From Microlunatus elymi (lineage in GTDB: Bacteria; Actinomycetota; Actinomycetes; Propionibacteriales; Propionibacteriaceae): a DNA stretch of 64,000 nucleotides. The notes below the pieces were generated by a model that made no database searches, was not told the origin of the DNA, and worked only from the letters and a program-made list of their open reading frames with translations. Positions 1 to 64,000 of this stretch are shown here, one piece after another. The stretch lies in assembly GCF_007362775.1 (NCBI RefSeq), contig NZ_CP041692.1, forward strand, positions 4,278,001-4,342,000. The letters are read 5' to 3'. The stretch's first letter is position 1, and each line of letters opens with the position of its first letter. A program made the position numbers and the translations under genes.

Positions 1-693
1 ACCATGGCCCGTGGGCCGGCACGGGGTCGGGCACGGTCGCTGCAGATCCTGATCGACGAGACGCCGACCGGGACCCGACTTCGGGCCGAGTCGGCAGGAG
101 CATCCTTCGACGTGGTGGCCGAGCTGCCCGATGATCATGAACGGCTGGCCGTGGTGGTGCCGTGGAGCGACACCCGCTTTCAGTACACGGTCAAGGATGT
201 CGCCCGGCCGGCGCGCGGATCGGTGACCGTCGACGGTCGCACCAGCGACGTGCCCGCGGGCGAGTCCTGGGCGGTACTCGATCATGGTCGAGGGCGTTGG
301 CCGTACGACATCCGCTGGAACTGGGGCGCCGGTTCGGGTCGTACCGATTCTCACGTGATCGGCATCCAACTCGGCGGCCAGTGGACCGACGGCACCGGCT
401 CGACCGAGAACGCGATCTTGATCGACGACCGGCTGCACTACATCGACGAGCCGGTGGACTGGGACTTCGACCGGACCGCCTGGCGCCGGCCCTGGCGGAT
501 CACCGGCGGCGGCCTGGACGCGACCTTCGAACCCTTCCACGACAAGGTTTCCCGCACCAACCTGCTGGTCCTGTCCTCGTCCACCGATCAGTACTTCGGT
601 CACTGGTCCGGCACCTTCGCCGCCGCAGATCGCGAACCGGTCTCGTTCTCCGGCATCCTCGGCTGGGTCGAGGACGTCCACAACCGCTGGTGA
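1..693 (+). CDS. DUF2804 family protein, 5' truncated by window edge
   Basis: The reading frame is open to the first base, so the true start probably lies outside the window; an in-frame ATG at 4 exists but has no visible ribosome binding site. About 229 residues remain, against roughly 330-350 for full-length DUF2804 proteins. The visible part is rich in Trp, Gly and Asp, with a GIQLGGQWTDGTGSTEN segment typical of the family and a beta-strand-like pattern. No signal peptide or membrane segment is seen. The family has no established reaction, so no function is assigned. The next gene is on the opposite strand, convergent. Confidence 0.75.
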   Translation, partial: TMARGPARGRARSLQILIDETPTGTRLRAESAGASFDVVAELPDDHERLAVVVPWSDTRFQYTVKDVARPARGSVTVDGRTSDVPAGESWAVLDHGRGRWPYDIRWNWGAGSGRTDSHVIGIQLGGQWTDGTGSTENAILIDDRLHYIDEPVDWDFDRTAWRRPWRITGGGLDATFEPFHDKVSRTNLLVLSSSTDQYFGHWSGTFAAADREPVSFSGILGWVEDVHNRW

Positions 694-779
694 GATCCGC
701 TGCCCAGCTGCGTCTGAGCCGCAGAACCGAAGGTACGCGACGAAAGAGCCTGAACGTCAGCGGATCCTCTGCGCTTTCG

Positions 780-1718
780 TCACGCGAGCCGACTGGAACC
801 CAAGTAGGACTTGGCGATCCGAGCCAGGGTGACCTGGCCCGTGGCCCGGAACGGATGCAGCGGATCGGGCGCCAGGGAGCCGGTCGGACCGCCGAGTTCG
901 GTGTGCGCAACCGCGCTCATCACCGTGTACGCGTCCTCGCGGGTGAACCCGTACTCGTCGACCAGCGCCGCAAAGAGATCTTCGTAGGCGTGATCGATCG
1001 ACACCTGCACCGGGTCGCCCAGACCGACGCACACCAGCTCGTCGGGGGTCTCAACGCGAGGCGCACGTAGCCGGCGACCGGTGATCACGTCGACGCTGAT
1101 CATGGCCCGGCCGGCGATCTCAATCGCCACGAAGGAAGATTCGCCGCGACTCATCACCGCATGCAGGTCGCCGATCGACAGCAATGCACCTGGCACCTCA
1201 ACCGGCAGGTAGACCGTTGAGCCGGGTCGCGCATCGGTCAGGTCCATGTTGCCGCCGGTCGGATAGCTGGGCATCACCGTTGACATCTCGCCCGACGCCG
1301 GAGCGACTCCGATGCAGCCGATCATCGGCGCGGTCGGACAGCTGAGCCGATCGGTCAGCTGCACGACGCCGTCGGAGACCGGCACTCGACGGACGTACCA
1401 CTCCTCGCCCATCGGCGCGGCCAGCGCACCGGCGCCGGGGATGTAGACCGACCAGCCGTACTCGCTCAGCTCGATGTCGTGGATGGTCACCGCCAGCACA
1501 TCCCCGGGCCGTGCGTCCTCGACGTACACCGGGCCGGTGACCGGGTTGAGCGTCGCGGTGATCCTGCTCAGGTCTCGCAGTTCCTCCATCTGAGCGTACG
1601 CGTCGTCGTCGGTCTCGAAGCCGATCACCTCACCGGTACCCGGCCGGATGCTCAACACCGGCTCGATCTCCGCCGAGAAGCCGGCCCTCGACCGATCCTT
1701 GGTCAGAAGCTGAGTCAT
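780..1718 (-). CDS. Acetamidase/formamidase family protein
   Basis: 312 residues matching the acetamidase/formamidase (FmdA/AmdA) family, which hydrolyses short amides to ammonia and the acid. Family-like features are the VEDARPGDVLAVTI segment near residue 75, the GCIGVAP segment mid-protein and the GDLHAVMSRGE stretch, where most members have an Asp-His-Ala-x-x-Gly-like site. ATG at 1718 is preferred because AAGGAG lies 8 nt upstream; an in-frame ATG at 1724 would sit only 2 nt from it. The upstream permease stop (TGA, 1726-1724) is immediately adjacent, so this is the last gene of a peptidase-permease-amidase operon. It looks intact although the two upstream genes are damaged. Substrate unknown. 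Confidence 0.85.
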   Translation of the reverse strand: MTQLLTKDRSRAGFSAEIEPVLSIRPGTGEVIGFETDDDAYAQMEELRDLSRITATLNPVTGPVYVEDARPGDVLAVTIHDIELSEYGWSVYIPGAGALAAPMGEEWYVRRVPVSDGVVQLTDRLSCPTAPMIGCIGVAPASGEMSTVMPSYPTGGNMDLTDARPGSTVYLPVEVPGALLSIGDLHAVMSRGESSFVAIEIAGRAMISVDVITGRRLRAPRVETPDELVCVGLGDPVQVSIDHAYEDLFAALVDEYGFTREDAYTVMSAVAHTELGGPTGSLAPDPLHPFRATGQVTLARIAKSYLGSSRLA

Positions 1719-1723
1719 GATCA

Positions 1724-2797
1724 TCACTCCTTGCTGGATGCTTCGATCGAGTCGGCGCGGTGCTCGGGCAGGATGCCGATCCCTCGCCGGGTGTAGTAGA
1801 TCAGCACGCCGATGCCGATGATCAACCAGGCGATGCCGCCGATCTTCGCCGCGGGTTCGGCGTTCCAGAGCACGAACCCGATGATGCAGAAGCCGATGAT
1901 CGGCACCACCCAGTGCAGCAGGATGTTGGACGAACGGCGGCGTACTCCGAAGAAGATCATCACCGACAGATGCAGCAGCAGGAACGAGGTCAACGCGCCG
2001 AAATTGACCAGGCTGCTGATCAAACCGATCTGGCCCACGAAGAAGAGCCCGAGCACCAAAGTAATGCCGGCGACCAGCAGGATCGCCCGTTCCGGCACTC
2101 GGTTCTTGGCGTTGATGTGCGACAGAAAGCGCGGTAACTGGCCGTCTCGGCTCATCGAGAACAGCAGCCGGGAGGTGGCGCTCTGCGCAGCAACAGCGTT
2201 GGCGATACCCACCGCAAGCGCGTTCATCGCCAGAAACGCCACCTGCCAGGCGTGGCTGGAGACCCGCCCGACGATGTCGAAGAACGCGTTGCCTGCTTGG
2301 TCTTCCGGGAAGGAGGTTGTGTTCGGCACGAGCATCCCGGCCAGCCAGGTCTGGGAGATGAAGAAGATCGCCACCACGACCAGACCGCCGATCATCGCCA
2401 CCCCGGCAGACTTGTGCCCGCTCTTGCTCTCCTCCGCCAGCGTTGCGATGCCGTCGAAGCCGAGGAACGACAGTACGGCGATGGAGAGCGCGGTGGCCAC
2501 CAGCGGGGCGCTGAAGTATTCCTTGTTGAACAACGGCGTGGTGGTGAAGGTGGCGCCGTCGATGCCCTTGGCGATCGCCGTGATGGCCATGATCACGAAG
2601 ATGATGATGAAGATCACCTCGGCGGCCAGGAACAGCCGGTTGACCACGGCGGTGAAGGAAATGCCGATGTAGTTGATCGCCGTGTTGATCAACAGGAAGA
2701 CGATGATCCACGCCCACTTCGGCACCGCCGGGAAGATGCCCGACATCGACTCGGCCGCGAACACGTACAGCAGGGTCGGGACCAGCAGGTAGTCCAG
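1724..2797 (-). pseudogene. APC family permease, N-terminal third missing
   Basis: The frame encodes an amino acid-polyamine-organocation permease from about the LDYLLVPTLLYVF segment to the C-terminus (about 350 residues, eight or nine membrane spans, FLGFDGIATLAEE motif). A full APC permease is about 450-480 residues with 12 spans; compare the intact paralogue at 33178-34521, where the matching LDYLFIP segment starts near residue 100. Here the frame runs upstream straight into the body of a proline iminopeptidase gene, so the first 3-4 spans and the start codon are lost. A GTG at 2764 could start a fragment, but a functional transporter is unlikely. The stop abuts the downstream amidase start. 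Confidence 0.85.
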
Positions 2798-3201
2798 CCG
2801 GTCGGATCGGACAGCACCACCTCGGGCGCGAGCATGCCGCCCCAGGACTGTCCGAGCAGGTGGAAACGATCCCCGACGCCGAGATGGTCGACGACGGCTC
2901 GCAGTTCGTCGACGAAGAGTTGCACTGTCCAGAAGTCGGCCGGCGCCTCGGGCAAGTGGGTGCTCTCGCCACAGCCGAGTTGGTCGTAATGGATCACTGC
3001 CCTGCCCTGGTTCGCCAGGTTGGCCATCATCAGGGTGTAGTTGTGTGCCGCGCCCGGGCCGCCGTGCAGCACAACCAGCGGAGCCCGCTCCGATCGATGA
3101 TCAAGGTCGCCGGTGACGCGATACCAGGTCCGATGGCCGCGGAACGGCACCGTCCCTGTCCTGCTCGGATCGGGGAAACGTGGATCTCGGGTCTGGACCA
3201 T
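2798..3201 (-). pseudogene. Proline iminopeptidase, C-terminal half missing
   Basis: Starts with a good ATG at 3201 and encodes about 134 residues of an alpha/beta-hydrolase of the proline iminopeptidase type: oxyanion motif VVLHGGPGAAHNY and nucleophile elbow LGQSWGGML (Gly-x-Ser-x-Gly). After LSDPTG the similarity ends abruptly where permease sequence begins in another frame; translation would continue about 36 junk residues to a stop at 2689. The catalytic Asp and His, normally in the missing half of this roughly 300-residue family, are gone. With the neighbouring permease remnant this points to one deletion inside a former peptidase-permease-amidase operon. Confidence 0.85.
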
Positions 3202-3298
3202 GCAACCACCTCGGGGGCGCGATCAGGCTCCGTCGCGGAGCTGCCGGAGCACTGAGCCCACCCTAGGGGAATGAGCGCGACCGAGGCCGGTGATTCGG

Positions 3299-3955
3299 CT
3301 ATCGGTGCAGCACCTTCTTGGCCAACACGTTACCGAGCAACTGGGCACCCTGGACGATCACGATCATGATTAGCACGGTCACCCAGGTGACGGCCCAGTT
3401 GAACTGCTGATAGCCGTACGTGATGGCGAAGTCGCCGAGACCGCCGCCGCCGATGTAGCCGGCCATTGCGGACATGTCGACGATGCCGATGAACATGAAG
3501 GTGTAGCCGAGGATCAGCGGCGCCAGCGCCTCCGGAATCACCACCGAGAAGAGGATCCGCAGCCGGCTCGCGCCCATCGATCGGGCCGCCTCGACCACGC
3601 CGGGATCGACGGCGACCAGGTTCTGCTCGACGATCCGGCCGATCGCCACCGCGGCCATCAACGACATCGGGAACACCGCCGCCCGGACTCCGATGGTGGT
3701 GCCGATCGCAGCCAGCGTCAGCGGTCCGATCGCGGTGATGAAGATGATGAACGGGATCGGCCGGACGATGTTCACCACCACATTGAGAATGGTGAAGATG
3801 ATCTTGTTCTGGGCCAGGTTTCCCGGCCGGGTCGCATATAGCGCGGTGCCGATGATCAAGCCGCCGATGCCGCCGGCGAACAAGGTGATCACCACCATGA
3901 TCACGGTCTGCCGGAAGGCAGTCCCCAACTGCGGCAGCAGCGTTGTCCAGTCCAT
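3299..3955 (-). CDS. metI: Methionine ABC transporter permease MetI
   Basis: 218 residues, the usual MetI length, with about five membrane spans and the EAA loop (EAARSMGAS, around residue 120) that docks on the ATPase. It forms the membrane channel of the D-/L-methionine importer with MetN and MetQ. ATG at 3955 is preferred over a longer frame from 3979 because it lies 2 nt after the metN stop and the resulting N-terminus (MDWTTLLPQL) fits the family. Last gene of metQ-metN-metI, expected to be co-transcribed and translationally coupled. Confidence 0.93.
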   Translation of the reverse strand: MDWTTLLPQLGTAFRQTVIMVVITLFAGGIGGLIIGTALYATRPGNLAQNKIIFTILNVVVNIVRPIPFIIFITAIGPLTLAAIGTTIGVRAAVFPMSLMAAVAIGRIVEQNLVAVDPGVVEAARSMGASRLRILFSVVIPEALAPLILGYTFMFIGIVDMSAMAGYIGGGGLGDFAITYGYQQFNWAVTWVTVLIMIVIVQGAQLLGNVLAKKVLHR

Positions 3956-3957
3956 GA

Positions 3958-4980
3958 TCAGCGGCTCCCGACCGGCCACTCGGTGACCGTGGTGATCTCG
4001 GCCAGCGACGAGACCGTCTCCCGGATCGCGTCCGCCTCCCCGGTCAACTCGAAGGTCAGGGATCCCAACGGACGTTCGGCGATCTCGGAAATCCCGCCGT
4101 AGATCACCGCACTGTGCACCCGCGGGTCGCGCAGCCGGTCGAAGATCGCCGCGCGCTGATCGATCACGCCGACCGTGACGATGGTGCCGCCGTGATCACC
4201 ACGCAATCGCTCGATCACCGCGGGATCCGGCAGATCATGCAGCACCGACTGCACGAACCGCCGAGTCGCCGTCGCGCGTGGTCGGGCGAAGACGTCGAAC
4301 ACGTCGCCCTGCTCGACGATCCGGCCCTGCTCCATCACCACCACCCGATCGCAGATCGAGCGCACCACGTCCATCTCGTGGGTGATCACCACAATGGTGG
4401 TACCAAGATCACGATTGATCCGCCGCAACAGGTCCAGCACGTCGGCGGTGGTCTCCGGATCCAGGGCGCTGGTCGCCTCGTCGGCCAGCAGCAGCTTGGG
4501 TCGGGTGGCCAATGCCCGGGCAATGCCGACCCGTTGCTTCTGACCGCCGGACAGCTGACTGGGGTACGCGCCCGCCCGGGCCGACAGTCCGACGAAGTCC
4601 AGCAGCTCAGCCACCCGGGCCTCGCGTTCCGCCCGGCCGAGCCCGGCCAACTTCAACGGATAGCCGACATTGCCGGCCACCGTACGGGAGGCGAAGAGAT
4701 TAAACTGCTGGAAGATCATCCCGACCTCCGCGCGGACCCGGTTGAGTTCCCGCTCCGACAACTTTCCAAGATCAACATCGTCCAGCAGCACCGACCCCGA
4801 GGTCGGCCGTTCCAGCGCGTTGATCAACCGCACCAAAGTGGACTTGCCGGCTCCGGAGTAGCCGATCACGCCGGTGATCTCGCCGGAGTTGATCTCCAGA
4901 TCGACGTTGTCCACGGCTCGCACCGCCGTCGGACGGTCGAACTGTTTACTCACTCCGGCGAGCCGCACCAGCGCCGGCAT
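3958..4980 (-). CDS. metN: Methionine ABC transporter ATP-binding protein MetN
   Basis: 340 residues, the normal MetN length. Walker A GYSGAGKS at residues 40-47, Q-loop around residue 91, ABC signature LSGGQ at 143-147 and Walker B LLLADE ending near residue 168 are all intact. The last 75 or so residues form the C-terminal NIL domain, which in E. coli MetN binds methionine and inhibits transport. The start overlaps the metQ stop in a TGATG arrangement, so the two genes are probably translationally coupled. Energises methionine import at the cytoplasmic face. Confidence 0.95.
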   Translation of the reverse strand: MPALVRLAGVSKQFDRPTAVRAVDNVDLEINSGEITGVIGYSGAGKSTLVRLINALERPTSGSVLLDDVDLGKLSERELNRVRAEVGMIFQQFNLFASRTVAGNVGYPLKLAGLGRAEREARVAELLDFVGLSARAGAYPSQLSGGQKQRVGIARALATRPKLLLADEATSALDPETTADVLDLLRRINRDLGTTIVVITHEMDVVRSICDRVVVMEQGRIVEQGDVFDVFARPRATATRRFVQSVLHDLPDPAVIERLRGDHGGTIVTVGVIDQRAAIFDRLRDPRVHSAVIYGGISEIAERPLGSLTFELTGEADAIRETVSSLAEITTVTEWPVGSR

Positions 4981-5885
4981 CAGCGGTTGGCCTTGATCTG
5001 ATCTTCGATGGTGGTCAGCGTGGTCTGCAGATCCGACTCGGAGTTGGTCTTGAAGGTGCCGTCGGTGCCGAGGTCCTTCTTTACCGCAGCGACCACCTCG
5101 GGATCGTGATACAGCTTGGCCAGCTTGAGATAGGTCGGATTGTTCTTGTCCGCGGCCCGGGCCACGAAGGCGTTGATGTAGGGCTTGAACTCCGGCGCGT
5201 TGGCGTCGTCGGTGTAGATGATCTGATCCTTGGTCAACTTCGCCGCGGTGGCGTAGTTGTTGTTGACGATGGCCGCATCGACGCTGGCCAGGCTGGCGGC
5301 GGTCTGGCTGGCGTTGACCGGCACCACCGTCACCTTGCTGGATGCCTCGACATCGGCCGGCGTGGACAGCGAGTTGCCGCCGTCCTTCAGCGTGATCAAC
5401 TTCGCCGCCTGCAACACCAGCAGGGCCCGAGCCTGATTGGTCGGATCGTTCGGAATCGCGACCTTGCCGCCGGCCGGGATCTGATCGACTGCGCTGTGCT
5501 TCTTGGAGTAGAGCGGCAGCGGGTAGACCGCCGTCGCACCGATCGGCACCAGGTCCTGATTGGACTGCACGTTGTAGTCGGCGAGGTACTGCAGATGCTG
5601 GAATTCGTTCAGGTCCAGCTGCTTCTGCGCCAGCGCAGGGTTGGGTTGGTTGTAGTCGGAGAAGTTCACCAGCTCGACCTTGATGCCTTCCTGCTGGGCC
5701 TTCTGCTTGTACGTCTGCCAGTACGGCTCCGCGCCGTCGGTGACGCCGATCTTGACCGTCTGGTTGGCGTCGCCCGCCTGGGAGCCGGTGTCGGAGCCGC
5801 AGGCGGCGGCGAACAACAAGGCCGCGGAGGCTGCGAAAACGCCGAGAACTCGCGGCAACCGGCGTACGAGATCGCTTGTGGACAT
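4980..5885 (-). CDS. metQ: Methionine-binding lipoprotein MetQ (NlpA family)
   Basis: 301 residues of the NlpA/MetQ substrate-binding family. The N-terminus is a lipoprotein signal: basic residues, a hydrophobic stretch and a lipobox LFAAAC with Cys29 as the predicted lipid anchor. The mature part has the typical VKIGVTDGAEPYWQ and VNFSDYNQPNPALAQKQLDLN segments. Start ATG at 5885 is preceded by AAAGGA at suitable spacing. It captures methionine outside the membrane and delivers it to MetNI. First gene of the operon; the long upstream region holds a perfect palindrome but no riboswitch I can recognise. Confidence 0.94.
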   Translation of the reverse strand: MSTSDLVRRLPRVLGVFAASAALLFAAACGSDTGSQAGDANQTVKIGVTDGAEPYWQTYKQKAQQEGIKVELVNFSDYNQPNPALAQKQLDLNEFQHLQYLADYNVQSNQDLVPIGATAVYPLPLYSKKHSAVDQIPAGGKVAIPNDPTNQARALLVLQAAKLITLKDGGNSLSTPADVEASSKVTVVPVNASQTAASLASVDAAIVNNNYATAAKLTKDQIIYTDDANAPEFKPYINAFVARAADKNNPTYLKLAKLYHDPEVVAAVKKDLGTDGTFKTNSESDLQTTLTTIEDQIKANR

Positions 5886-6207
5886 GGGATTCCTTTCTGT
5901 CCTGCCGCGCGGCTGGGCGCACGACCAGGGCCGGTCGGTACGCGAATCGCTGCGTACGAACCGGATTGGGATGAGGAGGGTGGACTGTCGGTGAGCCGGG
6001 CTCACCAGAAGATCAACAGGGCTGGGGTTTCAAGCAGCCGGGGAATCAGCGGCAACAACGCATGGCGCGCCGCAGATCGCGGCCGCCGGGCATTCGGAGC
6101 TGTTGCGTAGTCACCCGGACACCGTACGTGGCGATCCGTGGGACGCCAGTTGATCATCCGGATAGCAAGATGCGCATCCACCATTCGGACAGCCGTATGG
6201 TGAGGCC
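5886..6207. other. Divergent intergenic region between metQ and thiamine-binding gene
   Basis: These 322 bases separate metQ (leftward) from the MTH1187-like gene (rightward) and should hold both promoters. The clear structures are a 17-bp palindrome at 5990-6006, a 10-bp palindrome GATGCGCATC at 6169-6178 and a GGCTG...CAGCC hairpin near 6020-6039. I could not match S-box, SAM-II or SAM-IV cores on the metQ strand. A 60-codon frame at 6002-6184 on the minus strand has no family features and is not called. Confidence 0.5.
5990..6006. promoter_or_regulatory. 17-bp palindrome upstream of metQ, candidate operator
   Basis: GGTGAGCCGGGCTCACC is a perfect inverted repeat: two 8-base arms around one central base, about 105 bp upstream of the metQ start. 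Its size and position suit a dimeric repressor controlling the methionine importer. No regulator gene is adjacent and the regulator is not identifiable from the sequence. Confidence 0.45.
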
Positions 6208-6504
6208 ATGATCATCGCCTTCAGCATCTCCCCCTCGGCACCCGACGAGACCGGCTCGGTTTCTGCCGCCGTCGCCGAGGTCGTCCGCATCGTCCGTGAC
6301 TCCGGTCTGCCCAACGAGACCAATGCGATGTTCACCAACCTCGAGGGCGAATGGGACGAGGTGATGGCCGTCGTCAAGCAGGCCGTGGACGCGGTCGCCG
6401 CACGTTCGCCGCGAGTCAGTCTGGTCCTGAAAGCAGACATCCGGCCGGGCTACACCGGCCAGCTCACTGCCAAGGTGGAACGGGTCGAGGAACGCCTGCG
6501 CTGA
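6208..6504 (+). CDS. Thiamine-binding protein, MTH1187/YkoF-like family
   Basis: 98 residues with the MTH1187 (DUF77) pattern: an MIIAFSISP first strand, a conserved acidic turn and an NAMFTNLEGEWDEVM motif, ending in a helix. Members form a ferredoxin-like fold and several bind thiamine or related pyrimidines; a transport or salvage role is often proposed. There is no signal peptide, so it should be cytosolic. ATG at 6208 follows GTGAGG. It stands alone, divergent from metQ, with no thiamine biosynthesis genes nearby, so its partner is unknown. Confidence 0.8.
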   Translation: MIIAFSISPSAPDETGSVSAAVAEVVRIVRDSGLPNETNAMFTNLEGEWDEVMAVVKQAVDAVAARSPRVSLVLKADIRPGYTGQLTAKVERVEERLR

Positions 6505-6590
6505 CGGCGTTCCCGCTCCCTCGGTGATCTAAGGTTCTGCCACGAATCACCCGATTGGCAGGTCGCAGCTGGTTGAGCCGAGGAGCACAC

Positions 6591-7523
6591 GTGGCAGACA
6601 GTGGTTGGTATCCCGACCCGAGCGGGATACCCGGCCGCTATCGGTACTGGGACGGGCAGCAGTGGTCCCCGGCGACCAGTGCCGATCCGTCCGCTCCGCC
6701 GCCGGGCGCGAATCCACAGCCCCGACGGGGGCGCGGCGGAGCGCTGATCGCGGCTCTTGCCGCGGTACTGGTGCTCGCGGTGATCGTGACGCTGGCGGTC
6801 CGATCGTTCGGAACCGGCCGGGACTCGGTCCGCGATGATCCCCATCCGCCGCCGCCAACGGCCAGCGGCTGGGACGACTCGAGCCCGCTGCCGACCGCAT
6901 CACCGACCCCGACCAGAACGCCCTCGCCCAGCCCGTCCGAGCATGATCCCGGCGACGACGCGTCGGTCCGTCCGCCGGGCCAGGTTGCCTGTGCCGACGG
7001 CAATCCGTCGGCTCACGAGCTGCACCCCGGCGACGGCCGGATCCACGGCGGCCGGTTGTCGATCGCCCAACCCGGCGGCAGCTGGGTCCGCGACGACGGG
7101 TACGCGGCCGGGCTCAGCTACGCCTGGGACGTCAGCGGCGCCTCCGACACCGTCGAGACCTACTGGTGGGCGATGCTCGCGGTCGGCGCGTTGCACGCCA
7201 CCGACGGGTTCAAACACCCCAAGCAGGCGGCCGAAGCGCTGATGCAATGCACCGCGACGTCGGGCTACTACCAACATCGCACCGGGGTGAAAACCCTGTC
7301 CAGCAAGAGATTCACGCTGGCCGGACACTCCGGCTGGGCGATCCGCTCCGAGATCCGGGTGGACGATCCGCGGGTGCATGCCGAGGGCGACGTGGTAGAG
7401 GTGATCGTGCTCGACACCGGGGACGCCGGCCGGTTGTCGTTCTTCGCCGGATTCGTCCCGATCGGTGACGCGGCCAGAATCGACACGCTGGACAACACCA
7501 TCGCCGGACTGCGGGTCGACTGA
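6591..7523 (+). CDS. DUF2510 membrane-anchored protein, first of three paralogues
   Basis: 310 residues from GTG at 6591, chosen because GAGGAG lies just upstream and the protein then begins at the DUF2510 motif. Layout: DUF2510 (GWYPDPSG...RYWDG..W, residues 5-35), an Arg/Pro linker, one membrane span (about 63-85), a low-complexity Pro/Ser/Thr segment, then a globular domain of about 170 residues beginning near VACADG and containing DGRIHGGRLS. The orientation should place the C-terminal domain outside the cell. It shares layout and domain with the next two genes. Function unknown. DUF2510 is a short, probably protein-binding module common in actinobacteria. Confidence 0.85.
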   Translation: MADSGWYPDPSGIPGRYRYWDGQQWSPATSADPSAPPPGANPQPRRGRGGALIAALAAVLVLAVIVTLAVRSFGTGRDSVRDDPHPPPPTASGWDDSSPLPTASPTPTRTPSPSPSEHDPGDDASVRPPGQVACADGNPSAHELHPGDGRIHGGRLSIAQPGGSWVRDDGYAAGLSYAWDVSGASDTVETYWWAMLAVGALHATDGFKHPKQAAEALMQCTATSGYYQHRTGVKTLSSKRFTLAGHSGWAIRSEIRVDDPRVHAEGDVVEVIVLDTGDAGRLSFFAGFVPIGDAARIDTLDNTIAGLRVD

Positions 7524-7582
7524 TCAATTGCATGGCCGGATTACTGTCTGGTCACAGACAGAACTGCGGCCGAGGGTGATGC

Positions 7583-8488
7583 ATGGCGATGACCGGGTGG
7601 TATCCGGATCCGGGCGGTATGCCCGGGCGCTATCGCTATTGGGACGGCGAATCCTGGTCCGAGGCCACCACCGACGACCCGGCCGATCCGCCACCCGGCA
7701 CCGGCGGTCCGTTGCCGCCGCGGGAGGACAGCCACCATCCCGGTCGCGCCGTCGGCATCGCGGCTCTGGTGCTGGTCGTGGTCGTGGTCAGCGTGGTGTT
7801 GATCATGCGTCGTACCGACGACGTCGGCAGTCTTGATCTCGATCCGGCGTCCGCGCCGTCGACCAGCGGCTGGCAGAGCGCCGGGACGGCTACCGGCTCG
7901 AGCACCGCTCCGTCCGCTCCCCGGACCGCCGACGGGTCGTCGGCTACCGCCGGCACCTGCCCGGCCGGCCAGCCGGCCGATCTTGCTCTGCATCCGCAGG
8001 ACGGCAGGATCCACGGCGGACGGTTGTCGATGGCACCGGTACCGGGCTATTCGGATCCCGAACCGGAGTACATGCTCAGCTGGATGTGGGACACCCAGGG
8101 GGTGAACCAGACCACCGAGCCGGGCTGGCAGTCGATCTTCGCCGTCGGCGAGGTACGTCGTACGGCGGGGTTCTCCACCACCGAGGAAGCCGCGCACAGT
8201 TCGCTCGGTTGCGCCATCCGTACCGACTGGTATCTGAACTACACCGGCCGCAAGGACATCCGGGACGCGGCGATCACGGTCGACGGGCATCCCGGCTGGA
8301 TCGTGACCGCCGAGATCCACGACGACACCCCGCAGATCCGGGTTGCCGGTGATCAACTCACCTTCGTGGTGGTCGACGACGGCCGGCAGGATGCATTCTC
8401 GGTGTGGTGTGGCATGGTCCCGTTGGGTGATCAACAGCGGCTGGCGCTGGACCAGAAGGTTTTGTCCGGGCTGAAAGTGGGCGGCTGA
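7583..8488 (+). CDS. DUF2510 membrane-anchored protein, second of three paralogues
   Basis: 301 residues with the same order as its neighbours: DUF2510 at residues 5-35 (GWYPDPGG, YRYWDG), a membrane span (about 55-75), a Ser/Thr/Pro-rich linker and an extracytoplasmic domain with the matching DGRIHGGRLSM motif. Two Cys (one at the domain entrance, one in LGCAIRT) align with Cys in the other paralogues and could form a disulfide; this copy has an extra Cys in WCGMV. The 59-nt gap to the first copy suggests one transcript. Divergence outside the motifs is large, so the duplication is not recent. Confidence 0.85.
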   Translation: MAMTGWYPDPGGMPGRYRYWDGESWSEATTDDPADPPPGTGGPLPPREDSHHPGRAVGIAALVLVVVVVSVVLIMRRTDDVGSLDLDPASAPSTSGWQSAGTATGSSTAPSAPRTADGSSATAGTCPAGQPADLALHPQDGRIHGGRLSMAPVPGYSDPEPEYMLSWMWDTQGVNQTTEPGWQSIFAVGEVRRTAGFSTTEEAAHSSLGCAIRTDWYLNYTGRKDIRDAAITVDGHPGWIVTAEIHDDTPQIRVAGDQLTFVVVDDGRQDAFSVWCGMVPLGDQQRLALDQKVLSGLKVGG

Positions 8489-8548
8489 CGGCCGAGTCCG
8501 CGCGTGTCCTGGCCGGATCCGGCGTCCGCGCTGGCTACGTTGACCGTT

Positions 8549-9448
8549 ATGGCCGAGCCCGGGTGGTACCCCGATCCCTCAGCCTCCCCCGGCCGGTTCC
8601 GCTATTGGGACGGTGAGCGGTGGGCGGCCGAGTCGGTCGCCGACCCGAATCGCCGGCGGCGGATCATCGTGATCGGCAGCGTGCTCGCGCTGGCCGTGGT
8701 GATCATGGGCGCGTTGGTGATCATCTTCCGTCCCGACCACAATCCCGTCGGTACGCCGCCGCCGGTGATCGCCAGCGGTCCGTCCAGGTCCTCGACGGCC
8801 GGCTCACCGACACCCGGTTCCCGTACCACGTCGACAGCTTCCGACGCCGCGTCGCCGACCTCGGCCGGCTCGACCCCGACGGCGAAACCGCCGGTCACCC
8901 GGTGCCCGGACGGCGAACCGACCAGGACCGTCGACCACCCCTCGGACGGCCGAGTGCACGGCGGAGCGCTCTCCTTCCAGCCGATCTCCGGGTCCGGCTT
9001 CGGCAAGCCGGACGTTCTTGATCATTTCGGCTGGTGGTACGACGAACACGGCCAGCAGGCGAAGATCACCGACGACGACACCGGATCGGTCTGGCCGCAA
9101 TGGATCGCCGTCGGCACGGTCGCCATCCAGCCGGGATTCCAAACCCCACAACAAGCAGCCGAGCTCTCGACCCGGTGCGCGATCAGCGCCGGCGACTACC
9201 GCGGCTACACCGACAGCAAGACGATCAGCAGTGCCAAGATCACCATCGACGGCCAGGACGCGTGGAAGACGATCACCGAGGTCAGCGTTGCAGGGCGGGC
9301 GATGAAGGGCGACCAGATCACCGTGATCGTCGTCAACGCCGGACCGCCCGGCTCCTATTCGATCTTCCTCGGCACCGCCCCGATCGGCGACCCCGACCGG
9401 ACCAAGATCATCTCCACCGCGGTCTCCGGACTCCGCGTCGACGGCTGA
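8549..9448 (+). CDS. DUF2510 membrane-anchored protein, third of three paralogues
   Basis: 299 residues from ATG at 8549, which puts the DUF2510 motif (GWYPDPSA, RFRYWDG) at the N-terminus as in the other copies; an upstream in-frame start at 8504 would add unrelated residues. A span follows at about 50-70, then a Ser/Thr/Pro linker and a domain with DGRVHGGALSF, a PQQAAELSTRC segment and a closing VSGLRVDG, which parallels AGLRVD and SGLKVGG in copies one and two. Probable end of the three-gene unit. The conserved C-terminal domain is not one I can name. Confidence 0.84.
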   Translation: MAEPGWYPDPSASPGRFRYWDGERWAAESVADPNRRRRIIVIGSVLALAVVIMGALVIIFRPDHNPVGTPPPVIASGPSRSSTAGSPTPGSRTTSTASDAASPTSAGSTPTAKPPVTRCPDGEPTRTVDHPSDGRVHGGALSFQPISGSGFGKPDVLDHFGWWYDEHGQQAKITDDDTGSVWPQWIAVGTVAIQPGFQTPQQAAELSTRCAISAGDYRGYTDSKTISSAKITIDGQDAWKTITEVSVAGRAMKGDQITVIVVNAGPPGSYSIFLGTAPIGDPDRTKIISTAVSGLRVDG

Positions 9449-9453
9449 CCTGT

Positions 9454-10005
9454 CTATTTCTTGATCGCGTAGCGCAGGTGGGTGACGCCGGCTCCGGGCA
9501 CGACCTCGAGGGGCGAAAGCTTGACGTGCTGGGTCAACGGCGCGAAGAACGGTCGGCCCGAGCCGAGCAGCACCGGCACTTGATGCAGGATCACCTCGTC
9601 GACGAGGCCCGCGTCGATCGCCGACGCGAGCGTGACGCCGCCCTGGATCCCGACGTCCTTGCCGCCGGCGAGTTCACGAGCCCGCTCGAGTGCGGACTCG
9701 ACGTTGCCGGCGAAGCTCTGCCGGTCCGAGTCGACGTACTCGGCAGGCTGGGGGCGATGACTGACGACCACCATCGGAGCCGTGGGATGAGGACTCCCGC
9801 CCCCGAAGCCCTCACAGTCGTCGTAGGTCGTACGGCCGGTGACCACCGCACCGACCCGGTCGGCGAGCGCCGTGAAGTAGGCGGAGTTGTGTGGGTCGCT
9901 GTACCAGTCGAACAGCGTGCCGCCGTCGCCCAGGCCGCGACCCGGCCCGGGGTCGCGGCCGGTGATGAAGCCGTCGACGGACACGGCCAATGCGGCGAAG
10001 ATCAT
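9454..10005 (-). CDS. Dihydrofolate reductase family protein (RibD C-terminal type)
   Basis: 183 residues of the RibD C-terminal/bacterial DHFR-like fold: N-terminus MIFAALAVSVDGFITG, a VGAVVTGRTTYD nucleotide-pocket segment and IQGGVTLASAIDAGLVDEV, the usual Gly-Gly turn. Such proteins bind NAD(P)H and reduce small molecules, but most stand-alone members have no known substrate. ATG at 10005 is preferred because AAGGAG lies just upstream. It is divergent from the HxlR gene at 10094 across a short region carrying an inverted repeat, the usual arrangement of an HxlR regulator and its target. Confidence 0.88.
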   Translation of the reverse strand: MIFAALAVSVDGFITGRDPGPGRGLGDGGTLFDWYSDPHNSAYFTALADRVGAVVTGRTTYDDCEGFGGGSPHPTAPMVVVSHRPQPAEYVDSDRQSFAGNVESALERARELAGGKDVGIQGGVTLASAIDAGLVDEVILHQVPVLLGSGRPFFAPLTQHVKLSPLEVVPGAGVTHLRYAIKK

Positions 10006-10017
10006 GATCCACTCCTT

Positions 10018-10076
10018 CGGGGTTCCTTGAAGAGACCCCAAGACCGTAGCACACCGAGTTTCCCCAGGGAACCCCG
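10018..10076. promoter_or_regulatory. Inverted repeat between HxlR and reductase genes, candidate operator
   Basis: CGGGGTTCC at 10018-10026 is repeated exactly in inverted orientation as GGAACCCCG at 10068-10076. The two arms sit beside the start of each divergent gene, so one regulator bound to both could control both promoters. The HxlR protein encoded next door is the natural candidate. Confidence 0.45.
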
Positions 10077-10093
10077 AGAGGTAGGGTCGAGCC

Positions 10094-10543
10094 ATGCAAA
10101 GGACCCAGTTCGGTACGGCGGCGTGCTCCATCGCGCGCACCTTGGACGTCATCGGTGAGCCGTGGTCGCCGCTGATCCTGCGGGACGTCTGGGTCGGGAT
10201 GCACCGCTTCGACCAACTCCAGGCCGACCTCGGCATCTCGCGCAAGGTGCTCACCCAACGGCTCAACCATCTGGTCGAGCAAGGGATCCTCGAGCGCCGC
10301 GCGTACGACGCGCGCCCCCGGTTCGACTACCACCTCACCACGAAGGGGGCCGACCTGGTCGAGATGCTCATGGTGATGGTGCGCTGGGGCGACCGGTGGC
10401 TCGCCGGACCCGACGGTCCGCCTGTCCTCTACCGCCACCACGCCTGCGGCGAGATCGCACACGTCGACCCGCGCTGCAGCCACTGCGGCGAGCCGATGCA
10501 TCCGAACGACGTCGACCTGATCCCCGGCCCGGGCGCACACTGA
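10094..10543 (+). CDS. HxlR family transcriptional regulator
   Basis: 149 residues. The N-terminal 100 form the HxlR winged helix: CSIARTLDVIGEPWSPLILRD (with the family-defining Cys), FDQLQADLGISRKVLTQRL as the recognition region and a wing ending in YHLTTKGADL. The tail holds HHACGEI and CSHCGEPM, a four-ligand pattern that could bind zinc and is seen in a subset of HxlR proteins. It probably controls the divergent RibD-like reductase and itself; a redox or electrophile signal through the Cys would fit but is inference. Confidence 0.88.
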   Translation: MQRTQFGTAACSIARTLDVIGEPWSPLILRDVWVGMHRFDQLQADLGISRKVLTQRLNHLVEQGILERRAYDARPRFDYHLTTKGADLVEMLMVMVRWGDRWLAGPDGPPVLYRHHACGEIAHVDPRCSHCGEPMHPNDVDLIPGPGAH

Positions 10544-10545
10544 CG

Positions 10546-11709
10546 CTACGAGCGGAGGCTCCTTAGCCCAGTGCGGATTTCGCTGATCAGGATCTCGGGT
10601 TGCTCGAGAGCTGCGAAGTGTCCGCCTTTGCCCGCTTCGCCATAGTGAATCAGGTTGGAGTAGGTGTCTTCGATCCAGCTTCGTGGCAGTCGTGGGATGT
10701 CGCGCGGGAACACAGTGACCGCGACCGGCAGCGTGAGCTTTGGGCCAGCTAGGCTGCCCGAACTGTTCTCCCAGTAGATGCGGCCGGACGACGCGGCACT
10801 GTTTGTGAACCAGTGCAGCGAGATTGCGTCGAGCATGTCATCAGTGTTGAGCGCGTACTCGGCGAGCCCGTTGTTGTCCGTCTTGGATTGAAACTTTTCG
10901 TAGATCCAGGCGGCCTGGCCGGCCGGAGAGTCTGCCAGGGCGAATCCGACGGTCTCCGGCTTCGTCGCCTGGAGGTGGTTTGATCCGCCGAGATTGCCGG
11001 TGTAGAGGGCGAGGGTGTCCACGGCGTAGCGTTCTTCGGGTGACAGCGTTTCAGGGATTTGTGCGGGGAAGGCGTACTGAGTGTTCAAGTGAATCCCGAG
11101 AAGGCCGACAGGCCGCATCGCCCCGAGGGCGGAGGTTACGACGGCACCCCAATCACCGCCTTGCGCGGCCCAGTTCTCATAGCCGAGACGCCTCATGAGG
11201 TCCACCCATGCGGTTGCGATACGTGACACGGTCCACCCGGTCTCGGTCGGCTTTTGGGAAAACCCGAATCCAGGCAGCGACGGAATGACGACGTCGAATG
11301 AGTCTTCGGCCGCTCCTCCGAACGCCACCGGGTCAGTGAGTGGGCCAATGAGTTGCAGGAACTCGACGATCGAGCCGGGCCAACCGTGCGTCAAAATCAG
11401 CGGCATAGACTTCGGATTCTTCGACTTAACGTGGATGAAGTGAATGTCCAACCCATCGATCGCCGTCACGAACTGAGGAAAGCGGTTGAGCTCTCGTTCG
11501 AATCGGCGCCAATCGTATTCTCGCCCCCAGTAGTCGATCAGCGATTTGGCATTCTCCAAGCGGACACCTTGCGTCCAATCGGGGACAGTTTCCGCGTTCG
11601 GCCATCGCGTTCTGGCAAGTCGTAACTTCAGGTCCTCGATCTCGGAGTCCGAGATCGCGACGGTGAATGGGCGGATAGAGGTTGTAGGCGCGGGTGCCGA
11701 TGAGGTCAT
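10546..11709 (-). CDS. Epoxide hydrolase family protein (EHN domain)
   Basis: 387 residues: N-terminal epoxide hydrolase EHN domain (about 12-120) followed by an alpha/beta-hydrolase core. Visible catalytic elements are the oxyanion HGWPGS, the nucleophile elbow GGDWG with its Asp, and a C-terminal GGHFAALEQP with the His. These enzymes open epoxides by an Asp-ester mechanism; physiological substrates are mostly unknown. No signal peptide. Codon use is visibly less GC-rich than in the neighbours (many TTT, GTT, AAG and CAG-poor stretches), which suggests later acquisition. Convergent with the HxlR gene, only 2 bp between their stops. Confidence 0.9.
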   Translation of the reverse strand: MTSSAPAPTTSIRPFTVAISDSEIEDLKLRLARTRWPNAETVPDWTQGVRLENAKSLIDYWGREYDWRRFERELNRFPQFVTAIDGLDIHFIHVKSKNPKSMPLILTHGWPGSIVEFLQLIGPLTDPVAFGGAAEDSFDVVIPSLPGFGFSQKPTETGWTVSRIATAWVDLMRRLGYENWAAQGGDWGAVVTSALGAMRPVGLLGIHLNTQYAFPAQIPETLSPEERYAVDTLALYTGNLGGSNHLQATKPETVGFALADSPAGQAAWIYEKFQSKTDNNGLAEYALNTDDMLDAISLHWFTNSAASSGRIYWENSSGSLAGPKLTLPVAVTVFPRDIPRLPRSWIEDTYSNLIHYGEAGKGGHFAALEQPEILISEIRTGLRSLRS

Positions 11710-11772
11710 TGTCTTGCTCTCCTGAACTTTCGGTTCGGGTGTGGCTTCCGGAGCGACTACGCGGCTCCGAAT

Positions 11773-13677
11773 TCAGGGCATCCCTGCCGCCTGCCTGCGA
11801 TGCTTCCGGGCTTGCAGTTGGGCTTGTGCCGTGGTGATGGCCGCCGCGAGGGTCACCCGGTCGTAGCTGCCGTAATGACGGGCGCCGTTGATGAAGAAGG
11901 TCGGCGTGCCAGTGGCGCCGCTCAGATCCGCCGACTCGACATCCTGGGCGACCCGGGCCTGGTGAGTGTGGTCCGACAGCTCGCGGTCGAATCGATCGAC
12001 GTCGAGCCCGAGCTGGCGGGCATGCCGGAGCAGATCGTCGGGCGTGAGCTGATTCTGTTGGGCCAACAGCAGATCGTGCATTTCCCAGAATTTTCCCTGC
12101 GTTGCGGCGGCTTCGGTGGCTTCGGCGGCCAGCAGTGCATCGGGGTGCACATCGGTCAGTGGGAGATGACGCCAGACGAATCGCACATCCTCCTCGGCCA
12201 GCAAAGAACGAGCAATGGATTCCGCCTGGCCGCAGTGCGGGCATTGGAAGTCACCGAATTCGATCACCGTGATCGCGGCGTCGACCGGACCGCGGACGTG
12301 GTCCAGCTCGACGTCGACGGCCGGTACCAAGTCCTGAACGACACTGGCATCCCCGATCAGGGTCCGTGCTCGACGCTGTGCCGGCAGTAGGCCGATCATC
12401 CGATAGATCAGCCAGGTGAGGAGCGCGGCCATCGCTGCCGCGCTGAGCACACCGAGCTTCGCCTCGGCCAATTCCATACCGCTGAAGGCACGGTCGGCGA
12501 TCAGGAGGGCAACGGTGAGACCGATACCGGCCAGCGTTCCGCTGCCGAGGACGCCGCCCCAGCCGATCGGTGGCTGCGCCCGGCCCTTGCTCAGTCGCGT
12601 GACCAGGAAGGATCCACCGAACACGCCGACCGGCTTGCCGATCACATAACCGGCCAGGATGCCGAGGGTGAGTGGACTGGTGTACGCCTGGCGCAGGAAG
12701 CCAGGGCTCAAGGCGATGCCGGCGTTGGCCAGGGCGAAGACCGGAACGATCAGGTAGCTGGTCCATGGGTGGAACCGCGCCTGGAGCCGCTCGTTCGGCG
12801 ACAGGGTGGTGGTCAGGCTGAGGCTGGCCGAGCGGGCAAGATCGGGGGTGGGTTGTTCACGGAATTGTCTGACCAGCCGGGTCGCTTGCTCCAGGCGGTT
12901 GCGTTCGGGGGTGTAGGCCGAGGCGGACAGGCCGGTCAATAGGCCGGCAACGACAGGATCGACGCCGCTGTTCAGCAGCGCGGCCCAGAGCAGAAAGCCC
13001 AGTAATCCCGGCAGCCACCGCGGCCCAAGGTGTAAGGCCGTGCTGAGTAGGAGCAGGCCGAAGGCGACCGCGGCGGCGATCAGGTTCGGCACTTGGATGT
13101 CGTTGCTGTAGACGAACGTGATCACCAGCAGGGAGGCGAGATCGTCGACCACGAAGATGGTGAGCAAGAAGACCCTTACGCGTTGGGGTGCGCCGCGGCC
13201 GACAATGTTGAGTAGTCCGAGCGCCAACGCGGTGTCGCTGGACATCGTGACGCCCCACCCTTGGCCGGCCGGGGTGGCGGCGTTGGCTGCCAGGAAGATG
13301 AGGATCGGGATCGCCATCCCGACCAGGGCCGCCAGGAAGGGAAGTATCACTCGCCGACGTTCGCGAAGGTCACCGAGGTCGAACTCGCGCCGGGCCTCGA
13401 GCCCGACGACGAGGAAGAACAGCGTCATCGCTCCGTCATTGACCCAGGTCCGCAGATCGTGGGCGACGCTGAGGTCACCGACGCTGATGCCGAGCCGGGT
13501 CTGCCACAACGCGTCGTACGACCCTTGGGCGGCGTTGGCCCAGACGAGTGCCAAGACGACTGCTCCCAGCAGCACGCCGCCGCTGCCAGACTCGGTTTGC
13601 AGGAACGCACGCAGCGGCGAACCGCGCCGACGCCTCCACAGGCTCTGCGCGGTCGAGTCGGTCGCCGTCGTTGCCAT
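11773..13677 (-). CDS. nhaA: NhaA Na+/H+ antiporter fused to a DsbA-like thioredoxin domain
   Basis: 634 residues against about 390 for classical NhaA. Residues 1-420 are an NhaA antiporter with 11-12 spans; the Asp of SSDTALAL and the Asp pair of FVVDDLASLL correspond to Asp133 and Asp163-164 of E. coli NhaA. Residues about 450-625 form a DsbA-family thioredoxin domain with CPHC active site (DFQCPHCGQAE) and the cis-Pro loop TGTPTFFING. Fusions of this kind are known in actinobacteria. The domain may face the cytoplasm or the outside depending on span number, so its redox role is open. Its ATG overlaps the stop of a short upstream frame (TGATG). Confidence 0.93.
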   Translation of the reverse strand: MATTATDSTAQSLWRRRRGSPLRAFLQTESGSGGVLLGAVVLALVWANAAQGSYDALWQTRLGISVGDLSVAHDLRTWVNDGAMTLFFLVVGLEARREFDLGDLRERRRVILPFLAALVGMAIPILIFLAANAATPAGQGWGVTMSSDTALALGLLNIVGRGAPQRVRVFLLTIFVVDDLASLLVITFVYSNDIQVPNLIAAAVAFGLLLLSTALHLGPRWLPGLLGFLLWAALLNSGVDPVVAGLLTGLSASAYTPERNRLEQATRLVRQFREQPTPDLARSASLSLTTTLSPNERLQARFHPWTSYLIVPVFALANAGIALSPGFLRQAYTSPLTLGILAGYVIGKPVGVFGGSFLVTRLSKGRAQPPIGWGGVLGSGTLAGIGLTVALLIADRAFSGMELAEAKLGVLSAAAMAALLTWLIYRMIGLLPAQRRARTLIGDASVVQDLVPAVDVELDHVRGPVDAAITVIEFGDFQCPHCGQAESIARSLLAEEDVRFVWRHLPLTDVHPDALLAAEATEAAATQGKFWEMHDLLLAQQNQLTPDDLLRHARQLGLDVDRFDRELSDHTHQARVAQDVESADLSGATGTPTFFINGARHYGSYDRVTLAAAITTAQAQLQARKHRRQAAGMP

Positions 13678-13805
13678 CAGCCACGACTGCTGTCAGGACA
13701 CATCTGGGCCCGTCGGAGGATCCCCTGCCAGGACGCCGCAACCAGCCAGCTGGCGACGAAGACCGCCTGGGCGACCAGTCCGAGCCGCACGTATGAGTTG
13801 CTCAT
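13677..13805 (-). pseudogene. DUF998 remnant or small membrane peptide upstream of nhaA
   Basis: A 42-residue frame with a strong GAAGGAG site 8 nt before its ATG at 13805. It begins MSNSYVRLGLVAQAVFVASW and continues LVAASWQG, which resembles the first membrane span of DUF998 proteins (about 200 residues), then diverges into an unrelated Arg-rich tail. Its TGA overlaps the nhaA ATG, so translation of nhaA may be coupled to it. Either it is the stump of a deleted DUF998 gene that now supplies the initiation signal for nhaA, or it has become a small membrane peptide. Confidence 0.55.
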
Positions 13806-13885
13806 CGACAACGCTCCTTCAGGGTTGTAGCCGAGGTTCTGAGCAGTGTTTGCTCAGGACGGGTTGCTGTTTGACCGTGGGCGAC

Positions 13886-14509
13886 TCAGCCGGTGAATTC
13901 GTCGACGCCGAGGGCGAAGTCCCAGTGGCCGACCCCGTTGTTGGCGAGGCTGACGGTGAGCAGGCCCATTCCTTCCAGCCAGTGCGCCATCTTCAGACCA
14001 CCGGCGTCCACGGGGCGCAGCCCGAGGCTCTCGATGAATGCCGACACGTCCGCTTTGGCCTGCGCGTTGTCGCCGGCGATGAAGACGTTCGGCCGGCCCT
14101 CCTCCAAGACGTTGCGGAAGATCGTGTTGAACGCCTTCACCACGCTGGCGTCGGCCGGGGCCACGTTGGCGGCTTCCTGCGCAACAGAGGTCTCCTCGCC
14201 GTAGGCCAGTCCGTCGAACGTGGCGTTGAAAGGGTTGCTGATGTCGACGATGACTTTGCCCGCGAGGGCGTCTGCGTACTCGACGACCACGGGCACGACA
14301 GCGTCGTACACCAAGGCGGTGATCACGATGTCGCCGGCCGGGACCGCGCCCCACTCGCCGGTCGTCGCGCTGCCGCCCAGCGCCTTGGCCAGGTCTTCGG
14401 TCTTGGACTGATCGCGGCCCATGACCTCGACGCTGTTGCCGCCGGCCACCGCCAGCATGCCGATCGCGCGGGCCATGTTCCCCGTACCGATAAGGGTGAT
14501 GCTGCTCAT
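13886..14509 (-). CDS. NADPH-dependent F420 reductase-like NAD(P)-binding oxidoreductase
   Basis: 207 residues of the F420:NADP oxidoreductase/NADP oxidoreductase family: N-terminal Rossmann motif ITLIGTGNMARAIG, a KVIVDISNPFN turn, a SVVKAFNTIF segment and a C-terminal GPLKMAHW-like segment (GGLKMAHWLEGM). It probably transfers hydride between NADPH and a partner such as F420 or another acceptor. ATG at 14509 is chosen because the Rossmann strand starts immediately after it. Divergent from a TetR regulator, with two similar candidate operators between them, so it is probably the regulated gene. Confidence 0.85.
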   Translation of the reverse strand: MSSITLIGTGNMARAIGMLAVAGGNSVEVMGRDQSKTEDLAKALGGSATTGEWGAVPAGDIVITALVYDAVVPVVVEYADALAGKVIVDISNPFNATFDGLAYGEETSVAQEAANVAPADASVVKAFNTIFRNVLEEGRPNVFIAGDNAQAKADVSAFIESLGLRPVDAGGLKMAHWLEGMGLLTVSLANNGVGHWDFALGVDEFTG

Positions 14510-14567
14510 GAGGTTGCTCTCTTCCCACTGGAGTGATGAGGAATCCGAAACAGCTCGGCCCTTAAGA

Positions 14568-14633
14568 ACACCGGTCTGTGTACGTAACGTATCCGTGATG
14601 GGCCACCAGCGCAAGCTAAGTACACCGATCGGT
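14568..14633. promoter_or_regulatory. Two direct copies of a 12-bp TetR-type operator candidate
   Basis: ACACCGGTCTGT at 14568-14579 and ACACCGATCGGT at 14622-14633 agree at 10 of 12 positions. The second contains the perfect palindrome ACCGATCGGT (14624-14633), typical of TetR dimers. They lie 58 and 23 bp from the two divergent starts, so a repressor here would control both the oxidoreductase and tetR. Confidence 0.5.
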
Positions 14634-14656
14634 ACCGACTGTTTTATGCTGAGGTC

Positions 14657-15301
14657 ATGACCGAGTTGGAGAAGGGCCCGTTGGGCCAGCGCCGCGGCAG
14701 AGGCGCACGCGAACGCATCCTCAGCGCATCCCAGCAGCTGTTCCGCGATCAGGGCATCACTCGCACCGGCATGGACCAACTCTGCGCCGTGGCCCAGGTG
14801 TCCAAGCGCACCGCCTACCAGCACTTCGCCAACAAGGACGAACTCGTCGCGGAGTACCTACGCCACTTCAATCCCGACAGAACCATGCCCGGCGCGTTCG
14901 AACGCACCGACCTCTCACCTCGCGAACGACTCCTCGCCGCCTTCGAACTGCCCCCATCCACGCCGCTATGCCCCTACCTCGCGGCGGCCGTCGAACTCCA
15001 CGACCCCGAACATCCCGCGTCCCAGTACGCGCGCGACTACAAGATCGCCGTCGCCGCGCGATTCACCGAAACCGCCCGCGAAGCCGGCGCCACCAACCCC
15101 GAGCAACTCGGCGAACAACTCGCCCTGCTCCTGGACGGCGCCTCGGTCCGCACCCGAGTCCTCAACAGTGATTCCTTCCCCACCGCCGCCGCCATCGCCG
15201 CCGTCCTCATCGACAACGCCATCCCCAAGCCATCCGCACAGCAGCCCACCGGTGACCACAGAACCACTGGATCAACGCCGGCTCCGGTGGAAGGCCAATG
15301 A
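14657..15301 (+). CDS. TetR/AcrR family transcriptional regulator
   Basis: 214 residues. The N-terminal 60 form the TetR HTH: RERILSASQQLFRDQG, ITRTGMDQLCAVAQVSKRTAYQHF and KDELVAEYL. The rest is a helical ligand-binding domain of TetR_C type. ATG at 14657 lies just after the candidate operators. The gene is divergent from the F420/NADP oxidoreductase, which it probably represses until an inducer binds. The C-terminal 25 residues are a polar, probably disordered tail. Confidence 0.9.
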   Translation: MTELEKGPLGQRRGRGARERILSASQQLFRDQGITRTGMDQLCAVAQVSKRTAYQHFANKDELVAEYLRHFNPDRTMPGAFERTDLSPRERLLAAFELPPSTPLCPYLAAAVELHDPEHPASQYARDYKIAVAARFTETAREAGATNPEQLGEQLALLLDGASVRTRVLNSDSFPTAAAIAAVLIDNAIPKPSAQQPTGDHRTTGSTPAPVEGQ

Positions 15302-15413
15302 CAGCTGGTCTCCCATCTCCGCGCCGGCAGCCGGGCACCCAGGCTGAGCCTGCAATCGTGCGCCCTCAACCGATCCCGTTCCGGGCGGTCCGCGCACCGG
15401 GTACGGCGGTCAA

Positions 15414-16246
15414 TCAACGTCGACAGTTCAGACTGTCATAGATCGTCGATGTGTCGACCTTGGGCAGCTCAGACGCAACGATCCGAACCGTATCCGCAAG
15501 CAAGGCGTGCAAGCCCGGTGCTCCTTGAGCAGGACCCGTACCCAACGCCGCGAACAGTCGGTCACCGAAGTCAGCCGGTGCACGAGTGAAGCGATCAGCC
15601 AGCTGCCGTGACCACTTGAACGGCGGATGCTCGATATAGATCCGGTTGACGGCACACAGTGTGCCGAGGAGCACGTCGGTGACATCAGAGCAGGCACGAT
15701 GCAGCATGGCCAGGTCGTCGCGCTCGACCAGCGCCGGCCAAAGCCGCCAATGCCTGAGCCGATCCGGGGTCAGGAAACCGGCAGCGGTGACCACCGCCAG
15801 ACCGCGCGGGTAGGTTCCGGCGCTGCGCCAGTCTGCGACCCGCGCTTCGCCGTAGAGAACACTTCACCTTCCTGGATTGCCGACATCCGCATCTGACGGA
15901 CCAAGTACAGGTCGCGCGGTGCGGCAAGCGAGGCGATCCAGCGATCGACCTCGTCGGCCGCGAATCCGCTCACGGTCACGTCGACCCCGAGAACCCGAAC
16001 GTCCTCGGACCACTCGCCATCGTCGGCGTCGTAGGGCCACAGGCTCGTGACGTCGCCCTTCAATGCCGAGGCTGGGGCCTTTCGCTGGGCATCTGACGGC
16101 TGCCTCTGCCAATCGATATCGAGCTCGACATCGGAGACCTCATCGCCCCTGCCACGGCCGAGTGAACCTCCCAGCACCACCGCTGACACGTTCCCCATGG
16201 CGACGTACCGGTCGGCCAATCGTCGCGCGACATGTCGTTTGTCCAC
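15414..16246 (-). pseudogene. Nucleotidyltransferase (DUF4037-like), frameshifted
   Basis: Two overlapping frames together encode one protein of about 276 residues. The first (from ATG 16246) carries the nucleotidyltransferase pattern VVLGGSLGRGRGDEVSD with the downstream acidic ELDIDW, as in aminoglycoside adenylyltransferase-like folds. The second continues with a DUF4037-like helical part (ACSDVTDVLLGTLCAVNRIYI, then KWSRQLADRF). The frame changes at about 15853-15862, where the minus strand reads GTTCTCTACG; removing two bases restores a smooth FYGEARVADW reading. This could be inactivation or a sequencing error. Adjacent to an APH-like kinase gene, divergently arranged. Confidence 0.75.
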
Positions 16247-16427
16247 CAGGCGAACCTATCCACCTGAAGAGATCCAACCGCCCACGGCGGATCTCGATCA
16301 GCGCGGCCGAGGATCCGAGTCTGGTCTCCGGAGATCAGACGGCTGGCGCCCATGAACGTACGGCGCATTAGGATCGGCACGGAATTCTGTTTGCGGACGC
16401 GCAGACCCATCTGGGCAACATGCCTCA

Positions 16428-17351
16428 GTGGCCGTAACGACGTTCCTGGACGACCTATCCCTCGACGGCATGCTTGCAGCGATCGCCAACGAACCCGCCG
16501 CAGGCACACTTGATGTATCTGCAGCGATCCGGCGCGAGGGCTGGGAGAGCGTCGTCCTCGAAACACCAGACTGGATCATCCGGTTCCCACGCCATCACGA
16601 CACTGCCAGGTTCGAAACCGAACTCGCCGTCCTGACCCATATCCGCGGACGCCTTCCGGTCCAGACACCCGACGTGGTCTGGACCGGCGACCACACCTTC
16701 TGCATGGCCTACCCCAAGATCACCGGCACCGACTTCAACCCACGCCAATGGCATACCGCAACCGCAGCGGAACGCCGGCGACTCATCGGCTCACTCGCCG
16801 ACCTACTCAACACCTGGCCGGATGCGTTCACTACCGCCGACATCCTGCAACTGGGCATCTCTTCAATCGGCGGGACTCCCTACAAAGAACAATTAGCCTC
16901 AACACTGGCCAACTTCCCTGCAGCGATACACCCCAGCATCGAGAAGCTGCTGACCATCTACAGCGACCTTTACGACCAAGAACTGGCAGCGACCGGTGAG
17001 CGCGTGCTGCATGGCGACTTCCACCTGGGCAACATGGTGCTCGACGGGCCTTGCGGAGCCGTGACCGGGCTCTGGGACTTCTCCTGCGTTTCGACCGGCG
17101 CACTCACCTGGGACCTGCACTATCTCGCCGGCGAGGTCAGCGCCCCAGCCGACGACCCTGCGCCACCAGGGTCCGGACCACACCTGGACCTCCTACGCGG
17201 CGTGCTCGACCGGCTGTCAAACGTCAGCACCTCACCCGAAACGATCCTTCTGCTCTCTGATCTGATGCAGTGCGCCGAATGGATCGGCGACCACGATCCG
17301 CAGGCGTCGCTCCTCTGGCAGCGCTGGCTCAAGCAACTCCAAACCCGATAA
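16428..17351 (+). CDS. Aminoglycoside phosphotransferase (APH) family protein
   Basis: 307 residues from GTG at 16428. Kinase-like features: an ESVVLETPDWIIRFP N-lobe strand, the catalytic loop HGDFHLGNMVLD (Asp base, Asn metal ligand) in the second half, and the metal-binding GLWDFSCVSTG segment in place of DFG. The family phosphorylates aminoglycosides, macrolides, homoserine, choline or other small alcohols, so resistance is possible but not shown. No clear ribosome binding site precedes it. Its neighbour is the frameshifted nucleotidyltransferase, which makes a two-enzyme modification locus conceivable. Confidence 0.85.
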   Translation: MAVTTFLDDLSLDGMLAAIANEPAAGTLDVSAAIRREGWESVVLETPDWIIRFPRHHDTARFETELAVLTHIRGRLPVQTPDVVWTGDHTFCMAYPKITGTDFNPRQWHTATAAERRRLIGSLADLLNTWPDAFTTADILQLGISSIGGTPYKEQLASTLANFPAAIHPSIEKLLTIYSDLYDQELAATGERVLHGDFHLGNMVLDGPCGAVTGLWDFSCVSTGALTWDLHYLAGEVSAPADDPAPPGSGPHLDLLRGVLDRLSNVSTSPETILLLSDLMQCAEWIGDHDPQASLLWQRWLKQLQTR

Positions 17352-17458
17352 GCCGATCGCCAGCAGCCCATCCAGCGGCAGCCACCAAAACACGGTCACG
17401 CCTGATCACCCGAATGGTATCGGTCACCGGCACAGCTGCTGGATCAGCGTCGCGGGAC

Positions 17459-17758
17459 TCAGGCCCATTGACGCCTGGCGTTGATCTGCTCCTTGGCACG
17501 AATCGCTTCGGCGAGGTCGATGTCGAGGCGATTCGCAATGGTCGCCAGGACGATGAGGATGTCAGCCATCTCGTGGGCAGGATTCTCCTGGTGCGCAGCC
17601 ACAACATCCATGCTGACGCCGGTTGTCTTGCGGACCGACCTGAACAGCTCGCCTACCTCCTCACCGAGCAACAGACACTTTTGAAGAACGCTGTCGCCAG
17701 TGAACCCACGATCCTGCTCGAGCTTCTTCACGTAGTCCTGGAACTGAGCGAACGTCAT
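17459..17758 (-). CDS. MazG-like NTP pyrophosphohydrolase
   Basis: 99 residues with the MazG-like all-alpha fold: LLLGEEVGELFRSVRK carries the EExxE metal-binding pattern, followed by HEMADILIVLATIANRL with the second Glu/Asp pair (ExxD). Such proteins hydrolyse (d)NTPs to NMP and pyrophosphate. ATG at 17758 is chosen; a GTG at about 17803 would add 15 residues. The IS element sits 98 bp upstream of this start, so its native promoter may have been displaced or replaced. The gene is convergent with the APH gene. Confidence 0.8.
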   Translation of the reverse strand: MTFAQFQDYVKKLEQDRGFTGDSVLQKCLLLGEEVGELFRSVRKTTGVSMDVVAAHQENPAHEMADILIVLATIANRLDIDLAEAIRAKEQINARRQWA

Positions 17759-17855
17759 GGATCCCGCCGTCAGCGACGGCCCTCCGTCATTGATACCCAC
17801 GCTGAGTGACCTTACTGACGGCACATCTGACCACGCCCGCGATCGGTTCCACGAC

Positions 17856-17881
17856 GGGACTGTAATTTTAACGGTGTAACT
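17856..17881 (+). repeat. Left terminal inverted repeat of the IS
   Basis: Begins GGGACTGT and ends CGGTGTAACT. It pairs with the right end at 20 of 26 positions; the inner ten bases are identical. Confidence 0.92.
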
Positions 17882-17902
17882 CCTGAGACGAAGGAGACAC
17901 CT

Positions 17903-19192
17903 GTGACTGACGTGACGAGTAGGGATGTGGCTGCTGCTGACGGGCAGGAGCTGTCGGCCAGCGATCAGCAGCTGGTGCGCGAGCTGACCGATCGGGCCCG
18001 GGCCAACGGGTTGCAGCTGACCGGTCAGGGCGGCTTGCTGGGCCGGCTGACGAAGATGATCGTCGAGGGCGCCCTGGAGGGTGAGATGGATGATCACCTG
18101 GGGTATGCCAAGCATGATCCGGTCGGCCGGGACGGCGGTAACTCCCGCAACGGCTACCGGGCCAAGACGCTGTTGACCGAAGCCGGGCCGGTTGATGTTT
18201 CGGTGCCGCGGGACCGGGACGGCAGTTTCGAGCCGACGATCGTGGCGAAGCGGCAGCGGCGACTGTCTGGGGTGGAGGACCTAGTGATCTCGCTGTCGGC
18301 GAAGGGACTCACGACCGGGGAGATTTCGGCGCACCTCGCCGAGGTGTATGGGGCGGAGGTGTCGAAACAGACGATCTCGACGATCACCGACCGGGTGATG
18401 GAGGGGCTGGCCGCCTGGCAGTCTCGTCCGTTGGACCCGGTGTATGCGGTGCTGTTCATCGACGCGATCCAGGTCAAGATCCGGGAGGGTGAGGTCTGCA
18501 ACCGGCCGATCTACCTGGCCCTGGGTGTCACCGCCGACGGTGAGCGTGACGTGCTCGGCCTGTGGGCCGGTGAGCACGGCGACGGGGAAGGTGCCAAGTA
18601 CTGGCTGCGAGTGCTGACCGAGATCAAGAATCGTGGCACCAACGATGTGTGCATGCTGGTCTGCGACGGGCTGACCGGACTCCCTGACGCGGTGTCGGCG
18701 GTGTGGGACAAGACGATCGTGCAGACCTGCATCGTGCATCTGCTGCGGAACTCGTTCAAATACGCCTCGAAGAAGGACTGGGGGTCGGTCGCCAAGGACC
18801 TGAAACCGGTGTATACCGCCGCCTCCGAGGCCGAAGCGCTGGACCGGTTCGCCGACTTCAGCTCCAAGTGGGAGAAGCGTTACCCGGCGATCATCCGGCT
18901 GTGGACCAACGCTTGGGCAGAGTTCGTCCCATTCCTGCAGTTCGACCGCGAAATCCGCACCGTGATCTGCACGACGAATGCGATCGAGTCGATCAACGCC
19001 CGACTCCGGCGAGCGGTCAATGCCCGCGGTCATTTCCCCACCGAGCAGGCAGCGCTGAAGTGCCTGTACCTGGCGATCATGAGTCTCGATCCGACCGGCC
19101 GAGGACGCAAACGCTGGACCAACCGATGGAAGGCAGCACTCAACGCCTTCGACATCACCTTCGACGGACGCCTATCCGCCGGACGCAACTAA
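17903..19192 (+). CDS. IS256 family transposase
   Basis: 429 residues, the usual IS256 transposase length, with no frameshift. Segments typical of the family are HLGYAKHDP and NSRNGYRAKTL near residues 70-95, VYAVLFIDAIQVKIREG (first catalytic Asp), MLVCDGLTGLPDA (second Asp) and TTNAIESINARLRR (Glu). GTG or ATG context: the gene starts 47 bp inside the left end with GAAGGAG upstream. It should be active. The downstream 40 bp to the right end contain no further gene. Confidence 0.96.
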   Translation: MTDVTSRDVAAADGQELSASDQQLVRELTDRARANGLQLTGQGGLLGRLTKMIVEGALEGEMDDHLGYAKHDPVGRDGGNSRNGYRAKTLLTEAGPVDVSVPRDRDGSFEPTIVAKRQRRLSGVEDLVISLSAKGLTTGEISAHLAEVYGAEVSKQTISTITDRVMEGLAAWQSRPLDPVYAVLFIDAIQVKIREGEVCNRPIYLALGVTADGERDVLGLWAGEHGDGEGAKYWLRVLTEIKNRGTNDVCMLVCDGLTGLPDAVSAVWDKTIVQTCIVHLLRNSFKYASKKDWGSVAKDLKPVYTAASEAEALDRFADFSSKWEKRYPAIIRLWTNAWAEFVPFLQFDREIRTVICTTNAIESINARLRRAVNARGHFPTEQAALKCLYLAIMSLDPTGRGRKRWTNRWKAALNAFDITFDGRLSAGRN

Positions 19193-19206
19193 CAAGATCA
19201 AAAATC

Positions 19207-19232
19207 AGTTACACCGAAAACTTGACAGACCC
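19207..19232 (-). repeat. Right terminal inverted repeat of the IS
   Basis: Reads GGGTCTGT inward on the minus strand and ends in the shared CGGTGTAACT. It is immediately followed by the second TCCACGAC target copy. Confidence 0.92.
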
Positions 19233-19262
19233 TCCACGACGGTGAGTTGCGGGTGCGTGACG

Positions 19263-19709
19263 TCACTGGGGAGTCGCGGAGTTCCTGTGCGGGCGCATGG
19301 CTTCCAGGAGTTCTGCGGCGGGATCGGGCTTTCGACGCTCAAGGAGTGCTGCCATGAGATGCCTGGGCTCGGCGGTTCGTACGCGTTCGGTTGCCGCGAG
19401 GTCCACGGCTCGGGCGATTACTGCCCGCAGGCCGGAAGTGAGTGGTGCGTGACCGGAGACGCGACGGACGATCGGGCCGGGAAGCTGGGCGAGGTTGAGG
19501 CCGATGCCGGCAAGTGCCTGCCGGTCGAGATCTTGTGCCGTTGCGCGGGCATGCTCGACGTCCACGCCGAGACTGCCGGCGATGGCCGAGTCATGAAGGA
19601 GTCCGAGCAGCAGGTGGTTCGTCCCGATCCGTCGGTCTCCTTGGCGAGCGGCCTCCTCGGCGGCGTTCGAGAGGGCGGCTTTGGCGGACTTGGACATCGG
19701 TCCGAACAT
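19263..19709 (-). CDS. Stand-alone Clp N-terminal (Clp_N) domain protein
   Basis: 148 residues comprising little more than one Clp_N double repeat: SNAAEEAARQGDRRIGTNHLLLGLLHD (about 10-36) and RAVIARAVDLAATERVRTAEPRHLMAALLE (about 93-122). In ClpC/ClpA this domain binds substrates and adaptors, but here there is no AAA+ ATPase module and no protease partner nearby. It starts 6 nt after the stop of the small HTH gene, so the two are surely co-expressed. A role as sensor, adaptor or anti-regulator for the HTH protein is inference. The IS right end lies 30 bp beyond its stop. Confidence 0.85.
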   Translation of the reverse strand: MFGPMSKSAKAALSNAAEEAARQGDRRIGTNHLLLGLLHDSAIAGSLGVDVEHARATAQDLDRQALAGIGLNLAQLPGPIVRRVSGHAPLTSGLRAVIARAVDLAATERVRTAEPRHLMAALLERRKPDPAAELLEAMRPHRNSATPQ

Positions 19710-19715
19710 GTTGGT

Positions 19716-19922
19716 CTACTTCCCGTATTTGGCGTGGATCGCCTGTCGGGACACCCCGAGCGCGTCTCCGATCTGCTCCCACGACCAGCCCTGTTCCCTG
19801 GCCAGACGGACCTGATGGACCTCGACCTGTTCGGCCAGTCGGCGGAGCGCGCCGACCGCCCGCAGGCCAATTGCGGGATCGGTGGAACGGATCCGATCGT
19901 TCAGACCATCACTGTCGACCAC
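19716..19922 (-). CDS. Small helix-turn-helix DNA-binding protein
   Basis: 68 residues from GTG at 19922. The C-terminal half is a clear HTH: WSWEQIGDALGVSRQAIHAKYGK, preceded by an amphipathic helix (ALRRLAEQVEVHQVRLAREQ) suited to dimerisation. A TTG at 19958 is in frame but would place the first operator copy inside the coding region and lacks a ribosome binding site; GTG 19922 falls where a leaderless transcript would begin if the TTGACA at 19958-19953 is its -35 element. It probably binds the 19-bp operators just upstream and regulates both itself and the divergent ABC transporter. Confidence 0.8.
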   Translation of the reverse strand: MVDSDGLNDRIRSTDPAIGLRAVGALRRLAEQVEVHQVRLAREQGWSWEQIGDALGVSRQAIHAKYGK

Positions 19923-19923
19923 G

Positions 19924-19999
19924 CTGTCAGTCTGGCTTGACAGAGGCCCGACTGTCAAGCCAGACTGACACGCGAAAGGGCGTCAGTCTGGCCTGACAG
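19924..19999. promoter_or_regulatory. Triple operator array with overlapping divergent promoters
   Basis: TGTCAGTCTGGCTTGACAG at 19925-19943 is repeated exactly in inverted orientation at 19952-19970; a third, near-identical copy (GTCAGTCTGGCCTGACAG) is at 19982-19999. Each is itself a partial palindrome, CTGTCA and TGACAG half-sites around 8 bases, as expected for a dimeric HTH protein. The inverted pair supplies a TTGACA on each strand (19937-19942 plus; 19958-19953 minus), each with a CAGACT 18 bp downstream, so two face-to-face promoters may overlap here. The third copy lies between the rightward promoter and the ABC ribosome binding site. Promoter assignment is inference; the repeats are directly visible. 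Confidence 0.85.
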
Positions 20000-20015
20000 G
20001 CCACAGGAGATTCTA

Positions 20016-20930
20016 TTGATCAACAAGCAGCCGGTCGTCCGGGTAGGCAACCTCCGGATGCGGTACGGAAACCGCGATGTGCTCGCCGGTGTGAGCTTCG
20101 ATGTGCACTCGGGCGAGACGCTGGTGATCCTGGGGCCGAACGGTGCAGGAAAGACGACCACGATCGAGATCCTCGAAGGATTCCGCCGGCGCTCATCAGG
20201 TGAAGTCCGCGTGCTGGGCGTGGATCCAGACCACGCAGACGAGGGTTGGCGGGCCGACATCGGCGTCGTGCTGCAGTCCTGGCGTGACCACGGCAAGTGG
20301 CGAGTCGGGGAGTTTCTCGCCTATCAGGGTTCGTACTACACCCCCTTCTCCTCAGCCTCGACCCGACGGCCGTGGCCGGTCCATGACCTCCTTGAGGCAG
20401 TGGGACTGGCCGATCAGATCAACACTCCGATCGGGCGACTGTCCGGAGGTCAGCGCCGGCGGCTCGATATCGCCGTCGGGCTGGTCGGGCGTCCGGCGCT
20501 GATCCTCCTGGACGAGCCCACGGCAGGGCTGGACCCGGAGGCGCGCTCGGAGTTCCATCGCATCATCCACACGGCCGGCACTCGGTCGGACACAACAGTC
20601 CTGCTCACCACCCACGACCTCGACGAGGCCGAGATACTGGCCAGTCGGGTCCTGATCCTGGCCGGCGGCTCGATCATCGCCGATGGCACCCCGCAGGAAC
20701 TTGCCCGCCAGATCGCGGGAACCGACGAGGTGCGATGGACCGAGAACGGAGTCCCGCACGCCCGCTCAGTTGCCGAGTCCACCGGCTTCGTACGGGAACT
20801 CTTCCGTCAGAACGGGAACGCCATCGCCGACCTCGAGGTGCATCGCGCATCCCTGGAGGACGCCTATTTCGCTCTCGTACGCGAAGCCGAGGCAACCCGT
20901 ACCGAACCAGTCGAACCGAACGCAGCATGA
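20016..20930 (+). CDS. ABC transporter ATP-binding protein (drug/antibiotic exporter type)
   Basis: 304 residues. Walker A GPNGAGKT at 40-47, signature LSGGQRRRL, Walker B LILLDEPTAGLD and a switch His in TTHDLDEAE are intact. The insert YTPFSSASTRR and the C-terminal extension resemble DrrA/CcmA-type ATPases that pair with ABC-2 permeases. Start TTG at 20016 is supported by AGGAG 7 nt upstream. It overlaps the permease gene by 4 nt. It stands under the triple operator divergent from the HTH/Clp_N pair, so expression is probably induced by a signal sensed by that pair. Confidence 0.92.
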   Translation: MINKQPVVRVGNLRMRYGNRDVLAGVSFDVHSGETLVILGPNGAGKTTTIEILEGFRRRSSGEVRVLGVDPDHADEGWRADIGVVLQSWRDHGKWRVGEFLAYQGSYYTPFSSASTRRPWPVHDLLEAVGLADQINTPIGRLSGGQRRRLDIAVGLVGRPALILLDEPTAGLDPEARSEFHRIIHTAGTRSDTTVLLTTHDLDEAEILASRVLILAGGSIIADGTPQELARQIAGTDEVRWTENGVPHARSVAESTGFVRELFRQNGNAIADLEVHRASLEDAYFALVREAEATRTEPVEPNAA

Positions 20931-21757
20931 CCACGATCGCCGCTCGGTCGGGCATTCGTGCCGGCCTCATCGAGCTACGCCAAAGCTTCACCGGGACAGC
21001 GCTCATCGGACAACTCTTCTGGCCCGTCGCCACCCTCGTCACCATCTGGCTGCTTCGCCGCCTACAAGTGGCAGGCACCGGCCTTGGACCGCTGATCCTG
21101 CCCAGCACGGTAGGGATGTTCGTCGCTCTTGGCATGCTGCTGACCGCCCAGCAACTCGCGGCCGACCGCGAGGATGGCACCCTGCTGCGCGCCAAGGCGA
21201 CCCCCAACGGGATCCGCGGCTATCTCATCGGCAAGTTCGCCAACGTATCCGCAACCGTGCTCGCCTACCTGATCATCCTGCTGCTACCCGGCGCTCTGAT
21301 CATCGGAGGCCTTTCAATCACCCCCAGCAGATTGCTGACCCTGTCCTGGGTGCTCGCCCTCGGACTCATCGCGACCCAGGCCATCGGCGCCGTCTTGGGC
21401 GCCCTCGTCCAAAGTTCACGAAGCGCCGGAATTCTGTCCCTCCCCCTGATCGGGCTGATTGCCATCTCGGGCATCTTCTACCCCATCACCGCCCTGCCCG
21501 CCTGGATCCAAACCATCGGCCAGATCTTCCCTGTCTACTGGCTCGGCCTCGGCATGCGCTCCGCCCTGCTCCCCGGGGCCGCGAACGCCATCGAAATCGG
21601 CTCGACGTGGAGACACCTTCAGACCGCGGCCGTTCTCGGTGCCTGGACAGTTGCCGGCCTGGCCATTGCGCCCATCGTCCTGCGACGCATGGCGCGAAAG
21701 GAATCCGGATCACGCGTTGCACAACAACGCGAACGCCTCCAGGGGCGGGTCGGTTAG
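20927..21757 (+). CDS. ABC-2 type transporter permease
   Basis: 276 residues with about six membrane spans and the ABC-2 layout: a coupling-type cytoplasmic segment (ADREDGTLLRAKATPNGIRGYLIGKF, around residues 80-105), then four spans including ISGIFYPITALPAWIQTIGQIFPVYW, a segment typical of DrrB/YadH-like permeases. ATG at 20927 overlaps the ATPase stop (ATGA). The pair should export an antibiotic, lipid or similar amphiphile; the substrate cannot be told. Nothing else appears in the operon before the convergent kinase gene. Confidence 0.9.
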   Translation: MTTIAARSGIRAGLIELRQSFTGTALIGQLFWPVATLVTIWLLRRLQVAGTGLGPLILPSTVGMFVALGMLLTAQQLAADREDGTLLRAKATPNGIRGYLIGKFANVSATVLAYLIILLLPGALIIGGLSITPSRLLTLSWVLALGLIATQAIGAVLGALVQSSRSAGILSLPLIGLIAISGIFYPITALPAWIQTIGQIFPVYWLGLGMRSALLPGAANAIEIGSTWRHLQTAAVLGAWTVAGLAIAPIVLRRMARKESGSRVAQQRERLQGRVG

Positions 21758-21820
21758 CGGTCACCCCGCAAGGAGATATCGCCACAGTGCACCACTGCGC
21801 CGCAAGGAATCGCTGTGCGA

Positions 21821-22366
21821 TCACGTGTGAAGTGAGCGAGCAGACTGAATGTCCGCAGTCAGCCTCCGCACGCATTGATCCAGCGACAGCTGGCTCGCGT
21901 CGAGAAGCACATCGGCGGAGATTCGGGCCTTTTCCAGCGACCATTCTCGGTAACGCTCGGCAAGCCAGTCGCGATCGCGAGACGATCCTCGGGTTGGGTC
22001 CGCCTGCGCACGTGGCAGCGCAGCTTCGAACGGGGTCGTCATGGCCACCGTGATCATCGCAGCGGCCGGGGGTACGTGGTCGAGCAGGAGCGACACCTCG
22101 TCCTGACTCGATATCCCCTCAGCAATGACGCAGGTCAGATCAGCACGAGCCCACGCTCCAGCGACCATCGCAAAGATGCGTGCCGCGGTGTCCCAGCTCG
22201 GCAGGGACGGAAGAGCCATCTCGGCAATCTGGTCAAGCTCGACCAGAGCCACACGTTCGCCTTCCCGCCGCAACTCTTCGCTGAGTGCACCCGCGACCGT
22301 GCTCTTACCTGACGCCTGTGGTCCAGTGAAGGCAACGAACGCCATCGGCAGCGCATCCAACGTCAC
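21821..22366 (-). CDS. P-loop NTPase, small kinase-like (AAA/zeta-type)
   Basis: 181 residues. The N-terminal FVAFTGPQASGKSTVAGAL is a Walker A; VALVELDQIAEM and CVIAEGISSQDE follow as in small-molecule kinases and zeta-toxin-like P-loop proteins. An Arg-rich segment (TRGSSRDRDWLAERYREW) could be the lid. GTG at 22366 is preferred because GGAG, inside the end of the upstream gene, lies 9 nt before it; ATG at 22345 is the alternative. It follows the SRPBCC gene with a 6-nt gap, implying coupling. The phosphoryl acceptor is unknown. Confidence 0.75.
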   Translation of the reverse strand: MTLDALPMAFVAFTGPQASGKSTVAGALSEELRREGERVALVELDQIAEMALPSLPSWDTAARIFAMVAGAWARADLTCVIAEGISSQDEVSLLLDHVPPAAAMITVAMTTPFEAALPRAQADPTRGSSRDRDWLAERYREWSLEKARISADVLLDASQLSLDQCVRRLTADIQSARSLHT

Positions 22367-22372
22367 CGCAAG

Positions 22373-22777
22373 TTACTCCATGATCGACTTGAGGGACTCC
22401 AGGTCGACCAGGACCGCGGCGCAGTCGTTGTCGAAGTCCTCCTGGCTGGTGTCGCGACGACGGACACTGAAGATCACTTCGCTGCTGCCGCCGCTGGCGA
22501 CCACCCGCATCGGGTTGTACGTCCTGGTGCCGTCGGGCGTGATCACGTCATGATCAAGAACGCCGAATTCGTTCCTGGGCGCGAACACGATCTCGATCCG
22601 GCCCATCGGTGAGTCGGCGACGACTTGACCGTCCTCGATCCGGATGCCGGAGGCGAGACCGGCTGCCCAGTGCGGCAGGTTGTTCGGATCGGACGCGTAG
22701 TCGTACACCTCGGCGACCGGACGATCGATGAACACGCTGACGTGTCTGGATTGCTGCTGCATGACCAGCATTCTCAT
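22373..22777 (-). CDS. SRPBCC family protein
   Basis: 134 residues with the START-like/polyketide cyclase fold pattern: SRHVSVFIDRPVAEVYDYASDPNNLPHWAAGL at the start and a final long helix (TSQEDFDNDCAAVLVDLESL). Such proteins bind hydrophobic ligands in a central cavity. Three Met codons within 15 nt (22777, 22771, 22762) make the start uncertain by five residues. It is upstream of, and probably coupled to, the small P-loop protein. Function cannot be given more precisely. Confidence 0.82.
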   Translation of the reverse strand: MRMLVMQQQSRHVSVFIDRPVAEVYDYASDPNNLPHWAAGLASGIRIEDGQVVADSPMGRIEIVFAPRNEFGVLDHDVITPDGTRTYNPMRVVASGGSSEVIFSVRRRDTSQEDFDNDCAAVLVDLESLKSIME

Positions 22778-22818
22778 CCGACTCGGCCCTGTGACGCCAG
22801 CGTGCCTGCCGGTGATGA

Positions 22819-23766
22819 TCAGTTCATCTTCCGGCTGATCCGGCCCGCATCGGACCCGTGACCGCCGACGAAGGTCATCGGATCGCCGGCACCGAGATCA
22901 TCCACGCCGGCGGTCTCCAGCGCGCCGATCGCCAGCGTCCGGCGTACGGCGGAGAAGGTCAGCACGTGCGCGAGCACGCCGGCATAGCTGAAGGTCTGCG
23001 GCGGTTCGCAGGTCGCGTCGATGAACGTCTCCGCTGCCCGCCCCTCGGCAAAGATCTGCTCCATCAGCGTACGGAATGCCGGGCCGACCCGATCGAGCCG
23101 TGCCCGCAGCCCCGCGGGGCTGTTGTCGGACGGGTATTCGATCTCGGTCGCGTGATCGAACACGGCCAGCCACATCTCCAGCTGGGAGACCAGCCGAGTG
23201 ACGACCGATCGTAGGGTCGGATCGGCGTCGATGCCCTCGACCGACAACTCGATCGGCCGGTCCAGAACCTCGGGTTCGACACCGGCCAGCCGATCGACGA
23301 TCTCGCCGGTGAGCCAGAGATGATGATCAAGCATCCGCAGTAGAACGTCCATGGTCGTTCTCCCTTCAGTGGCCGGGAGGCGTAGTGCTCCCGGCGGGTG
23401 GAAATGGATACCGCTCGGCGCCGGCAGTCCGGCCGCCGCGTTCGGCAGCCGACGGAACTGAGACGGCGAACACCCGTAAGCCCGTACGAAGGCCCGGGTG
23501 AAGGCCTCCGGCGCCTCGTAGCCGGCGTCGAAAGCGATGTCGATGACCGCGACCGAACCGGTACTCAGCTGATGCGCCGCCCGCTCCAGCAACACCCGTC
23601 GGCGGAATCGCCCGGGCGGTTCGCCCAAGGCGGCCGCTGCCAGCCGGTCGAAGTGGAATCGGGACAGGTGGGCGCGTCGGGCCAGCGCGTCGCCGTCGGT
23701 TCCGGGTTCGTCGAGACTCTGCTCGACCAACTCCAGGATCTCGGCCAGCCGGTCCGTTGCGGTCAT
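22819..23766 (-). CDS. AraC-type regulator fused to a DinB-like domain
   Basis: 315 residues from ATG 23766. Residues about 5-105 carry two AraC helix-turn-helix motifs (DALARRAHLSRFHFDRLAAAALGEPPGRF, then IDIAFDAGYEAPEAFTRAFVRAYGCSPSQFR). After a linker, residues about 150-310 form a four-helix DinB/DUF664-like domain (MDVLLRMLDHHLWLTGEIVDRL, with a HATEIEY segment offering a metal-binding His). DinB-fold proteins often bind metals and act as thiol-dependent S-transferases, so this may be a sensor-regulator or a self-regulated enzyme. Divergent from the GH5 gene. Confidence 0.82.
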   Translation of the reverse strand: MTATDRLAEILELVEQSLDEPGTDGDALARRAHLSRFHFDRLAAAALGEPPGRFRRRVLLERAAHQLSTGSVAVIDIAFDAGYEAPEAFTRAFVRAYGCSPSQFRRLPNAAAGLPAPSGIHFHPPGALRLPATEGRTTMDVLLRMLDHHLWLTGEIVDRLAGVEPEVLDRPIELSVEGIDADPTLRSVVTRLVSQLEMWLAVFDHATEIEYPSDNSPAGLRARLDRVGPAFRTLMEQIFAEGRAAETFIDATCEPPQTFSYAGVLAHVLTFSAVRRTLAIGALETAGVDDLGAGDPMTFVGGHGSDAGRISRKMN

Positions 23767-23829
23767 GTCTCGATCGTCACACCGGCCGCTGCGTTTGTCC
23801 TGACAGTTCTTGCGCATCCACGGATCCGT

Positions 23830-23863
23830 TCCACGCCAGACGCGGGACGCATCTCGGCGTGGA
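23830..23863. promoter_or_regulatory. Inverted repeat between AraC-DinB and GH5 genes
   Basis: TCCACGCC (23830-23837) and GGCGTGGA (23856-23863) form perfect 8-bp arms around an 18-bp spacer, 32 bp upstream of the GH5 start and 64 bp from the AraC-DinB start. It could be an operator controlling either or both. Nothing identifies the binder. Confidence 0.35.
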
Positions 23864-23894
23864 CCGGCGACGGGATCGATTACGATCCGCGGTG

Positions 23895-25340
23895 ATGAGA
23901 CTGCATCGCGAGGGGTCCCTGTTCCGTGACGAACACGGACGGCAGCGGATCCTGCACGGCGTCAACCTGGTGGCCAAGGGGGAACGATCGGCCCGTGGCG
24001 CGGACGCATTCGCCGGCAACTGGACCGCAGCCGATCTGGCCGATCTGGCCGCTCGCGGGTTGACCGTGATCCGGCTGGGAGTGATCTGGGCTGCGGTGGA
24101 ACCGCAGCCGTCGCAGTACGACGAGACCTACCTGGGTTGGCTTTCCGAGCAACTGGACCTGTGCGCCGCGGCCGGACTGTCGGTGCTGCTGGATGCGCAT
24201 CAGGATCTCTACTCGCAGTCCTTCGGCGACGGCGCCCCGGACTGGGCGACACTGACCGAGCATCGGTTCGACCCTTCAGGGCTGTGGAGCGACGGCTACC
24301 TGACCAGCCCTGCCGTCCAGCAGGCGCTGGACGGATTCTGGACCAATCAGCAGGCGGCCGACGGCATCGGCGTCGGTGATCATTTCGCCGCGATGTGGGC
24401 GATGCTGGCAGGGCGCTTCGGCAACCACCCGGCGGTCATCGGCTACGACCTGTTGAACGAACCGACGCCGGGTCGGCAGGCGCCGATGATCTTCGGCGCG
24501 ATGATTTCCGCACTCGCCGAGGAGGTCGGCATGTCGGCCGACCAGCTCGCCGCCGACTTCGCCGATCCGTCGCTGCGGGTCGAACGGCTGAGCCTGCTGG
24601 ACGACCGCGAGCGGCACTACCGGATCGGCGATCAGGTCGCCGGTCTGCTCGCCGACTTCGAGACGACCATGATCAGTCCGATGATGGCGCGCGTTGTCGC
24701 CGCGATCCGAGAAGTTGATCACGAGAAGCTGATCATGCGCGAGCACAGCTACTTCGCCAACAGCGGCGTACCCGCAGGGATACAGCCGCCTCCGACCGCG
24801 ACGTGGGCGTACTCTCCGCACGGCTACGACCTGACCGTCGACATCGACCCACCGGCGTCCAGCAATCGCCGGGCGGAAACGATCTTCCTGCGTGCACGTG
24901 AGACCCAACGACAGCTCGACGTGCCGGTGCTGGTCGGCGAATGGGGTGCCTTCGGCGGTGCTGCCGGGATCGAAGATCACGGACGATTCCTGCTCGATCT
25001 GTTCGACCGCTGGCAGTGGAGTTGGACCTACTGGTGTTGGGAACCGGACTTCGCCAGCACCGAGGCAGCGGCCGTGCTGACCAGACCGCGACCGCTCGCC
25101 TTCGCCGGCACCGCCGAGTCGTACGCGGTCGACGATGATCATTTCGCTGCGACCTGGCAGGGCGCCGACCTGGACGCACCGACCCTGTTCTGGTTGCCGG
25201 CCGGCTGGGCCGACGCGCGGGTCGAGCTACGCCGCGACGGTCAGCCGACCCGCCCGGACCAACTGGGCCGGGAAGGATCACTGGTGCAGGTCGCGCCCGG
25301 ACGCGGCACCTTCGAACTGAGGGTCGACTGCGGCCGCTGA
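23895..25340 (+). CDS. Glycoside hydrolase family 5, endoglycosylceramidase-like
   Basis: 481 residues. A GH5 (beta/alpha)8 barrel: GVNLVAKGERS near the start, VIRLGVIWAAVEPQP, LLDAHQDLYSQ, the acid/base Glu189 in DLLNEPTPG, SPHGYDL, and the nucleophile Glu349 in VLVGEWGAFGG; a small beta domain follows. The DAHQD..S pattern is like endoglycosylceramidases, which release glycans from glycosphingolipids, although related enzymes cleave other beta-glucosides. There is no signal peptide, so it acts inside the cell or is exported by another route. Start ATG at 23895; GTG 23892 is possible. Its last 63 bp overlap the convergent Fur gene. Confidence 0.88.
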   Translation: MRLHREGSLFRDEHGRQRILHGVNLVAKGERSARGADAFAGNWTAADLADLAARGLTVIRLGVIWAAVEPQPSQYDETYLGWLSEQLDLCAAAGLSVLLDAHQDLYSQSFGDGAPDWATLTEHRFDPSGLWSDGYLTSPAVQQALDGFWTNQQAADGIGVGDHFAAMWAMLAGRFGNHPAVIGYDLLNEPTPGRQAPMIFGAMISALAEEVGMSADQLAADFADPSLRVERLSLLDDRERHYRIGDQVAGLLADFETTMISPMMARVVAAIREVDHEKLIMREHSYFANSGVPAGIQPPPTATWAYSPHGYDLTVDIDPPASSNRRAETIFLRARETQRQLDVPVLVGEWGAFGGAAGIEDHGRFLLDLFDRWQWSWTYWCWEPDFASTEAAAVLTRPRPLAFAGTAESYAVDDDHFAATWQGADLDAPTLFWLPAGWADARVELRRDGQPTRPDQLGREGSLVQVAPGRGTFELRVDCGR

Positions 25341-25787
25341 GCTGACCGACCGAGCAACGCAGTCGGGGCAAAGACCCCAGTAGGTGACCTCGGCCTCGTC
25401 GACCACGAATCCGTACGTCTGCTGCGGTACGGCGCAGGGCATCGAGCCGACCGCGCAGGGCACGTCGACGATCGCACCGCAGCTGCGGCAGACGATGTGA
25501 TGGTGGTTGTCGCCGGCGTTGATCTCGAACAGCATCGACGACCCGGCGGGTTCGATCCGGCGCAGGATCTGGTGTTCGGTGAGAGTGTTCAGCGCGTCGT
25601 AGACGGCCTGGGTGGAAACGGTGCCGATCTTGGCCCGGACCCGGTCCGACACCTGGTCGGCGGCCAGGTGGGAGTTGTCCCGCACCGCATCGAGCACGGC
25701 CAACCGCGGCTGGGTGACGCGCAGGCCGGCTTGGCGCAGCCGCTCGCGCCAGTCGTCCTGCGCAGCCGGAGCCTCGGTAACGGTCAT
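25278..25787 (-). CDS. Fur family transcriptional regulator (FurA/CatR-like)
   Basis: 169 residues: winged helix (LRQAGLRVTQPRLAVLDAVRDNSHLAADQVSDRVRA, then TVSTQAVYDALNTLTEHQILRRI) and a dimerisation domain with the metal site GDNHHHIVCRSCGAIVDV and a second Cys pair in LCPDCVARS, a structural Zn site. The sequence is closest in style to actinobacterial FurA/PerR-like proteins that usually lie beside katG; no catalase gene is adjacent here. The C-terminal 25 residues are an unusual extension encoded opposite the end of the GH5 gene. Likely senses iron or peroxide. Confidence 0.88.
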   Translation of the reverse strand: MTVTEAPAAQDDWRERLRQAGLRVTQPRLAVLDAVRDNSHLAADQVSDRVRAKIGTVSTQAVYDALNTLTEHQILRRIEPAGSSMLFEINAGDNHHHIVCRSCGAIVDVPCAVGSMPCAVPQQTYGFVVDEAEVTYWGLCPDCVARSVSSAAAVDPQFEGAASGRDLHQ

Positions 25788-25950
25788 GCCGACGATTCAA
25801 GCACCTTGTCTGGAATGACTCAAGAAATGACCGCGCGGCGCGCTCTCGCCGACCAAAGTCCCGTCTTCTCAACCGAAGCTGAGCCGGGGCACATACCTCG
25901 GCCAGGCTTCGTTGATCGGATGAGGTCAGCGCGCTGACACTGGGGGCATC

Positions 25951-26154
25951 ATGAGCATCGGACACCACTTGGGCCGGCGGATCTTCGCCGATCGCCGTCG
26001 TCATCGGCTGCTGCGGCGGGTCCCGAGCGAACGCGAACGCAGCTGCCCGGCCTGCGGCGGCGACGGCATCATCCGGGAGGACTCGCACGACGGTTCGGGA
26101 CGGACGTCGGTCTGGCGCACCTGCCCGGTCTGCGATCGCGGCGACCAGGCGTAA
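25951..26154 (+). CDS. Small zinc-ribbon-like protein
   Basis: 67 residues: an Arg/His-rich N-terminus then CPACGGDGIIRE and CPVCDRGDQ, two CxxC knuckles in DnaJ-type (CxxCxGxG) style that should bind one zinc ion. The coding frame fills the gap between fur and the SDR gene, and the codon pattern is GC-rich at third positions. No neighbour suggests a partner. It may be a rubredoxin-like or adaptor protein; no function assigned. Confidence 0.6.
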   Translation: MSIGHHLGRRIFADRRRHRLLRRVPSERERSCPACGGDGIIREDSHDGSGRTSVWRTCPVCDRGDQA

Positions 26155-26188
26155 CCGGTCCAGCCCCCACTCTGCGGTCCTTCGGCGC

Positions 26189-26216
26189 GGCTGCACTTCC
26201 ATCGCGAAGTGCAGCC
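26189..26216. terminator. Strong hairpin before the SDR gene, probable terminator
   Basis: GGCTGCACTTC and GAAGTGCAGCC form a perfect 11-bp stem with a 6-base loop. It follows the small zinc-ribbon gene by 35 bp and lies 55 bp before the SDR start. No U-run follows, as is common in high-GC actinobacteria; a 5'-leader element of the SDR mRNA is the alternative. Confidence 0.5.
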
Positions 26217-26270
26217 GTTACGCTGCCCGGTGTCCGTCTGCAGCGACGAATACTCACCGTGGAGTTGCCC

Positions 26271-27050
26271 ATGTCTGTACGCGATCTGTTCGATCTGACC
26301 GATCGGAAGGCACTGGTCGTCGGTGCCGGCAGCGGCCTCGGCCGGGCATCGGCGATCGGTTTGGCCGACTTCGGTGCGGCGGTGATCGCCGCCGATCTGG
26401 ACGCGGCGGCTGCCGACGAGACGGCCAAGATCATCGCCGCCGCCGGCAACACCGCATCGTCGATGGTGTTGGACGTCACCGACACCGCGGCGGCCAACGC
26501 GGCCGCGACCGAACACCCGGACACCGAGATCCTGGTGGTGACGCCGGGCTACAACGTACGCCGCCGGTTGCTGGACACCACCGACCTCGACTTCGATCGG
26601 GTGATCGACATCAACCTCAAGGGCAGCTACCGGCTGATGCGCGCCTTCGGCGCCACCATGGCCGCCCGCGGCAAGGGCTCGATCATCACCTTCGCCAGCT
26701 TCCGAGCCCAGGTGATCGAACCCGGCCAGGGACTGTACGCGGCCACCAAGGCCGGCGTCGTGCAACTGACCAAGACGATGGCCGCCGAACTCGGCCCGGC
26801 CGGTGTACGCGTCAACGCCGTCCTGCCGGGTACCTTCGAGACGCCGCTGACCGCGCAGATCAAGTCCGATCACGACTGGTGGGGCGCGTACGAGCAGAAG
26901 TCGATCTTGAAACGATGGGCGCAACCGGAGGAGATCGCCGGCGCGATCGTCTTCCTGGCCAGCGATGCGTCCAGCTATGTGACGGGATCGACGCAACTGG
27001 TCGACGGCGGCTGGACCGCCGCCGACGGCCGCTTCGAACCGACCGTTTAG
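26271..27050 (+). CDS. SDR family oxidoreductase
   Basis: 259 residues of the classical short-chain dehydrogenase family: cofactor motif VGAGSGLGRASAIG near residue 18, Asp in AADLD for NAD preference, active-site Ser in ITFASFRAQ, then Tyr and Lys in GLYAATKAGV (YxxxK), and VLPGTFETPL. ATG at 26271 is preferred over GTG 26259 because GTGGAG serves as its ribosome binding site. It is followed after 9 bp by an ACS-type MFS transporter, so a catabolic pair for an imported acid or polyol is likely. Substrate unknown. Confidence 0.9.
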   Translation: MSVRDLFDLTDRKALVVGAGSGLGRASAIGLADFGAAVIAADLDAAAADETAKIIAAAGNTASSMVLDVTDTAAANAAATEHPDTEILVVTPGYNVRRRLLDTTDLDFDRVIDINLKGSYRLMRAFGATMAARGKGSIITFASFRAQVIEPGQGLYAATKAGVVQLTKTMAAELGPAGVRVNAVLPGTFETPLTAQIKSDHDWWGAYEQKSILKRWAQPEEIAGAIVFLASDASSYVTGSTQLVDGGWTAADGRFEPTV

Positions 27051-27059
27051 GAGGTCACG

Positions 27060-28418
27060 ATGTCGGACTCCGATGCGACCCAGAGCCGGACGACCGACGA
27101 GGCCGACGGCGCCCTGCGCAAGCGGGTCTTGAAGAAGGTCGCCTGGCGACTGTCGCCGTTCCTCGGCCTGCTGTACTTCATCAACTACCTCGACCGGACC
27201 AACATCGCCTTCGCCGCCCCGCACGGGATGAACGAGGCACTCGGCCTGACCAAGGCGATGTTCGGGCTGGCCCCCGGGCTCTTCTTCATCGGCTACTTGA
27301 TCTTGGAAGTGCCGTCTAACCTGATGTTGCACAAGGTCGGCGCCCGTCGTTGGATCGCCCGGATCATGGTGTCCTGGGGCATCGTCGCCTCCGCGATCGC
27401 GTTCGTGCCCAACGCCGGAACCCTTTACCTGCTGCGATTCCTGCTCGGTATCGCCGAAGCCGGCTTCTTCCCCGGCATCATCCTCTACCTGACCTTCTGG
27501 TTCCCGAAGAACGAACGCGCCAAGGCGGTTGCGCTGTTCATGCTGGCCGTGCCGCTGTCCAGCGTGATCGGCTCGCCGCTGTCGGCAGCGCTGATCTCGG
27601 CCGGCCACCAGGTGCTGTTCGGGCTGGACGGCTGGCGATTCATGTTCCTGGTCGAGGGGATTCCGGCGATCATCGTCGGCGTCATCTGCTGGTGGTATCT
27701 GACCGATCGGCCGCGCGACGCCAAATGGCTGGAGCCGGCGGAGCGGGACTGGCTGCAGCACGAGATGGACACCGAGGACGCGGCCACCTCGAACACGTAC
27801 CACTATCCGTTGAAGAAGGCGCTGACCAATCCGCGGATCCTGGCGCTGGCCTTCGTCTACTTCGGCGTGGTGTACGGCCTGTACGCGGTCGGCTTCTTCC
27901 TGCCGACCATCGTGGCCGGCTTCGAGCAGACCTTCCACACCGACTACACGGTCTTCCAACAAGGCCTGATTGTGGCCATCCCGTACGTGTTCGGTTGCTT
28001 TGCGATGTTCTTCTGGGCCCGGCACGGCGACCGGACCCGAGAACGCGTGTGGCACATGGCCATCCCGGCGATCATCGGCGGCATCGCGATCCCGATCGCG
28101 CTGTATCTTCAGTCGCCGTTCACCACGATGATCGCGGTGACGATCTGCGCGATGGGCATCTGTGCGGCGCTGCCGAGCTTCTGGCCCTTGCCGACCACGT
28201 TCCTGACCGGCGCAGCCGCAGCCGGCGGGATCGCGTTGATCAACGCACTCGGCAACCTGGCCGGGTTCGCCGGCCCGTACATCACCGGTTGGCTGACCGA
28301 CCTGACCGGCAGCGAACGCGCCGGACTCTGGGTGGTCGGTGCGGTGATGGTCGCGGCCGGCATCGTCGCCGTGCTGCTGCGAGCAGCCCCGAAACCGGAC
28401 GAGCAGGCGTTGCCCTGA
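27060..28418 (+). CDS. MFS transporter, anion:cation symporter (ACS) type
   Basis: 452 residues, 12 membrane spans, with ACS features: FINYLDRTNIAFAA in span 1 and the loop, FFIGYLILEVPSNLMLHKVGARRWIARIM, and GIAEAGFFPGIILYLTFWFP. ACS transporters carry organic acids such as tartrate, galactonate, glucarate or phthalate with protons. AGGAGG sits 6 nt before the ATG, and the gene follows the SDR gene by 9 bp, so both form an operon for uptake and first oxidation or reduction of one substrate. Confidence 0.92.
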   Translation: MSDSDATQSRTTDEADGALRKRVLKKVAWRLSPFLGLLYFINYLDRTNIAFAAPHGMNEALGLTKAMFGLAPGLFFIGYLILEVPSNLMLHKVGARRWIARIMVSWGIVASAIAFVPNAGTLYLLRFLLGIAEAGFFPGIILYLTFWFPKNERAKAVALFMLAVPLSSVIGSPLSAALISAGHQVLFGLDGWRFMFLVEGIPAIIVGVICWWYLTDRPRDAKWLEPAERDWLQHEMDTEDAATSNTYHYPLKKALTNPRILALAFVYFGVVYGLYAVGFFLPTIVAGFEQTFHTDYTVFQQGLIVAIPYVFGCFAMFFWARHGDRTRERVWHMAIPAIIGGIAIPIALYLQSPFTTMIAVTICAMGICAALPSFWPLPTTFLTGAAAAGGIALINALGNLAGFAGPYITGWLTDLTGSERAGLWVVGAVMVAAGIVAVLLRAAPKPDEQALP

Positions 28419-28427
28419 GACGCGGGG

Positions 28428-28619
28428 TCAGGACTCCTTGGTGCCGTTCCATTCGGCGTCTTCTTCGTCCCACTGCTCGTTGCGCTCGGCGACCTTCGCC
28501 AACGCCTGCTCGGCCTCCTCGCGTGTCGCGTACGGGCCGAACCGGTTGACGGCGCGGCAGCCGTCCTTGGTCTCGACCGTGTTGTGGGTCAGGCAGTAGT
28601 ACCACTGAGTGTCGGCCAT
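28428..28619 (-). CDS. Small conserved hypothetical protein (SPOR-like)
   Basis: 63 residues: DTQWYYCLTHNTVETKDGC at the start, then FGPYATREEAEQALAKVAERNEQWDEED. The aromatic first strand and the GPYATREEAEQAL helix resemble short SPOR-like/actinobacterial proteins of unknown role. GAGGAGA precedes the ATG. It is encoded opposite the flanking MFS and map genes. No function assigned. Confidence 0.75.
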   Translation of the reverse strand: MADTQWYYCLTHNTVETKDGCRAVNRFGPYATREEAEQALAKVAERNEQWDEEDAEWNGTKES

Positions 28620-28679
28620 CTCTCCTCCTGGTAGGTCGGGCGGTCTTCAACGTAGCGCCAACGCATAGGATCGGGCTCC

Positions 28680-29531
28680 GTGAATCCCGTCAAGCCGTAC
28701 GACATCTCCCCCATGCGCAGCGTCCCGGACGACATCCCGCGTCCGGAGTACGTCGGCCAGGACGGGCCGCAGCCGTACACCGGCTCGCACGTGCAGTCCG
28801 CGGAGACGATCGAGAAGATGCGGGTCGCCGGCCGGATCGCGGCCCAGGCGATGCGGGCAGCGTCCGAGGTGATCGCGCCCGGCGTGATCACCGACGAGAT
28901 CGACCGGGTCGGCCACGAATTCCTGATGGATCATCACGCCTACCCGTCCACGCTGGGCTATCGCGGCTTCCCGAAGTCGCTGTGCACGTCGGTCAACGAG
29001 GTCATCTGCCACGGCATCCCGGACGCTCGGCCGCTGGACGACGGCGACATCGTCAAGATCGACCTGACCGCGTACGTCGACGGCGTGCACGGCGACAACT
29101 GCGCCACCTACTTCTGCGGCGATGTGGACGACGAGGGCCGGCAGCTGACGGCGGTCACCTACGAGGCGATGATGCGCGGGATCAAGGCGATCAAGCCGGG
29201 CCGGCAGGTGAACGTGATCGGCCGGGTGATCGAGAAGTACGCGGCCCGCTTCGGCTACAGCTCGGTGCGGGACTACACCGGCCACGGGGTGCACTCGACC
29301 TTCCACTCCGGCCTGGTGATCCCGCACTATGACGAGCCGGGCTACGACACCGTGATCGAGCCCGGGATGACGTTCACCGTCGAACCGATGATCACCACCG
29401 GCGGCTTCGACTGGCACCAGTGGGACGACGGCTGGACCGTGGTCACCGCCGACGGCTCCCGCTGCGCCCAGTTCGAGCACACCATCGCGGTCACCGCCGA
29501 CGGCGCGGAGATCCTCACCCAGCCGGAGTGA
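28680..29531 (+). CDS. map: Type I methionine aminopeptidase
   Basis: 283 residues from GTG at 28680. All five metal ligands of type I enzymes are visible: the two Asp of [15 protein letters not shown], His of GHGVHSTFH, Glu of TVEPMITTG and Glu of FEHTI. The first 40 or so residues form the Pro-rich N-terminal extension seen in MapB-type actinobacterial enzymes, containing PRPEYVG. It removes the initiator Met from nascent proteins in the cytosol. The next gene (sulP) starts 44 bp on but has its own promoter. Confidence 0.95.
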
Positions 29532-29535
29532 TCCG

Positions 29536-29568
29536 ATGACAACTCTCCCCTAACGTGAGGGTAGAGTT
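29536..29568 (+). promoter_or_regulatory. MerR-type promoter of the sulP-merR operon
   Basis: A 28-bp interrupted palindrome at 29541-29568 (arms AACTCT-x-CCCT on each strand, 10 of 12 pairs matching) lies between a -35-like ATGACA (29536-29541) and a -10-like TAGAGT (29562-29567) with a 20-bp spacer. MerR activators use exactly such over-long 19-20 bp spacers with the operator between the elements. A transcript starting about 8 nt after the -10 would begin at the ATG at 29576, so the mRNA may be leaderless. Confidence 0.65.
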
Positions 29569-29575
29569 CCCGCCC

Positions 29576-31096
29576 ATGTCTCTGGCCTCTCCCGGCGAAT
29601 TCGACTCCGTCCCGACTCCGGCCCAGGATCCGTACAGCGTCCGGGCCGCCTTCCGCTCGCTGACGCGGATGCGGATCGAGATCCTGGGCGGGCTGGTGGT
29701 CGCGCTCGCGCTGATCCCGGAGGCGATCTCGTTCTCGATCATCGCCGGGGTCGATCCGCGGATCGGCCTGTTCGCCTCGTTCACCATGGCCGTGACGATC
29801 TCGATCACCGGCGGTCGGCGGGCAATGATCTCGGCGGCAACCGGTTCGGTGGCGCTGGTGATCGCCCCGATCACCCGCAAGTACGGCCTGGACTATCTGG
29901 TCGTCACGGTGTTGATGGCCGGCGTGTTCCAGATCATCCTGGCGCTGCTCGGCGTCGCCAAACTGATGCGATTCATCCCGCGCAGCGTGATGATCGGCTT
30001 CGTCAACGCGCTGGCGATCTTGATCTTCATCGCGCAGCTGCCGCACCTGGTCCATCAGCCGTGGATCGTCTACCCGTTGATCGCTGCGGGCATCGCGATC
30101 ATCGTCGGCTTCCCGAAACTGACCACGGTGGTGCCGGCACCGCTGATCGCGATCATCGTGCTGACGATCTTGGTCGTCGCGACCGGCCTGGACATCCCGA
30201 ACGTCGGCGACGAGGGCCGGCTGCCGGACAGTCTGCCGGGGGTGTTCATCCCGAACGTTCCGTTGACCTTCCAGACGCTGAAGATCGTTGCACCGTACGC
30301 GTTCGGGATGGCGCTGGTCGCCCTGCTGGAGTCACTGATGACGGCCAAGCTGGTCGACGACGTCACCGATACGCACTCCAACAAGAGCCGGGAGGCGTTC
30401 GGCCAGGGCGTGGCCAACATCGTCACCGGCATCTTCGGTGGGATGGGCGGCTGCGCGATGATCGGGCAGACCATGATCAACGTCAAGCAGTCCGGATCCC
30501 GGACGAGGATCTCCACCTTCCTGGCCGGCGTCTTCCTGTTGATCTTGGTCGTCGCGCTGAACGACATCGTCGCGATCATCCCGATGGCCGCGCTGACGGC
30601 GGTGATGATCATGGTCTCGGTCGGCACCTTCGACTGGCACAGCATTCGTCCGCGGACGATCCGGCGGATGCCGATCAGCGTCACCGTGATCATGGTCGCC
30701 ACGGTGGTGCCGACGGTGATCACCAACAATCTCGCGGTCGGCGTGGTGATCGGCGTGATCGTGGCGATGCTCTTCTTCGTCACCCGGGTCGCGCACTTCA
30801 CCCAGGTGGTCGACGTTGCGCATCCCGATGACGAGACCCGGGTGTACGCGGTGAAGGGCCTGCTGTTCTTCGCCTCCAGCAACGATCTGGTCTACCAGTT
30901 CGACTACGCCGGCGACCCGCAGAACGTGATCATCGACCTGTCCGAGGCGCAGATCTACGACACCTCGACGGTGGCCGCCCTGGACGCGATCGAGCAGAAG
31001 TACCGGCAGAAGCACAAGTTCGTGGAGATCGTCGGCATGAACGAGCCCAGCAGGCGCTGGCACCGCCTGTCCGGCAAGCTCGGTGCGGCGAAATGA
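29576..31096 (+). CDS. SulP family anion transporter with STAS domain
   Basis: 506 residues. Residues about 25-400 hold 11-12 spans in SulP/SLC26 style (GLVVALALIPEAISFSIIAGVDPRIGLFASF; GCAMIGQTMINVKQSGSRTR). Residues about 410-500 form a STAS domain with VIIDLSEAQIYDTSTVAALDAI, the conserved Asp-Thr-Ser phosphorylation-type turn. It imports sulfate, bicarbonate or another anion. ATG at 29576 is chosen because GTG 29555 would start inside the operator palindrome. It overlaps merR by 4 nt, so transporter and regulator are made together. Confidence 0.92.
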   Translation: MSLASPGEFDSVPTPAQDPYSVRAAFRSLTRMRIEILGGLVVALALIPEAISFSIIAGVDPRIGLFASFTMAVTISITGGRRAMISAATGSVALVIAPITRKYGLDYLVVTVLMAGVFQIILALLGVAKLMRFIPRSVMIGFVNALAILIFIAQLPHLVHQPWIVYPLIAAGIAIIVGFPKLTTVVPAPLIAIIVLTILVVATGLDIPNVGDEGRLPDSLPGVFIPNVPLTFQTLKIVAPYAFGMALVALLESLMTAKLVDDVTDTHSNKSREAFGQGVANIVTGIFGGMGGCAMIGQTMINVKQSGSRTRISTFLAGVFLLILVVALNDIVAIIPMAALTAVMIMVSVGTFDWHSIRPRTIRRMPISVTVIMVATVVPTVITNNLAVGVVIGVIVAMLFFVTRVAHFTQVVDVAHPDDETRVYAVKGLLFFASSNDLVYQFDYAGDPQNVIIDLSEAQIYDTSTVAALDAIEQKYRQKHKFVEIVGMNEPSRRWHRLSGKLGAAK

Positions 31097-31488
31097 CCAG
31101 CGAGCGGCTGATGTCCATCGGCGCGGTCGCCGAGCAGACCGGGCTGTCGATCCGGACCCTGCGGCACTACGACGACGTCGGTCTGGTGCCGCCGTCGGCC
31201 CGCAGCGACGGCGGCTTCCGGCTCTACACCCCGACCGATGTCGATCGGTTGATCACCATCCGCCGGATGAAGCCGTTGGGTTTCACCCTGGACGAGATGC
31301 GTCAGGTGCTGGCATCGCTGGCCTGCTTGGACGATCCGGCCGCGAGCACCGGAGACCGGGATCACGCCTCCGAGGTGATCGCCGATTACCACCAGCGGGC
31401 CGAGGACAGCTGCCGCAAGCTCCGCCGACAGCTGGATTACGCCGAGGAGCTGACTCGGTTGCTGGCCCGGCATGCACGAGGATCGTGA
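31093..31488 (+). CDS. MerR family transcriptional regulator
   Basis: 131 residues: MerR winged HTH at residues 7-75 (SIGAVAEQTGLSIRTLRHYDDVGLVPPSARSDGGFRLYTPTDVDRL) and a coiled-coil dimerisation helix, with one Cys in SLACLDDP and one in DSCRKL. No typical metal-binding C-terminal cluster as in MerR or CueR is seen. ATG overlaps the sulP stop (ATGA). It is the natural ligand for the palindrome in the sulP promoter, forming a positive or autoregulated loop. Confidence 0.92.
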   Translation: MTSERLMSIGAVAEQTGLSIRTLRHYDDVGLVPPSARSDGGFRLYTPTDVDRLITIRRMKPLGFTLDEMRQVLASLACLDDPAASTGDRDHASEVIADYHQRAEDSCRKLRRQLDYAEELTRLLARHARGS

Positions 31489-31502
31489 GCCGAGTGAAGG
31501 GT

Positions 31503-31575
31503 CGGACCTGATGGAGCTCAGCTGCTCCACGTATCCCCCGATGTCCCCCAAGCGTCGGAGTCCCCATCAGGTCCG
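31503..31575. repeat. Long-arm inverted repeat downstream of merR
   Basis: CGGACCTGATGG (31503-31514) and CCATCAGGTCCG (31564-31575) are perfect 12-bp arms around a 49-bp centre that itself contains a GGAGC...GCTCC hairpin. It starts 15 bp after the merR stop. It may terminate merR transcription, form a structured RNA or mark an old insertion. No coding gene is seen between 31489 and the RNase P RNA. Confidence 0.5.
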
Positions 31576-31718
31576 GTGATCATCTTCGCACCGGGATCGA
31601 CGCGACGCGGCGCGATCCGACCGATCCAGTTCTGTATTTCTTCGGCCGTGACCGCCGATCCGCAAGGTCAATCGATTGGGTCGTGGATCCCTTACCAGGC
31701 AGGAGAACGAGGGAAAGG

Positions 31719-32100
31719 GCGAGCCGGCCGGTAAGCCGGATTCTGTCCCGTCGCAAGGACGGTGGCGATCATCCATCTGCGACCGCCGTTGCCGGCGGCC
31801 TGGTGCGATCTACCCGGAGACTCGGGCGAGCAGCCCTCGAACATCTCCGCGGGAGCGAACTCCCTTCTTGATCTTGCTCCGGGTGGGGTTTGCCGAGCCG
31901 CTCCAGTCACCTGGAACGCTGGTGGTCTCTTACACCACCGTTTCACCCTTACCCGAATGCTCTTGCGAACTTCGGGCGGTTTGCTTTCTGTGGCACTGTC
32001 CCGCGGGTCACCCCGGGTGGGTGTTACCCACCACCCTGCTCTGTGGAGTCCGGACTTTCCTCGACACCGCCAGGTGCCGCGATCGCCTGGCCGACTCGCC
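31719..32100 (-). ncRNA. rnpB: RNase P RNA, bacterial class A
   Basis: On the minus strand the conserved 5' core GAGGAAAGTCCGGACTCC, then ACAGAGCAGGGTGGTGGGTA, the AGGGTGAAACGGTGGTGTAA segment and the 3' end GACAGAATCCGGCTTACCGG appear in order. GAGTCGGCC at the 5' end pairs with GCCGGCTC at the 3' end to form P1. The length of about 380 nt is normal. It is the catalytic RNA that matures tRNA 5' ends. Exact ends are estimated from P1 pairing and may be off by a few bases. Confidence 0.93.
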
Positions 32101-32123
32101 CAGACCTGGCAGTCTAGCCAGGG

Positions 32124-33071
32124 CTACGGCGCCAGCAGCAATCGACCGCGTACGCCGCCGGCCCGCAGCCGGTCGTGGGCCTCGGCGACCTGTTCGAAGC
32201 GGTACTGCTCGGCCACCCGGGCGGTCAGCCGGCCGGCCCGCCAGTCCGCGACGATCGCGGCCAGGTCGTCGGCATCGGCCCGAACACTGACCTTATGCAC
32301 CTTCGCGCCGGGGATCGTCGGCACCGCAGCGTCGTTGACCGCGACGAAGCTGCCGCCCTCAACCAGCGCCCCGGTGATCTTGTCGACCAGTATCGCGGCG
32401 TCGATGATCACGTCGGCTCCGTCGGGAACGACCGCCCGAACCGCCGCAGCCGGGTCGTCGGCCGCCACCGGATCGATCGCCACGAACTCCGCCGCGCCGA
32501 GACACCGGACCAACTCCTCATCGGCCGGCCGCGCAACGCCGATCATCCGATAACCGAGGCGGCTGCCGATCTCGACGGCGAACGCGCCGACGGCGCCGGC
32601 CGCACCGGTGACCACCACCGCGTCGCCGGATTGGGCGCCGGCCAGGCGCAACGGTTGCCGGGCGGTGCTGGCGTTGGCGGGCAGCGTTGCCGCGGCCAGC
32701 AAGTCGGCGCCGTCCGGCAACGCAGCGACAGCGTGGGTGTCGAGCACCACGTACTCGCTCTGCGCGCCGATCGGGGTGATGAACTTGTCCACCAGGCCGA
32801 TCACCGGGCGTCCGATTTCGAACACGGTGACGCCGGCGCCGACCGCACTGACGACGCCGGCCAGATCCCAGCCGAGGCCGACCTGATCGGGCAGTGCGGG
32901 CACGCCTAACCTGCGGACGATGGCGGGATCGGCGGTGACGAGGGCGACCGGGTTGACCCCGGCTGCGGACAACTTGACCTGGACCTGCCCTGCTTCCGGC
33001 AGCGGAACCGGGACGTCCGCGACGGACACGTTGGGCCGGTCGGTGACGGTGGACGAGACAACTGCTCGCAT
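32124..33071 (-). CDS. NADP-dependent oxidoreductase, zinc-free MDR (quinone oxidoreductase-like)
   Basis: 315 residues of the medium-chain dehydrogenase/reductase superfamily: an N-terminal GroES-like part (PEAGQVQVKLSAAGVNPVALV, GWDLAGVVSAVGAGV) and a Rossmann part (VVVTGAAGAVGAFAVEIGSRLGYR). No Zn-ligand Cys cluster is present, as in QOR-type enzymes that reduce quinones or enones with NADPH. ATG at 33071 is preferred: AAAGGA is 8 nt away, against 2 nt for ATG 33077. It ends 24 bp from the rnpB 5' end on the same strand, and is divergent from an APC permease. Confidence 0.9.
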   Translation of the reverse strand: MRAVVSSTVTDRPNVSVADVPVPLPEAGQVQVKLSAAGVNPVALVTADPAIVRRLGVPALPDQVGLGWDLAGVVSAVGAGVTVFEIGRPVIGLVDKFITPIGAQSEYVVLDTHAVAALPDGADLLAAATLPANASTARQPLRLAGAQSGDAVVVTGAAGAVGAFAVEIGSRLGYRMIGVARPADEELVRCLGAAEFVAIDPVAADDPAAAVRAVVPDGADVIIDAAILVDKITGALVEGGSFVAVNDAAVPTIPGAKVHKVSVRADADDLAAIVADWRAGRLTARVAEQYRFEQVAEAHDRLRAGGVRGRLLLAP

Positions 33072-33177
33072 GATCATTTCCTTTCGACTGCCCATGGACG
33101 CAATCTTGGCCGCCCGGATCGCGTACGACGAGACGCACTGACGTCGGATTTCGACCGATCTGATTGGATCAACAGCT

Positions 33178-34521
33178 ATGGCGACCGAGTCCGCGCCCGT
33201 GACGTTGCGACGATCGCTGTCGATCCGGGATCTGATCGTCTACGGGCTGCTGTTCATCGGCCCGACCGCGCCGATGGGCACGTTCGGTGTGCTCGACGCC
33301 AAGAGCAACGGTGCGGTCGCGTTGGTGTTCGTGATCGCGACCGTCGCGATGGGCTTCACCGCCTGGTCGTACGCCCGGATGTCGTCGGCGGTGCCGCAGG
33401 CCGGATCGGTGTACGCCTACGCCAACGCAGGCCTGGGCCGTACTCCGGGATTCCTGGCCGGTTGGATGATCGGCCTGGACTATCTGTTCATCCCCTCGCT
33501 GGCCGCGCTCTTCACCGGCATCGCCGGGCACAAACTGCTGCCCGGCATTCCGGTCTGGGTGCTGACCCTGGCCGGGGTGGTGTTGATCACCGTGCTCAAT
33601 CTGGCTGGGGTGAAACCGGCCGCCATCATCGGATTGATCATGCTCTCGATCGAGATCGTGATCTTGGCGATCTTCATCGTCGGCGCGGTGATCCTGCTGA
33701 TCCACCAGGGTCCGACCCGCGGTTGGCTGAGCCCGTTGACCGGCGACGGCGGGTTCACCCTGACCGGTGTCTTCGCGGCTGTTTCCGTTGCCGTGTTGGC
33801 TTTTCTCGGCTTCGACGCGATCGCCACCTTCGCCGAGGAGAACACCGGTTCATCCGCGCAGGTCGGTCGTGCGCTCGCGTTCTGCCTGATCCTGGCCGGC
33901 GCCCTGTTCGTCGTGCAGACCTATCTGGCCGACCTGTTGATCACCCAGACGCCGGACCAGTTGAAGGCAGATCCCGAGGCTCAGGGCACCGCCTTCTACA
34001 CCATGTTGGACAGCGCCATCGGCGGCTGGTTCTCATCGGTCGTGACCGCGGTCCGGTCGATCGGGCCGGTCTTCTCCGCGCTGGTCGCCCAGGCCGCCGT
34101 CAGTCGACTGATGTACGGGATGGCTCGCGGCGGCCGGCTGCCGACGGCACTGGCCCGGCTGGATCCGCGCCGGCACACACCGCGGAACGCGATCCTGGTC
34201 TCGGCGATCAGCACCATCGTGGTCGCCATGCTGGCGGCGACCGCCGCCAACGGCCTGGACGTGCTGTCCTCGATGGTGACCGTCGGTGCGCTGACCGCGT
34301 TCGGCTTCCTGCACGCCTCGGTGATCGGCTACTGGGTGGTCGGCAACCGGACCGAGCGGCGCGTGCAGCACGTCGTGATCCCCGTGGTCGGCGGCCTGAT
34401 CGTCGTGGTCACACTCGTACTCGCCAGCCCGCTCGCACTGCTGATCGGCGCCGTCTGGTTCGTCATCGGCGTCGTCATCATCCTGATCCAGCGCCGCCCA
34501 AACCGAGTTGTCAGTCGCTAG
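33178..34521 (+). CDS. APC family amino acid permease
   Basis: 447 residues, 12 membrane spans, with APC signatures GPTAPMGTFGV in span 1, AGSVYAYANAGLGR, and FLGFDAIATFAEE in span 6. It is intact and closely similar in layout to the truncated permease at 1724-2797, so the two are paralogues. It probably imports an amino acid or amine with protons. ATG at 33178 follows the divergent oxidoreductase by 106 bp. The substrate cannot be deduced. Confidence 0.9.
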   Translation: MATESAPVTLRRSLSIRDLIVYGLLFIGPTAPMGTFGVLDAKSNGAVALVFVIATVAMGFTAWSYARMSSAVPQAGSVYAYANAGLGRTPGFLAGWMIGLDYLFIPSLAALFTGIAGHKLLPGIPVWVLTLAGVVLITVLNLAGVKPAAIIGLIMLSIEIVILAIFIVGAVILLIHQGPTRGWLSPLTGDGGFTLTGVFAAVSVAVLAFLGFDAIATFAEENTGSSAQVGRALAFCLILAGALFVVQTYLADLLITQTPDQLKADPEAQGTAFYTMLDSAIGGWFSSVVTAVRSIGPVFSALVAQAAVSRLMYGMARGGRLPTALARLDPRRHTPRNAILVSAISTIVVAMLAATAANGLDVLSSMVTVGALTAFGFLHASVIGYWVVGNRTERRVQHVVIPVVGGLIVVVTLVLASPLALLIGAVWFVIGVVIILIQRRPNRVVSR

Positions 34522-34540
34522 TTTGCCTATAGCCAATCCA

Positions 34541-34556
34541 CCGACTGACAAGTCGG
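34541..34556. terminator. Hairpin between convergent genes, possible terminator
   Basis: CCGACT-GACA-AGTCGG forms a 6-bp stem with a 4-base loop exactly between the APC permease stop and the stop of the convergent zinc-ribbon gene. It is short, without a U-run, so only a modest terminator at best. Confidence 0.4.
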
Positions 34557-35300
34557 CTAGAGGCCGCTGTTGATGGTGCGGATCAGGATGCGGCCGCACT
34601 CCTCGCAGCGCAGCACGTCGTCCTCGGCGGCAGCGGCGAAGGTACGCAGGTCGGCGGCGTTCACCTCCAGCTGACAGCCGGTGCACCGGCGATTGCGCAG
34701 TTCGGCGGCGCCCACCCCGCCGTGGCCGGCGCGCAGCTTGTCGTAGCTGGCGAGCAACGGCTGCGGCAGGTCCACCGTCACCGCGTCCCGGCGGGTGGAC
34801 TGGTCGGCGAGCTGGCTGTCCAGGCCGGCCACCAGGTCATCGCGGCGCGCGGCCACCTCCTTGGTCCGCTCGGCCAGTTCTGCGTCCTGGGCGGCCAACT
34901 TGTCGCGGTCGGCGACCGCCGCCTCCAACTGCTCCATCAGCTCCAGTTCGGCGTCCTCCAAGTCGCTGATTCGTCGGCCCAGATGCTGGATCTCGTCGAC
35001 CAGCGAGGACAGTGCCTTGGCGTCCGGCACCGACCCGTTGTCGACCCGTTCCTGGTTGCGCCGCCGCCGCTCCCGGACCGGCTCCAGGTCGGCCTCGGCC
35101 TGACGTTGCGCGATCTCCAGATCGGAGACCCTGGTCTCGGCCTCCACCAGCGCAGCGGACGCCTTCTCCCGCTCCGCCTCCAGCTTGGCCAGTTGGGCGT
35201 GTTCGGGCAGATTGGCCCGGCGATGCCGCAGCTGGGCCATCGCCGTGTCGACCGCCTGCAGGTCCAGCAATCGCAACTGGACCGCGTGATCGGCTTTGAT
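34557..35300 (-). CDS. Coiled-coil zinc-ribbon protein (CT398/DUF164-like), probable ATC start
   Basis: About 247 residues: a long antiparallel coiled coil (about 10-180) followed by a C4 zinc ribbon (RRCTGCQLEVNAAD...VLRCEECGRIL). The family, found in nearly all actinobacteria, is proposed to act near RNA or secretion machinery, but its role is unsettled. Homologues, from memory, begin Met-Lys-Ala-(Asp/x). Here the codon in that place is ATC at 35300-35298, with GGGGAGGG 7 nt upstream; no ATG, GTG or TTG lies nearby except TTG at 35276, which lacks a good site and cuts eight residues. An ATC start is therefore the best reading. Confidence 0.82.
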   Translation of the reverse strand: MKADHAVQLRLLDLQAVDTAMAQLRHRRANLPEHAQLAKLEAEREKASAALVEAETRVSDLEIAQRQAEADLEPVRERRRRNQERVDNGSVPDAKALSSLVDEIQHLGRRISDLEDAELELMEQLEAAVADRDKLAAQDAELAERTKEVAARRDDLVAGLDSQLADQSTRRDAVTVDLPQPLLASYDKLRAGHGGVGAAELRNRRCTGCQLEVNAADLRTFAAAAEDDVLRCEECGRILIRTINSGL

Positions 35301-35443
35301 GAGTCCGCCCTCCCCAAGGTTGTGCCGTGCCCTAGATCTGTTCGCGTCACCCTATTCGTCCCGGTGGACACTACGCCGACCGGTTCGACGCAGAGGGCTT
35401 CGGTGGTGCATCATTCTGCTACCGGATCGGTGGAATGTCCCCG

Positions 35444-35476
35444 GCCGGTCGTCGGTTCTCCTCCGACGACTCCGGC
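35444..35476 (+). other. Hairpin in the 5' leader of the Bcr/CflA gene
   Basis: The arms GCCGG-TCGTCGG and CCGACGA-CT-CCGGC enclose a 7-base loop, about 85 bp upstream of the MFS start in a 259-bp untranslated region. Leaders of drug exporter genes sometimes carry attenuators; no leader peptide with clear signals was recognised, so this is only a candidate. Confidence 0.35.
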
Positions 35477-35559
35477 ACCCGGAAACCCAACCTGCAAGAC
35501 CCTTCTCGGCACTGTGGCCGAAACCCTCCGTACGTCCACCGCTGTTGAGAAGGACCGTC

Positions 35560-36807
35560 ATGTCCAGCACCACTGCGCCCTCGACCGCGCCCGCGTTCGG
35601 TGACCGCTTCGTCGGCCGCAAGTACGTCCAACTGGTGCTGCTGCTGGGCGCGCTGACGGCGATCGGCCCGCTCACCGTCGACACCTACCTGCCGGCGCTG
35701 CCCGCGCTGTCAGCCGAACTGCACGCCGGCGACGCGAGCGCTCAGTTGACCATGACCGGGCTGCTCGCCGGTCTCGGCCTGGGCCAGTTGATCATCGGCC
35801 CGCTGTCGGACTCGGTCGGCCGGCGCAAGCCGTTGATCTTCGGCCTGCTCGGCCACGCACTGATGTCGCTGCTCTGCACGCTGGCGCCCAGCATCACGAT
35901 GTTGATCATCGCCCGTACGGTGCAGGGCCTGGCCGGCGCTGCGGTTGCGGTGGTGGCGATGGCGATCGTCCGCGATCTCTTCGTCGGGCTGAAGGCGGCC
36001 CAACTGCTGTCCCGGTTGGTGCTCGTCACCGGGGTGTCGCCGATCCTGGCGCCGAGCATCGGCAGCGCACTGCTGGCCTGGACCGACTGGCAGGGCATCT
36101 TCGTGGTGCTGGCCGGGATCGCGTTGACCGCCATGATCATCGCCGTCGTCGCGTTGCCGGAGACGCTGCCGGCAACGCGGCGTACCCCGGCCGAGCCGAT
36201 CCGCTGGCTGCAGTCCTATGCCGGGCTGTTCGGCGACCGGCTCTATCTGATCATGGTCGCGGTGACCGCGCTGATGTTCGCGGCGCTGTTCGCCTACGTT
36301 GCCGGTTCGCCGTTCGTGTTGCAGGACGTCTACGGATTGTCGCCGGCCGCGTACGGTGTGGTGTTCGCCATCAACGCCGTCGGACTGATCGTGATGACCC
36401 AGCTGAATCCCTTGCTGGTAAAGCGATTCGGACCCGAACGGGTGCTCACCGGTGCCGTGATCACCGGAGTCGCGGCCTCGGTGACGATGTTGATCACCTC
36501 GATCGCCGGCGCCGGGCTGATCGGTTTCATCGTGCCGATCTTCGTGTTGCTGGCGGCTTGTGGCGTGTCCTCGCCGAATTCGTCGGCGATCGCGCTGTCC
36601 CGGCACGGCGAGGCCGCCGGTACCGCGGCGGCGTTGCTCGGCTCGGCCCAGTTCGTGATCGGCGGCTTCGCCACGCCCTTGGTCGGCGCCTTGAACAACG
36701 GCACCGCCGTCCCGCTGGCCGGCCTGATGATCTTCGCCACCGGGCTGGCGTTCGGCCTGCTGTTACCGGTCCGGGCTCGCCACCGCCGGCGTCAGTTGGT
36801 CGGCTGA
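35560..36807 (+). CDS. MFS drug exporter, Bcr/CflA family
   Basis: 415 residues with 12 spans. Bcr/CflA features: GPLTVDTYLPALPAL after span 1, LGQLIIGPLSDSVGRRKPL as motif A, ARTVQGLAGAAVAVVAMAIVRDL in span 4, and the span 5 segment VTGVSPILAPSIGSALL (motif C of drug/H+ antiporters). It should export amphiphilic drugs in exchange for protons. ATG at 35560 follows GAGAAGGA. It is divergent from the zinc-ribbon gene, with a 259-bp leader. Confidence 0.92.
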   Translation: MSSTTAPSTAPAFGDRFVGRKYVQLVLLLGALTAIGPLTVDTYLPALPALSAELHAGDASAQLTMTGLLAGLGLGQLIIGPLSDSVGRRKPLIFGLLGHALMSLLCTLAPSITMLIIARTVQGLAGAAVAVVAMAIVRDLFVGLKAAQLLSRLVLVTGVSPILAPSIGSALLAWTDWQGIFVVLAGIALTAMIIAVVALPETLPATRRTPAEPIRWLQSYAGLFGDRLYLIMVAVTALMFAALFAYVAGSPFVLQDVYGLSPAAYGVVFAINAVGLIVMTQLNPLLVKRFGPERVLTGAVITGVAASVTMLITSIAGAGLIGFIVPIFVLLAACGVSSPNSSAIALSRHGEAAGTAAALLGSAQFVIGGFATPLVGALNNGTAVPLAGLMIFATGLAFGLLLPVRARHRRRQLVG

Positions 36808-36816
36808 GCAGGACCT

Positions 36817-37395
36817 TCAGCCGACGGGAGCGTTCCACTGCTGCAGCGCGGGTTTGCCCTTCTCCCAACCCAGGATGGAGATCGTCGCGGTGTGCAGCGG
36901 GAAGTGATCACCGCGAATCAGGCTCACGCCGAGCCAGCAGAGCGTGAGCACCCGGAGCGAATGTCCGTGGGCGAAGACGATCGCCCGGTCCACCCCGGAG
37001 GCACGGACCTTGTCCACCACCCGGGTCAGTCGGTCGGCGACCTGCTCGGGCGACTCACCGCCCGGACAGCCGTCCCGCCACAGCATCCAACCGGGGTTGA
37101 ACTCCTCGATCTGTTCACTGGTCAGGCCCTCGTACTCGCCGTAGTTCCATTCGGCCAGTTCCGGGTCGACGACGGGCTCGTCGTCGCCGGTGAAGCCGGC
37201 CAACCGGGCCGTCTCGCGGGACCGCTCCCGCGGGCTGGCCAAGATCAATCCGAACGAGCTCGGGTCCAGGTGCCCGTTCAGCGCCGATGCCTGCCGCCGA
37301 CCCTCGTCGGTCAACGGCAGATCGGTGATCGACGTGTGCCGGCCGTCCCGGCTCCACTCGGTCTCACCGTGCCGGATCACGTACAGATCGGTCAT
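36817..37395 (-). CDS. Histidine phosphatase family protein
   Basis: 192 residues of the phosphoglycerate mutase-like superfamily: catalytic His in YVIRHGETEWS (residues 6-12), acid Glu in LAEWNYGEYEGLT and the second His in VFAHGHSLRVL. It is probably a phosphatase rather than a mutase, with a small phosphorylated metabolite as substrate. The ATG overlaps the stop of the upstream acyltransferase-like gene by 4 nt, so the two are coupled. No signal peptide. Confidence 0.9.
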   Translation of the reverse strand: MTDLYVIRHGETEWSRDGRHTSITDLPLTDEGRRQASALNGHLDPSSFGLILASPRERSRETARLAGFTGDDEPVVDPELAEWNYGEYEGLTSEQIEEFNPGWMLWRDGCPGGESPEQVADRLTRVVDKVRASGVDRAIVFAHGHSLRVLTLCWLGVSLIRGDHFPLHTATISILGWEKGKPALQQWNAPVG

Positions 37396-38348
37396 GCCTG
37401 CCCTACTTCGACCTGAGCTGTCCGCGCCGGTTCGACCGGCGGAAATTGATCTTGGTCGATCACGCCGTGCCAGCAGTACCAGTGGCCGCCGTCGGCCAGC
37501 TTCGCCACGATCTCCCGCTGCAGCGTGGTGTCCTGCGGCAGGCTTTCATGATCAACTTCGCCCCGCCTGCGGAAGACGAAGAAGATGGCATCGCCGTCGG
37601 CCTGGTGCCCTTCGCCGCGGAGCTGCCACAACTGCTGGAACCGGACCATGTTCGACGTACCGGGCAGCACCTCGACCAGCTGCGGATCCAGCAGCCAGGA
37701 GTTGCAGTGGAACAACCGGGTCGGGTAATCACCGAAGTGCCGGGCGAAGAAGATCCGGGCCCGGCCGAACGAGTCCGCGACGGCCTCGGGGGTCAGCGGG
37801 CCCGACTCCGGGATGTGGGTGGAGATCACCCAGTCGCCGCCGTCGTCGGCTCCCCACCGAGTCAGGTTGAACTGCAGCCGGCCGAGCCAGTAGAGGGCAC
37901 CGGACCAGGCCACCCGCATCCAGCCGTAGGTGTGCAGCCCGAACGCGTCGAAGGTCCGGCGGTGCACCCACGCCTGCTGGCCGAGATCGGCCAGGCTCGC
38001 CCGGGAGATCTCCGGATCGATGCCCCGACCTGCGTGGAAGGCGGCGACCTCCTCCGCGCTGGCCAGCAGCGCGAGCATCGGCAGCACCCCGACGCCCCAC
38101 TGGCGGTCGGCACGCTCCCGGACGGCCGCCTCGATCACGGCGTACGGATCGGTCGGGTTGTCGAACGCGCCGACGCCGGCACGCAACGCTTCGGCCATCC
38201 GCTCGACCTGGCCGATCGCGTCGGGATCGTCGATCACCCGCTCGATCACCCGGCGTGCGTCGCGCCGATCCTCTTCGGTGAAGCCGAACCTTGCCAGCGC
38301 GGCCTCGTCAAACCCAGCCAGTCGGCTGCTGGTCACAGTGGTGGACAC
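37392..38348 (-). CDS. Acyltransferase-like protein (DUF5596/GNAT-like)
   Basis: 318 residues from GTG at 38348, which has AGGG 7 nt upstream; TTG 38354 is the alternative. The sequence fits the two-part family with an N-acyltransferase N-terminal domain (GVGVLPMLALLAS, AWVHRRTFDAFGLHTYGW) and a GNAT-like C-terminal domain (WVISTHIPESGPLTPEAVADSF, CNSWLLDPQL). The acyl acceptor is unknown. Coupled to the downstream phosphatase, hinting at one pathway. Confidence 0.78.
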   Translation of the reverse strand: MSTTVTSSRLAGFDEAALARFGFTEEDRRDARRVIERVIDDPDAIGQVERMAEALRAGVGAFDNPTDPYAVIEAAVRERADRQWGVGVLPMLALLASAEEVAAFHAGRGIDPEISRASLADLGQQAWVHRRTFDAFGLHTYGWMRVAWSGALYWLGRLQFNLTRWGADDGGDWVISTHIPESGPLTPEAVADSFGRARIFFARHFGDYPTRLFHCNSWLLDPQLVEVLPGTSNMVRFQQLWQLRGEGHQADGDAIFFVFRRRGEVDHESLPQDTTLQREIVAKLADGGHWYCWHGVIDQDQFPPVEPARTAQVEVGQA

Positions 38349-38419
38349 AGCCAAACCCTACGGCCGGGAGTTTCCCCGGCCCCAGAGGCCCGTTGGAACG
38401 CGATGCAAGAATGCCCCCT

Positions 38420-39901
38420 ATGAGTGAGCAGCAAGCGGCGTTGCCGAACCGTCAGACCCCGTTCTCGGACGCCTTCCGGGCGTTCATCGGCACCGGCTGG
38501 GCGCCGGACAGTGGTGAGCTGCCCGAGCCGCTGCCGGCCACCGCGTACGCTCCGGCCCGGCGCGAGCAGCTCAGCGCCGCCTACCCCGGTGAGCGGATCG
38601 TCATCCCCGCCGGTGGGCTGGTGGTGCGCTCCAACGACACCGACTACCGTTTCCGGCCGCATTCGGCCTTCGCACACCTGACCGGTCTCGGTACCGACAA
38701 GGAACCCGACGCGGTCCTCGTCCTGGAGCCCACCGACACGGGCCACGATGCCACGCTCTACTTCAAGCCGCGTGCGCCGCGGGACTCCGAGGAGTTCTAC
38801 GCCAACGCCCGCTACGGCGAGATGTGGGTCGGCAAGCGGGAGACGCTGGAGGAGTTCGCCGCGCTGTCCGGGCTGCGGTGTGTGCCGATCGAGGAGCTCG
38901 AGGACGCATTGGCGAAGAACGCCGACCAGACCGCGATCCGGCTGCTCCGCGCGGCCGATCCGGCGATCACCGCGCTGATCGACCGGCTCCGGGCAGAGCA
39001 CGCGGTCGACTCCGCTGACGCAGCGAGCGCCGAGGAGGCCGACGCTGAACTCGAGGTCTTCCTGTCCGAGTTGCGGTTGATCAAGGACGCCTTCGAGCAA
39101 GATCAACTTCGGCAGGCCTGCGCACAGACCGCGGCCGCGTTTGCCGAAGTGGCCAAGGACTTTCCGGAGGCGATCCGGCGAGGTCGCGGCGAGCGTTGGG
39201 TGGAAGGGATCTTCGGCCTGCACGCCCGGCACGCCGGCAACGCGGTCGGCTACGACACCATCGCCGCCTCCGGTGATCATGCCTGCACGCTGCACTGGAT
39301 CCGCAACGACGGTGATCTTCGCGACGGCGATCTGATCTTGATCGACGCCGGCGTCGAGCTGGATTCGCTCTACACCGCCGACGTCACCCGAACCCTGCCG
39401 CTGAACGGCAGGTTCACCGACGCCCAGCGCAAGGTGTACGAGGCCGTGCTGGCTGCGCAGGAGGCCGGAATCGCGGCCGCCAAGGCCGGCACCACGTTCG
39501 CCGACGTGCACAAGGCGGCGATCGCGGTGATCGCGCAATACCTGCAGGAGTGGGGAATTCTGCCGGTCAGTGCCGAGGAGTCGTTGAGCGAAGAGGGCGG
39601 TCAGCATCGTCGCTGGATGGTGCACGGCACCTCGCACCATCTGGGCATCGACGTGCACGACTGTGCCCAGGCCCGCAAGGAGAACTACCGCGAGGGCGAA
39701 CTGAAGCCGGGCATGGTGATCACCGTGGAACCAGGGATCTACTTCAAGGCCGACGATCTGCTGGTGCCCGAGGAGTTCCGCGGGACCGGTGTCCGGATCG
39801 AGGACGACATCCTGATCACCGAGGACGGCAACGAGAATCTGTCCGCGGCTCTGCCTCGTACCGCCGACGACGTCGAGGCCTGGATGGCCGGCCTTCAGTA
39901 G
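38420..39901 (+). CDS. pepP: Xaa-Pro aminopeptidase (aminopeptidase P)
   Basis: 493 residues with the N-terminal AMP_N domain (about 40-190) and the pita-bread metallopeptidase domain. Metal ligands are visible: both Asp of LIDAGVELDSLYTADVTRT, His of HGTSHHLGIDVHD, Glu of TVEPGIY and Glu of VRIEDDILIT. It removes N-terminal residues that precede proline. ATG at 38420 is preferred; ATG 38411 adds three residues. Cytosolic; divergent from the acyltransferase gene. Confidence 0.94.
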   Translation: MSEQQAALPNRQTPFSDAFRAFIGTGWAPDSGELPEPLPATAYAPARREQLSAAYPGERIVIPAGGLVVRSNDTDYRFRPHSAFAHLTGLGTDKEPDAVLVLEPTDTGHDATLYFKPRAPRDSEEFYANARYGEMWVGKRETLEEFAALSGLRCVPIEELEDALAKNADQTAIRLLRAADPAITALIDRLRAEHAVDSADAASAEEADAELEVFLSELRLIKDAFEQDQLRQACAQTAAAFAEVAKDFPEAIRRGRGERWVEGIFGLHARHAGNAVGYDTIAASGDHACTLHWIRNDGDLRDGDLILIDAGVELDSLYTADVTRTLPLNGRFTDAQRKVYEAVLAAQEAGIAAAKAGTTFADVHKAAIAVIAQYLQEWGILPVSAEESLSEEGGQHRRWMVHGTSHHLGIDVHDCAQARKENYREGELKPGMVITVEPGIYFKADDLLVPEEFRGTGVRIEDDILITEDGNENLSAALPRTADDVEAWMAGLQ

Positions 39902-39905
39902 TTGA

Positions 39906-40421
39906 TCACTGGAAGTACGCGGCCCGGGCGCCGGGCATCTGCTGCAGCATCTCCCGCGCCTTGGCCGCGAGCTTGTGCTCGCACAACACCTCGTACTGGG
40001 CGGCGACGGTGTGCGAGATCGAGGTGAAGTCGCGCCGACCGCGGCTCATCGCGTAGCCGAGCGCCTGGAAGCCGATGCCCAGCAGGATGCCGATGCCCAG
40101 CGCCACCACCAGCAGCGCCAGGATGCTGGAGGGCCGGGCGAACAACATCATCACGATGCCGACCAGCAGGCCGGTGGTGATGCCGGACTGCACGCCGCCG
40201 GCGATCACCGTGCCCCAGCTGCGCCGACCGAGCACCCGCTCGACCGACTTCAGCCCGGTACCCACGATGGCGAGATTCTGCACCTCGAACTTGTTGTCGG
40301 CCAGGTAGTCAACCGCCTTCTGCGCGTCCTCATAGGTGTTGTAGAGGCCGACCGACTGCGGGAATTCGAGCTCGAACAGCGAATTCGGCTGCTTGGCGAA
40401 GTTCTGGTTGGAGAAAGACAT
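39906..40421 (-). CDS. General stress protein 17M-like membrane protein
   Basis: 171 residues. The N-terminal half has the YflT/GSP17M-like domain (SVGLYNTYEDAQKAVDYLADNKFEVQNLAIVGTGLKSVERVLGRRSWG); two membrane spans follow at about 88-135 (TTGLLVGIVMMLF and ILALLVVALGIGILLGIGFQAL), and the tail carries a short repeat of the alpha/beta unit. Family members are induced by stress in other bacteria, with unknown mechanism. ATG 40421 has GGGAGG upstream. Confidence 0.85.
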   Translation of the reverse strand: MSFSNQNFAKQPNSLFELEFPQSVGLYNTYEDAQKAVDYLADNKFEVQNLAIVGTGLKSVERVLGRRSWGTVIAGGVQSGITTGLLVGIVMMLFARPSSILALLVVALGIGILLGIGFQALGYAMSRGRRDFTSISHTVAAQYEVLCEHKLAAKAREMLQQMPGARAAYFQ

Positions 40422-40453
40422 CTGTGCTCGCCTCCCGTTGGTTGTCGCCAACG

Positions 40454-41158
40454 CTACCGCGCGAACACACAGAATTCGTTGCCTTCGGGATCGGCCAGCA
40501 CGTCCCAGCTGATCTTGTGGCTGTCCGGGATGTCGGTGGATTCCGGGTCGTCTCGGGCCCGCAGCAGGGTCGCGCCGGCAGCCAGGAAGTCCTCGGTGTC
40601 ACCCCAGACATCCCAATGCACACGGTTCTTCACCGACTTCGGCTCCGGCACCGGGTTGAAGATCAGATCCCAGGGCAGCCCGGCCTGCCCGCCGTCCAGC
40701 CAGAACCACGGATCGCTCTCGTCGTGCCCGGCAGGGACGCCGAATCGTTCGGCCCACCAACTGCTGATCATGGCCGGGTCGGCGGCGTCGACCACCACCT
40801 CGTACAGCCGATAGTTGGGGAGTTGATCCGGCGGCCGCGGGAACACGCAGAACTCGCCGCCCTCCGGATCGCGCAGCACCGTCCAACCGGGATGCTCGGT
40901 GTCGACGACGGCGCCGAGCCGCAACGCGTCGCTGACCGCGGCGGCGTGAACGTCCAGGTGCACGCGCTGCTTGACCGTACGCGGTTCGGGTACCTGATTG
41001 ATCCAGATCGTGTGCTCCGGCACGGCACCGTTCAGTACGGCGTTCGGACCGGCGCCCGCCGTCTCAGCCGTCAGACCGAGCAGGTCGGCCCAGAACGCCG
41101 CCGTCCGGGCCGCGTCGGTGGCGTCGATCACCAGATCCTTAAAGCTGCTGAAAGCCAT
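40454..41158 (-). CDS. VOC family protein with two tandem glyoxalase-like domains
   Basis: 234 residues made of two beta-alpha-beta-beta-beta domains: the first about 5-110 (FKDLVIDATDAARTAAFWADLLGL...DPEGGEFCVF), the second about 120-234 (LYEVVVDAADPAMISSWWAERFGV...DPEGNEFCVF). The repeated DPEG-EFCVF ending shows internal duplication. VOC proteins act as glyoxalases, dioxygenases or binding proteins; no substrate is evident. Divergent from zwf. Confidence 0.88.
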   Translation of the reverse strand: MAFSSFKDLVIDATDAARTAAFWADLLGLTAETAGAGPNAVLNGAVPEHTIWINQVPEPRTVKQRVHLDVHAAAVSDALRLGAVVDTEHPGWTVLRDPEGGEFCVFPRPPDQLPNYRLYEVVVDAADPAMISSWWAERFGVPAGHDESDPWFWLDGGQAGLPWDLIFNPVPEPKSVKNRVHWDVWGDTEDFLAAGATLLRARDDPESTDIPDSHKISWDVLADPEGNEFCVFAR

Positions 41159-41221
41159 ATCAGGCAGAGTAAGGGCCAGCGTCATCAGCTGAAACCCGAT
41201 GGGACGCCCAAGGAGGCGAGC

Positions 41222-42673
41222 ATGCAACACAAGACCCTCGACCCGGGACCGCAGCAGGTTGCCACCCCGACCGCGTTCGTGCTCTTCGGCGCGACCGGTG
41301 ATCTTGCCCGGCGGATGGTGCTACCGGCCTTCTACGACCTGTTCTGCCGTGGGCTGACCCCGAAGGAGTGGGTGCTGATCGGCAACGGTCGTGGCGACGT
41401 CGCGCACGAGGACTTCCGTGATCACGTGCACAAGTCGCTGGTCGAGTTCGGGCCCGGCGAGGACAAGATCGATCAAGGTCAGTGGGCCGAGTTCAGCAAG
41501 CGGCTGCGGTTCGCCGGCGGTGGCTTCGACGAGGACGATCCGGGCAGTCTGCTGGACGTGATCAACGAAGCGGCCGGCGGGCTCGGCGAGGAGCGGCAGT
41601 TCGTGCACTACCTGGCGATTCCGCCGTCCGCGTTCGGGTCGATCGCCTCCGGGCTGGCGGCCCACGATCTGTTGCAGGGCTCGAAAGTGGTCTTCGAGAA
41701 GCCGTACGGCGAATCGCTGGAGTCCTTCGGTGAGCTTGATCAACTGGTGCATTCGCTGATGGACGAGGATCAGGTCTTCCGGATCGATCACTTCCTCGGC
41801 AAGGAGGCCACCCAGAATCTGCACATGCTCCGCTTCGGCAACGCCATGATCAACAACAACTGGTCCGCCGACGCGGTGGCCCAGGTGCAGATCGACGCCC
41901 CGGAGACCCTGGACGTGGCGCAGCGGGCCGCCTTCTACGACGCCACCGGCGCCTTCAAGGACATGATCGTCACCCACCTCTTCCAGGTGGCTGCCGAGGT
42001 CGCGATGGAACCGCCGGCCAGCATGGCCGCCGAGGATCTGCAGACCGCCCGCGAGTCGGTGCTCGGCCAGTTCCGGCCGCTGGACAGTAGCGAGGTGGTG
42101 CTCGGTCAGTTCGACGGCTACACCGAGATCGACAAGATCGCCGACGACTCCACCACCGACACCCTGGCCGCGGTCCGGCTGTGGGTGGACACCGATCGTT
42201 GGCGCGGGGTGCCATTCCTGCTGCGCAGCGGCAAGCGGATGGCCGGCGACCACGAGCTGGTGTCGTTGATCATGAAAGAGCCGAAGGGCCCGCTGGGTGA
42301 CCTGCCCGACACGGCCGCCCGGCTGGAGATCTCCCTGAAGGGCAAGGGCGGGATCGGCGTCGCGTTGATCTTGAAACATCCCGGCCCCGGCTTGACCGTC
42401 AGCGAGCAGCGGATCGACCTGAGCCTGGCCGACGTCGACCCGGGCGAGGGTCTGGATCCGTACGTGGCCCTGCTGCACGACGTGTTGATCGGCGACCGGT
42501 CGCTGTTCACCAGCTCCGACGGGCTGGCGCACGCCTGGCGGGTGGCCGATTCGCTGCTGAAGAATCCACCCCGGCCGATCAGCTACCAGCCGGGCAGTTG
42601 GGGTCCGGAGGAGGCGACCGAGCTGACCGGTGGATTGGGCTGGGTCACCCAGCGCAACGAACAGGCCGGTTGA
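41222..42673 (+). CDS. zwf: Glucose-6-phosphate 1-dehydrogenase
   Basis: 483 residues. NADP-binding motif LFGATGDLARRMVLPAFYDL (residues about 20-40), substrate motif RIDHFLGKEATQNL (usually RIDHYLGKE; Tyr to Phe here) and EKPYGESL are present. It oxidises glucose 6-phosphate to the lactone, feeding the pentose phosphate pathway and supplying NADPH. It stands apart from tkt-tal-opc genes, so it is probably a second, stand-alone isozyme rather than the pentose-phosphate cluster copy. ATG at 41222 follows AGGAGGCGAGC. Confidence 0.93.
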   Translation: MQHKTLDPGPQQVATPTAFVLFGATGDLARRMVLPAFYDLFCRGLTPKEWVLIGNGRGDVAHEDFRDHVHKSLVEFGPGEDKIDQGQWAEFSKRLRFAGGGFDEDDPGSLLDVINEAAGGLGEERQFVHYLAIPPSAFGSIASGLAAHDLLQGSKVVFEKPYGESLESFGELDQLVHSLMDEDQVFRIDHFLGKEATQNLHMLRFGNAMINNNWSADAVAQVQIDAPETLDVAQRAAFYDATGAFKDMIVTHLFQVAAEVAMEPPASMAAEDLQTARESVLGQFRPLDSSEVVLGQFDGYTEIDKIADDSTTDTLAAVRLWVDTDRWRGVPFLLRSGKRMAGDHELVSLIMKEPKGPLGDLPDTAARLEISLKGKGGIGVALILKHPGPGLTVSEQRIDLSLADVDPGEGLDPYVALLHDVLIGDRSLFTSSDGLAHAWRVADSLLKNPPRPISYQPGSWGPEEATELTGGLGWVTQRNEQAG

Positions 42674-42694
42674 GCCTCGGTACCCCGCGTCGCG

Positions 42695-43372
42695 TCACGT
42701 CCGGTCGAACTCCGCAGGCTGGACCAGGCCGGATTCGTAGGCCGCGATGACGGCCTGCGACCGGGCGTGCACGCCCAGCTTCGCGAACACATGGCCGACG
42801 TGGGTCTTCACGGTGGCCCCCGATACCACCAGCGCCCTCGCGATCTCGGCGTTGGACAGGCCGCGCGCGATGAGGACGAGCACCTCCTGCTCGCGCTCCG
42901 TGAGCCGCGCGGCGAGCTCCGACCTGGTCGTGCTGCCGCTGCGCGGCGGACGGGCGGCGACGAGCCGGCCGATGAGCCGGCGCGTCACCGTCGGTGCCAG
43001 GAGCGCGTCGCCCGCGTGGACCGTACGGATCGCGTCCACGAGTTGGTCAGCCTTCACGTCCTTCAGCAGGAACCCGCTCGCACCCGCCGCGAGGGCGTCG
43101 TACACGTGCTCGTCCAGGTCGAACGTCGTGAGCACGAGCACGCGGGGCCCGCCGGGCTGGCCGGTGAGCCCGGCGGTCGCGGCGATGCCGTCCAGCACGG
43201 GCATGCGCACGTCCATTAGCACGACGTCGGGTCGGGTCGTCCGAGCGAGCTCGATGGCCTGCTGGCCGTCGGCCGCCTCGGCGACCACGGTCAGGTCCGG
43301 CTCGGACTCGAGGATGAGCCGGAACCCGGTCCGCACGAGCCGTTGGTCGTCGGCCAGCAGGATCCGGATCAC
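42695..43372 (-). CDS. LuxR-type response regulator (NarL family)
   Basis: 225 residues: receiver domain with phospho-acceptor Asp in VVLMDVRMP (about residue 51), Thr in VLTTFDLDEHV and Lys in FLLKDVKADQL; C-terminal LuxR HTH LTEREQEVLVLIARGLSNAEIARAL. Start GTG at 43372 overlaps the stop of its histidine kinase by 3 bases, so the pair is coupled. Its likely target is the divergent membrane protein gene at 44730 or the pair itself. Confidence 0.94.
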   Translation of the reverse strand: MIRILLADDQRLVRTGFRLILESEPDLTVVAEAADGQQAIELARTTRPDVVLMDVRMPVLDGIAATAGLTGQPGGPRVLVLTTFDLDEHVYDALAAGASGFLLKDVKADQLVDAIRTVHAGDALLAPTVTRRLIGRLVAARPPRSGSTTRSELAARLTEREQEVLVLIARGLSNAEIARALVVSGATVKTHVGHVFAKLGVHARSQAVIAAYESGLVQPAEFDRT

Positions 43373-44523
43373 GGCAGCCCGGCCCCCACCTGCGCGGCGA
43401 CCTCGTCGAGCGGCAGGACGGCCCGCATGCGCCAACCGCGGTCGTGGGGGCCGACCTCGAGCTCCCCGCGGACCAGCGCGATCCGCTCGCGCATCCCGAT
43501 GAGCCCGCGGCCGGTGCCCGCGGCACCGCCACCACCGCCGCCACCGTCGTCCGCCACCTCCAGGACGAGGCGACCGTCACCGGCCCGGACCGACACCCGC
43601 ACCGCCGCCCCGGGTGCGTGCCGGATCGTGTTGGTCAGCGCCTCCTGGACGACCCGGTACGCCGTCGCGTCGGTCAGCAGCCCGAGGCCGGTCGGCGGCT
43701 CCCCGCTCACCTCGACCCTCAGCCCCGCCTGTCGGCAGCGTTCGACGAGCTCGGGCAGGCGGCTCAACGACGCGAGCGGCTCGGATGCCGTCTCGTCGCC
43801 ACCGGACAGCATGCCGAGCAGCTGGCGTAGCTCACCAAGCGCGGCGCGGCCGCTCGACTCGATCGTGGCGAGGACCTCGGCCGCGACGGCCGGCTCGCGG
43901 GGCAGCGCGCGAGTACCGGCCTGCGCCTGGATGACGATCACCGCGACCAGGTGCGACACGATGTCGTGGAGCTCGCGGGCGATCGCGGCGCGCTCGGCTG
44001 CCGTGGCCCGCTCGACCTGTTCGGCATGCTCCCGGCTCGCGCGCGCCGCGCTGTCCTCCAGGTCGCCGATGCGGCGCTGACGTGTCCGCACGGCCCAGCC
44101 GGCGAGCCAGCCGGCCATCATGATGCCGAAGCCCCACACGACATCCCCGACCCCCTGCACGTGCGGGTCCCGTAGCTCGTGAACGGCACCCACGAGCACG
44201 ACGAACGACGCGCACAGCACAGACCGGCGGCCCTGGACCGCCAGCTCAAACGAGGCCACCAGGAACACCAGAAACGACGTGGTGGCCTCCGCACCCCCGA
44301 GAAGCAGGGCGCCCAGGCCGAGCGCCAGCAGCGCGCCGGCGGGCGCGGCGGTCGGATACCGCCGCCGCCACGCCAGGGGCAGCGTCGAGGCGGCCACGAG
44401 TACGACGTTGGCCGCCGTCGGCCCGGGCCAGACGGGATCGCCCCCGTACCGCGCGGGCACGAACAGCTCGACGTAGCCGAGCGCGCACAGAACGGCTGCG
44501 ACGAGAGGATCGCGGCCGACCAC
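43369..44523 (-). CDS. Sensor histidine kinase (NarL/DesK-type, HisKA_3)
   Basis: 384 residues. About five membrane spans in residues 1-150 with almost no extracellular loop, so it may sense membrane state; then HisKA_3 with the phospho-His in IARELHDIVSHLVAVIV, and an ATPase domain with the N-box region QEALTNTIRHAPG. The G1 box reads VADDG followed by a run of Gly (seven in a row) instead of the usual DxGxG spacing, ending GTGRGLIGMRER. GTG start at 44523. Partner of the downstream response regulator. Confidence 0.92.
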   Translation of the reverse strand: MVGRDPLVAAVLCALGYVELFVPARYGGDPVWPGPTAANVVLVAASTLPLAWRRRYPTAAPAGALLALGLGALLLGGAEATTSFLVFLVASFELAVQGRRSVLCASFVVLVGAVHELRDPHVQGVGDVVWGFGIMMAGWLAGWAVRTRQRRIGDLEDSAARASREHAEQVERATAAERAAIARELHDIVSHLVAVIVIQAQAGTRALPREPAVAAEVLATIESSGRAALGELRQLLGMLSGGDETASEPLASLSRLPELVERCRQAGLRVEVSGEPPTGLGLLTDATAYRVVQEALTNTIRHAPGAAVRVSVRAGDGRLVLEVADDGGGGGGGAAGTGRGLIGMRERIALVRGELEVGPHDRGWRMRAVLPLDEVAAQVGAGLP

Positions 44524-44729
44524 CCCACAGTCGCCTCAGGTCGACTCCCGACATATCGCCACTGTAAAACCGAGAAACCTCGCCGGTCGTCACCCTGCGT
44601 GGCGATCTTGCACGCGTCTCATCCTGCGGGGTGAGGAACGAGTTCGGACCGTTGGCCGACGCGCGCAGGGGCGCGTCATTCCTATCGTCGGGCGCAACCG
44701 ATCCACCTCCGACCGATGAGAGCACCGCC

Positions 44730-45257
44730 ATGAACTACCGCACCGCCGCCTTCCTGGCGGCCGCCAGCTTCGCCGTCGAGGGACTCTGCGCTCTCGCGCA
44801 CCGCGCCCTAGGCTTCGACGGGGCCCCGTACGATCACCTGCTCGACGCCGCGTACGCCGTGGCGATGGTGGGGAGTGCGCTGGGCATCGTCGCCCTAGCA
44901 AGGCTCCTGTCCACGAGCAAACCGCTGCGGGTGTTCGCGTTCGTCGCCGCCGCGGGCTTCGGGTGCATGGGGCTCGAGTCCGCCGTCGGCGCGGTGCACC
45001 GAGTGGGTGCGCTCGGTCCCTTGTTCACGGTGGGAATGGCGCTCGGCTTGCTGGGGAGCCTCGCGTTCACGATCACGGGCAGCATCGTCGCCCGACCACG
45101 CTGGATCGCGGCCGCGCCGCTCGTCGCCATCATCGCCGCTGCCGCCGGCGGTGAGATGGGGCTCTCGCTGCTCTCAGGCGCCGCGTGGCTCTGCGTCGCG
45201 GTCGCCGCCGAGATCCCGAGCACGCGGAGCCGCGACGAGTCGAGCGCACGTGCGTGA
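44730..45257 (+). CDS. Multi-span membrane protein of unknown function
   Basis: 175 residues, five or six hydrophobic segments, short loops and a charged tail. It is divergent from the two-component system with 206 bp between them, the classic position of a target gene. Nothing in it matches a transporter or enzyme I know. ATG at 44730 follows GATGAGAG. The role may be linked to the membrane-embedded kinase. Confidence 0.75.
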   Translation: MNYRTAAFLAAASFAVEGLCALAHRALGFDGAPYDHLLDAAYAVAMVGSALGIVALARLLSTSKPLRVFAFVAAAGFGCMGLESAVGAVHRVGALGPLFTVGMALGLLGSLAFTITGSIVARPRWIAAAPLVAIIAAAAGGEMGLSLLSGAAWLCVAVAAEIPSTRSRDESSARA

Positions 45258-45308
45258 GGGTCGCCGTCACCGGCGGTCGACCCACAACGTACGCGATACG
45301 CTCACCGA

Positions 45309-46601
45309 GTGAACGGGTCCAGCTCGAGCATCTTCATCTCCCGGATCCGCGGGTTGTCGATCCTGGACGACGCCGGCGACACGATCGGCAAGCTGCGCGA
45401 CGTGCTGATCACCGAGCGCAGTCTGAGCCGTCCGCCCCGGGTCAAGGGGCTGGTGGTCGAGTTGTTCGCGCGCCATCGGATCTTCGTCCCGATGGCACGG
45501 GTCCGCAGCATCGATGCGGTGCAGATCATCACCACCGGCGTGGTCAACACCCGTCGGTTCGCCCGCCGCGAGTCGGAGACCCTGGTGGCCGAGGATCTGT
45601 TCGATCAGCAGGTCAGCCGGCCGTCGAGCCCGGCCCCGTGGGTGATCTTCGACGTGGCGATGCACCAGGTTCGTAACCGGGATTGGGAAATCTCCGAAGT
45701 CGCACTGCGCGAGTCGACCAGATCGCGCCGCTTCGGCGGTGCGTTCGGCCGGCGCGGCCAGGTGGCGATCGTGGAGTGGTCCGACATCGCAGCCCTGCTC
45801 GGATCGTACGGACAGGCCACCGAGCAGTTGCTGGCCGAGATGGAAGACATGAAGCCGGCCGACGTGGCCCGCGAGCTGCATGACCTCTCCCCCACCCGGC
45901 GCTCCGATGTCGCCTCCGCGCTCGATGATCAAAAACTCGCCGACGCTCTCGGCGAGTTGCCCGAAGACGAACAGGTACAGCTGATCCAGGCTCTGGACGT
46001 CGAACGAGCGGCCGGAGTGCTGGAGGAGATGGACGCCGACGACGCGGCCGACTTGATCAACGAGCTGCCGGACGAGATGGCCGAGGTGCTGCTGGCCGAG
46101 ATGGAGCCGGAGGAGGCCAAGGACCTGCGCCGGCTGCTCACCTACGAGGAGTTCACCGCAGGCGGCATGATGACGCCCGAACCGGTGATCGTGCCGCCGG
46201 ACGCGACCGTTGCCGACGCGTTGGCACTGGTCCGGCAGGAGGAGCTCAGTCCGGCACTGGCGGCGATGATCTTCGTCTGCCGATCGCCGCTGGAGACGCC
46301 GACCGGACGCTTCGTCGGCGCGGTGCACATCCAGCGGTTGTTGCGAGAACCGCCGTCGGAGCTGGTCTCCGGACTGATCGATTCCGATCTCGAGCCGCTC
46401 GATGATCAAGCCGATCTGCACGCGGTCAGTCGCTACTTCGCGACCTACAACCTGGTGAACGCACCGGTGGTGGACAAGGCCGGCAGGTTGATCGGCGCGG
46501 TCACCGTGGACGACGTTCTTGATCATGTGCTGCCGGAGGACTGGCGTGGTGATCAACTCGACGCGATGAGCAGCTCCGCCGATGCTGGGGACAACCGCTG
46601 A
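45309..46601 (+). CDS. MgtE N-terminal domain and CBS pair protein with PRC barrel, soluble
   Basis: 430 residues from GTG at 45309. Order: PRC-barrel-like beta domains (about 8-90 and 95-165), MgtE_N superhelix (about 175-285; DVARELHDLSPTRRSDVASAL and LPDEMAEVLLAEM repeats) and two CBS motifs (about 288-415; GGMMTPEPVIVPPDATV, then ADLHAVSRYFATYNLVNAPVV). The membrane channel of MgtE is absent, so this is a Mg2+/nucleotide-sensing regulator, not a transporter. A similar protein, Rv1232c as I recall, lies near sigE in M. tuberculosis. Overlaps the DUF1003 gene (TGATG). Confidence 0.9.
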   Translation: MNGSSSSIFISRIRGLSILDDAGDTIGKLRDVLITERSLSRPPRVKGLVVELFARHRIFVPMARVRSIDAVQIITTGVVNTRRFARRESETLVAEDLFDQQVSRPSSPAPWVIFDVAMHQVRNRDWEISEVALRESTRSRRFGGAFGRRGQVAIVEWSDIAALLGSYGQATEQLLAEMEDMKPADVARELHDLSPTRRSDVASALDDQKLADALGELPEDEQVQLIQALDVERAAGVLEEMDADDAADLINELPDEMAEVLLAEMEPEEAKDLRRLLTYEEFTAGGMMTPEPVIVPPDATVADALALVRQEELSPALAAMIFVCRSPLETPTGRFVGAVHIQRLLREPPSELVSGLIDSDLEPLDDQADLHAVSRYFATYNLVNAPVVDKAGRLIGAVTVDDVLDHVLPEDWRGDQLDAMSSSADAGDNR

Positions 46602-47173
46602 TGGCCCGGGCGCCACGGGAGGAGTCGAACCGGCTCAACACGCCGGGCGGCGGCCGGCAGCCGGTGCTGCCACGGATCAAGATCTCTGGGGACGCGTTCG
46701 GCAACTTCGCCGAGGCGTTCGCCCGGTTCATGGGCACAGCACGCTTCCTGGCCTACATGACGGCCTTCGTGGTGCTCTGGGTGATCATCAACCTGGTCGG
46801 ACTGTTCGGGCTGCGTTGGGACCCGTACCCGTTCATCCTGTTGAATCTGTTCTTCTCCACCCAGGCGAGCTACGCCGCGCCGTTGATCTTGCTGGCCCAG
46901 AATCGGCAGGAGGCCCGGGACCGGGTCCAGTTGGAGCAGGACCGCCGGCAGGCCGCACAATCCCGTGCCGACATGGACTTCCTGGCCCGCGAGATCGCAT
47001 CCCTGCGGATGTCGGTCGGCGATCTGGCCACCCGGGACTACCTGCGAACCGAACTCCGCACCGAACTGCGGTCGATCCTGGCCGAGCTGGACGAGGACAC
47101 CGACGAGGAGCCCCGCCGACACGATGACGGTCAGGGACGACGATCTCGAAGCAGCCGGGAGAGCAGCAGGTAG
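46601..47173 (+). CDS. DUF1003 membrane protein
   Basis: 190 residues with the DUF1003 core: AEAFARFMGTARFLAYMTAFVVLWVIINLVG, DPYPFILLNLFFSTQASYAAPLILLAQNRQ with two spans, then a cytoplasmic coiled coil (QEARDRVQLEQDRRQAAQSRAD) and an Arg/Ser-rich tail. Commonly found beside MgtE-like CBS proteins, as here, where the start codon overlaps the upstream stop; a joint role in ion homeostasis is inference. The 3' end overlaps the convergent NCS1 gene by 43 bp. Confidence 0.9.
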   Translation: MARAPREESNRLNTPGGGRQPVLPRIKISGDAFGNFAEAFARFMGTARFLAYMTAFVVLWVIINLVGLFGLRWDPYPFILLNLFFSTQASYAAPLILLAQNRQEARDRVQLEQDRRQAAQSRADMDFLAREIASLRMSVGDLATRDYLRTELRTELRSILAELDEDTDEEPRRHDDGQGRRSRSSRESSR

Positions 47174-48663
47174 AGGCCGCCGGCGACGACGAAACCGACG
47201 ATCCAGTTGTAGGGCCAGAACACCTTCAGGAACGGAATGAACCCGTCCACCGGGAACGGGCCGGTCTTGTTGCCCTGGGCATCGAGCGGCGAATTCGCCC
47301 CGCCGACGGCCATGATCATCCCGATCACGGTGGCCACCACGGCCTTCACGTGCCAGCCGCCGGTGAACCAGTAGTGACCGTCGCGGCGATAGCACTCGGC
47401 GACCTCGATCCGGCGCCGCTTGATGAACCAGTAGTCGGCGATCATCACCCCGGCCACGGCACCGAACAGACCGCCGTAGAAGTCGAGCCAGACGAAGATG
47501 TAGGTGTTCGCGTTCTCCAGCAACCTCCAGGGCATGATCACGATGCCGAGGATGCCGGTGATGATGCCGCCGGTGCGCCGGTTGATGATCTTGGGGAAGG
47601 CGTTGGAGAAGTCGTACGAGGGTGAGACGACGTTGGCCGCGACGTTGACGGCCAGTGTCGCCACCGCGACCGTCACCACGCCGAACAGCACCACGAAGGT
47701 GTTGTCGAACTTGCCGATCAGCTGCGTCGGATCCCAGATCACCTCGCCGTAGAGGGCGACGCCGCCGGAGGTGATCAACACCGCCAGCACGGAGAAGAAG
47801 GTCATCGTCGTCGGCAACCCGAGCCCTTGGCCGATCATCTGCCCCTTCTGGGATTTGCTGAACCGGGTGAAGTCGGGGATCGACAACGACATCGTCGACC
47901 AGAACGCGATCATGCCCATCAAGCTGGGGAAGAAGACCTTCCAGAATTCAGCACCCCAACCCAGCTTGGACGGCTGGTTGATCAGCGGTCCGAAGCCGCC
48001 GACCTTGGTGACGATCCAGATCAGCATCACGATGGCGACCGCGAGCACGGCCGGCCCGGCCCAGTTCTCGAATCGCCGGATGGTGTCCATGCCCTTCCAG
48101 ATCAGCAACATCTGCAGCACCCAGAAGATCGCGAAGGAGACCCACAAGGTCCACTTTTCCCCTGCGACCGTGCCGGCGTTGTCCCACCAGTCGCCGAACA
48201 CTCGGCCGAGCACCACGGCGACACCGGAACCACCCAGCCAGGTCTGGATGCCGAACCAGCCGCAGGCGATGAAGGCACGCAGCAGGGCGCCGAAGTTGGC
48301 CCCGCGTACCCCGTAGATGGATCGCAGGAAGACCGGGTACGGGATGCCGTACTTCGTGCCGGCGTGGGCGTTCAACAGCATCGGCACCAGCACGATCACG
48401 TTCGCCACCGCGATCACCAGGATCGCCTGCGCCCAGTTCATCCCGACGGCGATCAGGCCGGCCGCCAGTGCCCAGGTGGCCAGGTTGTGCGACATCCCGA
48501 TCCACAACGCCGCATAGCTGTACGTCGACCAGGTCCGCCGCTTCAGCGGCACCGGAGCAAGATCATCATTGACGTACTGGCTCTGCGCCAGGTCGTCACC
48601 GAGGATCGTGTCCACCCGCCCGTCGGGCAGCTCCTCGGATCGTGTCTGAACTGTGTCGACCAT
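47131..48663 (-). CDS. NCS1 family nucleobase/hydantoin permease
   Basis: 510 residues, 12 spans. NCS1 features: WSTYSYAALWIGMSHNLATWALAAGLIA near the start, GANFGALLRAFIACGWFGIQTWLGG, SLSIPDFTRFSKSQKGQMIGQ, and YGGLFGAVAGVMIADYWFIKRR. It probably imports cytosine, uracil, allantoin, hydantoin or thiamine with Na+ or H+; no catabolic gene lies next to it to decide. ATG 48663 is the first codon of a polar N-terminus. The following 397 bp are non-coding. Confidence 0.92.
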   Translation of the reverse strand: MVDTVQTRSEELPDGRVDTILGDDLAQSQYVNDDLAPVPLKRRTWSTYSYAALWIGMSHNLATWALAAGLIAVGMNWAQAILVIAVANVIVLVPMLLNAHAGTKYGIPYPVFLRSIYGVRGANFGALLRAFIACGWFGIQTWLGGSGVAVVLGRVFGDWWDNAGTVAGEKWTLWVSFAIFWVLQMLLIWKGMDTIRRFENWAGPAVLAVAIVMLIWIVTKVGGFGPLINQPSKLGWGAEFWKVFFPSLMGMIAFWSTMSLSIPDFTRFSKSQKGQMIGQGLGLPTTMTFFSVLAVLITSGGVALYGEVIWDPTQLIGKFDNTFVVLFGVVTVAVATLAVNVAANVVSPSYDFSNAFPKIINRRTGGIITGILGIVIMPWRLLENANTYIFVWLDFYGGLFGAVAGVMIADYWFIKRRRIEVAECYRRDGHYWFTGGWHVKAVVATVIGMIMAVGGANSPLDAQGNKTGPFPVDGFIPFLKVFWPYNWIVGFVVAGGLYLLLSRLLRDRRP

Positions 48664-49060
48664 TCCCGTCCCCCGCCTCGTTGCGTACCGGTGCGCGTCA
48701 GATCACAAATCTCCATCACTATGGCGGAACCTGGCGCCCCGGGCAACCGATCCGTGGGCCGCCTGCCCCGAACGACACCAACCCCCAGCCGATCCCCGGA
48801 CCCGGTCTGCAAATTTCCAGCACATGCGGGGTTCTCAGCGGTGCGGACCCATTCGGGGCGCCAACCTCCAGCACGTGCGGGATTCTGGGCGGTGCAGAAC
48901 GATTCGATGCGCCAACTTCCGGAACGTGCGGGGTTCAGAGCCCCCGCTGGGCACCGCCCCGACGCCAAGAATCGCAGGAGATTGTAGCCCCATACAGTCC
49001 CCCGCGAGAGCCCGAACCTCCTGAAATCCGGAGCCCGCAGCCATCGGTAGGTTGACCGTC
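48664..49060. other. Non-coding region with 51-bp direct repeats
   Basis: This stretch lies between the NCS1 permease start and the HIT remnant. It has no convincing gene. Its main structure is a set of imperfect 51-bp direct repeats (described separately); the outer parts hold the permease promoter region, with nothing else recognised. Confidence 0.5.
48810..48945. repeat. Two and a half imperfect 51-bp tandem repeats
   Basis: The motif TCCAGCACATGCGGGGTTCT at 48816 recurs as TCCAGCACGTGCGGGATTCT at 48867 and TCCGGAACGTGCGGGGTTCA at 48918, a strict 51-bp period; the intervening bases (GGTGC..A...ATTCG..GCGCCAA) are also shared. Each unit carries a GCACGTGC-like palindrome. Because 51 is a multiple of three, frames read through it show a repeated peptide, but no start or family supports coding. 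Confidence 0.75.
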
Positions 49061-49459
49061 ATGAGGACAGCCGTCTGGAGTCATCAGCCGGCCGAATACG
49101 GGTGCCCGATCTGTGACGCACTCGCCGGTCGCATCGACGGAATAACCGAAGCGGACTATGTGATGCACGATGACTGATCCACGCTGTGGTTTCACCGGTC
49201 TGCCCTCTTCGATGTGACCCAGCAGATCGCGGTACGCATGCGCGCTCGCTACGGGTGCACCGGGGTCTCGCTGCGCCAGCACAATGAACCGGACGGGAAC
49301 CAAACCGTCTGGCACTTCCACCAGCACATCATCGCCCGATGGCCCGATGATCACCTGACAGCAGAGGACCGAGCAACCAGATATCCGTCTGCCGACGAGC
49401 GCCGGATGTATGCAGATCTCCTTCGCCTGGACGGGCCCGTTGTCCTTGGCGTCGAGTGA
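49061..49459 (+). pseudogene. HIT family protein, interrupted by stop and internal deletion
   Basis: One frame from ATG 49061 reads CPICDALAGR near residue 15 (HIT zinc Cys pair), meets TGA at 49175-49177 (codon 39), then continues LFDVTQQIAVRMRARYGCTG and ends after the His triad WHFHQHIIARW. Between the stop and LFDVT about 25 residues of the usual HIT core seem missing. Intact members are about 140-150 residues and hydrolyse nucleotide conjugates. The second part could be translated from an internal start but lacks the N-terminal strand. Confidence 0.75.
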
Positions 49460-49533
49460 TCGATTTGTCTGAGCTAACGGCAACTTGGCCGAGCCAGTGC
49501 ACAGAGGGGATCGGCCGATTTCGATGCATACAC

Positions 49534-49603
49534 TCGGCCAAATCGACACAGGCTCGGACAAGTCGCCACACGCTCGGAGCAGTCTGCACAAGCCCGGAGA
49601 TGC
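49534..49603. repeat. 20-bp tandem repeats before mrp
   Basis: CTCGGCCAAATCGACACAGG (49534), CTCGGACAAGTCGCCACACG (49554), CTCGGAGCAGTCTGCACAAG (49574) and a partial CCCGGAGATG (49594) follow a strict 20-bp period with a degenerate copy before them. There are no unique spacers, so it is not CRISPR. It lies 90-155 bp upstream of mrp in a 230-bp gap and may be a protein-binding array. Confidence 0.75.
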
Positions 49604-49689
49604 CAGGGCGATGTGACCTTGCTTGCATCCGGCCGGTGCGAGCGAGACCGGAGTCGGCTCCGCGAGCCGCGGAGATTACGCTGGCGGCC

Positions 49690-50886
49690 ATGCCGGATGT
49701 TGAGACGCTGACCCCTGACAACCCACTGGTGAACGCGATCACCAAGGTGCTGGAAAAGGTGAACGACCCCGAGATCCGGCGGCCGATCACCGACCTGGGG
49801 ATGGTCAAGCGGATCGACGTCGGCGACGGCGGCCGGGCCGAGGTCGAGGTGTTGCTGACCGTCGCCGGCTGCCCGATGAAGGACACGCTCCGTCGCGACG
49901 TGACCGCCGCGGTCGCGACCGTGCCCGGGATCGAGACCGTGGACGTGACGCTGGGGGTGATGTCGGACGAGCAGCGTACGGCGCTGCGGGACAACCTGCG
50001 CGGCGGCCAGACCGAGAAGGAGATCCCGTTCGCCAAGGCCGACTCGCTGACCAAGGTGATCGCGATCGCCTCCGGCAAGGGCGGCGTCGGCAAGTCGTCG
50101 GTGACGGTCAACCTGGCGATGGCGCTGGCCGCGCACGGCCAGTCGGTCGGCGTGCTGGATGCCGACATCTACGGCCACTCGGTGCCGGCCATGCTCGGCA
50201 TCGCCGACGCTCGGCCAACCTCGGTCGAGGACATGATCATGCCGGTGCCGACCGCCGATCCGAACACCGGTACCAGTCTGAAGGTGATGAGCATCGGCAT
50301 GCTCAAGCCGCGTCGTGATCAGGTGGTCGCCTGGCGCGGACCGATCCTGGACCGGGCACTGCATCAGATGCTGGCCGACGTGTTCTGGGGAGATCTGGAC
50401 TTCCTGCTGCTGGACCTGCCGCCCGGCACCGGCGACGTGGCGATCTCGGTCGGCCAGAAGCTGCCGAACGCCGAGGTGATCGTGGTGACCACGCCGCAGC
50501 AGGCCGCCGCCGAGGTGGCCGAACGCGCCGGCACGATGGCCTCGATGGTCAACCAGCGGGTGATCGGCGTGGTGGAGAACATGTCCTACCTGCAGGTCAC
50601 CTGCCCGGACTGCGGCAAACAGCATCGCTACGACGTCTTCGGCAGCGGCGGCGGCGAGGAGGTCGCCGAGACCCTGTCCACCCGAGTCGGGTACGACGTT
50701 CCGCTGCTGGCCCAGGTGCCGCTCGATCCGCAGCTGCGTTCCGGCGGCGATCTGGGCAAGCCGATCGTCGGCACCGACCCGCAGCAGCCGTCGGCGCGGG
50801 CGCTGAGCGAGCTGGCCGACACCCTGATCAAGCGCGGCCGCGGCCTAGCAGGCCGCAAGCTCAACCTGCAGCCGGTAGCCCACTGA
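49690..50886 (+). CDS. mrp: Mrp/NBP35 family iron-sulfur cluster carrier ATPase
   Basis: 398 residues. N-terminal MIP18/DUF59 domain (about 10-95; NDPEIRRPITDLGMV, VAGCPMKDTL) and an ATPase domain with deviant Walker A SGKGGVGKSS near residue 129, DADIYGHSVPAML, LLLDLPPGTGD, and the cluster-binding pair YLQVTCPDCGKQH (CxxC). It assembles and delivers Fe-S clusters in the cytosol. ATG at 49690 gives the typical short N-terminus. It lies in the sigE neighbourhood, as mrp does in mycobacteria. Confidence 0.95.
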   Translation: MPDVETLTPDNPLVNAITKVLEKVNDPEIRRPITDLGMVKRIDVGDGGRAEVEVLLTVAGCPMKDTLRRDVTAAVATVPGIETVDVTLGVMSDEQRTALRDNLRGGQTEKEIPFAKADSLTKVIAIASGKGGVGKSSVTVNLAMALAAHGQSVGVLDADIYGHSVPAMLGIADARPTSVEDMIMPVPTADPNTGTSLKVMSIGMLKPRRDQVVAWRGPILDRALHQMLADVFWGDLDFLLLDLPPGTGDVAISVGQKLPNAEVIVVTTPQQAAAEVAERAGTMASMVNQRVIGVVENMSYLQVTCPDCGKQHRYDVFGSGGGEEVAETLSTRVGYDVPLLAQVPLDPQLRSGGDLGKPIVGTDPQQPSARALSELADTLIKRGRGLAGRKLNLQPVAH

Positions 50887-50892
50887 GCCTGG

Positions 50893-52761
50893 CTATGCGC
50901 CGGGTCGGACGTCCTTGACCGTTGGGATCTCGGTGATGCGCAGGCGGGCACTGCCGTACGGGACCAGGGTGACGTCGTTGCTGACCGGGCAGCCGAGCAC
51001 CGGGCCTTCGGGGACGGTGGCGGCCTGTTCGCCGTCCATCCCCCAGCCGGGGATGCGGGCGCCGGGCACGCGGATCCGTACGGGTGCGTGGTCGAAGGCG
51101 AACGGGACCGGGGCGACCGGGCGATGCTCGATCGGCCACTGCGCCGGTTCGGCCGGATCGATGCCGTAGTTCCAGGAGCTGCGCGGGTGGACCTCCCACT
51201 CGCCCAGGCCCGGCGCGTCCGGCACCGGGATCCAGTTCTCCCCCACTCCGGCGACCATGGTCAGCGCGCCGTAGCGGACCGCAACCGCCTGCCGGTCCCG
51301 CCGCTCCACCCGAGGCCGGGTGTCAAGATCAACTTCGATCCGATCGCCGGACTGCCATTGCCGCGAGATCCTGGCGTACCCTCCATCCGCATCGACCGAG
51401 AACGCCGAGTTGTTGATCATGATCTTGGGTTCCGCGCACCAGCCCGGGATGTGCAGGCCGAGGGCAAAGTCGACGGGCTGCTCCACCGTCACCTCGATGT
51501 TGATCTTGTGACTGAACGGATAGTTGCCGGCCACCGCCAGCCGGACGCCGACGTTGTTGATCTTTGTCTGCACGGTGCAGGGCGGATATCCGGTCAGTGC
51601 CAGGCCGTCGGGCCGGCCGGCATCGTCCAGGGTCTGCAGGCACAGTGAGCGGACCAGCTTCGGCCAGCCCTGGTGCAGATTCGCTGTACAGCAACCGAAA
51701 TGCGGTTCCAGCCCGAAGAGGTTGGCGTCGTCGCTGGAGTAGGTCCACGGCCGTTGCCCGACCGAAACCCTGACCTGGTTGGCCTGCTGGTGATACTGAT
51801 GCGCCAGCATCCGCGGGTCGCAGCTGGCCGGCAGCAGGTTGTAGGCGACCGATTCCAGCCGGTCGGCCCACACCCCGTCGCCGAAGATCAACGACAGCTG
51901 CTCCAGGGTGTACATCAGCTCCACCACCAGGCAGGTCTCCGCCCCGGCGGTGGCTTCCCGGCCGCCGAGGAACTCGTCGCCGGAGAACCAGCCATGCGCC
52001 TGTCCGTGCCAGCGTTCGAGCGCGGCCAACGACGCTTCGGTACGGGCCCGGTAGCGTTCGTCGCCGGAGCGCAGATAGCGTACGGCGTCGGTCTTCAGTC
52101 CCATCGCCACGTTCACCCCGTGGGTGCGGTGATCGAAGAACAACGCCCGGCCGGTGACCAGGGCCTCGGTCAGGTACCGGCCCCAGTCCTCGGTCTGCTC
52201 CAGCAGCAGATCGGCCAGCTCCAGCAGCCGGTCCTCAGCCGTGTGCCGATGCAGCCAGAGCACGCTGAGCACGTTGTCTGCACCCCGGACCCGGCCCCAG
52301 CCGGACAGCGGACGGCCGGGCAGATTCTCAAGCTGGTAACGGAAGTACGCCGACAGCATCGGCAGCACCCGGTCGTCACCGGTGGCGTCGTGATGCTGGG
52401 TCAGGACCTTGGCCGCGATCATCCGCGGCCACCAGTCGTCGTTGTCCGGCGGCCCGAACCAGCCGTCGGCGCGCTGGGAGTCGATCAACCAGTCCACCCA
52501 CGGCCGGGTCTTCTCGATCAGCTCGCGGTCGTCCAGCAGGTAGGCCAGGGGCAGCAGCCCGTCCAGGTAGTAGGGGCCGCGTTCCCAGGACTCGCCCGGC
52601 CCGCCGAGCCAACCGCTGTCCGGGCCGACATCCGGCCAGACCTCGGGCAGCCGGCCGGTCAGACCGTCGGCCTGCAGCCGAAGTTGATCATGGAGCCAGC
52701 CGGTCGGGCGGACGGCGCCCAACGGCAGTTCGGCATGACGAGAGCGGCCCGGTGAAACCAT
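50893..52761 (-). CDS. Glycoside hydrolase family 127-like (DUF1680) beta-L-arabinofuranosidase
   Basis: 622 residues with an (alpha/alpha)6 barrel: GWLGGPGESWERGPYYLDGLLPLAYLLDD near residue 55, the ATAGAETCLVVELMYTLEQL helix (Glu region) and HFGCCTANLHQGWPKLV with the paired Cys typical of the Zn-thiolate active site of GH127. Beta-rich C-terminal domains follow. Such enzymes remove beta-L-arabinofuranose or related sugars from glycans. There is no signal peptide. It interrupts the mrp-tatB order, sharing a 6-bp gap with mrp. Confidence 0.88.
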   Translation of the reverse strand: MVSPGRSRHAELPLGAVRPTGWLHDQLRLQADGLTGRLPEVWPDVGPDSGWLGGPGESWERGPYYLDGLLPLAYLLDDRELIEKTRPWVDWLIDSQRADGWFGPPDNDDWWPRMIAAKVLTQHHDATGDDRVLPMLSAYFRYQLENLPGRPLSGWGRVRGADNVLSVLWLHRHTAEDRLLELADLLLEQTEDWGRYLTEALVTGRALFFDHRTHGVNVAMGLKTDAVRYLRSGDERYRARTEASLAALERWHGQAHGWFSGDEFLGGREATAGAETCLVVELMYTLEQLSLIFGDGVWADRLESVAYNLLPASCDPRMLAHQYHQQANQVRVSVGQRPWTYSSDDANLFGLEPHFGCCTANLHQGWPKLVRSLCLQTLDDAGRPDGLALTGYPPCTVQTKINNVGVRLAVAGNYPFSHKINIEVTVEQPVDFALGLHIPGWCAEPKIMINNSAFSVDADGGYARISRQWQSGDRIEVDLDTRPRVERRDRQAVAVRYGALTMVAGVGENWIPVPDAPGLGEWEVHPRSSWNYGIDPAEPAQWPIEHRPVAPVPFAFDHAPVRIRVPGARIPGWGMDGEQAATVPEGPVLGCPVSNDVTLVPYGSARLRITEIPTVKDVRPGA

Positions 52762-52788
52762 GGGCCAGGAGCCTACGGCAGCCCTCGG

Positions 52789-53247
52789 TCAGGTGGCGTC
52801 CGGGTCGAACGGTGTGCCGGCCGTGACTGGCTCCAGGGCGGGCACCATCGTCGCGGTCACCCCGGCTCGGGTGCTGACCGAGGTACGGGTGGTGACGCGG
52901 GCCGAACTCTTCGCCTCGTTGATGGCTGCAGTGGCCTCGCCGACGGTGTCCTTGCCGAGGCTGCCCAGGCCCTTCAGTTCGTCCTTCATGTCGTTGGCCA
53001 GGGGCTCGATGTCGCCGAGCAGGTGCTTGGCCACGAAGGTCTTGGGGTTCAGGTCGCGGAAGTCGAGGTCGTCAAAGTCGGTGCCCAGCTCGCTCTTCAG
53101 CTGGGTCTGCGCGCTGCCGGCCATCTGGCGTACGTAGCGCAGCGCCTTGGCCGCCTTGCGCGCGAACTGCGGCAGCTTCTCCGGGCCGAAGACGATCACG
53201 GCTATGACCGCCAGCACCAGGATCTCCGGTGCCCCGATATCCAACAT
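52789..53247 (-). CDS. tatB: Sec-independent protein translocase TatB
   Basis: 152 residues: short N-terminus, a single membrane helix (GAPEILVLAVIAVIVFGPEKLPQF, residues 5-28) with the FGPEKLP hinge, an amphipathic helix and a polar tail. TatB receives twin-arginine substrates and passes them to TatA. ATG 53247 gives the normal start (MLDIG). Last gene of sigE-rseA-htrA-tatB; the gap to htrA is 50 bp. Confidence 0.93.
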   Translation of the reverse strand: MLDIGAPEILVLAVIAVIVFGPEKLPQFARKAAKALRYVRQMAGSAQTQLKSELGTDFDDLDFRDLNPKTFVAKHLLGDIEPLANDMKDELKGLGSLGKDTVGEATAAINEAKSSARVTTRTSVSTRAGVTATMVPALEPVTAGTPFDPDAT

Positions 53248-53297
53248 CTCGCTACCCCTTCGTCGCCTCGCGAGCACAGACTAGACGATCCGGCAAG

Positions 53298-54464
53298 CTA
53301 ACCCCGTTCCGATGCCAATTTCAGCTGAGCCGAGTGCTCGTCACCGTCACGCTGGTAGCTCAACCGGACCGTGTCGCCGGGACGATGGTTGCGGATCGCC
53401 ACGATCAGGTCGTCGGTCTCGAAGACCCGTTGGCCGTCGATCGCGGTGACCAGGTCCTCCGGTTTCAGCCCCGCCTTGGATGCCGCCCCACCCGGGGTGA
53501 TGCTGGCCATCAGGACGCCGCCGCGTTGGCTGTCGGTCGACACCGTCGCGTTGATCACCGGATAGGTGGCGTAGCCGTTCTTGATCAGCAACCCGGCGAT
53601 CTGGCGGGCCTGATTGATCGGGATGGCGAAGCCGATGCCGATGTTGCCGCTGCGGTCGTTGCTGCCGGATCCGGTCAGGATCGCCGAGTTCACCCCGATC
53701 ACCGATCCGCTGCCGTCGGCCAGCGGGCCGCCGGAGTTGCCGTGGTTGATCGGCGCATCGGTCTGCAGCGCGTTCAGGTAGGCCTGGCCGCCGGCGGAGG
53801 TGCCGCCGACCGCGACCGGACGGTTGACCGCCGAGATGATGCCTTCGGTCACGGTGCCGCCGAGGCCGAGCGGGGATCCGACCGCGACCGCCGCCTCGCC
53901 GACCCGCACCGTGGACGAGTCGCCGAGCGTTGCCGGCCGCAGCCCGCCAGGTTTGGACAGTTGGATGACGGCCAGGTCGTAGGCGGGGCTGCGGCCGACC
54001 AGCTTCGCCTTGGACCGTCGCCCGGTGGAGTCGGTCACCCAGATGGCGTTGTGGCCGGCGTCGGCGACGACGTGGTTGTTGGTCATGATCCGACCGTGCC
54101 GGTCGAGGACGAAGCCCGAGCCGAGTTCGGTGGCGCTGCCGCTGGAGATGCGGATGGTCACCGTGCTCGGCAGTAGTTGTTCGGCCACTCGTACGGTGTC
54201 GACCGAGTTGCGGGTGGGCGGCACCGACGCCGTCGGACTCGGCGGATGCGTCGCCGCGGGCGCGGCTTGGGTCGGACCGTTGGTCGCCGGTGATTCGGCC
54301 TCGGATGCGTCCGGCTGCGCCAGCTTCGCACCGAGGTAGCCGGCGCCGCCGCCGACCAGCAGAGCTACCAGTGCGACGCTGCTGAGGACGGCCGCCATCC
54401 GGCCGGTGCCGCTGCTGCGGCGCGCCGGAGGCCGGTACGGCTGATGCGGCGGGGGGTAACTCAT
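53298..54464 (-). CDS. htrA: Membrane-anchored HtrA-like serine protease with PDZ domain
   Basis: 388 residues: Pro-rich cytoplasmic tail (1-20), one span (about 22-45, VLSSVALVALLVGGGAGYLG), Ser/Thr/Pro linker, trypsin-like domain with triad His (IMTNNHVVADAG), Asp (PAYDLAVIQLS) and Ser (HGNSGGPLADG), then a PDZ domain (about 300-388; RGGVLMASITPGGAASKAGLKPEDLVTAIDG). It degrades misfolded proteins outside the membrane. ATG 54464 lies 4 bp after the anti-sigma stop. In mycobacteria the equivalent gene follows rseA. Confidence 0.94.
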   Translation of the reverse strand: MSYPPPHQPYRPPARRSSGTGRMAAVLSSVALVALLVGGGAGYLGAKLAQPDASEAESPATNGPTQAAPAATHPPSPTASVPPTRNSVDTVRVAEQLLPSTVTIRISSGSATELGSGFVLDRHGRIMTNNHVVADAGHNAIWVTDSTGRRSKAKLVGRSPAYDLAVIQLSKPGGLRPATLGDSSTVRVGEAAVAVGSPLGLGGTVTEGIISAVNRPVAVGGTSAGGQAYLNALQTDAPINHGNSGGPLADGSGSVIGVNSAILTGSGSNDRSGNIGIGFAIPINQARQIAGLLIKNGYATYPVINATVSTDSQRGGVLMASITPGGAASKAGLKPEDLVTAIDGQRVFETDDLIVAIRNHRPGDTVRLSYQRDGDEHSAQLKLASERG

Positions 54465-54468
54465 CGGT

Positions 54469-55947
54469 TCACCCAACGCTGTCGAGGATGCGAGCCCAGC
54501 CCGCGCGGACGCGCGCCATCGTACTGGCGCCGTCCGGATCGTCATGCGGCAACGCCGCCACCACCCGATCCCGCAGCGCCGTCGAACCATCGGTGGCAAC
54601 GGTGAAGACGGCCCCGCCGGACTGCCAGCTGGCGGTGTTCAACAGGGCGTCGTTGCGGTAGGCGCCGAGGGTGGGATCCCAGCGGGACTCCGCCGACGAG
54701 TCGGCGAGCAGGCCGCGCCGTTCGAACACGCTCACGGTGGACAGGCCGTCGGTGTAGACCATGTGGACGACGCCGGGCTCGGTCGGCGCATCGGCCTGCA
54801 GCCGGCTGAGCGCCATGCCGGCGAGCTCGGCGTGGCAGAACCAGCCCTGACGGGTCAGCCGCACGGCACTGGCAGTGCTGAAGGCCGCCGTGGTGGACGA
54901 CGAGCCGAGCAGTGGGGCGGCCAGCTGCGAGGGGCTTCCGATCGCGGCGGTGTTCACGGCGCGGCCGAGCCGCAGTGAGCGGTAGCCGACCGACACCACC
55001 AATCGGCCGGCGTGGTCGTAGTTCTGTTGCCGCAGGATGAGGCCGGTGGCGTCGTCGATCCACCAGCGAGCGGCCGCCGGCTGCCCCGCAGGACTGCCGT
55101 GCCGACGGGCCTCGACCAGGGACACCGGACGGCCGAGCAGGGTGCCACCGCTGACGCCGGACAGCTGGTAGGCCGACGCCATCGCCTGGAGCTGATCGTC
55201 GTCGTCGAGTTGGCCCGGCGTCGACGGGATCAGGCCCCGGGTGAGTTCGGCGCCGGACAGCGACCGAACCACGACCCGGCTGCCGATGCCCGGTTCGGTG
55301 CTGATCGTCACGTCGGCGGCGGTGGACCGGTGGTCCCGCGGCGCCAGCACCCGTACGACGCCGGTTCTGGCGAGTCGATCGGAGGCACGGTCGGCCTGGT
55401 GCAGCAGGGCGGTGATCTGGTCGGCCGTCAGGGCCGGACCGCGCATGGCAGGGTCGGCGGGACTCTGGATCTCGGCGGTCCGCAGCTTGTCGGGATCGAC
55501 CAGCAGCGCCGCCGACACCGCCGGGTTGGTCAGCGGCAGCTCGTCGATGGCGGCGGAGAAGTCCGCACGCACCGCGGCGGTCGGGTCGGCGACGCGTGCT
55601 CGTTCGGCTGGTGCCGCGACGTACCCGACACCGGCGATCACCATCAGCAGCAGCACCACCCCGGCCGCCGACATCGGGGCAACCACCTTGATCCGGTGAC
55701 CAGGCGGGTCGTAGGTGGCGGTGGCGATCGCGGCGAGCCGGTCGGACAGCTGAGCCGGCATCGGGGTCGGTGTCCGCCCGGTGTCGGTCAGCAGGATCCG
55801 CAGTCGCTGGAGTTCGGCGACCTCATCGCGGCAGGCCGCGCAGTCGGACAGATGCCGGAGCAGCGCTTGCCGCTCGGCTTCGCCGAGGTAACCGTCCACG
55901 TACGCCGAACGCGCTTCGGCGAAGTCCCGACATGACCGCAGATTCAC
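54469..55947 (-). CDS. rseA: Anti-sigma factor: RseA-like zinc domain fused to an RseB-like sensor domain
   Basis: 492 residues from GTG 55947, which overlaps the sigma stop (GTGA). Residues about 3-60 are a zf-HC2 anti-sigma domain with [12 protein letters not shown] (HxxxCxxC). A span follows at about 90-112 ([20 protein letters not shown]). The remaining 380 residues, outside the membrane, resemble MucB/RseB: a lipid-binding-like sheet ([12 protein letters not shown]...[10 protein letters not shown]) and a C-terminal [18 protein letters not shown] segment. In E. coli the two functions are separate proteins. It should hold the sigma factor inactive until envelope damage is sensed. Confidence 0.88.
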
Positions 55948-56576
55948 GCCGTCCCCATGGCTCCCAACATCGACGGCCGACGATCGCCGGACTCGGCCTC
56001 GACGCCGAAGTAGCGGGCGTGCTGCTGGGACGGGCTGCGGTGAGCCAGCGCCGTACGCAGCTGGGTCCGTCCGCGATGGATCCGGCTGCGTACGGTGCCG
56101 ATCTTCACCCCGAGCACCGAGGCGATCTCCTCGTACGACAACCCCTCGATGTCGCACAGTACGACCGCTGCTCGGAACTCCGGTTGCAACGCCGCCAGCG
56201 CCGCGGCCACGTCATGATCAAGATCCGCGTCGGCCAGCTGCTCACCGGGAGCCGGCAGTGGGCTTTGCAATCGTTCCTCGGCCCCGTCGGCCAAGCCGTC
56301 GAAACGGATCCGCTGCTTGCGACGGGCCGAGTCCAGGAACAGATTCGTGGTGATCCGATGCAGCCAGCCCTCGAAGGTGCCCGGCTTGAACTTGTGCAGC
56401 GAGCGGAAGACGCGGACGAAAACGTCCTGGGTGAGATCCTCGGCGTCGTGCCGGTTGCCGGTCAGCCGGTACGCCAGCCGGTAGACCCGGGCGCTGTGGT
56501 CGCGGACCACTTCCTCCCAGGTCGGCGGGATCCATTCCTCCGGAGCCGGTACGGGCTCAGTCGCGCTGCGGGACAT
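55944..56576 (-). CDS. sigE: ECF sigma factor SigE
   Basis: 210 residues: sigma region 2 (about 35-100; [29 protein letters not shown]), linker, and region 4 (about 130-185; [41 protein letters not shown]). ATG at 56576 has AGAGGTGA upstream; an open frame extends to 56738 and longer forms are reported for mycobacterial SigE, so an alternative start is possible. It directs RNA polymerase to envelope-stress promoters and is first in the sigE-rseA-htrA-tatB operon. Confidence 0.93.
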
Positions 56577-56700
56577 CGGTTCACCTCTCGGCGGGGTGAC
56601 ACCCGTGCCCTGGACCGTCTCCTTGGCTTCGTACAGCGGGGCGGCTTCGTACAGCGGGTGCAGGGCTGGCTGCCCTGGCGGCTCATTCTTGTGAGCCTTT

Positions 56701-56734
56701 CTAGTAAACCGCTGTGAGAACACTGGTAAACCGC
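56701..56734. promoter_or_regulatory. Direct repeats upstream of sigE, candidate response-regulator sites
   Basis: CTAGTAAACCGC at 56701-56712 and CTGGTAAACCGC at 56723-56734 differ at one base and are exactly 22 bp apart (two helical turns), 125 bp upstream of the sigE ATG. Same-face direct repeats are typical of OmpR-type response regulators; in mycobacteria MprA controls sigE. No such regulator is encoded in the window. Confidence 0.5.
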
Positions 56735-56807
56735 CCAAGTCTGCGCCCGACTCTCTTAGGAGATTCTCACCAGGCCCAACGGCGGCGGGAAGGGGTTTGT
56801 TCCCGGC

Positions 56808-57698
56808 TCAGAGTCCGGCGGCGGTCAGTGCCTGCTGCAGCGCGACCTTCTGCTCGTCGGTGGCCGGCACCATCGGAGACCTCAGTCCGCCGACCGCGCG
56901 ACCCTGCAGCTCCAATCCGGCCTTGACCAGGATGCAGCCCTGGGTAGCGAAGACGCCGGTGAAGATCGGCAACAACTGCCGATGCAGCCGTAGCGCCTCC
57001 TCGACCTTGCCGTCCAGGTACGCCTCGATCATTTGTTTGGCGCCGACCGCACTGAAGTGGGTCGAGGTGCCGACCAGGCCGACGCCGCCGACCGACAGCA
57101 GCGGCAGCGTGTTCGCGTCGTCACCGGAGTAATAGAGCAGATCGGTCGCCGCCATCACCTTGCTCGAGGCGGTCAGGTCGCCCTTGGCGTCCTTGACCGC
57201 CACGATCTGCGGATGCCGAGCGAGTTCGATCATGGTCTCGGTCGCCACTGGCGTGCCGGCGCGCTGCGGGATGTCGTAGATCATGATCGGCAACGCGGTC
57301 GAGTCGGCGACCGTGGCGAAGTGCCTCAGCAGTCCGGACTGCGGCGGCCTGGAGTAGTACGGAGTCACCACCAGCGCGCCGTCGGCGCCGGCCTGGTCGG
57401 CGACCGAGATCAGCTCGACGGTGTGTCGGGTGTCGAAGGTGCCGACGCCGGCGATCACCGAGGCCCGGTCGCCGACCGCCGAGATGACGGTGGTGAGCAG
57501 CTCGGCCTTCTCCTGGTCGGTGGTCGTCGGCGCCTCACCGGTGGTGCCGCTGATCACCAGCCCGTCGGTGCCGAGATCGTCGACCAGGTAACGGGCCAGG
57601 TCGGCGGCACCCTCGAGATCAACGGACCCGTCGGCGGCGAACGGCGTCACCATCGCGGTCAGCAGCCGGCCGAACATCGGGCCAGATGTGAAGATCAT
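56808..57698 (-). CDS. dapA: 4-hydroxy-tetrahydrodipicolinate synthase
   Basis: 296 residues, standard DapA length: LTAMVTPFAADGSVDLEGAADL at the start, GTTGEAPTTTDQEK, the catalytic Tyr in TPYYSRPPQSGL and the Schiff-base Lys in IVAVKDAKGDL. It condenses pyruvate with aspartate semialdehyde in lysine/diaminopimelate synthesis. ATG 57698 follows GAGG. Other DapA-like aldolases share these motifs, so a paralogue with another substrate is possible; the fit to DapA is good. It lies 231 bp upstream of sigE on the same strand. Confidence 0.9.
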   Translation of the reverse strand: MIFTSGPMFGRLLTAMVTPFAADGSVDLEGAADLARYLVDDLGTDGLVISGTTGEAPTTTDQEKAELLTTVISAVGDRASVIAGVGTFDTRHTVELISVADQAGADGALVVTPYYSRPPQSGLLRHFATVADSTALPIMIYDIPQRAGTPVATETMIELARHPQIVAVKDAKGDLTASSKVMAATDLLYYSGDDANTLPLLSVGGVGLVGTSTHFSAVGAKQMIEAYLDGKVEEALRLHRQLLPIFTGVFATQGCILVKAGLELQGRAVGGLRSPMVPATDEQKVALQQALTAAGL

Positions 57699-57714
57699 TG
57701 TCGAAACCTCAGCA

Positions 57715-57936
57715 CTATCTCTCGTCGATGACGACCAGCGGGTCGCCGTCCGTGACCACATCTCCGGCGCCGGCGATGATCTCGGCCACCATCCCGTCCA
57801 CCTCGGCCAGCACCGGAATCTCCATCTTCATCGATTCCAAGATCACCACCGGATCATCGGCGGTCACCAAGTCACCGACCTCGACCTCGACCTTGAGCAC
57901 GTTGGCCACCAGTTCGGCCGTGACGGTGTGGCTCAT
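57715..57936 (-). CDS. Biotin/lipoyl-binding carrier protein (small)
   Basis: 73 residues, a stand-alone biotinyl domain: MSHTVTAELVANVLKVEVEVGDLVTADDPVVILESMKMEIPV with the modifiable Lys in ESMKME. Similar small biotinylated proteins (TB7.3-type) occur in mycobacteria near an ECF sigma gene. It could serve a carboxylase whose other subunits are elsewhere. It is 16 bp upstream of dapA and probably in one transcript. Confidence 0.9.
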   Translation of the reverse strand: MSHTVTAELVANVLKVEVEVGDLVTADDPVVILESMKMEIPVLAEVDGMVAEIIAGAGDVVTDGDPLVVIDER

Positions 57937-58068
57937 CCGGTCTACCCCTCGCCGGTTTGCCCGGCCGGGGCACGACTCGTCGGGATCATTGCGTCATCCT
58001 AATGGTGGATGCCGGCCGGGCAGGTTCTCGCTCACCACGGCCATTCCGGTTTCGATAGGGTGAACGCC

Positions 58069-58749
58069 GTGAGTACCTCCGAGGTTGGCAACGTGCCCGC
58101 AAGCGCGTCCGTCGGCGCCGATCATCCGAACGCCGAGACCTGGTCCTACGCCGAACTCTTCCACGAGGAGAGCGCTGCGGCCGCCGAGGCCCGGGAGGCC
58201 GGTCGCGCGTTCGGCGCGGTGCCGGTCAGCCGCGGTACGGCCAGCACCCTGACCGTGCTGGCCAAGGCGATCAACGCGCGAGCGGTGGTCGAGGTCGGCA
58301 GCGGCGCGGGCGTCTCCGGCCTGGCGCTGTTCGCCGGCATGCAGCCCGACGGAATCCTCACCTCGGTCGACATCGAGGCCGAGCATCAGAACGCTGCCCG
58401 CAACGCCTTCCGTACGGTCGGCATCCCCAACCAGCGATTCCGGTTGATCGCCGGTGCCGCGCTGACCGTGCTGCCCAAGCTGAGCGACGGTGCGTACGAC
58501 CTGGTGCTGATCGACGCGGACAAGCTGGAGTACGCCGAGTACTCCGAGCAAGCGTTGCGGCTGCTGCGCCCCGGCGGCCTGCTGGTGATCGACAACTCGC
58601 TGTGGCACAACAAGACCGCCGACCCGGCCAACACCGACGACGAGACCGAGGCGATCCGGCACACCCTGACCGCGATCCGGGAGAACGAGGGACTGGTCAG
58701 CACGCTGCTGCCCACCGGCGACGGACTGCTGGTCGCCGTCAAACTCTGA
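58069..58749 (+). CDS. O-methyltransferase family protein
   Basis: 226 residues from GTG 58069 (GGGTGA upstream). AdoMet-binding motif VVEVGSGAGVSGLALF, the acidic ITSVDIEAEHQNAAR-like motif II and metal/substrate segment LVLIDADKLEYAEYSEQAL typical of cation-dependent caffeoyl-CoA OMT-like enzymes. The acceptor is unknown. An equivalent gene (Rv1220c) sits beside sigE in M. tuberculosis, as here across dapA. Its stop is directly adjacent to the vapC stop (TGATCA). Confidence 0.9.
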   Translation: MSTSEVGNVPASASVGADHPNAETWSYAELFHEESAAAAEAREAGRAFGAVPVSRGTASTLTVLAKAINARAVVEVGSGAGVSGLALFAGMQPDGILTSVDIEAEHQNAARNAFRTVGIPNQRFRLIAGAALTVLPKLSDGAYDLVLIDADKLEYAEYSEQALRLLRPGGLLVIDNSLWHNKTADPANTDDETEAIRHTLTAIRENEGLVSTLLPTGDGLLVAVKL

Positions 58750-59178
58750 TCAAGACGCGGTAGGGATCGTCACGGTCACACCGAGGGCCTCGACGTCGCG
58801 ATCGAAGGTCGCCACGGATCCGCCGTACTCGATCGCCAGCGCGGCCAGATGGGCGTCGGAGGTCAGATTGGCCGCCGTACCTCGCTCAACCAGCAGACCC
58901 TTCATGATCATCAGGTGCCGAGCCGTCGGCTCCAGCACGACAGCCTTCGGACTGGCCAGCCAGCTCTGGACCGCATCAAAGGCCTGCTCGACCGTCAGCG
59001 GGTGCTGCATCGCGGCCGGGTTGGTGCAGATTCGAACGAAGCCGAGAATCGTCGACCAACTGAAGCCGACCGTGTCGGATCCCTGCAGCGCGGCAGCCAA
59101 CCAGCCGGCGGCGGCCCGGTGATTCCTGTCGGCTGAATTGATGGCATAGATCAGCACGTTGATGTCGACGATCTTCAC
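58750..59178 (-). CDS. vapC: VapC-family PIN-domain toxin (ribonuclease)
   Basis: 142 residues of the PIN domain: MKIVDINVLIYAIN with the first Asp, RDTSDAHLAALA-like segment (TSDAHLAALAIEYGG, with the Asp) and ATFDRDVEAL (third acidic pair). PIN toxins cut RNA, often tRNA or rRNA, and are held by an antitoxin. GTG start at 59178 overlaps the antitoxin stop (GTGA). The family also includes non-toxic members, but the gene order is the classic one. Confidence 0.92.
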   Translation of the reverse strand: MKIVDINVLIYAINSADRNHRAAAGWLAAALQGSDTVGFSWSTILGFVRICTNPAAMQHPLTVEQAFDAVQSWLASPKAVVLEPTARHLMIMKGLLVERGTAANLTSDAHLAALAIEYGGSVATFDRDVEALGVTVTIPTAS

Positions 59179-59426
59179 CGGCCGGCCGACATCTTTCGCA
59201 GAACCTCTTCGTCCTCCATGGCCGCGGCGAGGCGGGAGGCGTGACTCAGATCGACCAGGGGTCGCCCCAGGTCATAGCTCGGAAACTCAAGATCAACAAC
59301 GGGGTCGAGGTCGAGACCGGCGCGCAGGGCGCTGTTGATCGCTTCCTTGAAGCCGATCCCGCGCTCCTTCATCAGGGCGCGCAACCGAACCTCGACCTCG
59401 GACTCCAGTGTCACCGTCGTGCGCAT
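59175..59426 (-). CDS. vapB: VapB-type ribbon-helix-helix antitoxin
   Basis: 83 residues: N-terminal RHH DNA-binding domain (MRTTVTLESEVEVRLRALMKERGIGFKEAINSALRAGL) and a C-terminal toxin-binding tail (ASRLAAAMEDEEVLRKMSAGR). ATG 59426 is preferred over ATGs at 59435 and 59438, because these would lie in the -10/operator region, and the RHH strand starts at 59426. It binds VapC and represses its own promoter through the symmetric site just upstream. Confidence 0.92.
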   Translation of the reverse strand: MRTTVTLESEVEVRLRALMKERGIGFKEAINSALRAGLDLDPVVDLEFPSYDLGRPLVDLSHASRLAAAMEDEEVLRKMSAGR

Positions 59427-59431
59427 GGCAC

Positions 59432-59466
59432 GCATCATAGCATCAACACCGATGATGCTCTGATGC
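59432..59466. promoter_or_regulatory. Symmetric four-half-site operator of vapBC
   Basis: GCATCA at 59432-59437 and 59440-59445, then TGATGC at 59453-59458 and 59461-59466: two direct half-sites per arm, 2-bp spacers, mirror-symmetric about a 7-bp centre. The minus strand has a TATGAT -10 element (59439-59434) inside it, 8 nt before the vapB ATG, so transcription is probably leaderless and directly blocked by VapB(C) bound as a pair of RHH dimers. Confidence 0.75.
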
Positions 59467-59492
59467 CCGAACGACGGGCGTGGCCGCCCCGC

Positions 59493-60722
59493 TCAGGTGG
59501 GGTTGCCGACGGTGATGCCCTTGCCGACCACGGTGATGCCGGCCGCGGAGACGGTGTAGCCGCGGGCCAGGTCGGCTTCATGATCAACACCGACCTGTTC
59601 GCCCGGTGGTACCACCACGTTCTTGTCCAGGATGGCGTTGTCGACCACTGCCCCGGCACCGACGCGGACGCCCGACATCAGCACCGACCGGTTGATCACC
59701 GAGCGTTCCTGCAGCCGTACGTTCGGTGACAGCACCGAGCTCTCCACCTGACCGCCGGAGATGATGCAGCCGGGGCTGACGATGGAGTCCTCGGCAACAC
59801 CGTCCAGCACGAACTTCGCACCGGGCATCTGCGGGATGAAGGTCCAGATCGGCCATTCGTCGTTGTACAGATTGAAGATCGGATCCACCGACACAAGGTC
59901 CATATGTGCCTCGTGATACGCGTCGATGGTGCCGACGTCACGCCAGTAGTTCTTGTCCTTCGCGGTCGCGCCGGGCACCGAGTTCCCGGTGAAGTCGTAC
60001 ACCTGGGCATCACCCTTGGTGACGAAGCCGGGGATGATGTCGCCACCCATGTCATGCCGCGAATCGGTGTCGGCCGCATCGGCCTCCAGCGCGTCCACCA
60101 ACGCCGTCCGGGTGAACACATAGTTGCCCATCGATGCGTACGAGGATTCGGGGTCGTCGGCCAGGCCGGGCGGATTCTCCGGCTTCTCCAGGAAGGAGTT
60201 GATCTTGTTGTCCTGGGCGGCGTCGATCACGCCGAACGCGCTGGCCTGGTTGCGCGGCACCCGGATGCCGGCCACCGTACAGCCCAATCCGCTGTCGATA
60301 TGGGCGTCGACCATCTGGGAGACGTCCATCCGGTAGATGTTGTCGGCACCGAAGACCACGATGTAGTCCGGGTCCTCGTCGGTGATCAGATTCATCGACT
60401 GGAAGATCGCGTCCGCACTGCCCTGATACCAGCGCGGTCCGAGTCGCTGCTGTGCCGGCACCGGAGTGACGTAGTTGCCGAGCATGGTGGACATCCGCCA
60501 GGTCAGCGAGATGTGCCGGTCCAGCGAATGGGACTTGTACTGCGTCAGCACACAGATCTGCCGCAGCTCGGCATTGGCGAGGTTGGACAGCACGAAGTCG
60601 ATCAAGCGATAGGTCCCGCCGAACGGCACCGCCGGTTTGGCTCGGTCCATCGTCAGGGGCATCAGTCGCTTGCCCTCGCCGCCGGCGAGGACGATGGACA
60701 GGATCCTCGGTCGCGCTGCCAT
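59493..60722 (-). CDS. glgC: Glucose-1-phosphate adenylyltransferase
   Basis: 409 residues. N-terminal nucleotidyltransferase with [28 protein letters not shown] (ATP and regulator Lys), [21 protein letters not shown] and FLEKP for the glucose 1-phosphate site; C-terminal left-handed beta helix. It makes ADP-glucose for glycogen and related alpha-glucans. Stop at 59493. Divergent from glgA with 76 bp between them, as in many actinobacteria. Confidence 0.96.
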
Positions 60723-60798
60723 GAAGTGAACCTAGAGGGCCGCGCGAATGCTGGCAAGGGTGCTGACGCCGACGCGCCGAACGTGCAACGATGCCGCC

Positions 60799-62028
60799 AT
60801 GGAAGCCGGTGCAGAAACAGGACTGGAGCTGTCGATCTCGATCCTGACCCGGGAGTACCCGCCGGCCATCTACGGTGGCGCGGGCGTGCATGTCGGTCAG
60901 TTGGTGCCGCAGCTTCGCCGGCTCGCCTCCGTCGACGTGCAGTGCATGGGCGAGCCTCGCGAGGGGGCGACCGCGCACGCCGAGGACTACCCCGCCGGTG
61001 CCAACGCCGCGCTCCGGGTCTTCGGCGCCGACCTTTCCATGATCGCCGCGCTGGACCGACGCCCGGACGGCCCAGTTGATCTTGTGCACAGCCACACCTG
61101 GTACGCCAACCTGGCCGGGCAGTTGGCAAGCCTGTATTTCGACATCCCGCATGTCGTCACCGCGCACTCCCTGGAACCGCATCGGCCATGGAAGGCGGAA
61201 CAGCTCGGCGGCGGATATCGCTTGTCCAGTTGGGCAGAACACACCGCGTTCGCCGGTGCCGATGCCGTGATCGCGGTCAGTTCCGGGATGCGGCGCGACG
61301 TGCTGGATTCCTATGATGATCTTGATCCGGACCGGGTGCACGTGGTCCGCAACGGCATCGACACCGACGAATTCCGTCCCGATCTTGATCTTGATGCGCT
61401 GGATCGGTACGGGATCGATCCGGATCAGCCGTACGCGGTCTTCGTCGGCCGGATCACCCGGCAGAAGGGCCTGATCCATCTGGTCCGGGCAGCCGAACGG
61501 CTCGATCCCGGCACCCAGTTGGTGTTGCTGGCCGGCGCACCGGACACCCCCGAGATCGCCCAGCAGATCTCCGACGCGTTCGCGCAGCTGCAGCAGAGCC
61601 GGGGCAACGTGATCTGGGTGGAGAAGATGCTGCCCCGAGGCGAGGTCCGGCAGATCCTCTCCCACGCCACGGTCTTCTGCTGCCCGTCGGTGTACGAGCC
61701 ACTCGGCATCGTCAATCTGGAGGCGATGGCCTGCCAGACCGCGGTCGTGGCCAGTGCTGTCGGCGGCATCCCGGAGGTGGTGGTGGACGGCGAGACCGGC
61801 TATCTGGTCGATTACGATCCGGCCCAGGCCGACGACCCGGCGGCGGTGGCCGCCTTCGAGCAGGGTCTGGCGGACAAGATCAACGAGCTCACTCGCGACC
61901 GTGAGCGGGCGGCCGCATTCGGCCGGGCCGGTCGGCAGCGTTGCATCGACGAATTCTCCTGGTCCAAGATCGCCGCCGAGACGATCGCCGTGTATCGCCG
62001 CGCGATCGACATCCACCGAGGTAGTTGA
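60799..62028 (+). CDS. glgA: Glycogen synthase / maltose-1-phosphate synthase (GT4, GlgA/GlgM type)
   Basis: 409 residues of GT-B fold: TREYPPAIYGGAGVHVGQL for the N-lobe, VVTAHSLEPHRPWKAEQLGGGY, and the sugar-nucleotide site GRITRQKGLIHLV and EPLGIVNLEAMACQT. The length and GT4 style fit actinobacterial GlgA, which in mycobacteria (GlgM) couples ADP-glucose with glucose 1-phosphate to give maltose 1-phosphate. ATG 60799 is preferred; 60748 would add a poor N-terminus. Works with the divergent glgC. Confidence 0.93.
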   Translation: MEAGAETGLELSISILTREYPPAIYGGAGVHVGQLVPQLRRLASVDVQCMGEPREGATAHAEDYPAGANAALRVFGADLSMIAALDRRPDGPVDLVHSHTWYANLAGQLASLYFDIPHVVTAHSLEPHRPWKAEQLGGGYRLSSWAEHTAFAGADAVIAVSSGMRRDVLDSYDDLDPDRVHVVRNGIDTDEFRPDLDLDALDRYGIDPDQPYAVFVGRITRQKGLIHLVRAAERLDPGTQLVLLAGAPDTPEIAQQISDAFAQLQQSRGNVIWVEKMLPRGEVRQILSHATVFCCPSVYEPLGIVNLEAMACQTAVVASAVGGIPEVVVDGETGYLVDYDPAQADDPAAVAAFEQGLADKINELTRDRERAAAFGRAGRQRCIDEFSWSKIAAETIAVYRRAIDIHRGS

Positions 62029-62073
62029 TCTTGGTCCGTGGCGGTCGTGATCGTTGATGATCTTGGAGCAGCG

Positions 62074-62736
62074 ATGAGGTTCCGTGACCGCGCCGAGGCG
62101 GGTGATCAACTCGCCGATCAGGTCGCCGCGCTGCTGACCGGCGCCGGTCCCGATCGAGAACTGCCCCGCAGGCTTCAGGTGCTCGCGCTGCCGCGTGGCG
62201 GCGTACCGGTGGCTCGGCCGATCGCCGATCGACTGGACCGTCCGCTGCGGCTGCTGCTGGTCCGCAAGCTCGGGCTGCCCGGGCATCCGGAGTTGGCGAT
62301 GGGTGCGATCGCCGCGCTCGGCGGCCGGATCGAGATCGTGCACAACGATGCCGTGCTGCATCAGCACCGGGTCGATCCCGACGAGTGGGCTGCGGTGCTC
62401 GAGGCCGAGACCGCCGAACTGCGCCGCCGGGTCGACGAGTTCGGCGCCTGGACCGGGGCCGATCCCGCCGGCGCCGCGGTCGTCCTGGTCGATGACGGAC
62501 TGGCCACCGGCGCCACCATGCGGGCCGCGGTCGCGGTCACCCGCGCCGTCGGAGCTGGACGGATCGTGGTCGCCGTCCCGGTCGCCTCGACCTCCGCGGT
62601 GGCGCAGCTGCAGCAACCCGGCGTCTCGGTGCTGGCTCTGTCCCGGCCGGATCCCCTGATCGCCGTCGGCGAGGCGTACCGCGACTTCCATCAACTCGAC
62701 GACTCCGAGGTGATCGCCCTGCTGCAACGCCGCTGA
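62074..62736 (+). CDS. Phosphoribosyltransferase domain protein
   Basis: 220 residues: LPRGGVPVARPIADRL, VRKLGLPGHPELAMGAIA and the PRPP motif VVLVDDGLATGATMRAAV. This pattern belongs to the type I PRTase-like proteins often fused to or near hydrolases. GGAG lies 5 nt before ATG 62074. It may salvage a base or have a regulatory role; no substrate evident. Follows glgA by 45 bp. Confidence 0.88.
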   Translation: MRFRDRAEAGDQLADQVAALLTGAGPDRELPRRLQVLALPRGGVPVARPIADRLDRPLRLLLVRKLGLPGHPELAMGAIAALGGRIEIVHNDAVLHQHRVDPDEWAAVLEAETAELRRRVDEFGAWTGADPAGAAVVLVDDGLATGATMRAAVAVTRAVGAGRIVVAVPVASTSAVAQLQQPGVSVLALSRPDPLIAVGEAYRDFHQLDDSEVIALLQRR

Positions 62737-62779
62737 GGTTTGGGCCCGGCCGATCGACCGGTGCGGCGCGTGGTCGAGT

Positions 62780-63190
62780 TCATGCAGCCCTGGACAACAC
62801 CTCCCGGCCGCGTTCGAGCAGAGTGTTGAGGATGCGTTCGGTCGCCGCGACATCGGCTGCCGGCAGGTCCTCCCATAGACCCCCTGCCAGGGCCGCCGTA
62901 CGTTCGCGAACGCCTGCCATCAGCGTCCGCGCGGATTCGGTGAGCGCTCCGTCGGCCAACAGGTCGCGAGCCGTGAGCGTCTCGACCAGGTCGGCGGCGT
63001 TCTCGAAGTGGGCCCGGTCGCGCGCTGCGGCCACCAACGCGTCGGCATCAGCACTTTCGCCCCGCCCAGCCAGTCGCAATGTCACCCACTGCGGTTCGGT
63101 GAGTTCGGTGCCGTCGAGCGCGCGCCGGAGCAGTACCTGCAGCGTCTTCGCTGTCGTCCCGACCAGTTCGGGTCCGAAGGAAATGGACAT
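62780..63190 (-). CDS. MarR-like winged-helix protein
   Basis: 136 residues, helical with TLRLAGRGESADADALVAAA as a possible HTH and DLLADGALTESARTLMAGV as wing. It looks like a MarR-type regulator, though the wing Arg and classical motif are weak. It is divergent from a second MarR gene across a 75-bp region with two palindromes. The start ATG 63190 has AGGAGG upstream. Confidence 0.7.
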   Translation of the reverse strand: MSISFGPELVGTTAKTLQVLLRRALDGTELTEPQWVTLRLAGRGESADADALVAAARDRAHFENAADLVETLTARDLLADGALTESARTLMAGVRERTAALAGGLWEDLPAADVAATERILNTLLERGREVLSRAA

Positions 63191-63206
63191 GATGTCCTCC
63201 TAAATC

Positions 63207-63244
63207 GTTGGATGGCCCAACAGTAGCGTTATTGGTGCCACCAA
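63207..63244. promoter_or_regulatory. Two palindromes between divergent MarR-type genes
   Basis: GTTGGATGGCCCAAC (63207-63221; 5-bp arms) and TTGGTGCCACCAA (63232-63244; 6-bp arms around one base) share the TTGG/CCAA half-site. They span both presumed promoters, so one or both regulators may bind here and repress the pair. Confidence 0.55.
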
Positions 63245-63265
63245 CAACCCCTTTAGACTGATTTC

Positions 63266-63721
63266 GTGCCCCTTCGCCGCGTCGCCGGTCAGCCCACCTG
63301 GCTGCTCAGCCAGGCCAACCACCGTGCCCAAACGATCCTGCAGGCAGCCTTCGCCGGGGCGGGTGCGCGGACCTACCACTACCGACTGATGGCAGCCCTC
63401 GAGCAGTACGGGGACCTGTCCCAGGCGGAGCTCTCCCGGCGGACCGGGATCGATCGCAAGGACGTGGTGCACGCGCTCAACGAGCTCGAATCCGGCGGAC
63501 TTGTGGTCCGCGATCCGGATCTCGCCGACCGGCGCCGCAACGTCATCCGGCTCACCGCCGCCGGCAACGCCGAACTGATCCGACTGGATCGGGTGCTGGC
63601 CGACGTCCAGGATGAGGTGGTCGCCCCGCTGTCCGCCGCCGAACGCAGCCGGCTCGCCGAACTGCTCGGCAAGCTCGCCGGCGTCGAAGGACACACCCCA
63701 CCAGGTGTGACCCGGACATGA
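63266..63721 (+). CDS. MarR family transcriptional regulator
   Basis: 151 residues from GTG 63266. A clear MarR winged helix: YHYRLMAALEQYGDLSQAELSRRTGIDRKDVVHALNELESGGLVVRDPDLADRRRNVIRLTAAG, with the DxRRRxxxLT wing, and a C-terminal dimerisation helix. It is divergent from the MarR-like gene with palindromes between. Ligand unknown. A strong hairpin follows its stop. Confidence 0.92.
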   Translation: MPLRRVAGQPTWLLSQANHRAQTILQAAFAGAGARTYHYRLMAALEQYGDLSQAELSRRTGIDRKDVVHALNELESGGLVVRDPDLADRRRNVIRLTAAGNAELIRLDRVLADVQDEVVAPLSAAERSRLAELLGKLAGVEGHTPPGVTRT

Positions 63722-63722
63722 C

Positions 63723-63757
63723 TCGGCCCCGGACACCGCCGTGGTGTCCGGGGCCGA
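63723..63757. terminator. Perfect 15-bp hairpin, bidirectional terminator
   Basis: TCGGCCCCGGACACC and its exact complement GGTGTCCGGGGCCGA enclose GCCGT. It lies directly between the convergent marR stop (63721) and the DUF3117 stop (63775). No U-run, but the very stable stem suits termination of both genes. Confidence 0.8.
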
Positions 63758-63774
63758 TCAGGTCGGTACAGCCG

Positions 63775-63942
63775 TCAGCCGACAACCTCTTTGAGTGCGC
63801 CGGCAAGCTCGGCTGCCTCATCAGCATTGAGCTCGACCACGAGCCGGCCGCCACCCTCGAGGGGAACTCGCATGACGATTTCCCGGCCTTCCTTGGTGAC
63901 CTCCATCGGACCGTCACCGGTTCGCGGCTTCATCGCAGCCAT
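63775..63942 (-). CDS. DUF3117 protein
   Basis: 55 residues, the exact size of this actinobacteria-specific family: MAAMKPRTGDGPMEVTKEGR, then VMRVPLEGGGRLVVELNADEAAELAGALKEVVG. ATG 63942 is preferred over an upstream ATG, which would add a non-family leader. Function unknown. Rv1211 of M. tuberculosis belongs to the same family and sits next to glgA-glgC, as here. Confidence 0.92.
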   Translation of the reverse strand: MAAMKPRTGDGPMEVTKEGREIVMRVPLEGGGRLVVELNADEAAELAGALKEVVG

Positions 63943-64000
63943 TGCATCCTCATCTCTGTCATCAACTGCAGCATCCAGCATGGGGCAGGCCTATTATCCC

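Follow-up and report, generated by a model that had tools for sequence, protein, structure and literature searches.

Tandem DUF2510 membrane proteins of Microlunatus elymi with an outer domain of an unnamed family and predicted Mog1/PsbP-like fold

LpqN, one of the described proteins closest to the predicted fold of the domain considered here, has a lipoprotein signal with a lipobox Cys. The literature names MmpL3 and MmpL11 as proteins with which it can interact (PMC7458404). In M. tuberculosis, a second point of comparison is offered by the gene order Rv1097c-Rv1098c-Rv1099c, which includes fumC and glpX (PMC3854130). One report refers to Rv1097c as a ‘glycine and proline rich membrane protein’ and includes it, as 1 of 19 lines and with 9 spectra, in a co-purification list for Rv0954, a cell-division protein (PMC8093794). 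Literature searches for DUF2510 or PF10708 returned no paper, an absence that holds for those searches only, and a search for LpqN together with PsbP returned none either.

The window, the whole stretch of 64,000 nucleotides of the M. elymi genome that was analysed (contig NZ_CP041692.1, positions 4,278,001 to 4,342,000), contains three same-strand tandem genes encoding proteins A, B, and C (Table 1). The order DUF2510, one transmembrane (TM) span, a Ser/Thr/Pro linker, and a common C-terminal domain, read from the DNA in a preliminary description, was confirmed in all three by translation, Pfam, and hydropathy. The linkers comprise 46-59 residues, 43-57 % of which are Ser, Thr, or Pro, and the domain has an initial Cys, the motif HPxDGR(I/V)HGG, and a second Cys. 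DUF2510 (PF10708) was the only match above cut-off in the Pfam scan, with E values of 1.5e-11, 3.1e-9, and 7.8e-10 and scores of 44.2, 36.8, and 38.8 bits for A, B, and C, respectively (curated cut-off, 24 bits). The copies are as strongly diverged as had been claimed: full-length identity to A is 40 % for B and 39 % for C, and the domains of A and C are each 35 % identical to that of B. As dN is lower than dS between orthologues in other genomes (dN/dS of 0.23-0.51 in other Microlunatus), the genes are unlikely to be chance open reading frames.

Table 1 Features of the locus, numbered from the first nucleotide of the window (AF2, AlphaFold2)
Feature	Position	Strand	Remarks
Thiamine_BP (PF01910) family gene, directly upstream of the trio	6208..6504	+	Pfam E 5e-27
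Protein A gene	6591..7523	+	310 aa; GTG start, GAGGAG upstream; full-length AF2 model
A: DUF2510, residues 5-37	6603..6701	+	Pfam; AF2: three short strands; cytosolic by positive-inside rule
A: transmembrane helix, residues 50-73	6738..6809	+	AF2 helix; hydropathy
A: predicted PsbP-like extracytoplasmic domain, from Cys134	6990..7520	+	Alignment; AF2 model
Protein B gene	7583..8488	+	301 aa; carries an additional third Cys
B: DUF2510, residues 5-37	7595..7693	+	Pfam
B: transmembrane span, residues 57-75	7751..7807	+	Hydropathy
B: predicted PsbP-like domain, from Cys126	7958..8485	+	Domain used for AF2 and structural comparison
Protein C gene	8549..9448	+	299 aa; GTG 8504 is an alternative start
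C: DUF2510, residues 4-28 matched	8558..8632	+	Pfam
C: transmembrane span, residues 41-59 counted from ATG 8549	8669..8725	+	Hydropathy
C: predicted PsbP-like domain, from Cys119	8903..9445	+	Alignment

In the full-length model of A, block pLDDT values were 90-94 for residues 1-40 and 92-98 from residue 141 onwards, and fell below 50 in the segments 75-105 and 120-130. Over 115 family members, the mean number of Lys and Arg residues around the span was 2.96 before it and 1.43 after it; more were present before the span in 91 members, fewer in 7, and equal numbers in 17. We infer a bitopic N-in/C-out topology, with DUF2510 inside the cell and the PsbP-like domain outside. The order of a Thiamine_BP family gene followed by domain genes recurs in other Microlunatus (L014, L016, L180, and L188). 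A promoter and terminator scan gave no promoter-like site (0.4 expected) and five terminator-like ones (0.8 expected). Four of the five lie within gene C and the fifth, at 9440-9454, sits at its end; the A-B and B-C gaps are free of them, a pattern compatible with co-transcription of the trio.

The outer domain is without a name at the sequence level, though its predicted fold is a known one; the earlier statement that it was unnamed thus holds for Pfam and NCBIfam, neither of which gave a match above cut-off, but not for the fold. From 108 matching stretches an alignment of 71 members was made by leaving out repeats from overlapping loci, partial matches, and a Cys-less relative, to which it therefore contains no close relative. 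The best matches of these 71 had E values of 0.016 (Pfam) and 0.0077 (NCBIfam), in both cases among scattered, unrelated families, and neither PsbP nor Lpp-LpqN (PF10738) was among the four Pfam families matched by any member at E ≤ 0.1. Ten further relatives gave DUF2510 plus weak matches below cut-off in the two databases. The strongest NCBIfam matches of the trio itself, GltJ (E 8.6e-5, residues 23-141 of A) and CU044_5270 (E 0.0024, residues 31-108 of C), were below cut-off and lie on the span and linker, outside the domain. Sequence searches of the PDB yielded a single match with the domain profile (cucurmosin, E 0.25), a single one with protein A (E 0.86), and none at E ≤ 10 with the DUF2510 profile. 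No well-described family of known function was matched in the profile search.

The Cys pair that had been pointed out is invariant in A, B, and C (C134 and C220 in A). Among 115 family members, in which each Cys was sought within three alignment columns, both were present in 106, neither in nine, and one alone in none. Since the two occur together or are both absent, never singly, they probably form a disulfide.

Structure prediction, which had been proposed as a check, led to a known fold: the outer domain of B (AlphaFold2; pLDDT 94.8, pTM 0.90) was predicted, using Foldseek and VIA, to be a Mog1/PsbP-like α/β/α sandwich. Foldseek returned 24 chains at E ≤ 0.001, with 3LYD, PsbP, and Apa at the top. 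VIA Z values were 12.7 for 3LYD, 12.5 for Apa, 11.1-12.5 for PsbP entries, 12.2 for MTC28, 11.7 for LpqN, and 11.0 for DcrB, and 7.5-9.0 for the T6SS immunity proteins Tsi3, Tli4, and TplEi. The matches also include photosystem subunits and EagT6-type chaperones. As they span photosystem, immunity, and chaperone proteins, the shared fold does not fix function.

Membership of Lpp-LpqN (PF10738) was considered and rejected: hhalign gave a probability of 6.6 %, and the best match to this family in the M. elymi genome (E 1.21) was below cut-off and at another place. Nor does the conserved Cys of the trio correspond to a lipobox Cys of the LpqN type, as it sits 119-134 residues into the protein, past the TM helix and linker.

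The domain had been described as shared by three proteins; the trio was confirmed, but the family is far larger. It was found by profile search in 191 of 197 Propionibacteriaceae genomes. Two good-quality Propionibacteriaceae genomes, G102 and G111, gave no match with either of the two profiles, so the protein is not indispensable. Elsewhere in the M. elymi genome there are two further tandem copies and the distant Cys-less relative, and tandem runs in the family reach five copies in a row. DUF2510 is absent, by eye, from 7 of 115 members, so that the module on the cytosolic side can differ. A tree of 115 out of 117 sequences, without two whose matched stretch was short, contained two old lineages: one adjoins pstSCAB, and the other, to which the trio belongs, adjoins glnA. 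A and B each cluster with orthologues from three further Microlunatus genomes, and C with those of one. This grouping shows the trio as an apparent set of retained old duplicates rather than recent noise. Three different partners or ligands, as first suggested, are compatible with the data, since other Microlunatus retain distinct orthologues of A, B, and C, and the three may plausibly have distinct roles.

The neighbourhood survey revealed pst-linked and gln-linked lineages, and neither neighbour is an obligatory partner since single-copy genomes keep either lineage. Gene calling followed a simple GC3 rule, with some starts and genes wrong; the domain gene was uncalled in 6 of 101 neighbourhoods, and the remaining 95 loci, with four repeats, gave 91 distinct places. 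Neighbours were named by eye on representatives (PstS, PstC/A, PstB, GlnA, GlnE, Map, NadE, NagZ, Mtr, ResB, CcsB, PPK1, MutT1, MshD, Zwf, and Fur) and the labels spread by blastp; a Pfam check was made only for FumC, Thiamine_BP, and a few more. Three ‘pst’ labels within the gln clade are apparently wrong, namely L017, with other ABC permeases, and two rows of L170, with only a NagZ-like neighbour.

Distant members occur in other actinomycetes, including genomes taken for Mycobacterium. Outside the Propionibacteriaceae, the neighbours are TopA in Nocardioides-like genomes, TrpD in Kribbella-like and family f4 genomes, oligoribonuclease in family f20 (all three named by eye), and FumC in mycobacterial genomes (by Pfam). 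A common neighbour as partner was sought here and rejected, as these four share no theme. Four proteins from genomes taken for Mycobacterium, one per genome, match the family profile (best E 3.6e-20); aligned with the family by hhalign they gave a probability of 98.3 % (E 1.3e-14), and both Cys are present. In one of these genomes (L171) the order is domain gene, FumC, GlpX-like, which points to a correspondence of the mycobacterial relatives to Rv1097c.

The best explanation, to which we give about an even chance, is that the trio consists of membrane-anchored, non-enzymatic adaptors of an unnamed family, the outer domain of which binds an envelope partner or ligand, with a specificity of its own in each copy. 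The outer sandwich, presumably held by one disulfide, would reach via the flexible linker into the wall zone and bind an envelope protein or a lipid or glycan ligand there, and at its DUF2510 end the adaptor would be tethered to a partner in the cytosol. The tandem copies would be old duplicates of the glnA-locus lineage, each with its own specificity. An adaptor role is suggested by analogy with LpqN, which has the fold predicted here, and with Rv1097c, given its listing with Rv0954; we infer this function, and the specificity differences between the copies. Alternatively, the outer domain could bind a small molecule and signal via DUF2510 or another cytosolic module. Such a ligand sensor seems unlikely. 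The cytosolic modules do vary, DUF2510 being present in most members and a Gly/Pro-rich segment in the mycobacterial ones, the N-terminus of L133 is partly kinase-like (NCBIfam PknB-type, residues 48-144, E 5.9e-11, far below cut-off), and the gene just upstream in L173 and L174 is kinase-like by eye. However, the Pfam scan found no kinase in L133, L173, or L174, and the neighbourhoods surveyed showed no conserved operon that includes a regulator. We know of no catalytic or output signature in DUF2510.

PstS or PstB lies within five genes at 30 of the 91 distinct places where a domain gene was called, and PstB as direct upstream neighbour is always on the same strand (17/17). This would fit a pst-linked lineage that is accessory to the Pst phosphate importer, with a nitrogen counterpart in the glnA-linked one. 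That reading is nevertheless quite unlikely, and was given lower weight because PstB was above cut-off in all 15 genomes checked, in 11 of which a single, gln-type copy was seen. Genomes with a pst-type copy only exist too, neighbours differ outside the Propionibacteriaceae, and gaps of 51-424 bp to PstB are no proof of co-transcription. Microlunatus includes a phosphorus-accumulating member; that two ancient paralogous adaptor lineages, kept beside the phosphate-uptake operon and the glutamine-synthetase locus, couple the state of the envelope to the supply of phosphate or nitrogen, both having been expanded in this genus into tandem sets with separate ligands, is very unlikely. The trio could also be an array of immunity-type proteins, anchored in the membrane and directed against the toxins of rivals: Tsi3, Tli4, and TplEi share the predicted fold, and the tandem copies diverge. 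This is very improbable, as single copies occupy the same housekeeping loci across the Propionibacteriaceae and a fast turnover is the norm for immunity genes. Apa and MTC28, both of which carry Pro-rich stretches (MTC28 by its PDB title), stand near the top of the structural matches; that the trio are antigen-like proteins, at the surface or secreted, that lack a specific partner is still highly improbable, given that the family retains the TM helix and, in most members, a cytosolic domain, and is conserved across the largely non-pathogenic Propionibacteriaceae.

In conclusion, a family without a Pfam or NCBIfam name, nearly ubiquitous in the Propionibacteriaceae, now has a predicted fold and topology, with a probable disulfide, and seems, by gene order, to reach Mycobacterium in Rv1097c. 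The Rv1097c-type members differ from the trio in that a Gly/Pro-rich cytosolic segment replaces DUF2510, a Pfam module that matches only some 35 N-terminal residues of A, B, and C and covers no outer domain. PsbP, MTC28 (Rv0040c), Apa, LpqN, DcrB, and 3LYD have the predicted sandwich in common with the trio (Z 11.0-12.7 across 121-149 residues), at 3-12 % identity in the structural alignments. MTC28, Apa, and LpqN resemble the predicted outer domain of the trio and are likewise export-side actinobacterial proteins, but LpqN/MTC28-type proteins have no sequence-profile relation to it. Where the Mog1/PsbP-like proteins just listed have a signal peptide or lipobox, the trio has a TM helix and DUF2510, and it is further set apart from them by its DGRxHGG motif and Cys pair.

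The genes A, B and C lie on one strand (Table), with intergenic gaps of 59 and 60 bases, the second being 15 if C begins at its alternative GTG. The preliminary description had given each product a DUF2510 module, a single hydrophobic span, a Ser/Thr/Pro linker and a shared outer domain, and all of this was borne out: DUF2510 scores above the Pfam cut-off in all three proteins, each has one span, the linkers measure 46-59 residues with 43-57% Ser/Thr/Pro, and the domain starts with a Cys, carries the motif HPxDGR(I/V)HGG and contains a second Cys. The copies are also strongly diverged, as had been stated, B and C being 40% and 39% identical to full-length A. DUF2510 carries conserved Trp residues at spacings of 14 and 19 residues and, close to its end, a Pro; together with its predicted strands, these features recall a WW domain. 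A PDB sequence search with DUF2510 yielded no relatives at E<=10.

Table. Features of the trio region (window coordinates)
Feature	Coordinates	Strand	Basis or remark
Thiamine_BP gene	86 bases upstream of A		Pfam
A	6591-7523	same as B and C	translated ORF
DUF2510 of A	6603-6701
B	7583-8488	same as A and C	translated ORF
DUF2510 of B	7595-7693
C	8549-9448	same as A and B	translated ORF; alternative start GTG 8504
DUF2510 of C	8558-8632

Among 115 members of the family, one span precedes the domain in every case by a simple hydropathy rule, and DUF2510 was found by pattern in 89, with inspection by eye adding 19 of the other 26. Lys and Arg are more frequent before the span than after it in 91 members (fewer in 7, equal in 17), which places DUF2510 inside the cell. 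Both Cys residues are present in 106 of the 115 and both are missing from 9, a single Cys never being seen; the Cys-less members are spread over several tree branches (taxonomic families f2, f4 and f20 and one distant same-genus copy). Such an all-or-none distribution is the pattern expected of a disulfide and makes one probable, as judged from aligned sequences in which related rows among the 115 are not independent. B and its three orthologues have in common a third Cys, at residue 276 within the strand that precedes VPLGD; by eye, a Cys near that place was also seen at loci L020 and L034.

AlphaFold2 modelled the B domain, from 30 sequences taken from the window and a search for related loci, with a pLDDT of 94.8 and a pTM of 0.90, the chain running from a hairpin through two strands, a helix and four strands to a final helix. 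Foldseek matched this model to 24 chains at E<=0.001, including 3LYD, PsbP, Apa, cyanobacterial PsbP, EagT6, PA94 and Mog1p. VIA aligned it with 3LYD (Z 12.7, rmsd 3.4, 138 aligned), Apa (Z 12.5, rmsd 3.1, 141 aligned), PsbP entries (Z 11.1-12.5), MTC28 (Z 12.2, rmsd 3.4, 147 aligned), LpqN (Z 11.7, rmsd 3.5, 148 aligned) and DcrB (Z 11.0, rmsd 3.1, 121 aligned). In the model of full-length A, DUF2510 forms three short strands (block pLDDT 90-94), a helix spans residues 50-73, and segments 75-105 and 120-130 fall below pLDDT 50; from residue 141 onward the blocks score 92-98. VIA recovered the same fold at residues 142-310 (Z up to 12.9). The earlier view of the domain as unnamed stands for families in Pfam and NCBIfam as searched, but not for the fold, which is already known; what is new is the combination of DUF2510, a single span and a Cys-paired PsbP-like domain.

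A five-sequence profile of the domain matched 191 of the 197 Propionibacteriaceae genomes searched, and 139 of the 141 that are of good quality; copy number was mostly one to three, rising to ten in the genus of the window; the good-quality genomes G102 and G111 lack the protein by both this and a 71-sequence profile. In a draw across the order, Propionibacteriaceae included, the latter matched 128 of 196 genomes; in a draw across the class it matched 23 of 296. L133:223-2040 encodes a membrane protein whose N-terminus partly resembles a Ser/Thr kinase (NCBIfam PknB-type, E 5.9e-11, below cut-off; no Pfam kinase match) and whose outer part, in which two Cys can be picked out by eye, weakly matches the domain (E 2.6e-6).

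In a maximum-likelihood tree of 115 domains, a branch with support 97/99 separates two lineages. The first has 47 rows, 38 of them labelled pst and 9 other; the second has 68, made up of 48 gln, 17 other and 3 pst. The usual gene order in the pst lineage is PPK1-MutT1-PstS-PstC-PstA-PstB and then the domain gene; that in the gln lineage places the domain gene between Map and a divergent GlnA, at times accompanied by NadE. Among 91 separate sites at which a domain gene was called, 30 have PstS or PstB no more than five genes away, 28 have GlnA or Map, and 2 have only Thiamine_BP; the other 31, of which 13 are outside Propionibacteriaceae, have none of these neighbours. The longest array seen, five consecutive domain genes after a Thiamine_BP gene, is at L180:7259-12112. 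A, B and C all belong to the gln lineage. In the source genome about 19 kb separates the trio from GlnA and Zwf on its upstream side, and the simplest reading of the site is a stretched gln locus. Amidohydrolase-like and permease-like genes at G000:C1:4267175-4276754, catabolic by eye, set GlnA and Zwf apart from the trio here, which is not the case in relatives.

A and B each cluster with their own orthologues from three other Microlunatus genomes, and C with one. Identity between orthologues is 56-73% in the A and B groups and 47% in that of C, and between paralogues 26-39%. For the outer part, dN/dS (NG86) against genome G125 was 0.33 (A), 0.23 (B) and 0.51 (C); against M. endophyticus it was 0.42 (A) and 0.46 (B). 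At 26 sites A and B are fixed differently within their four-member orthologue groups. By these comparisons the three look like kept, specialised copies, a pattern that is no proof of different partners. The source genome has seven DUF2510 genes. Two further copies of the whole protein form a tandem pair at 4852346-4854248, and the DUF2510-TM protein at 599558 (G000:C1:599558; L012:6544-7602) has as its outer domain a distant, Cys-less relative (E 4.0e-6), an equivalent of which occurs in another genome of the genus (L195:8755, E 3.9e-7); the DUF2510 protein at 1698591, RDD-like by eye, did not match the domain profile.

The retained copy is pst-type in some single-match genomes and gln-type in others, and PstB was found in 15 of 15 genomes checked, including eleven gln-only genomes. 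What is near-constant is therefore the protein and not its neighbour, which argues for a function that is shared and partly exchangeable. A role as a Pst accessory would suit the typical pst order; a fixed Pst or GlnA partner is argued against by the changing neighbours and by PstB in the gln-only genomes. Since the domain had no enzyme-family match in the Pfam and NCBIfam searches and has no constant neighbour, an adaptor or binding domain is suggested. The favoured role, held with evenly balanced confidence, is that of a membrane-anchored envelope adaptor, by analogy with LpqN, which has the fold predicted for the family and, according to PMC7458404, can interact with MmpL3 and MmpL11 and may provide a link to periplasmic proteins. 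A sensor, a member of an immunity array and an antigen-like protein are the other rivals to the envelope adaptor.

Four proteins from putative mycobacterial genomes also match the family (hhalign probability 98.3%, E 1.3e-14); the genome names Nocardioides, Kribbella and Mycobacterium were deduced, partly from gene content. The domain gene at locus L171 shares its strand with neighbouring FumC and GlpX-like genes, and a polysaccharide deacetylase is also encoded beside it. By gene order and protein description, the four are putative counterparts of Rv1097c. Rv1097c, Rv1098c and Rv1099c (fumC, glpX) appear in PMC3854130 as one growth-defect region, so the defect is not attributable there to Rv1097c alone. 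PMC8093794 reports Rv1097c, under the name 'glycine and proline rich membrane protein', among at least 19 proteins co-purified with Rv0954, on the basis of 9 spectra. Unlike the trio, the mycobacterial-type proteins have a Gly/Pro-rich N-terminus; like it, they have a single span and the domain with its Cys pair.
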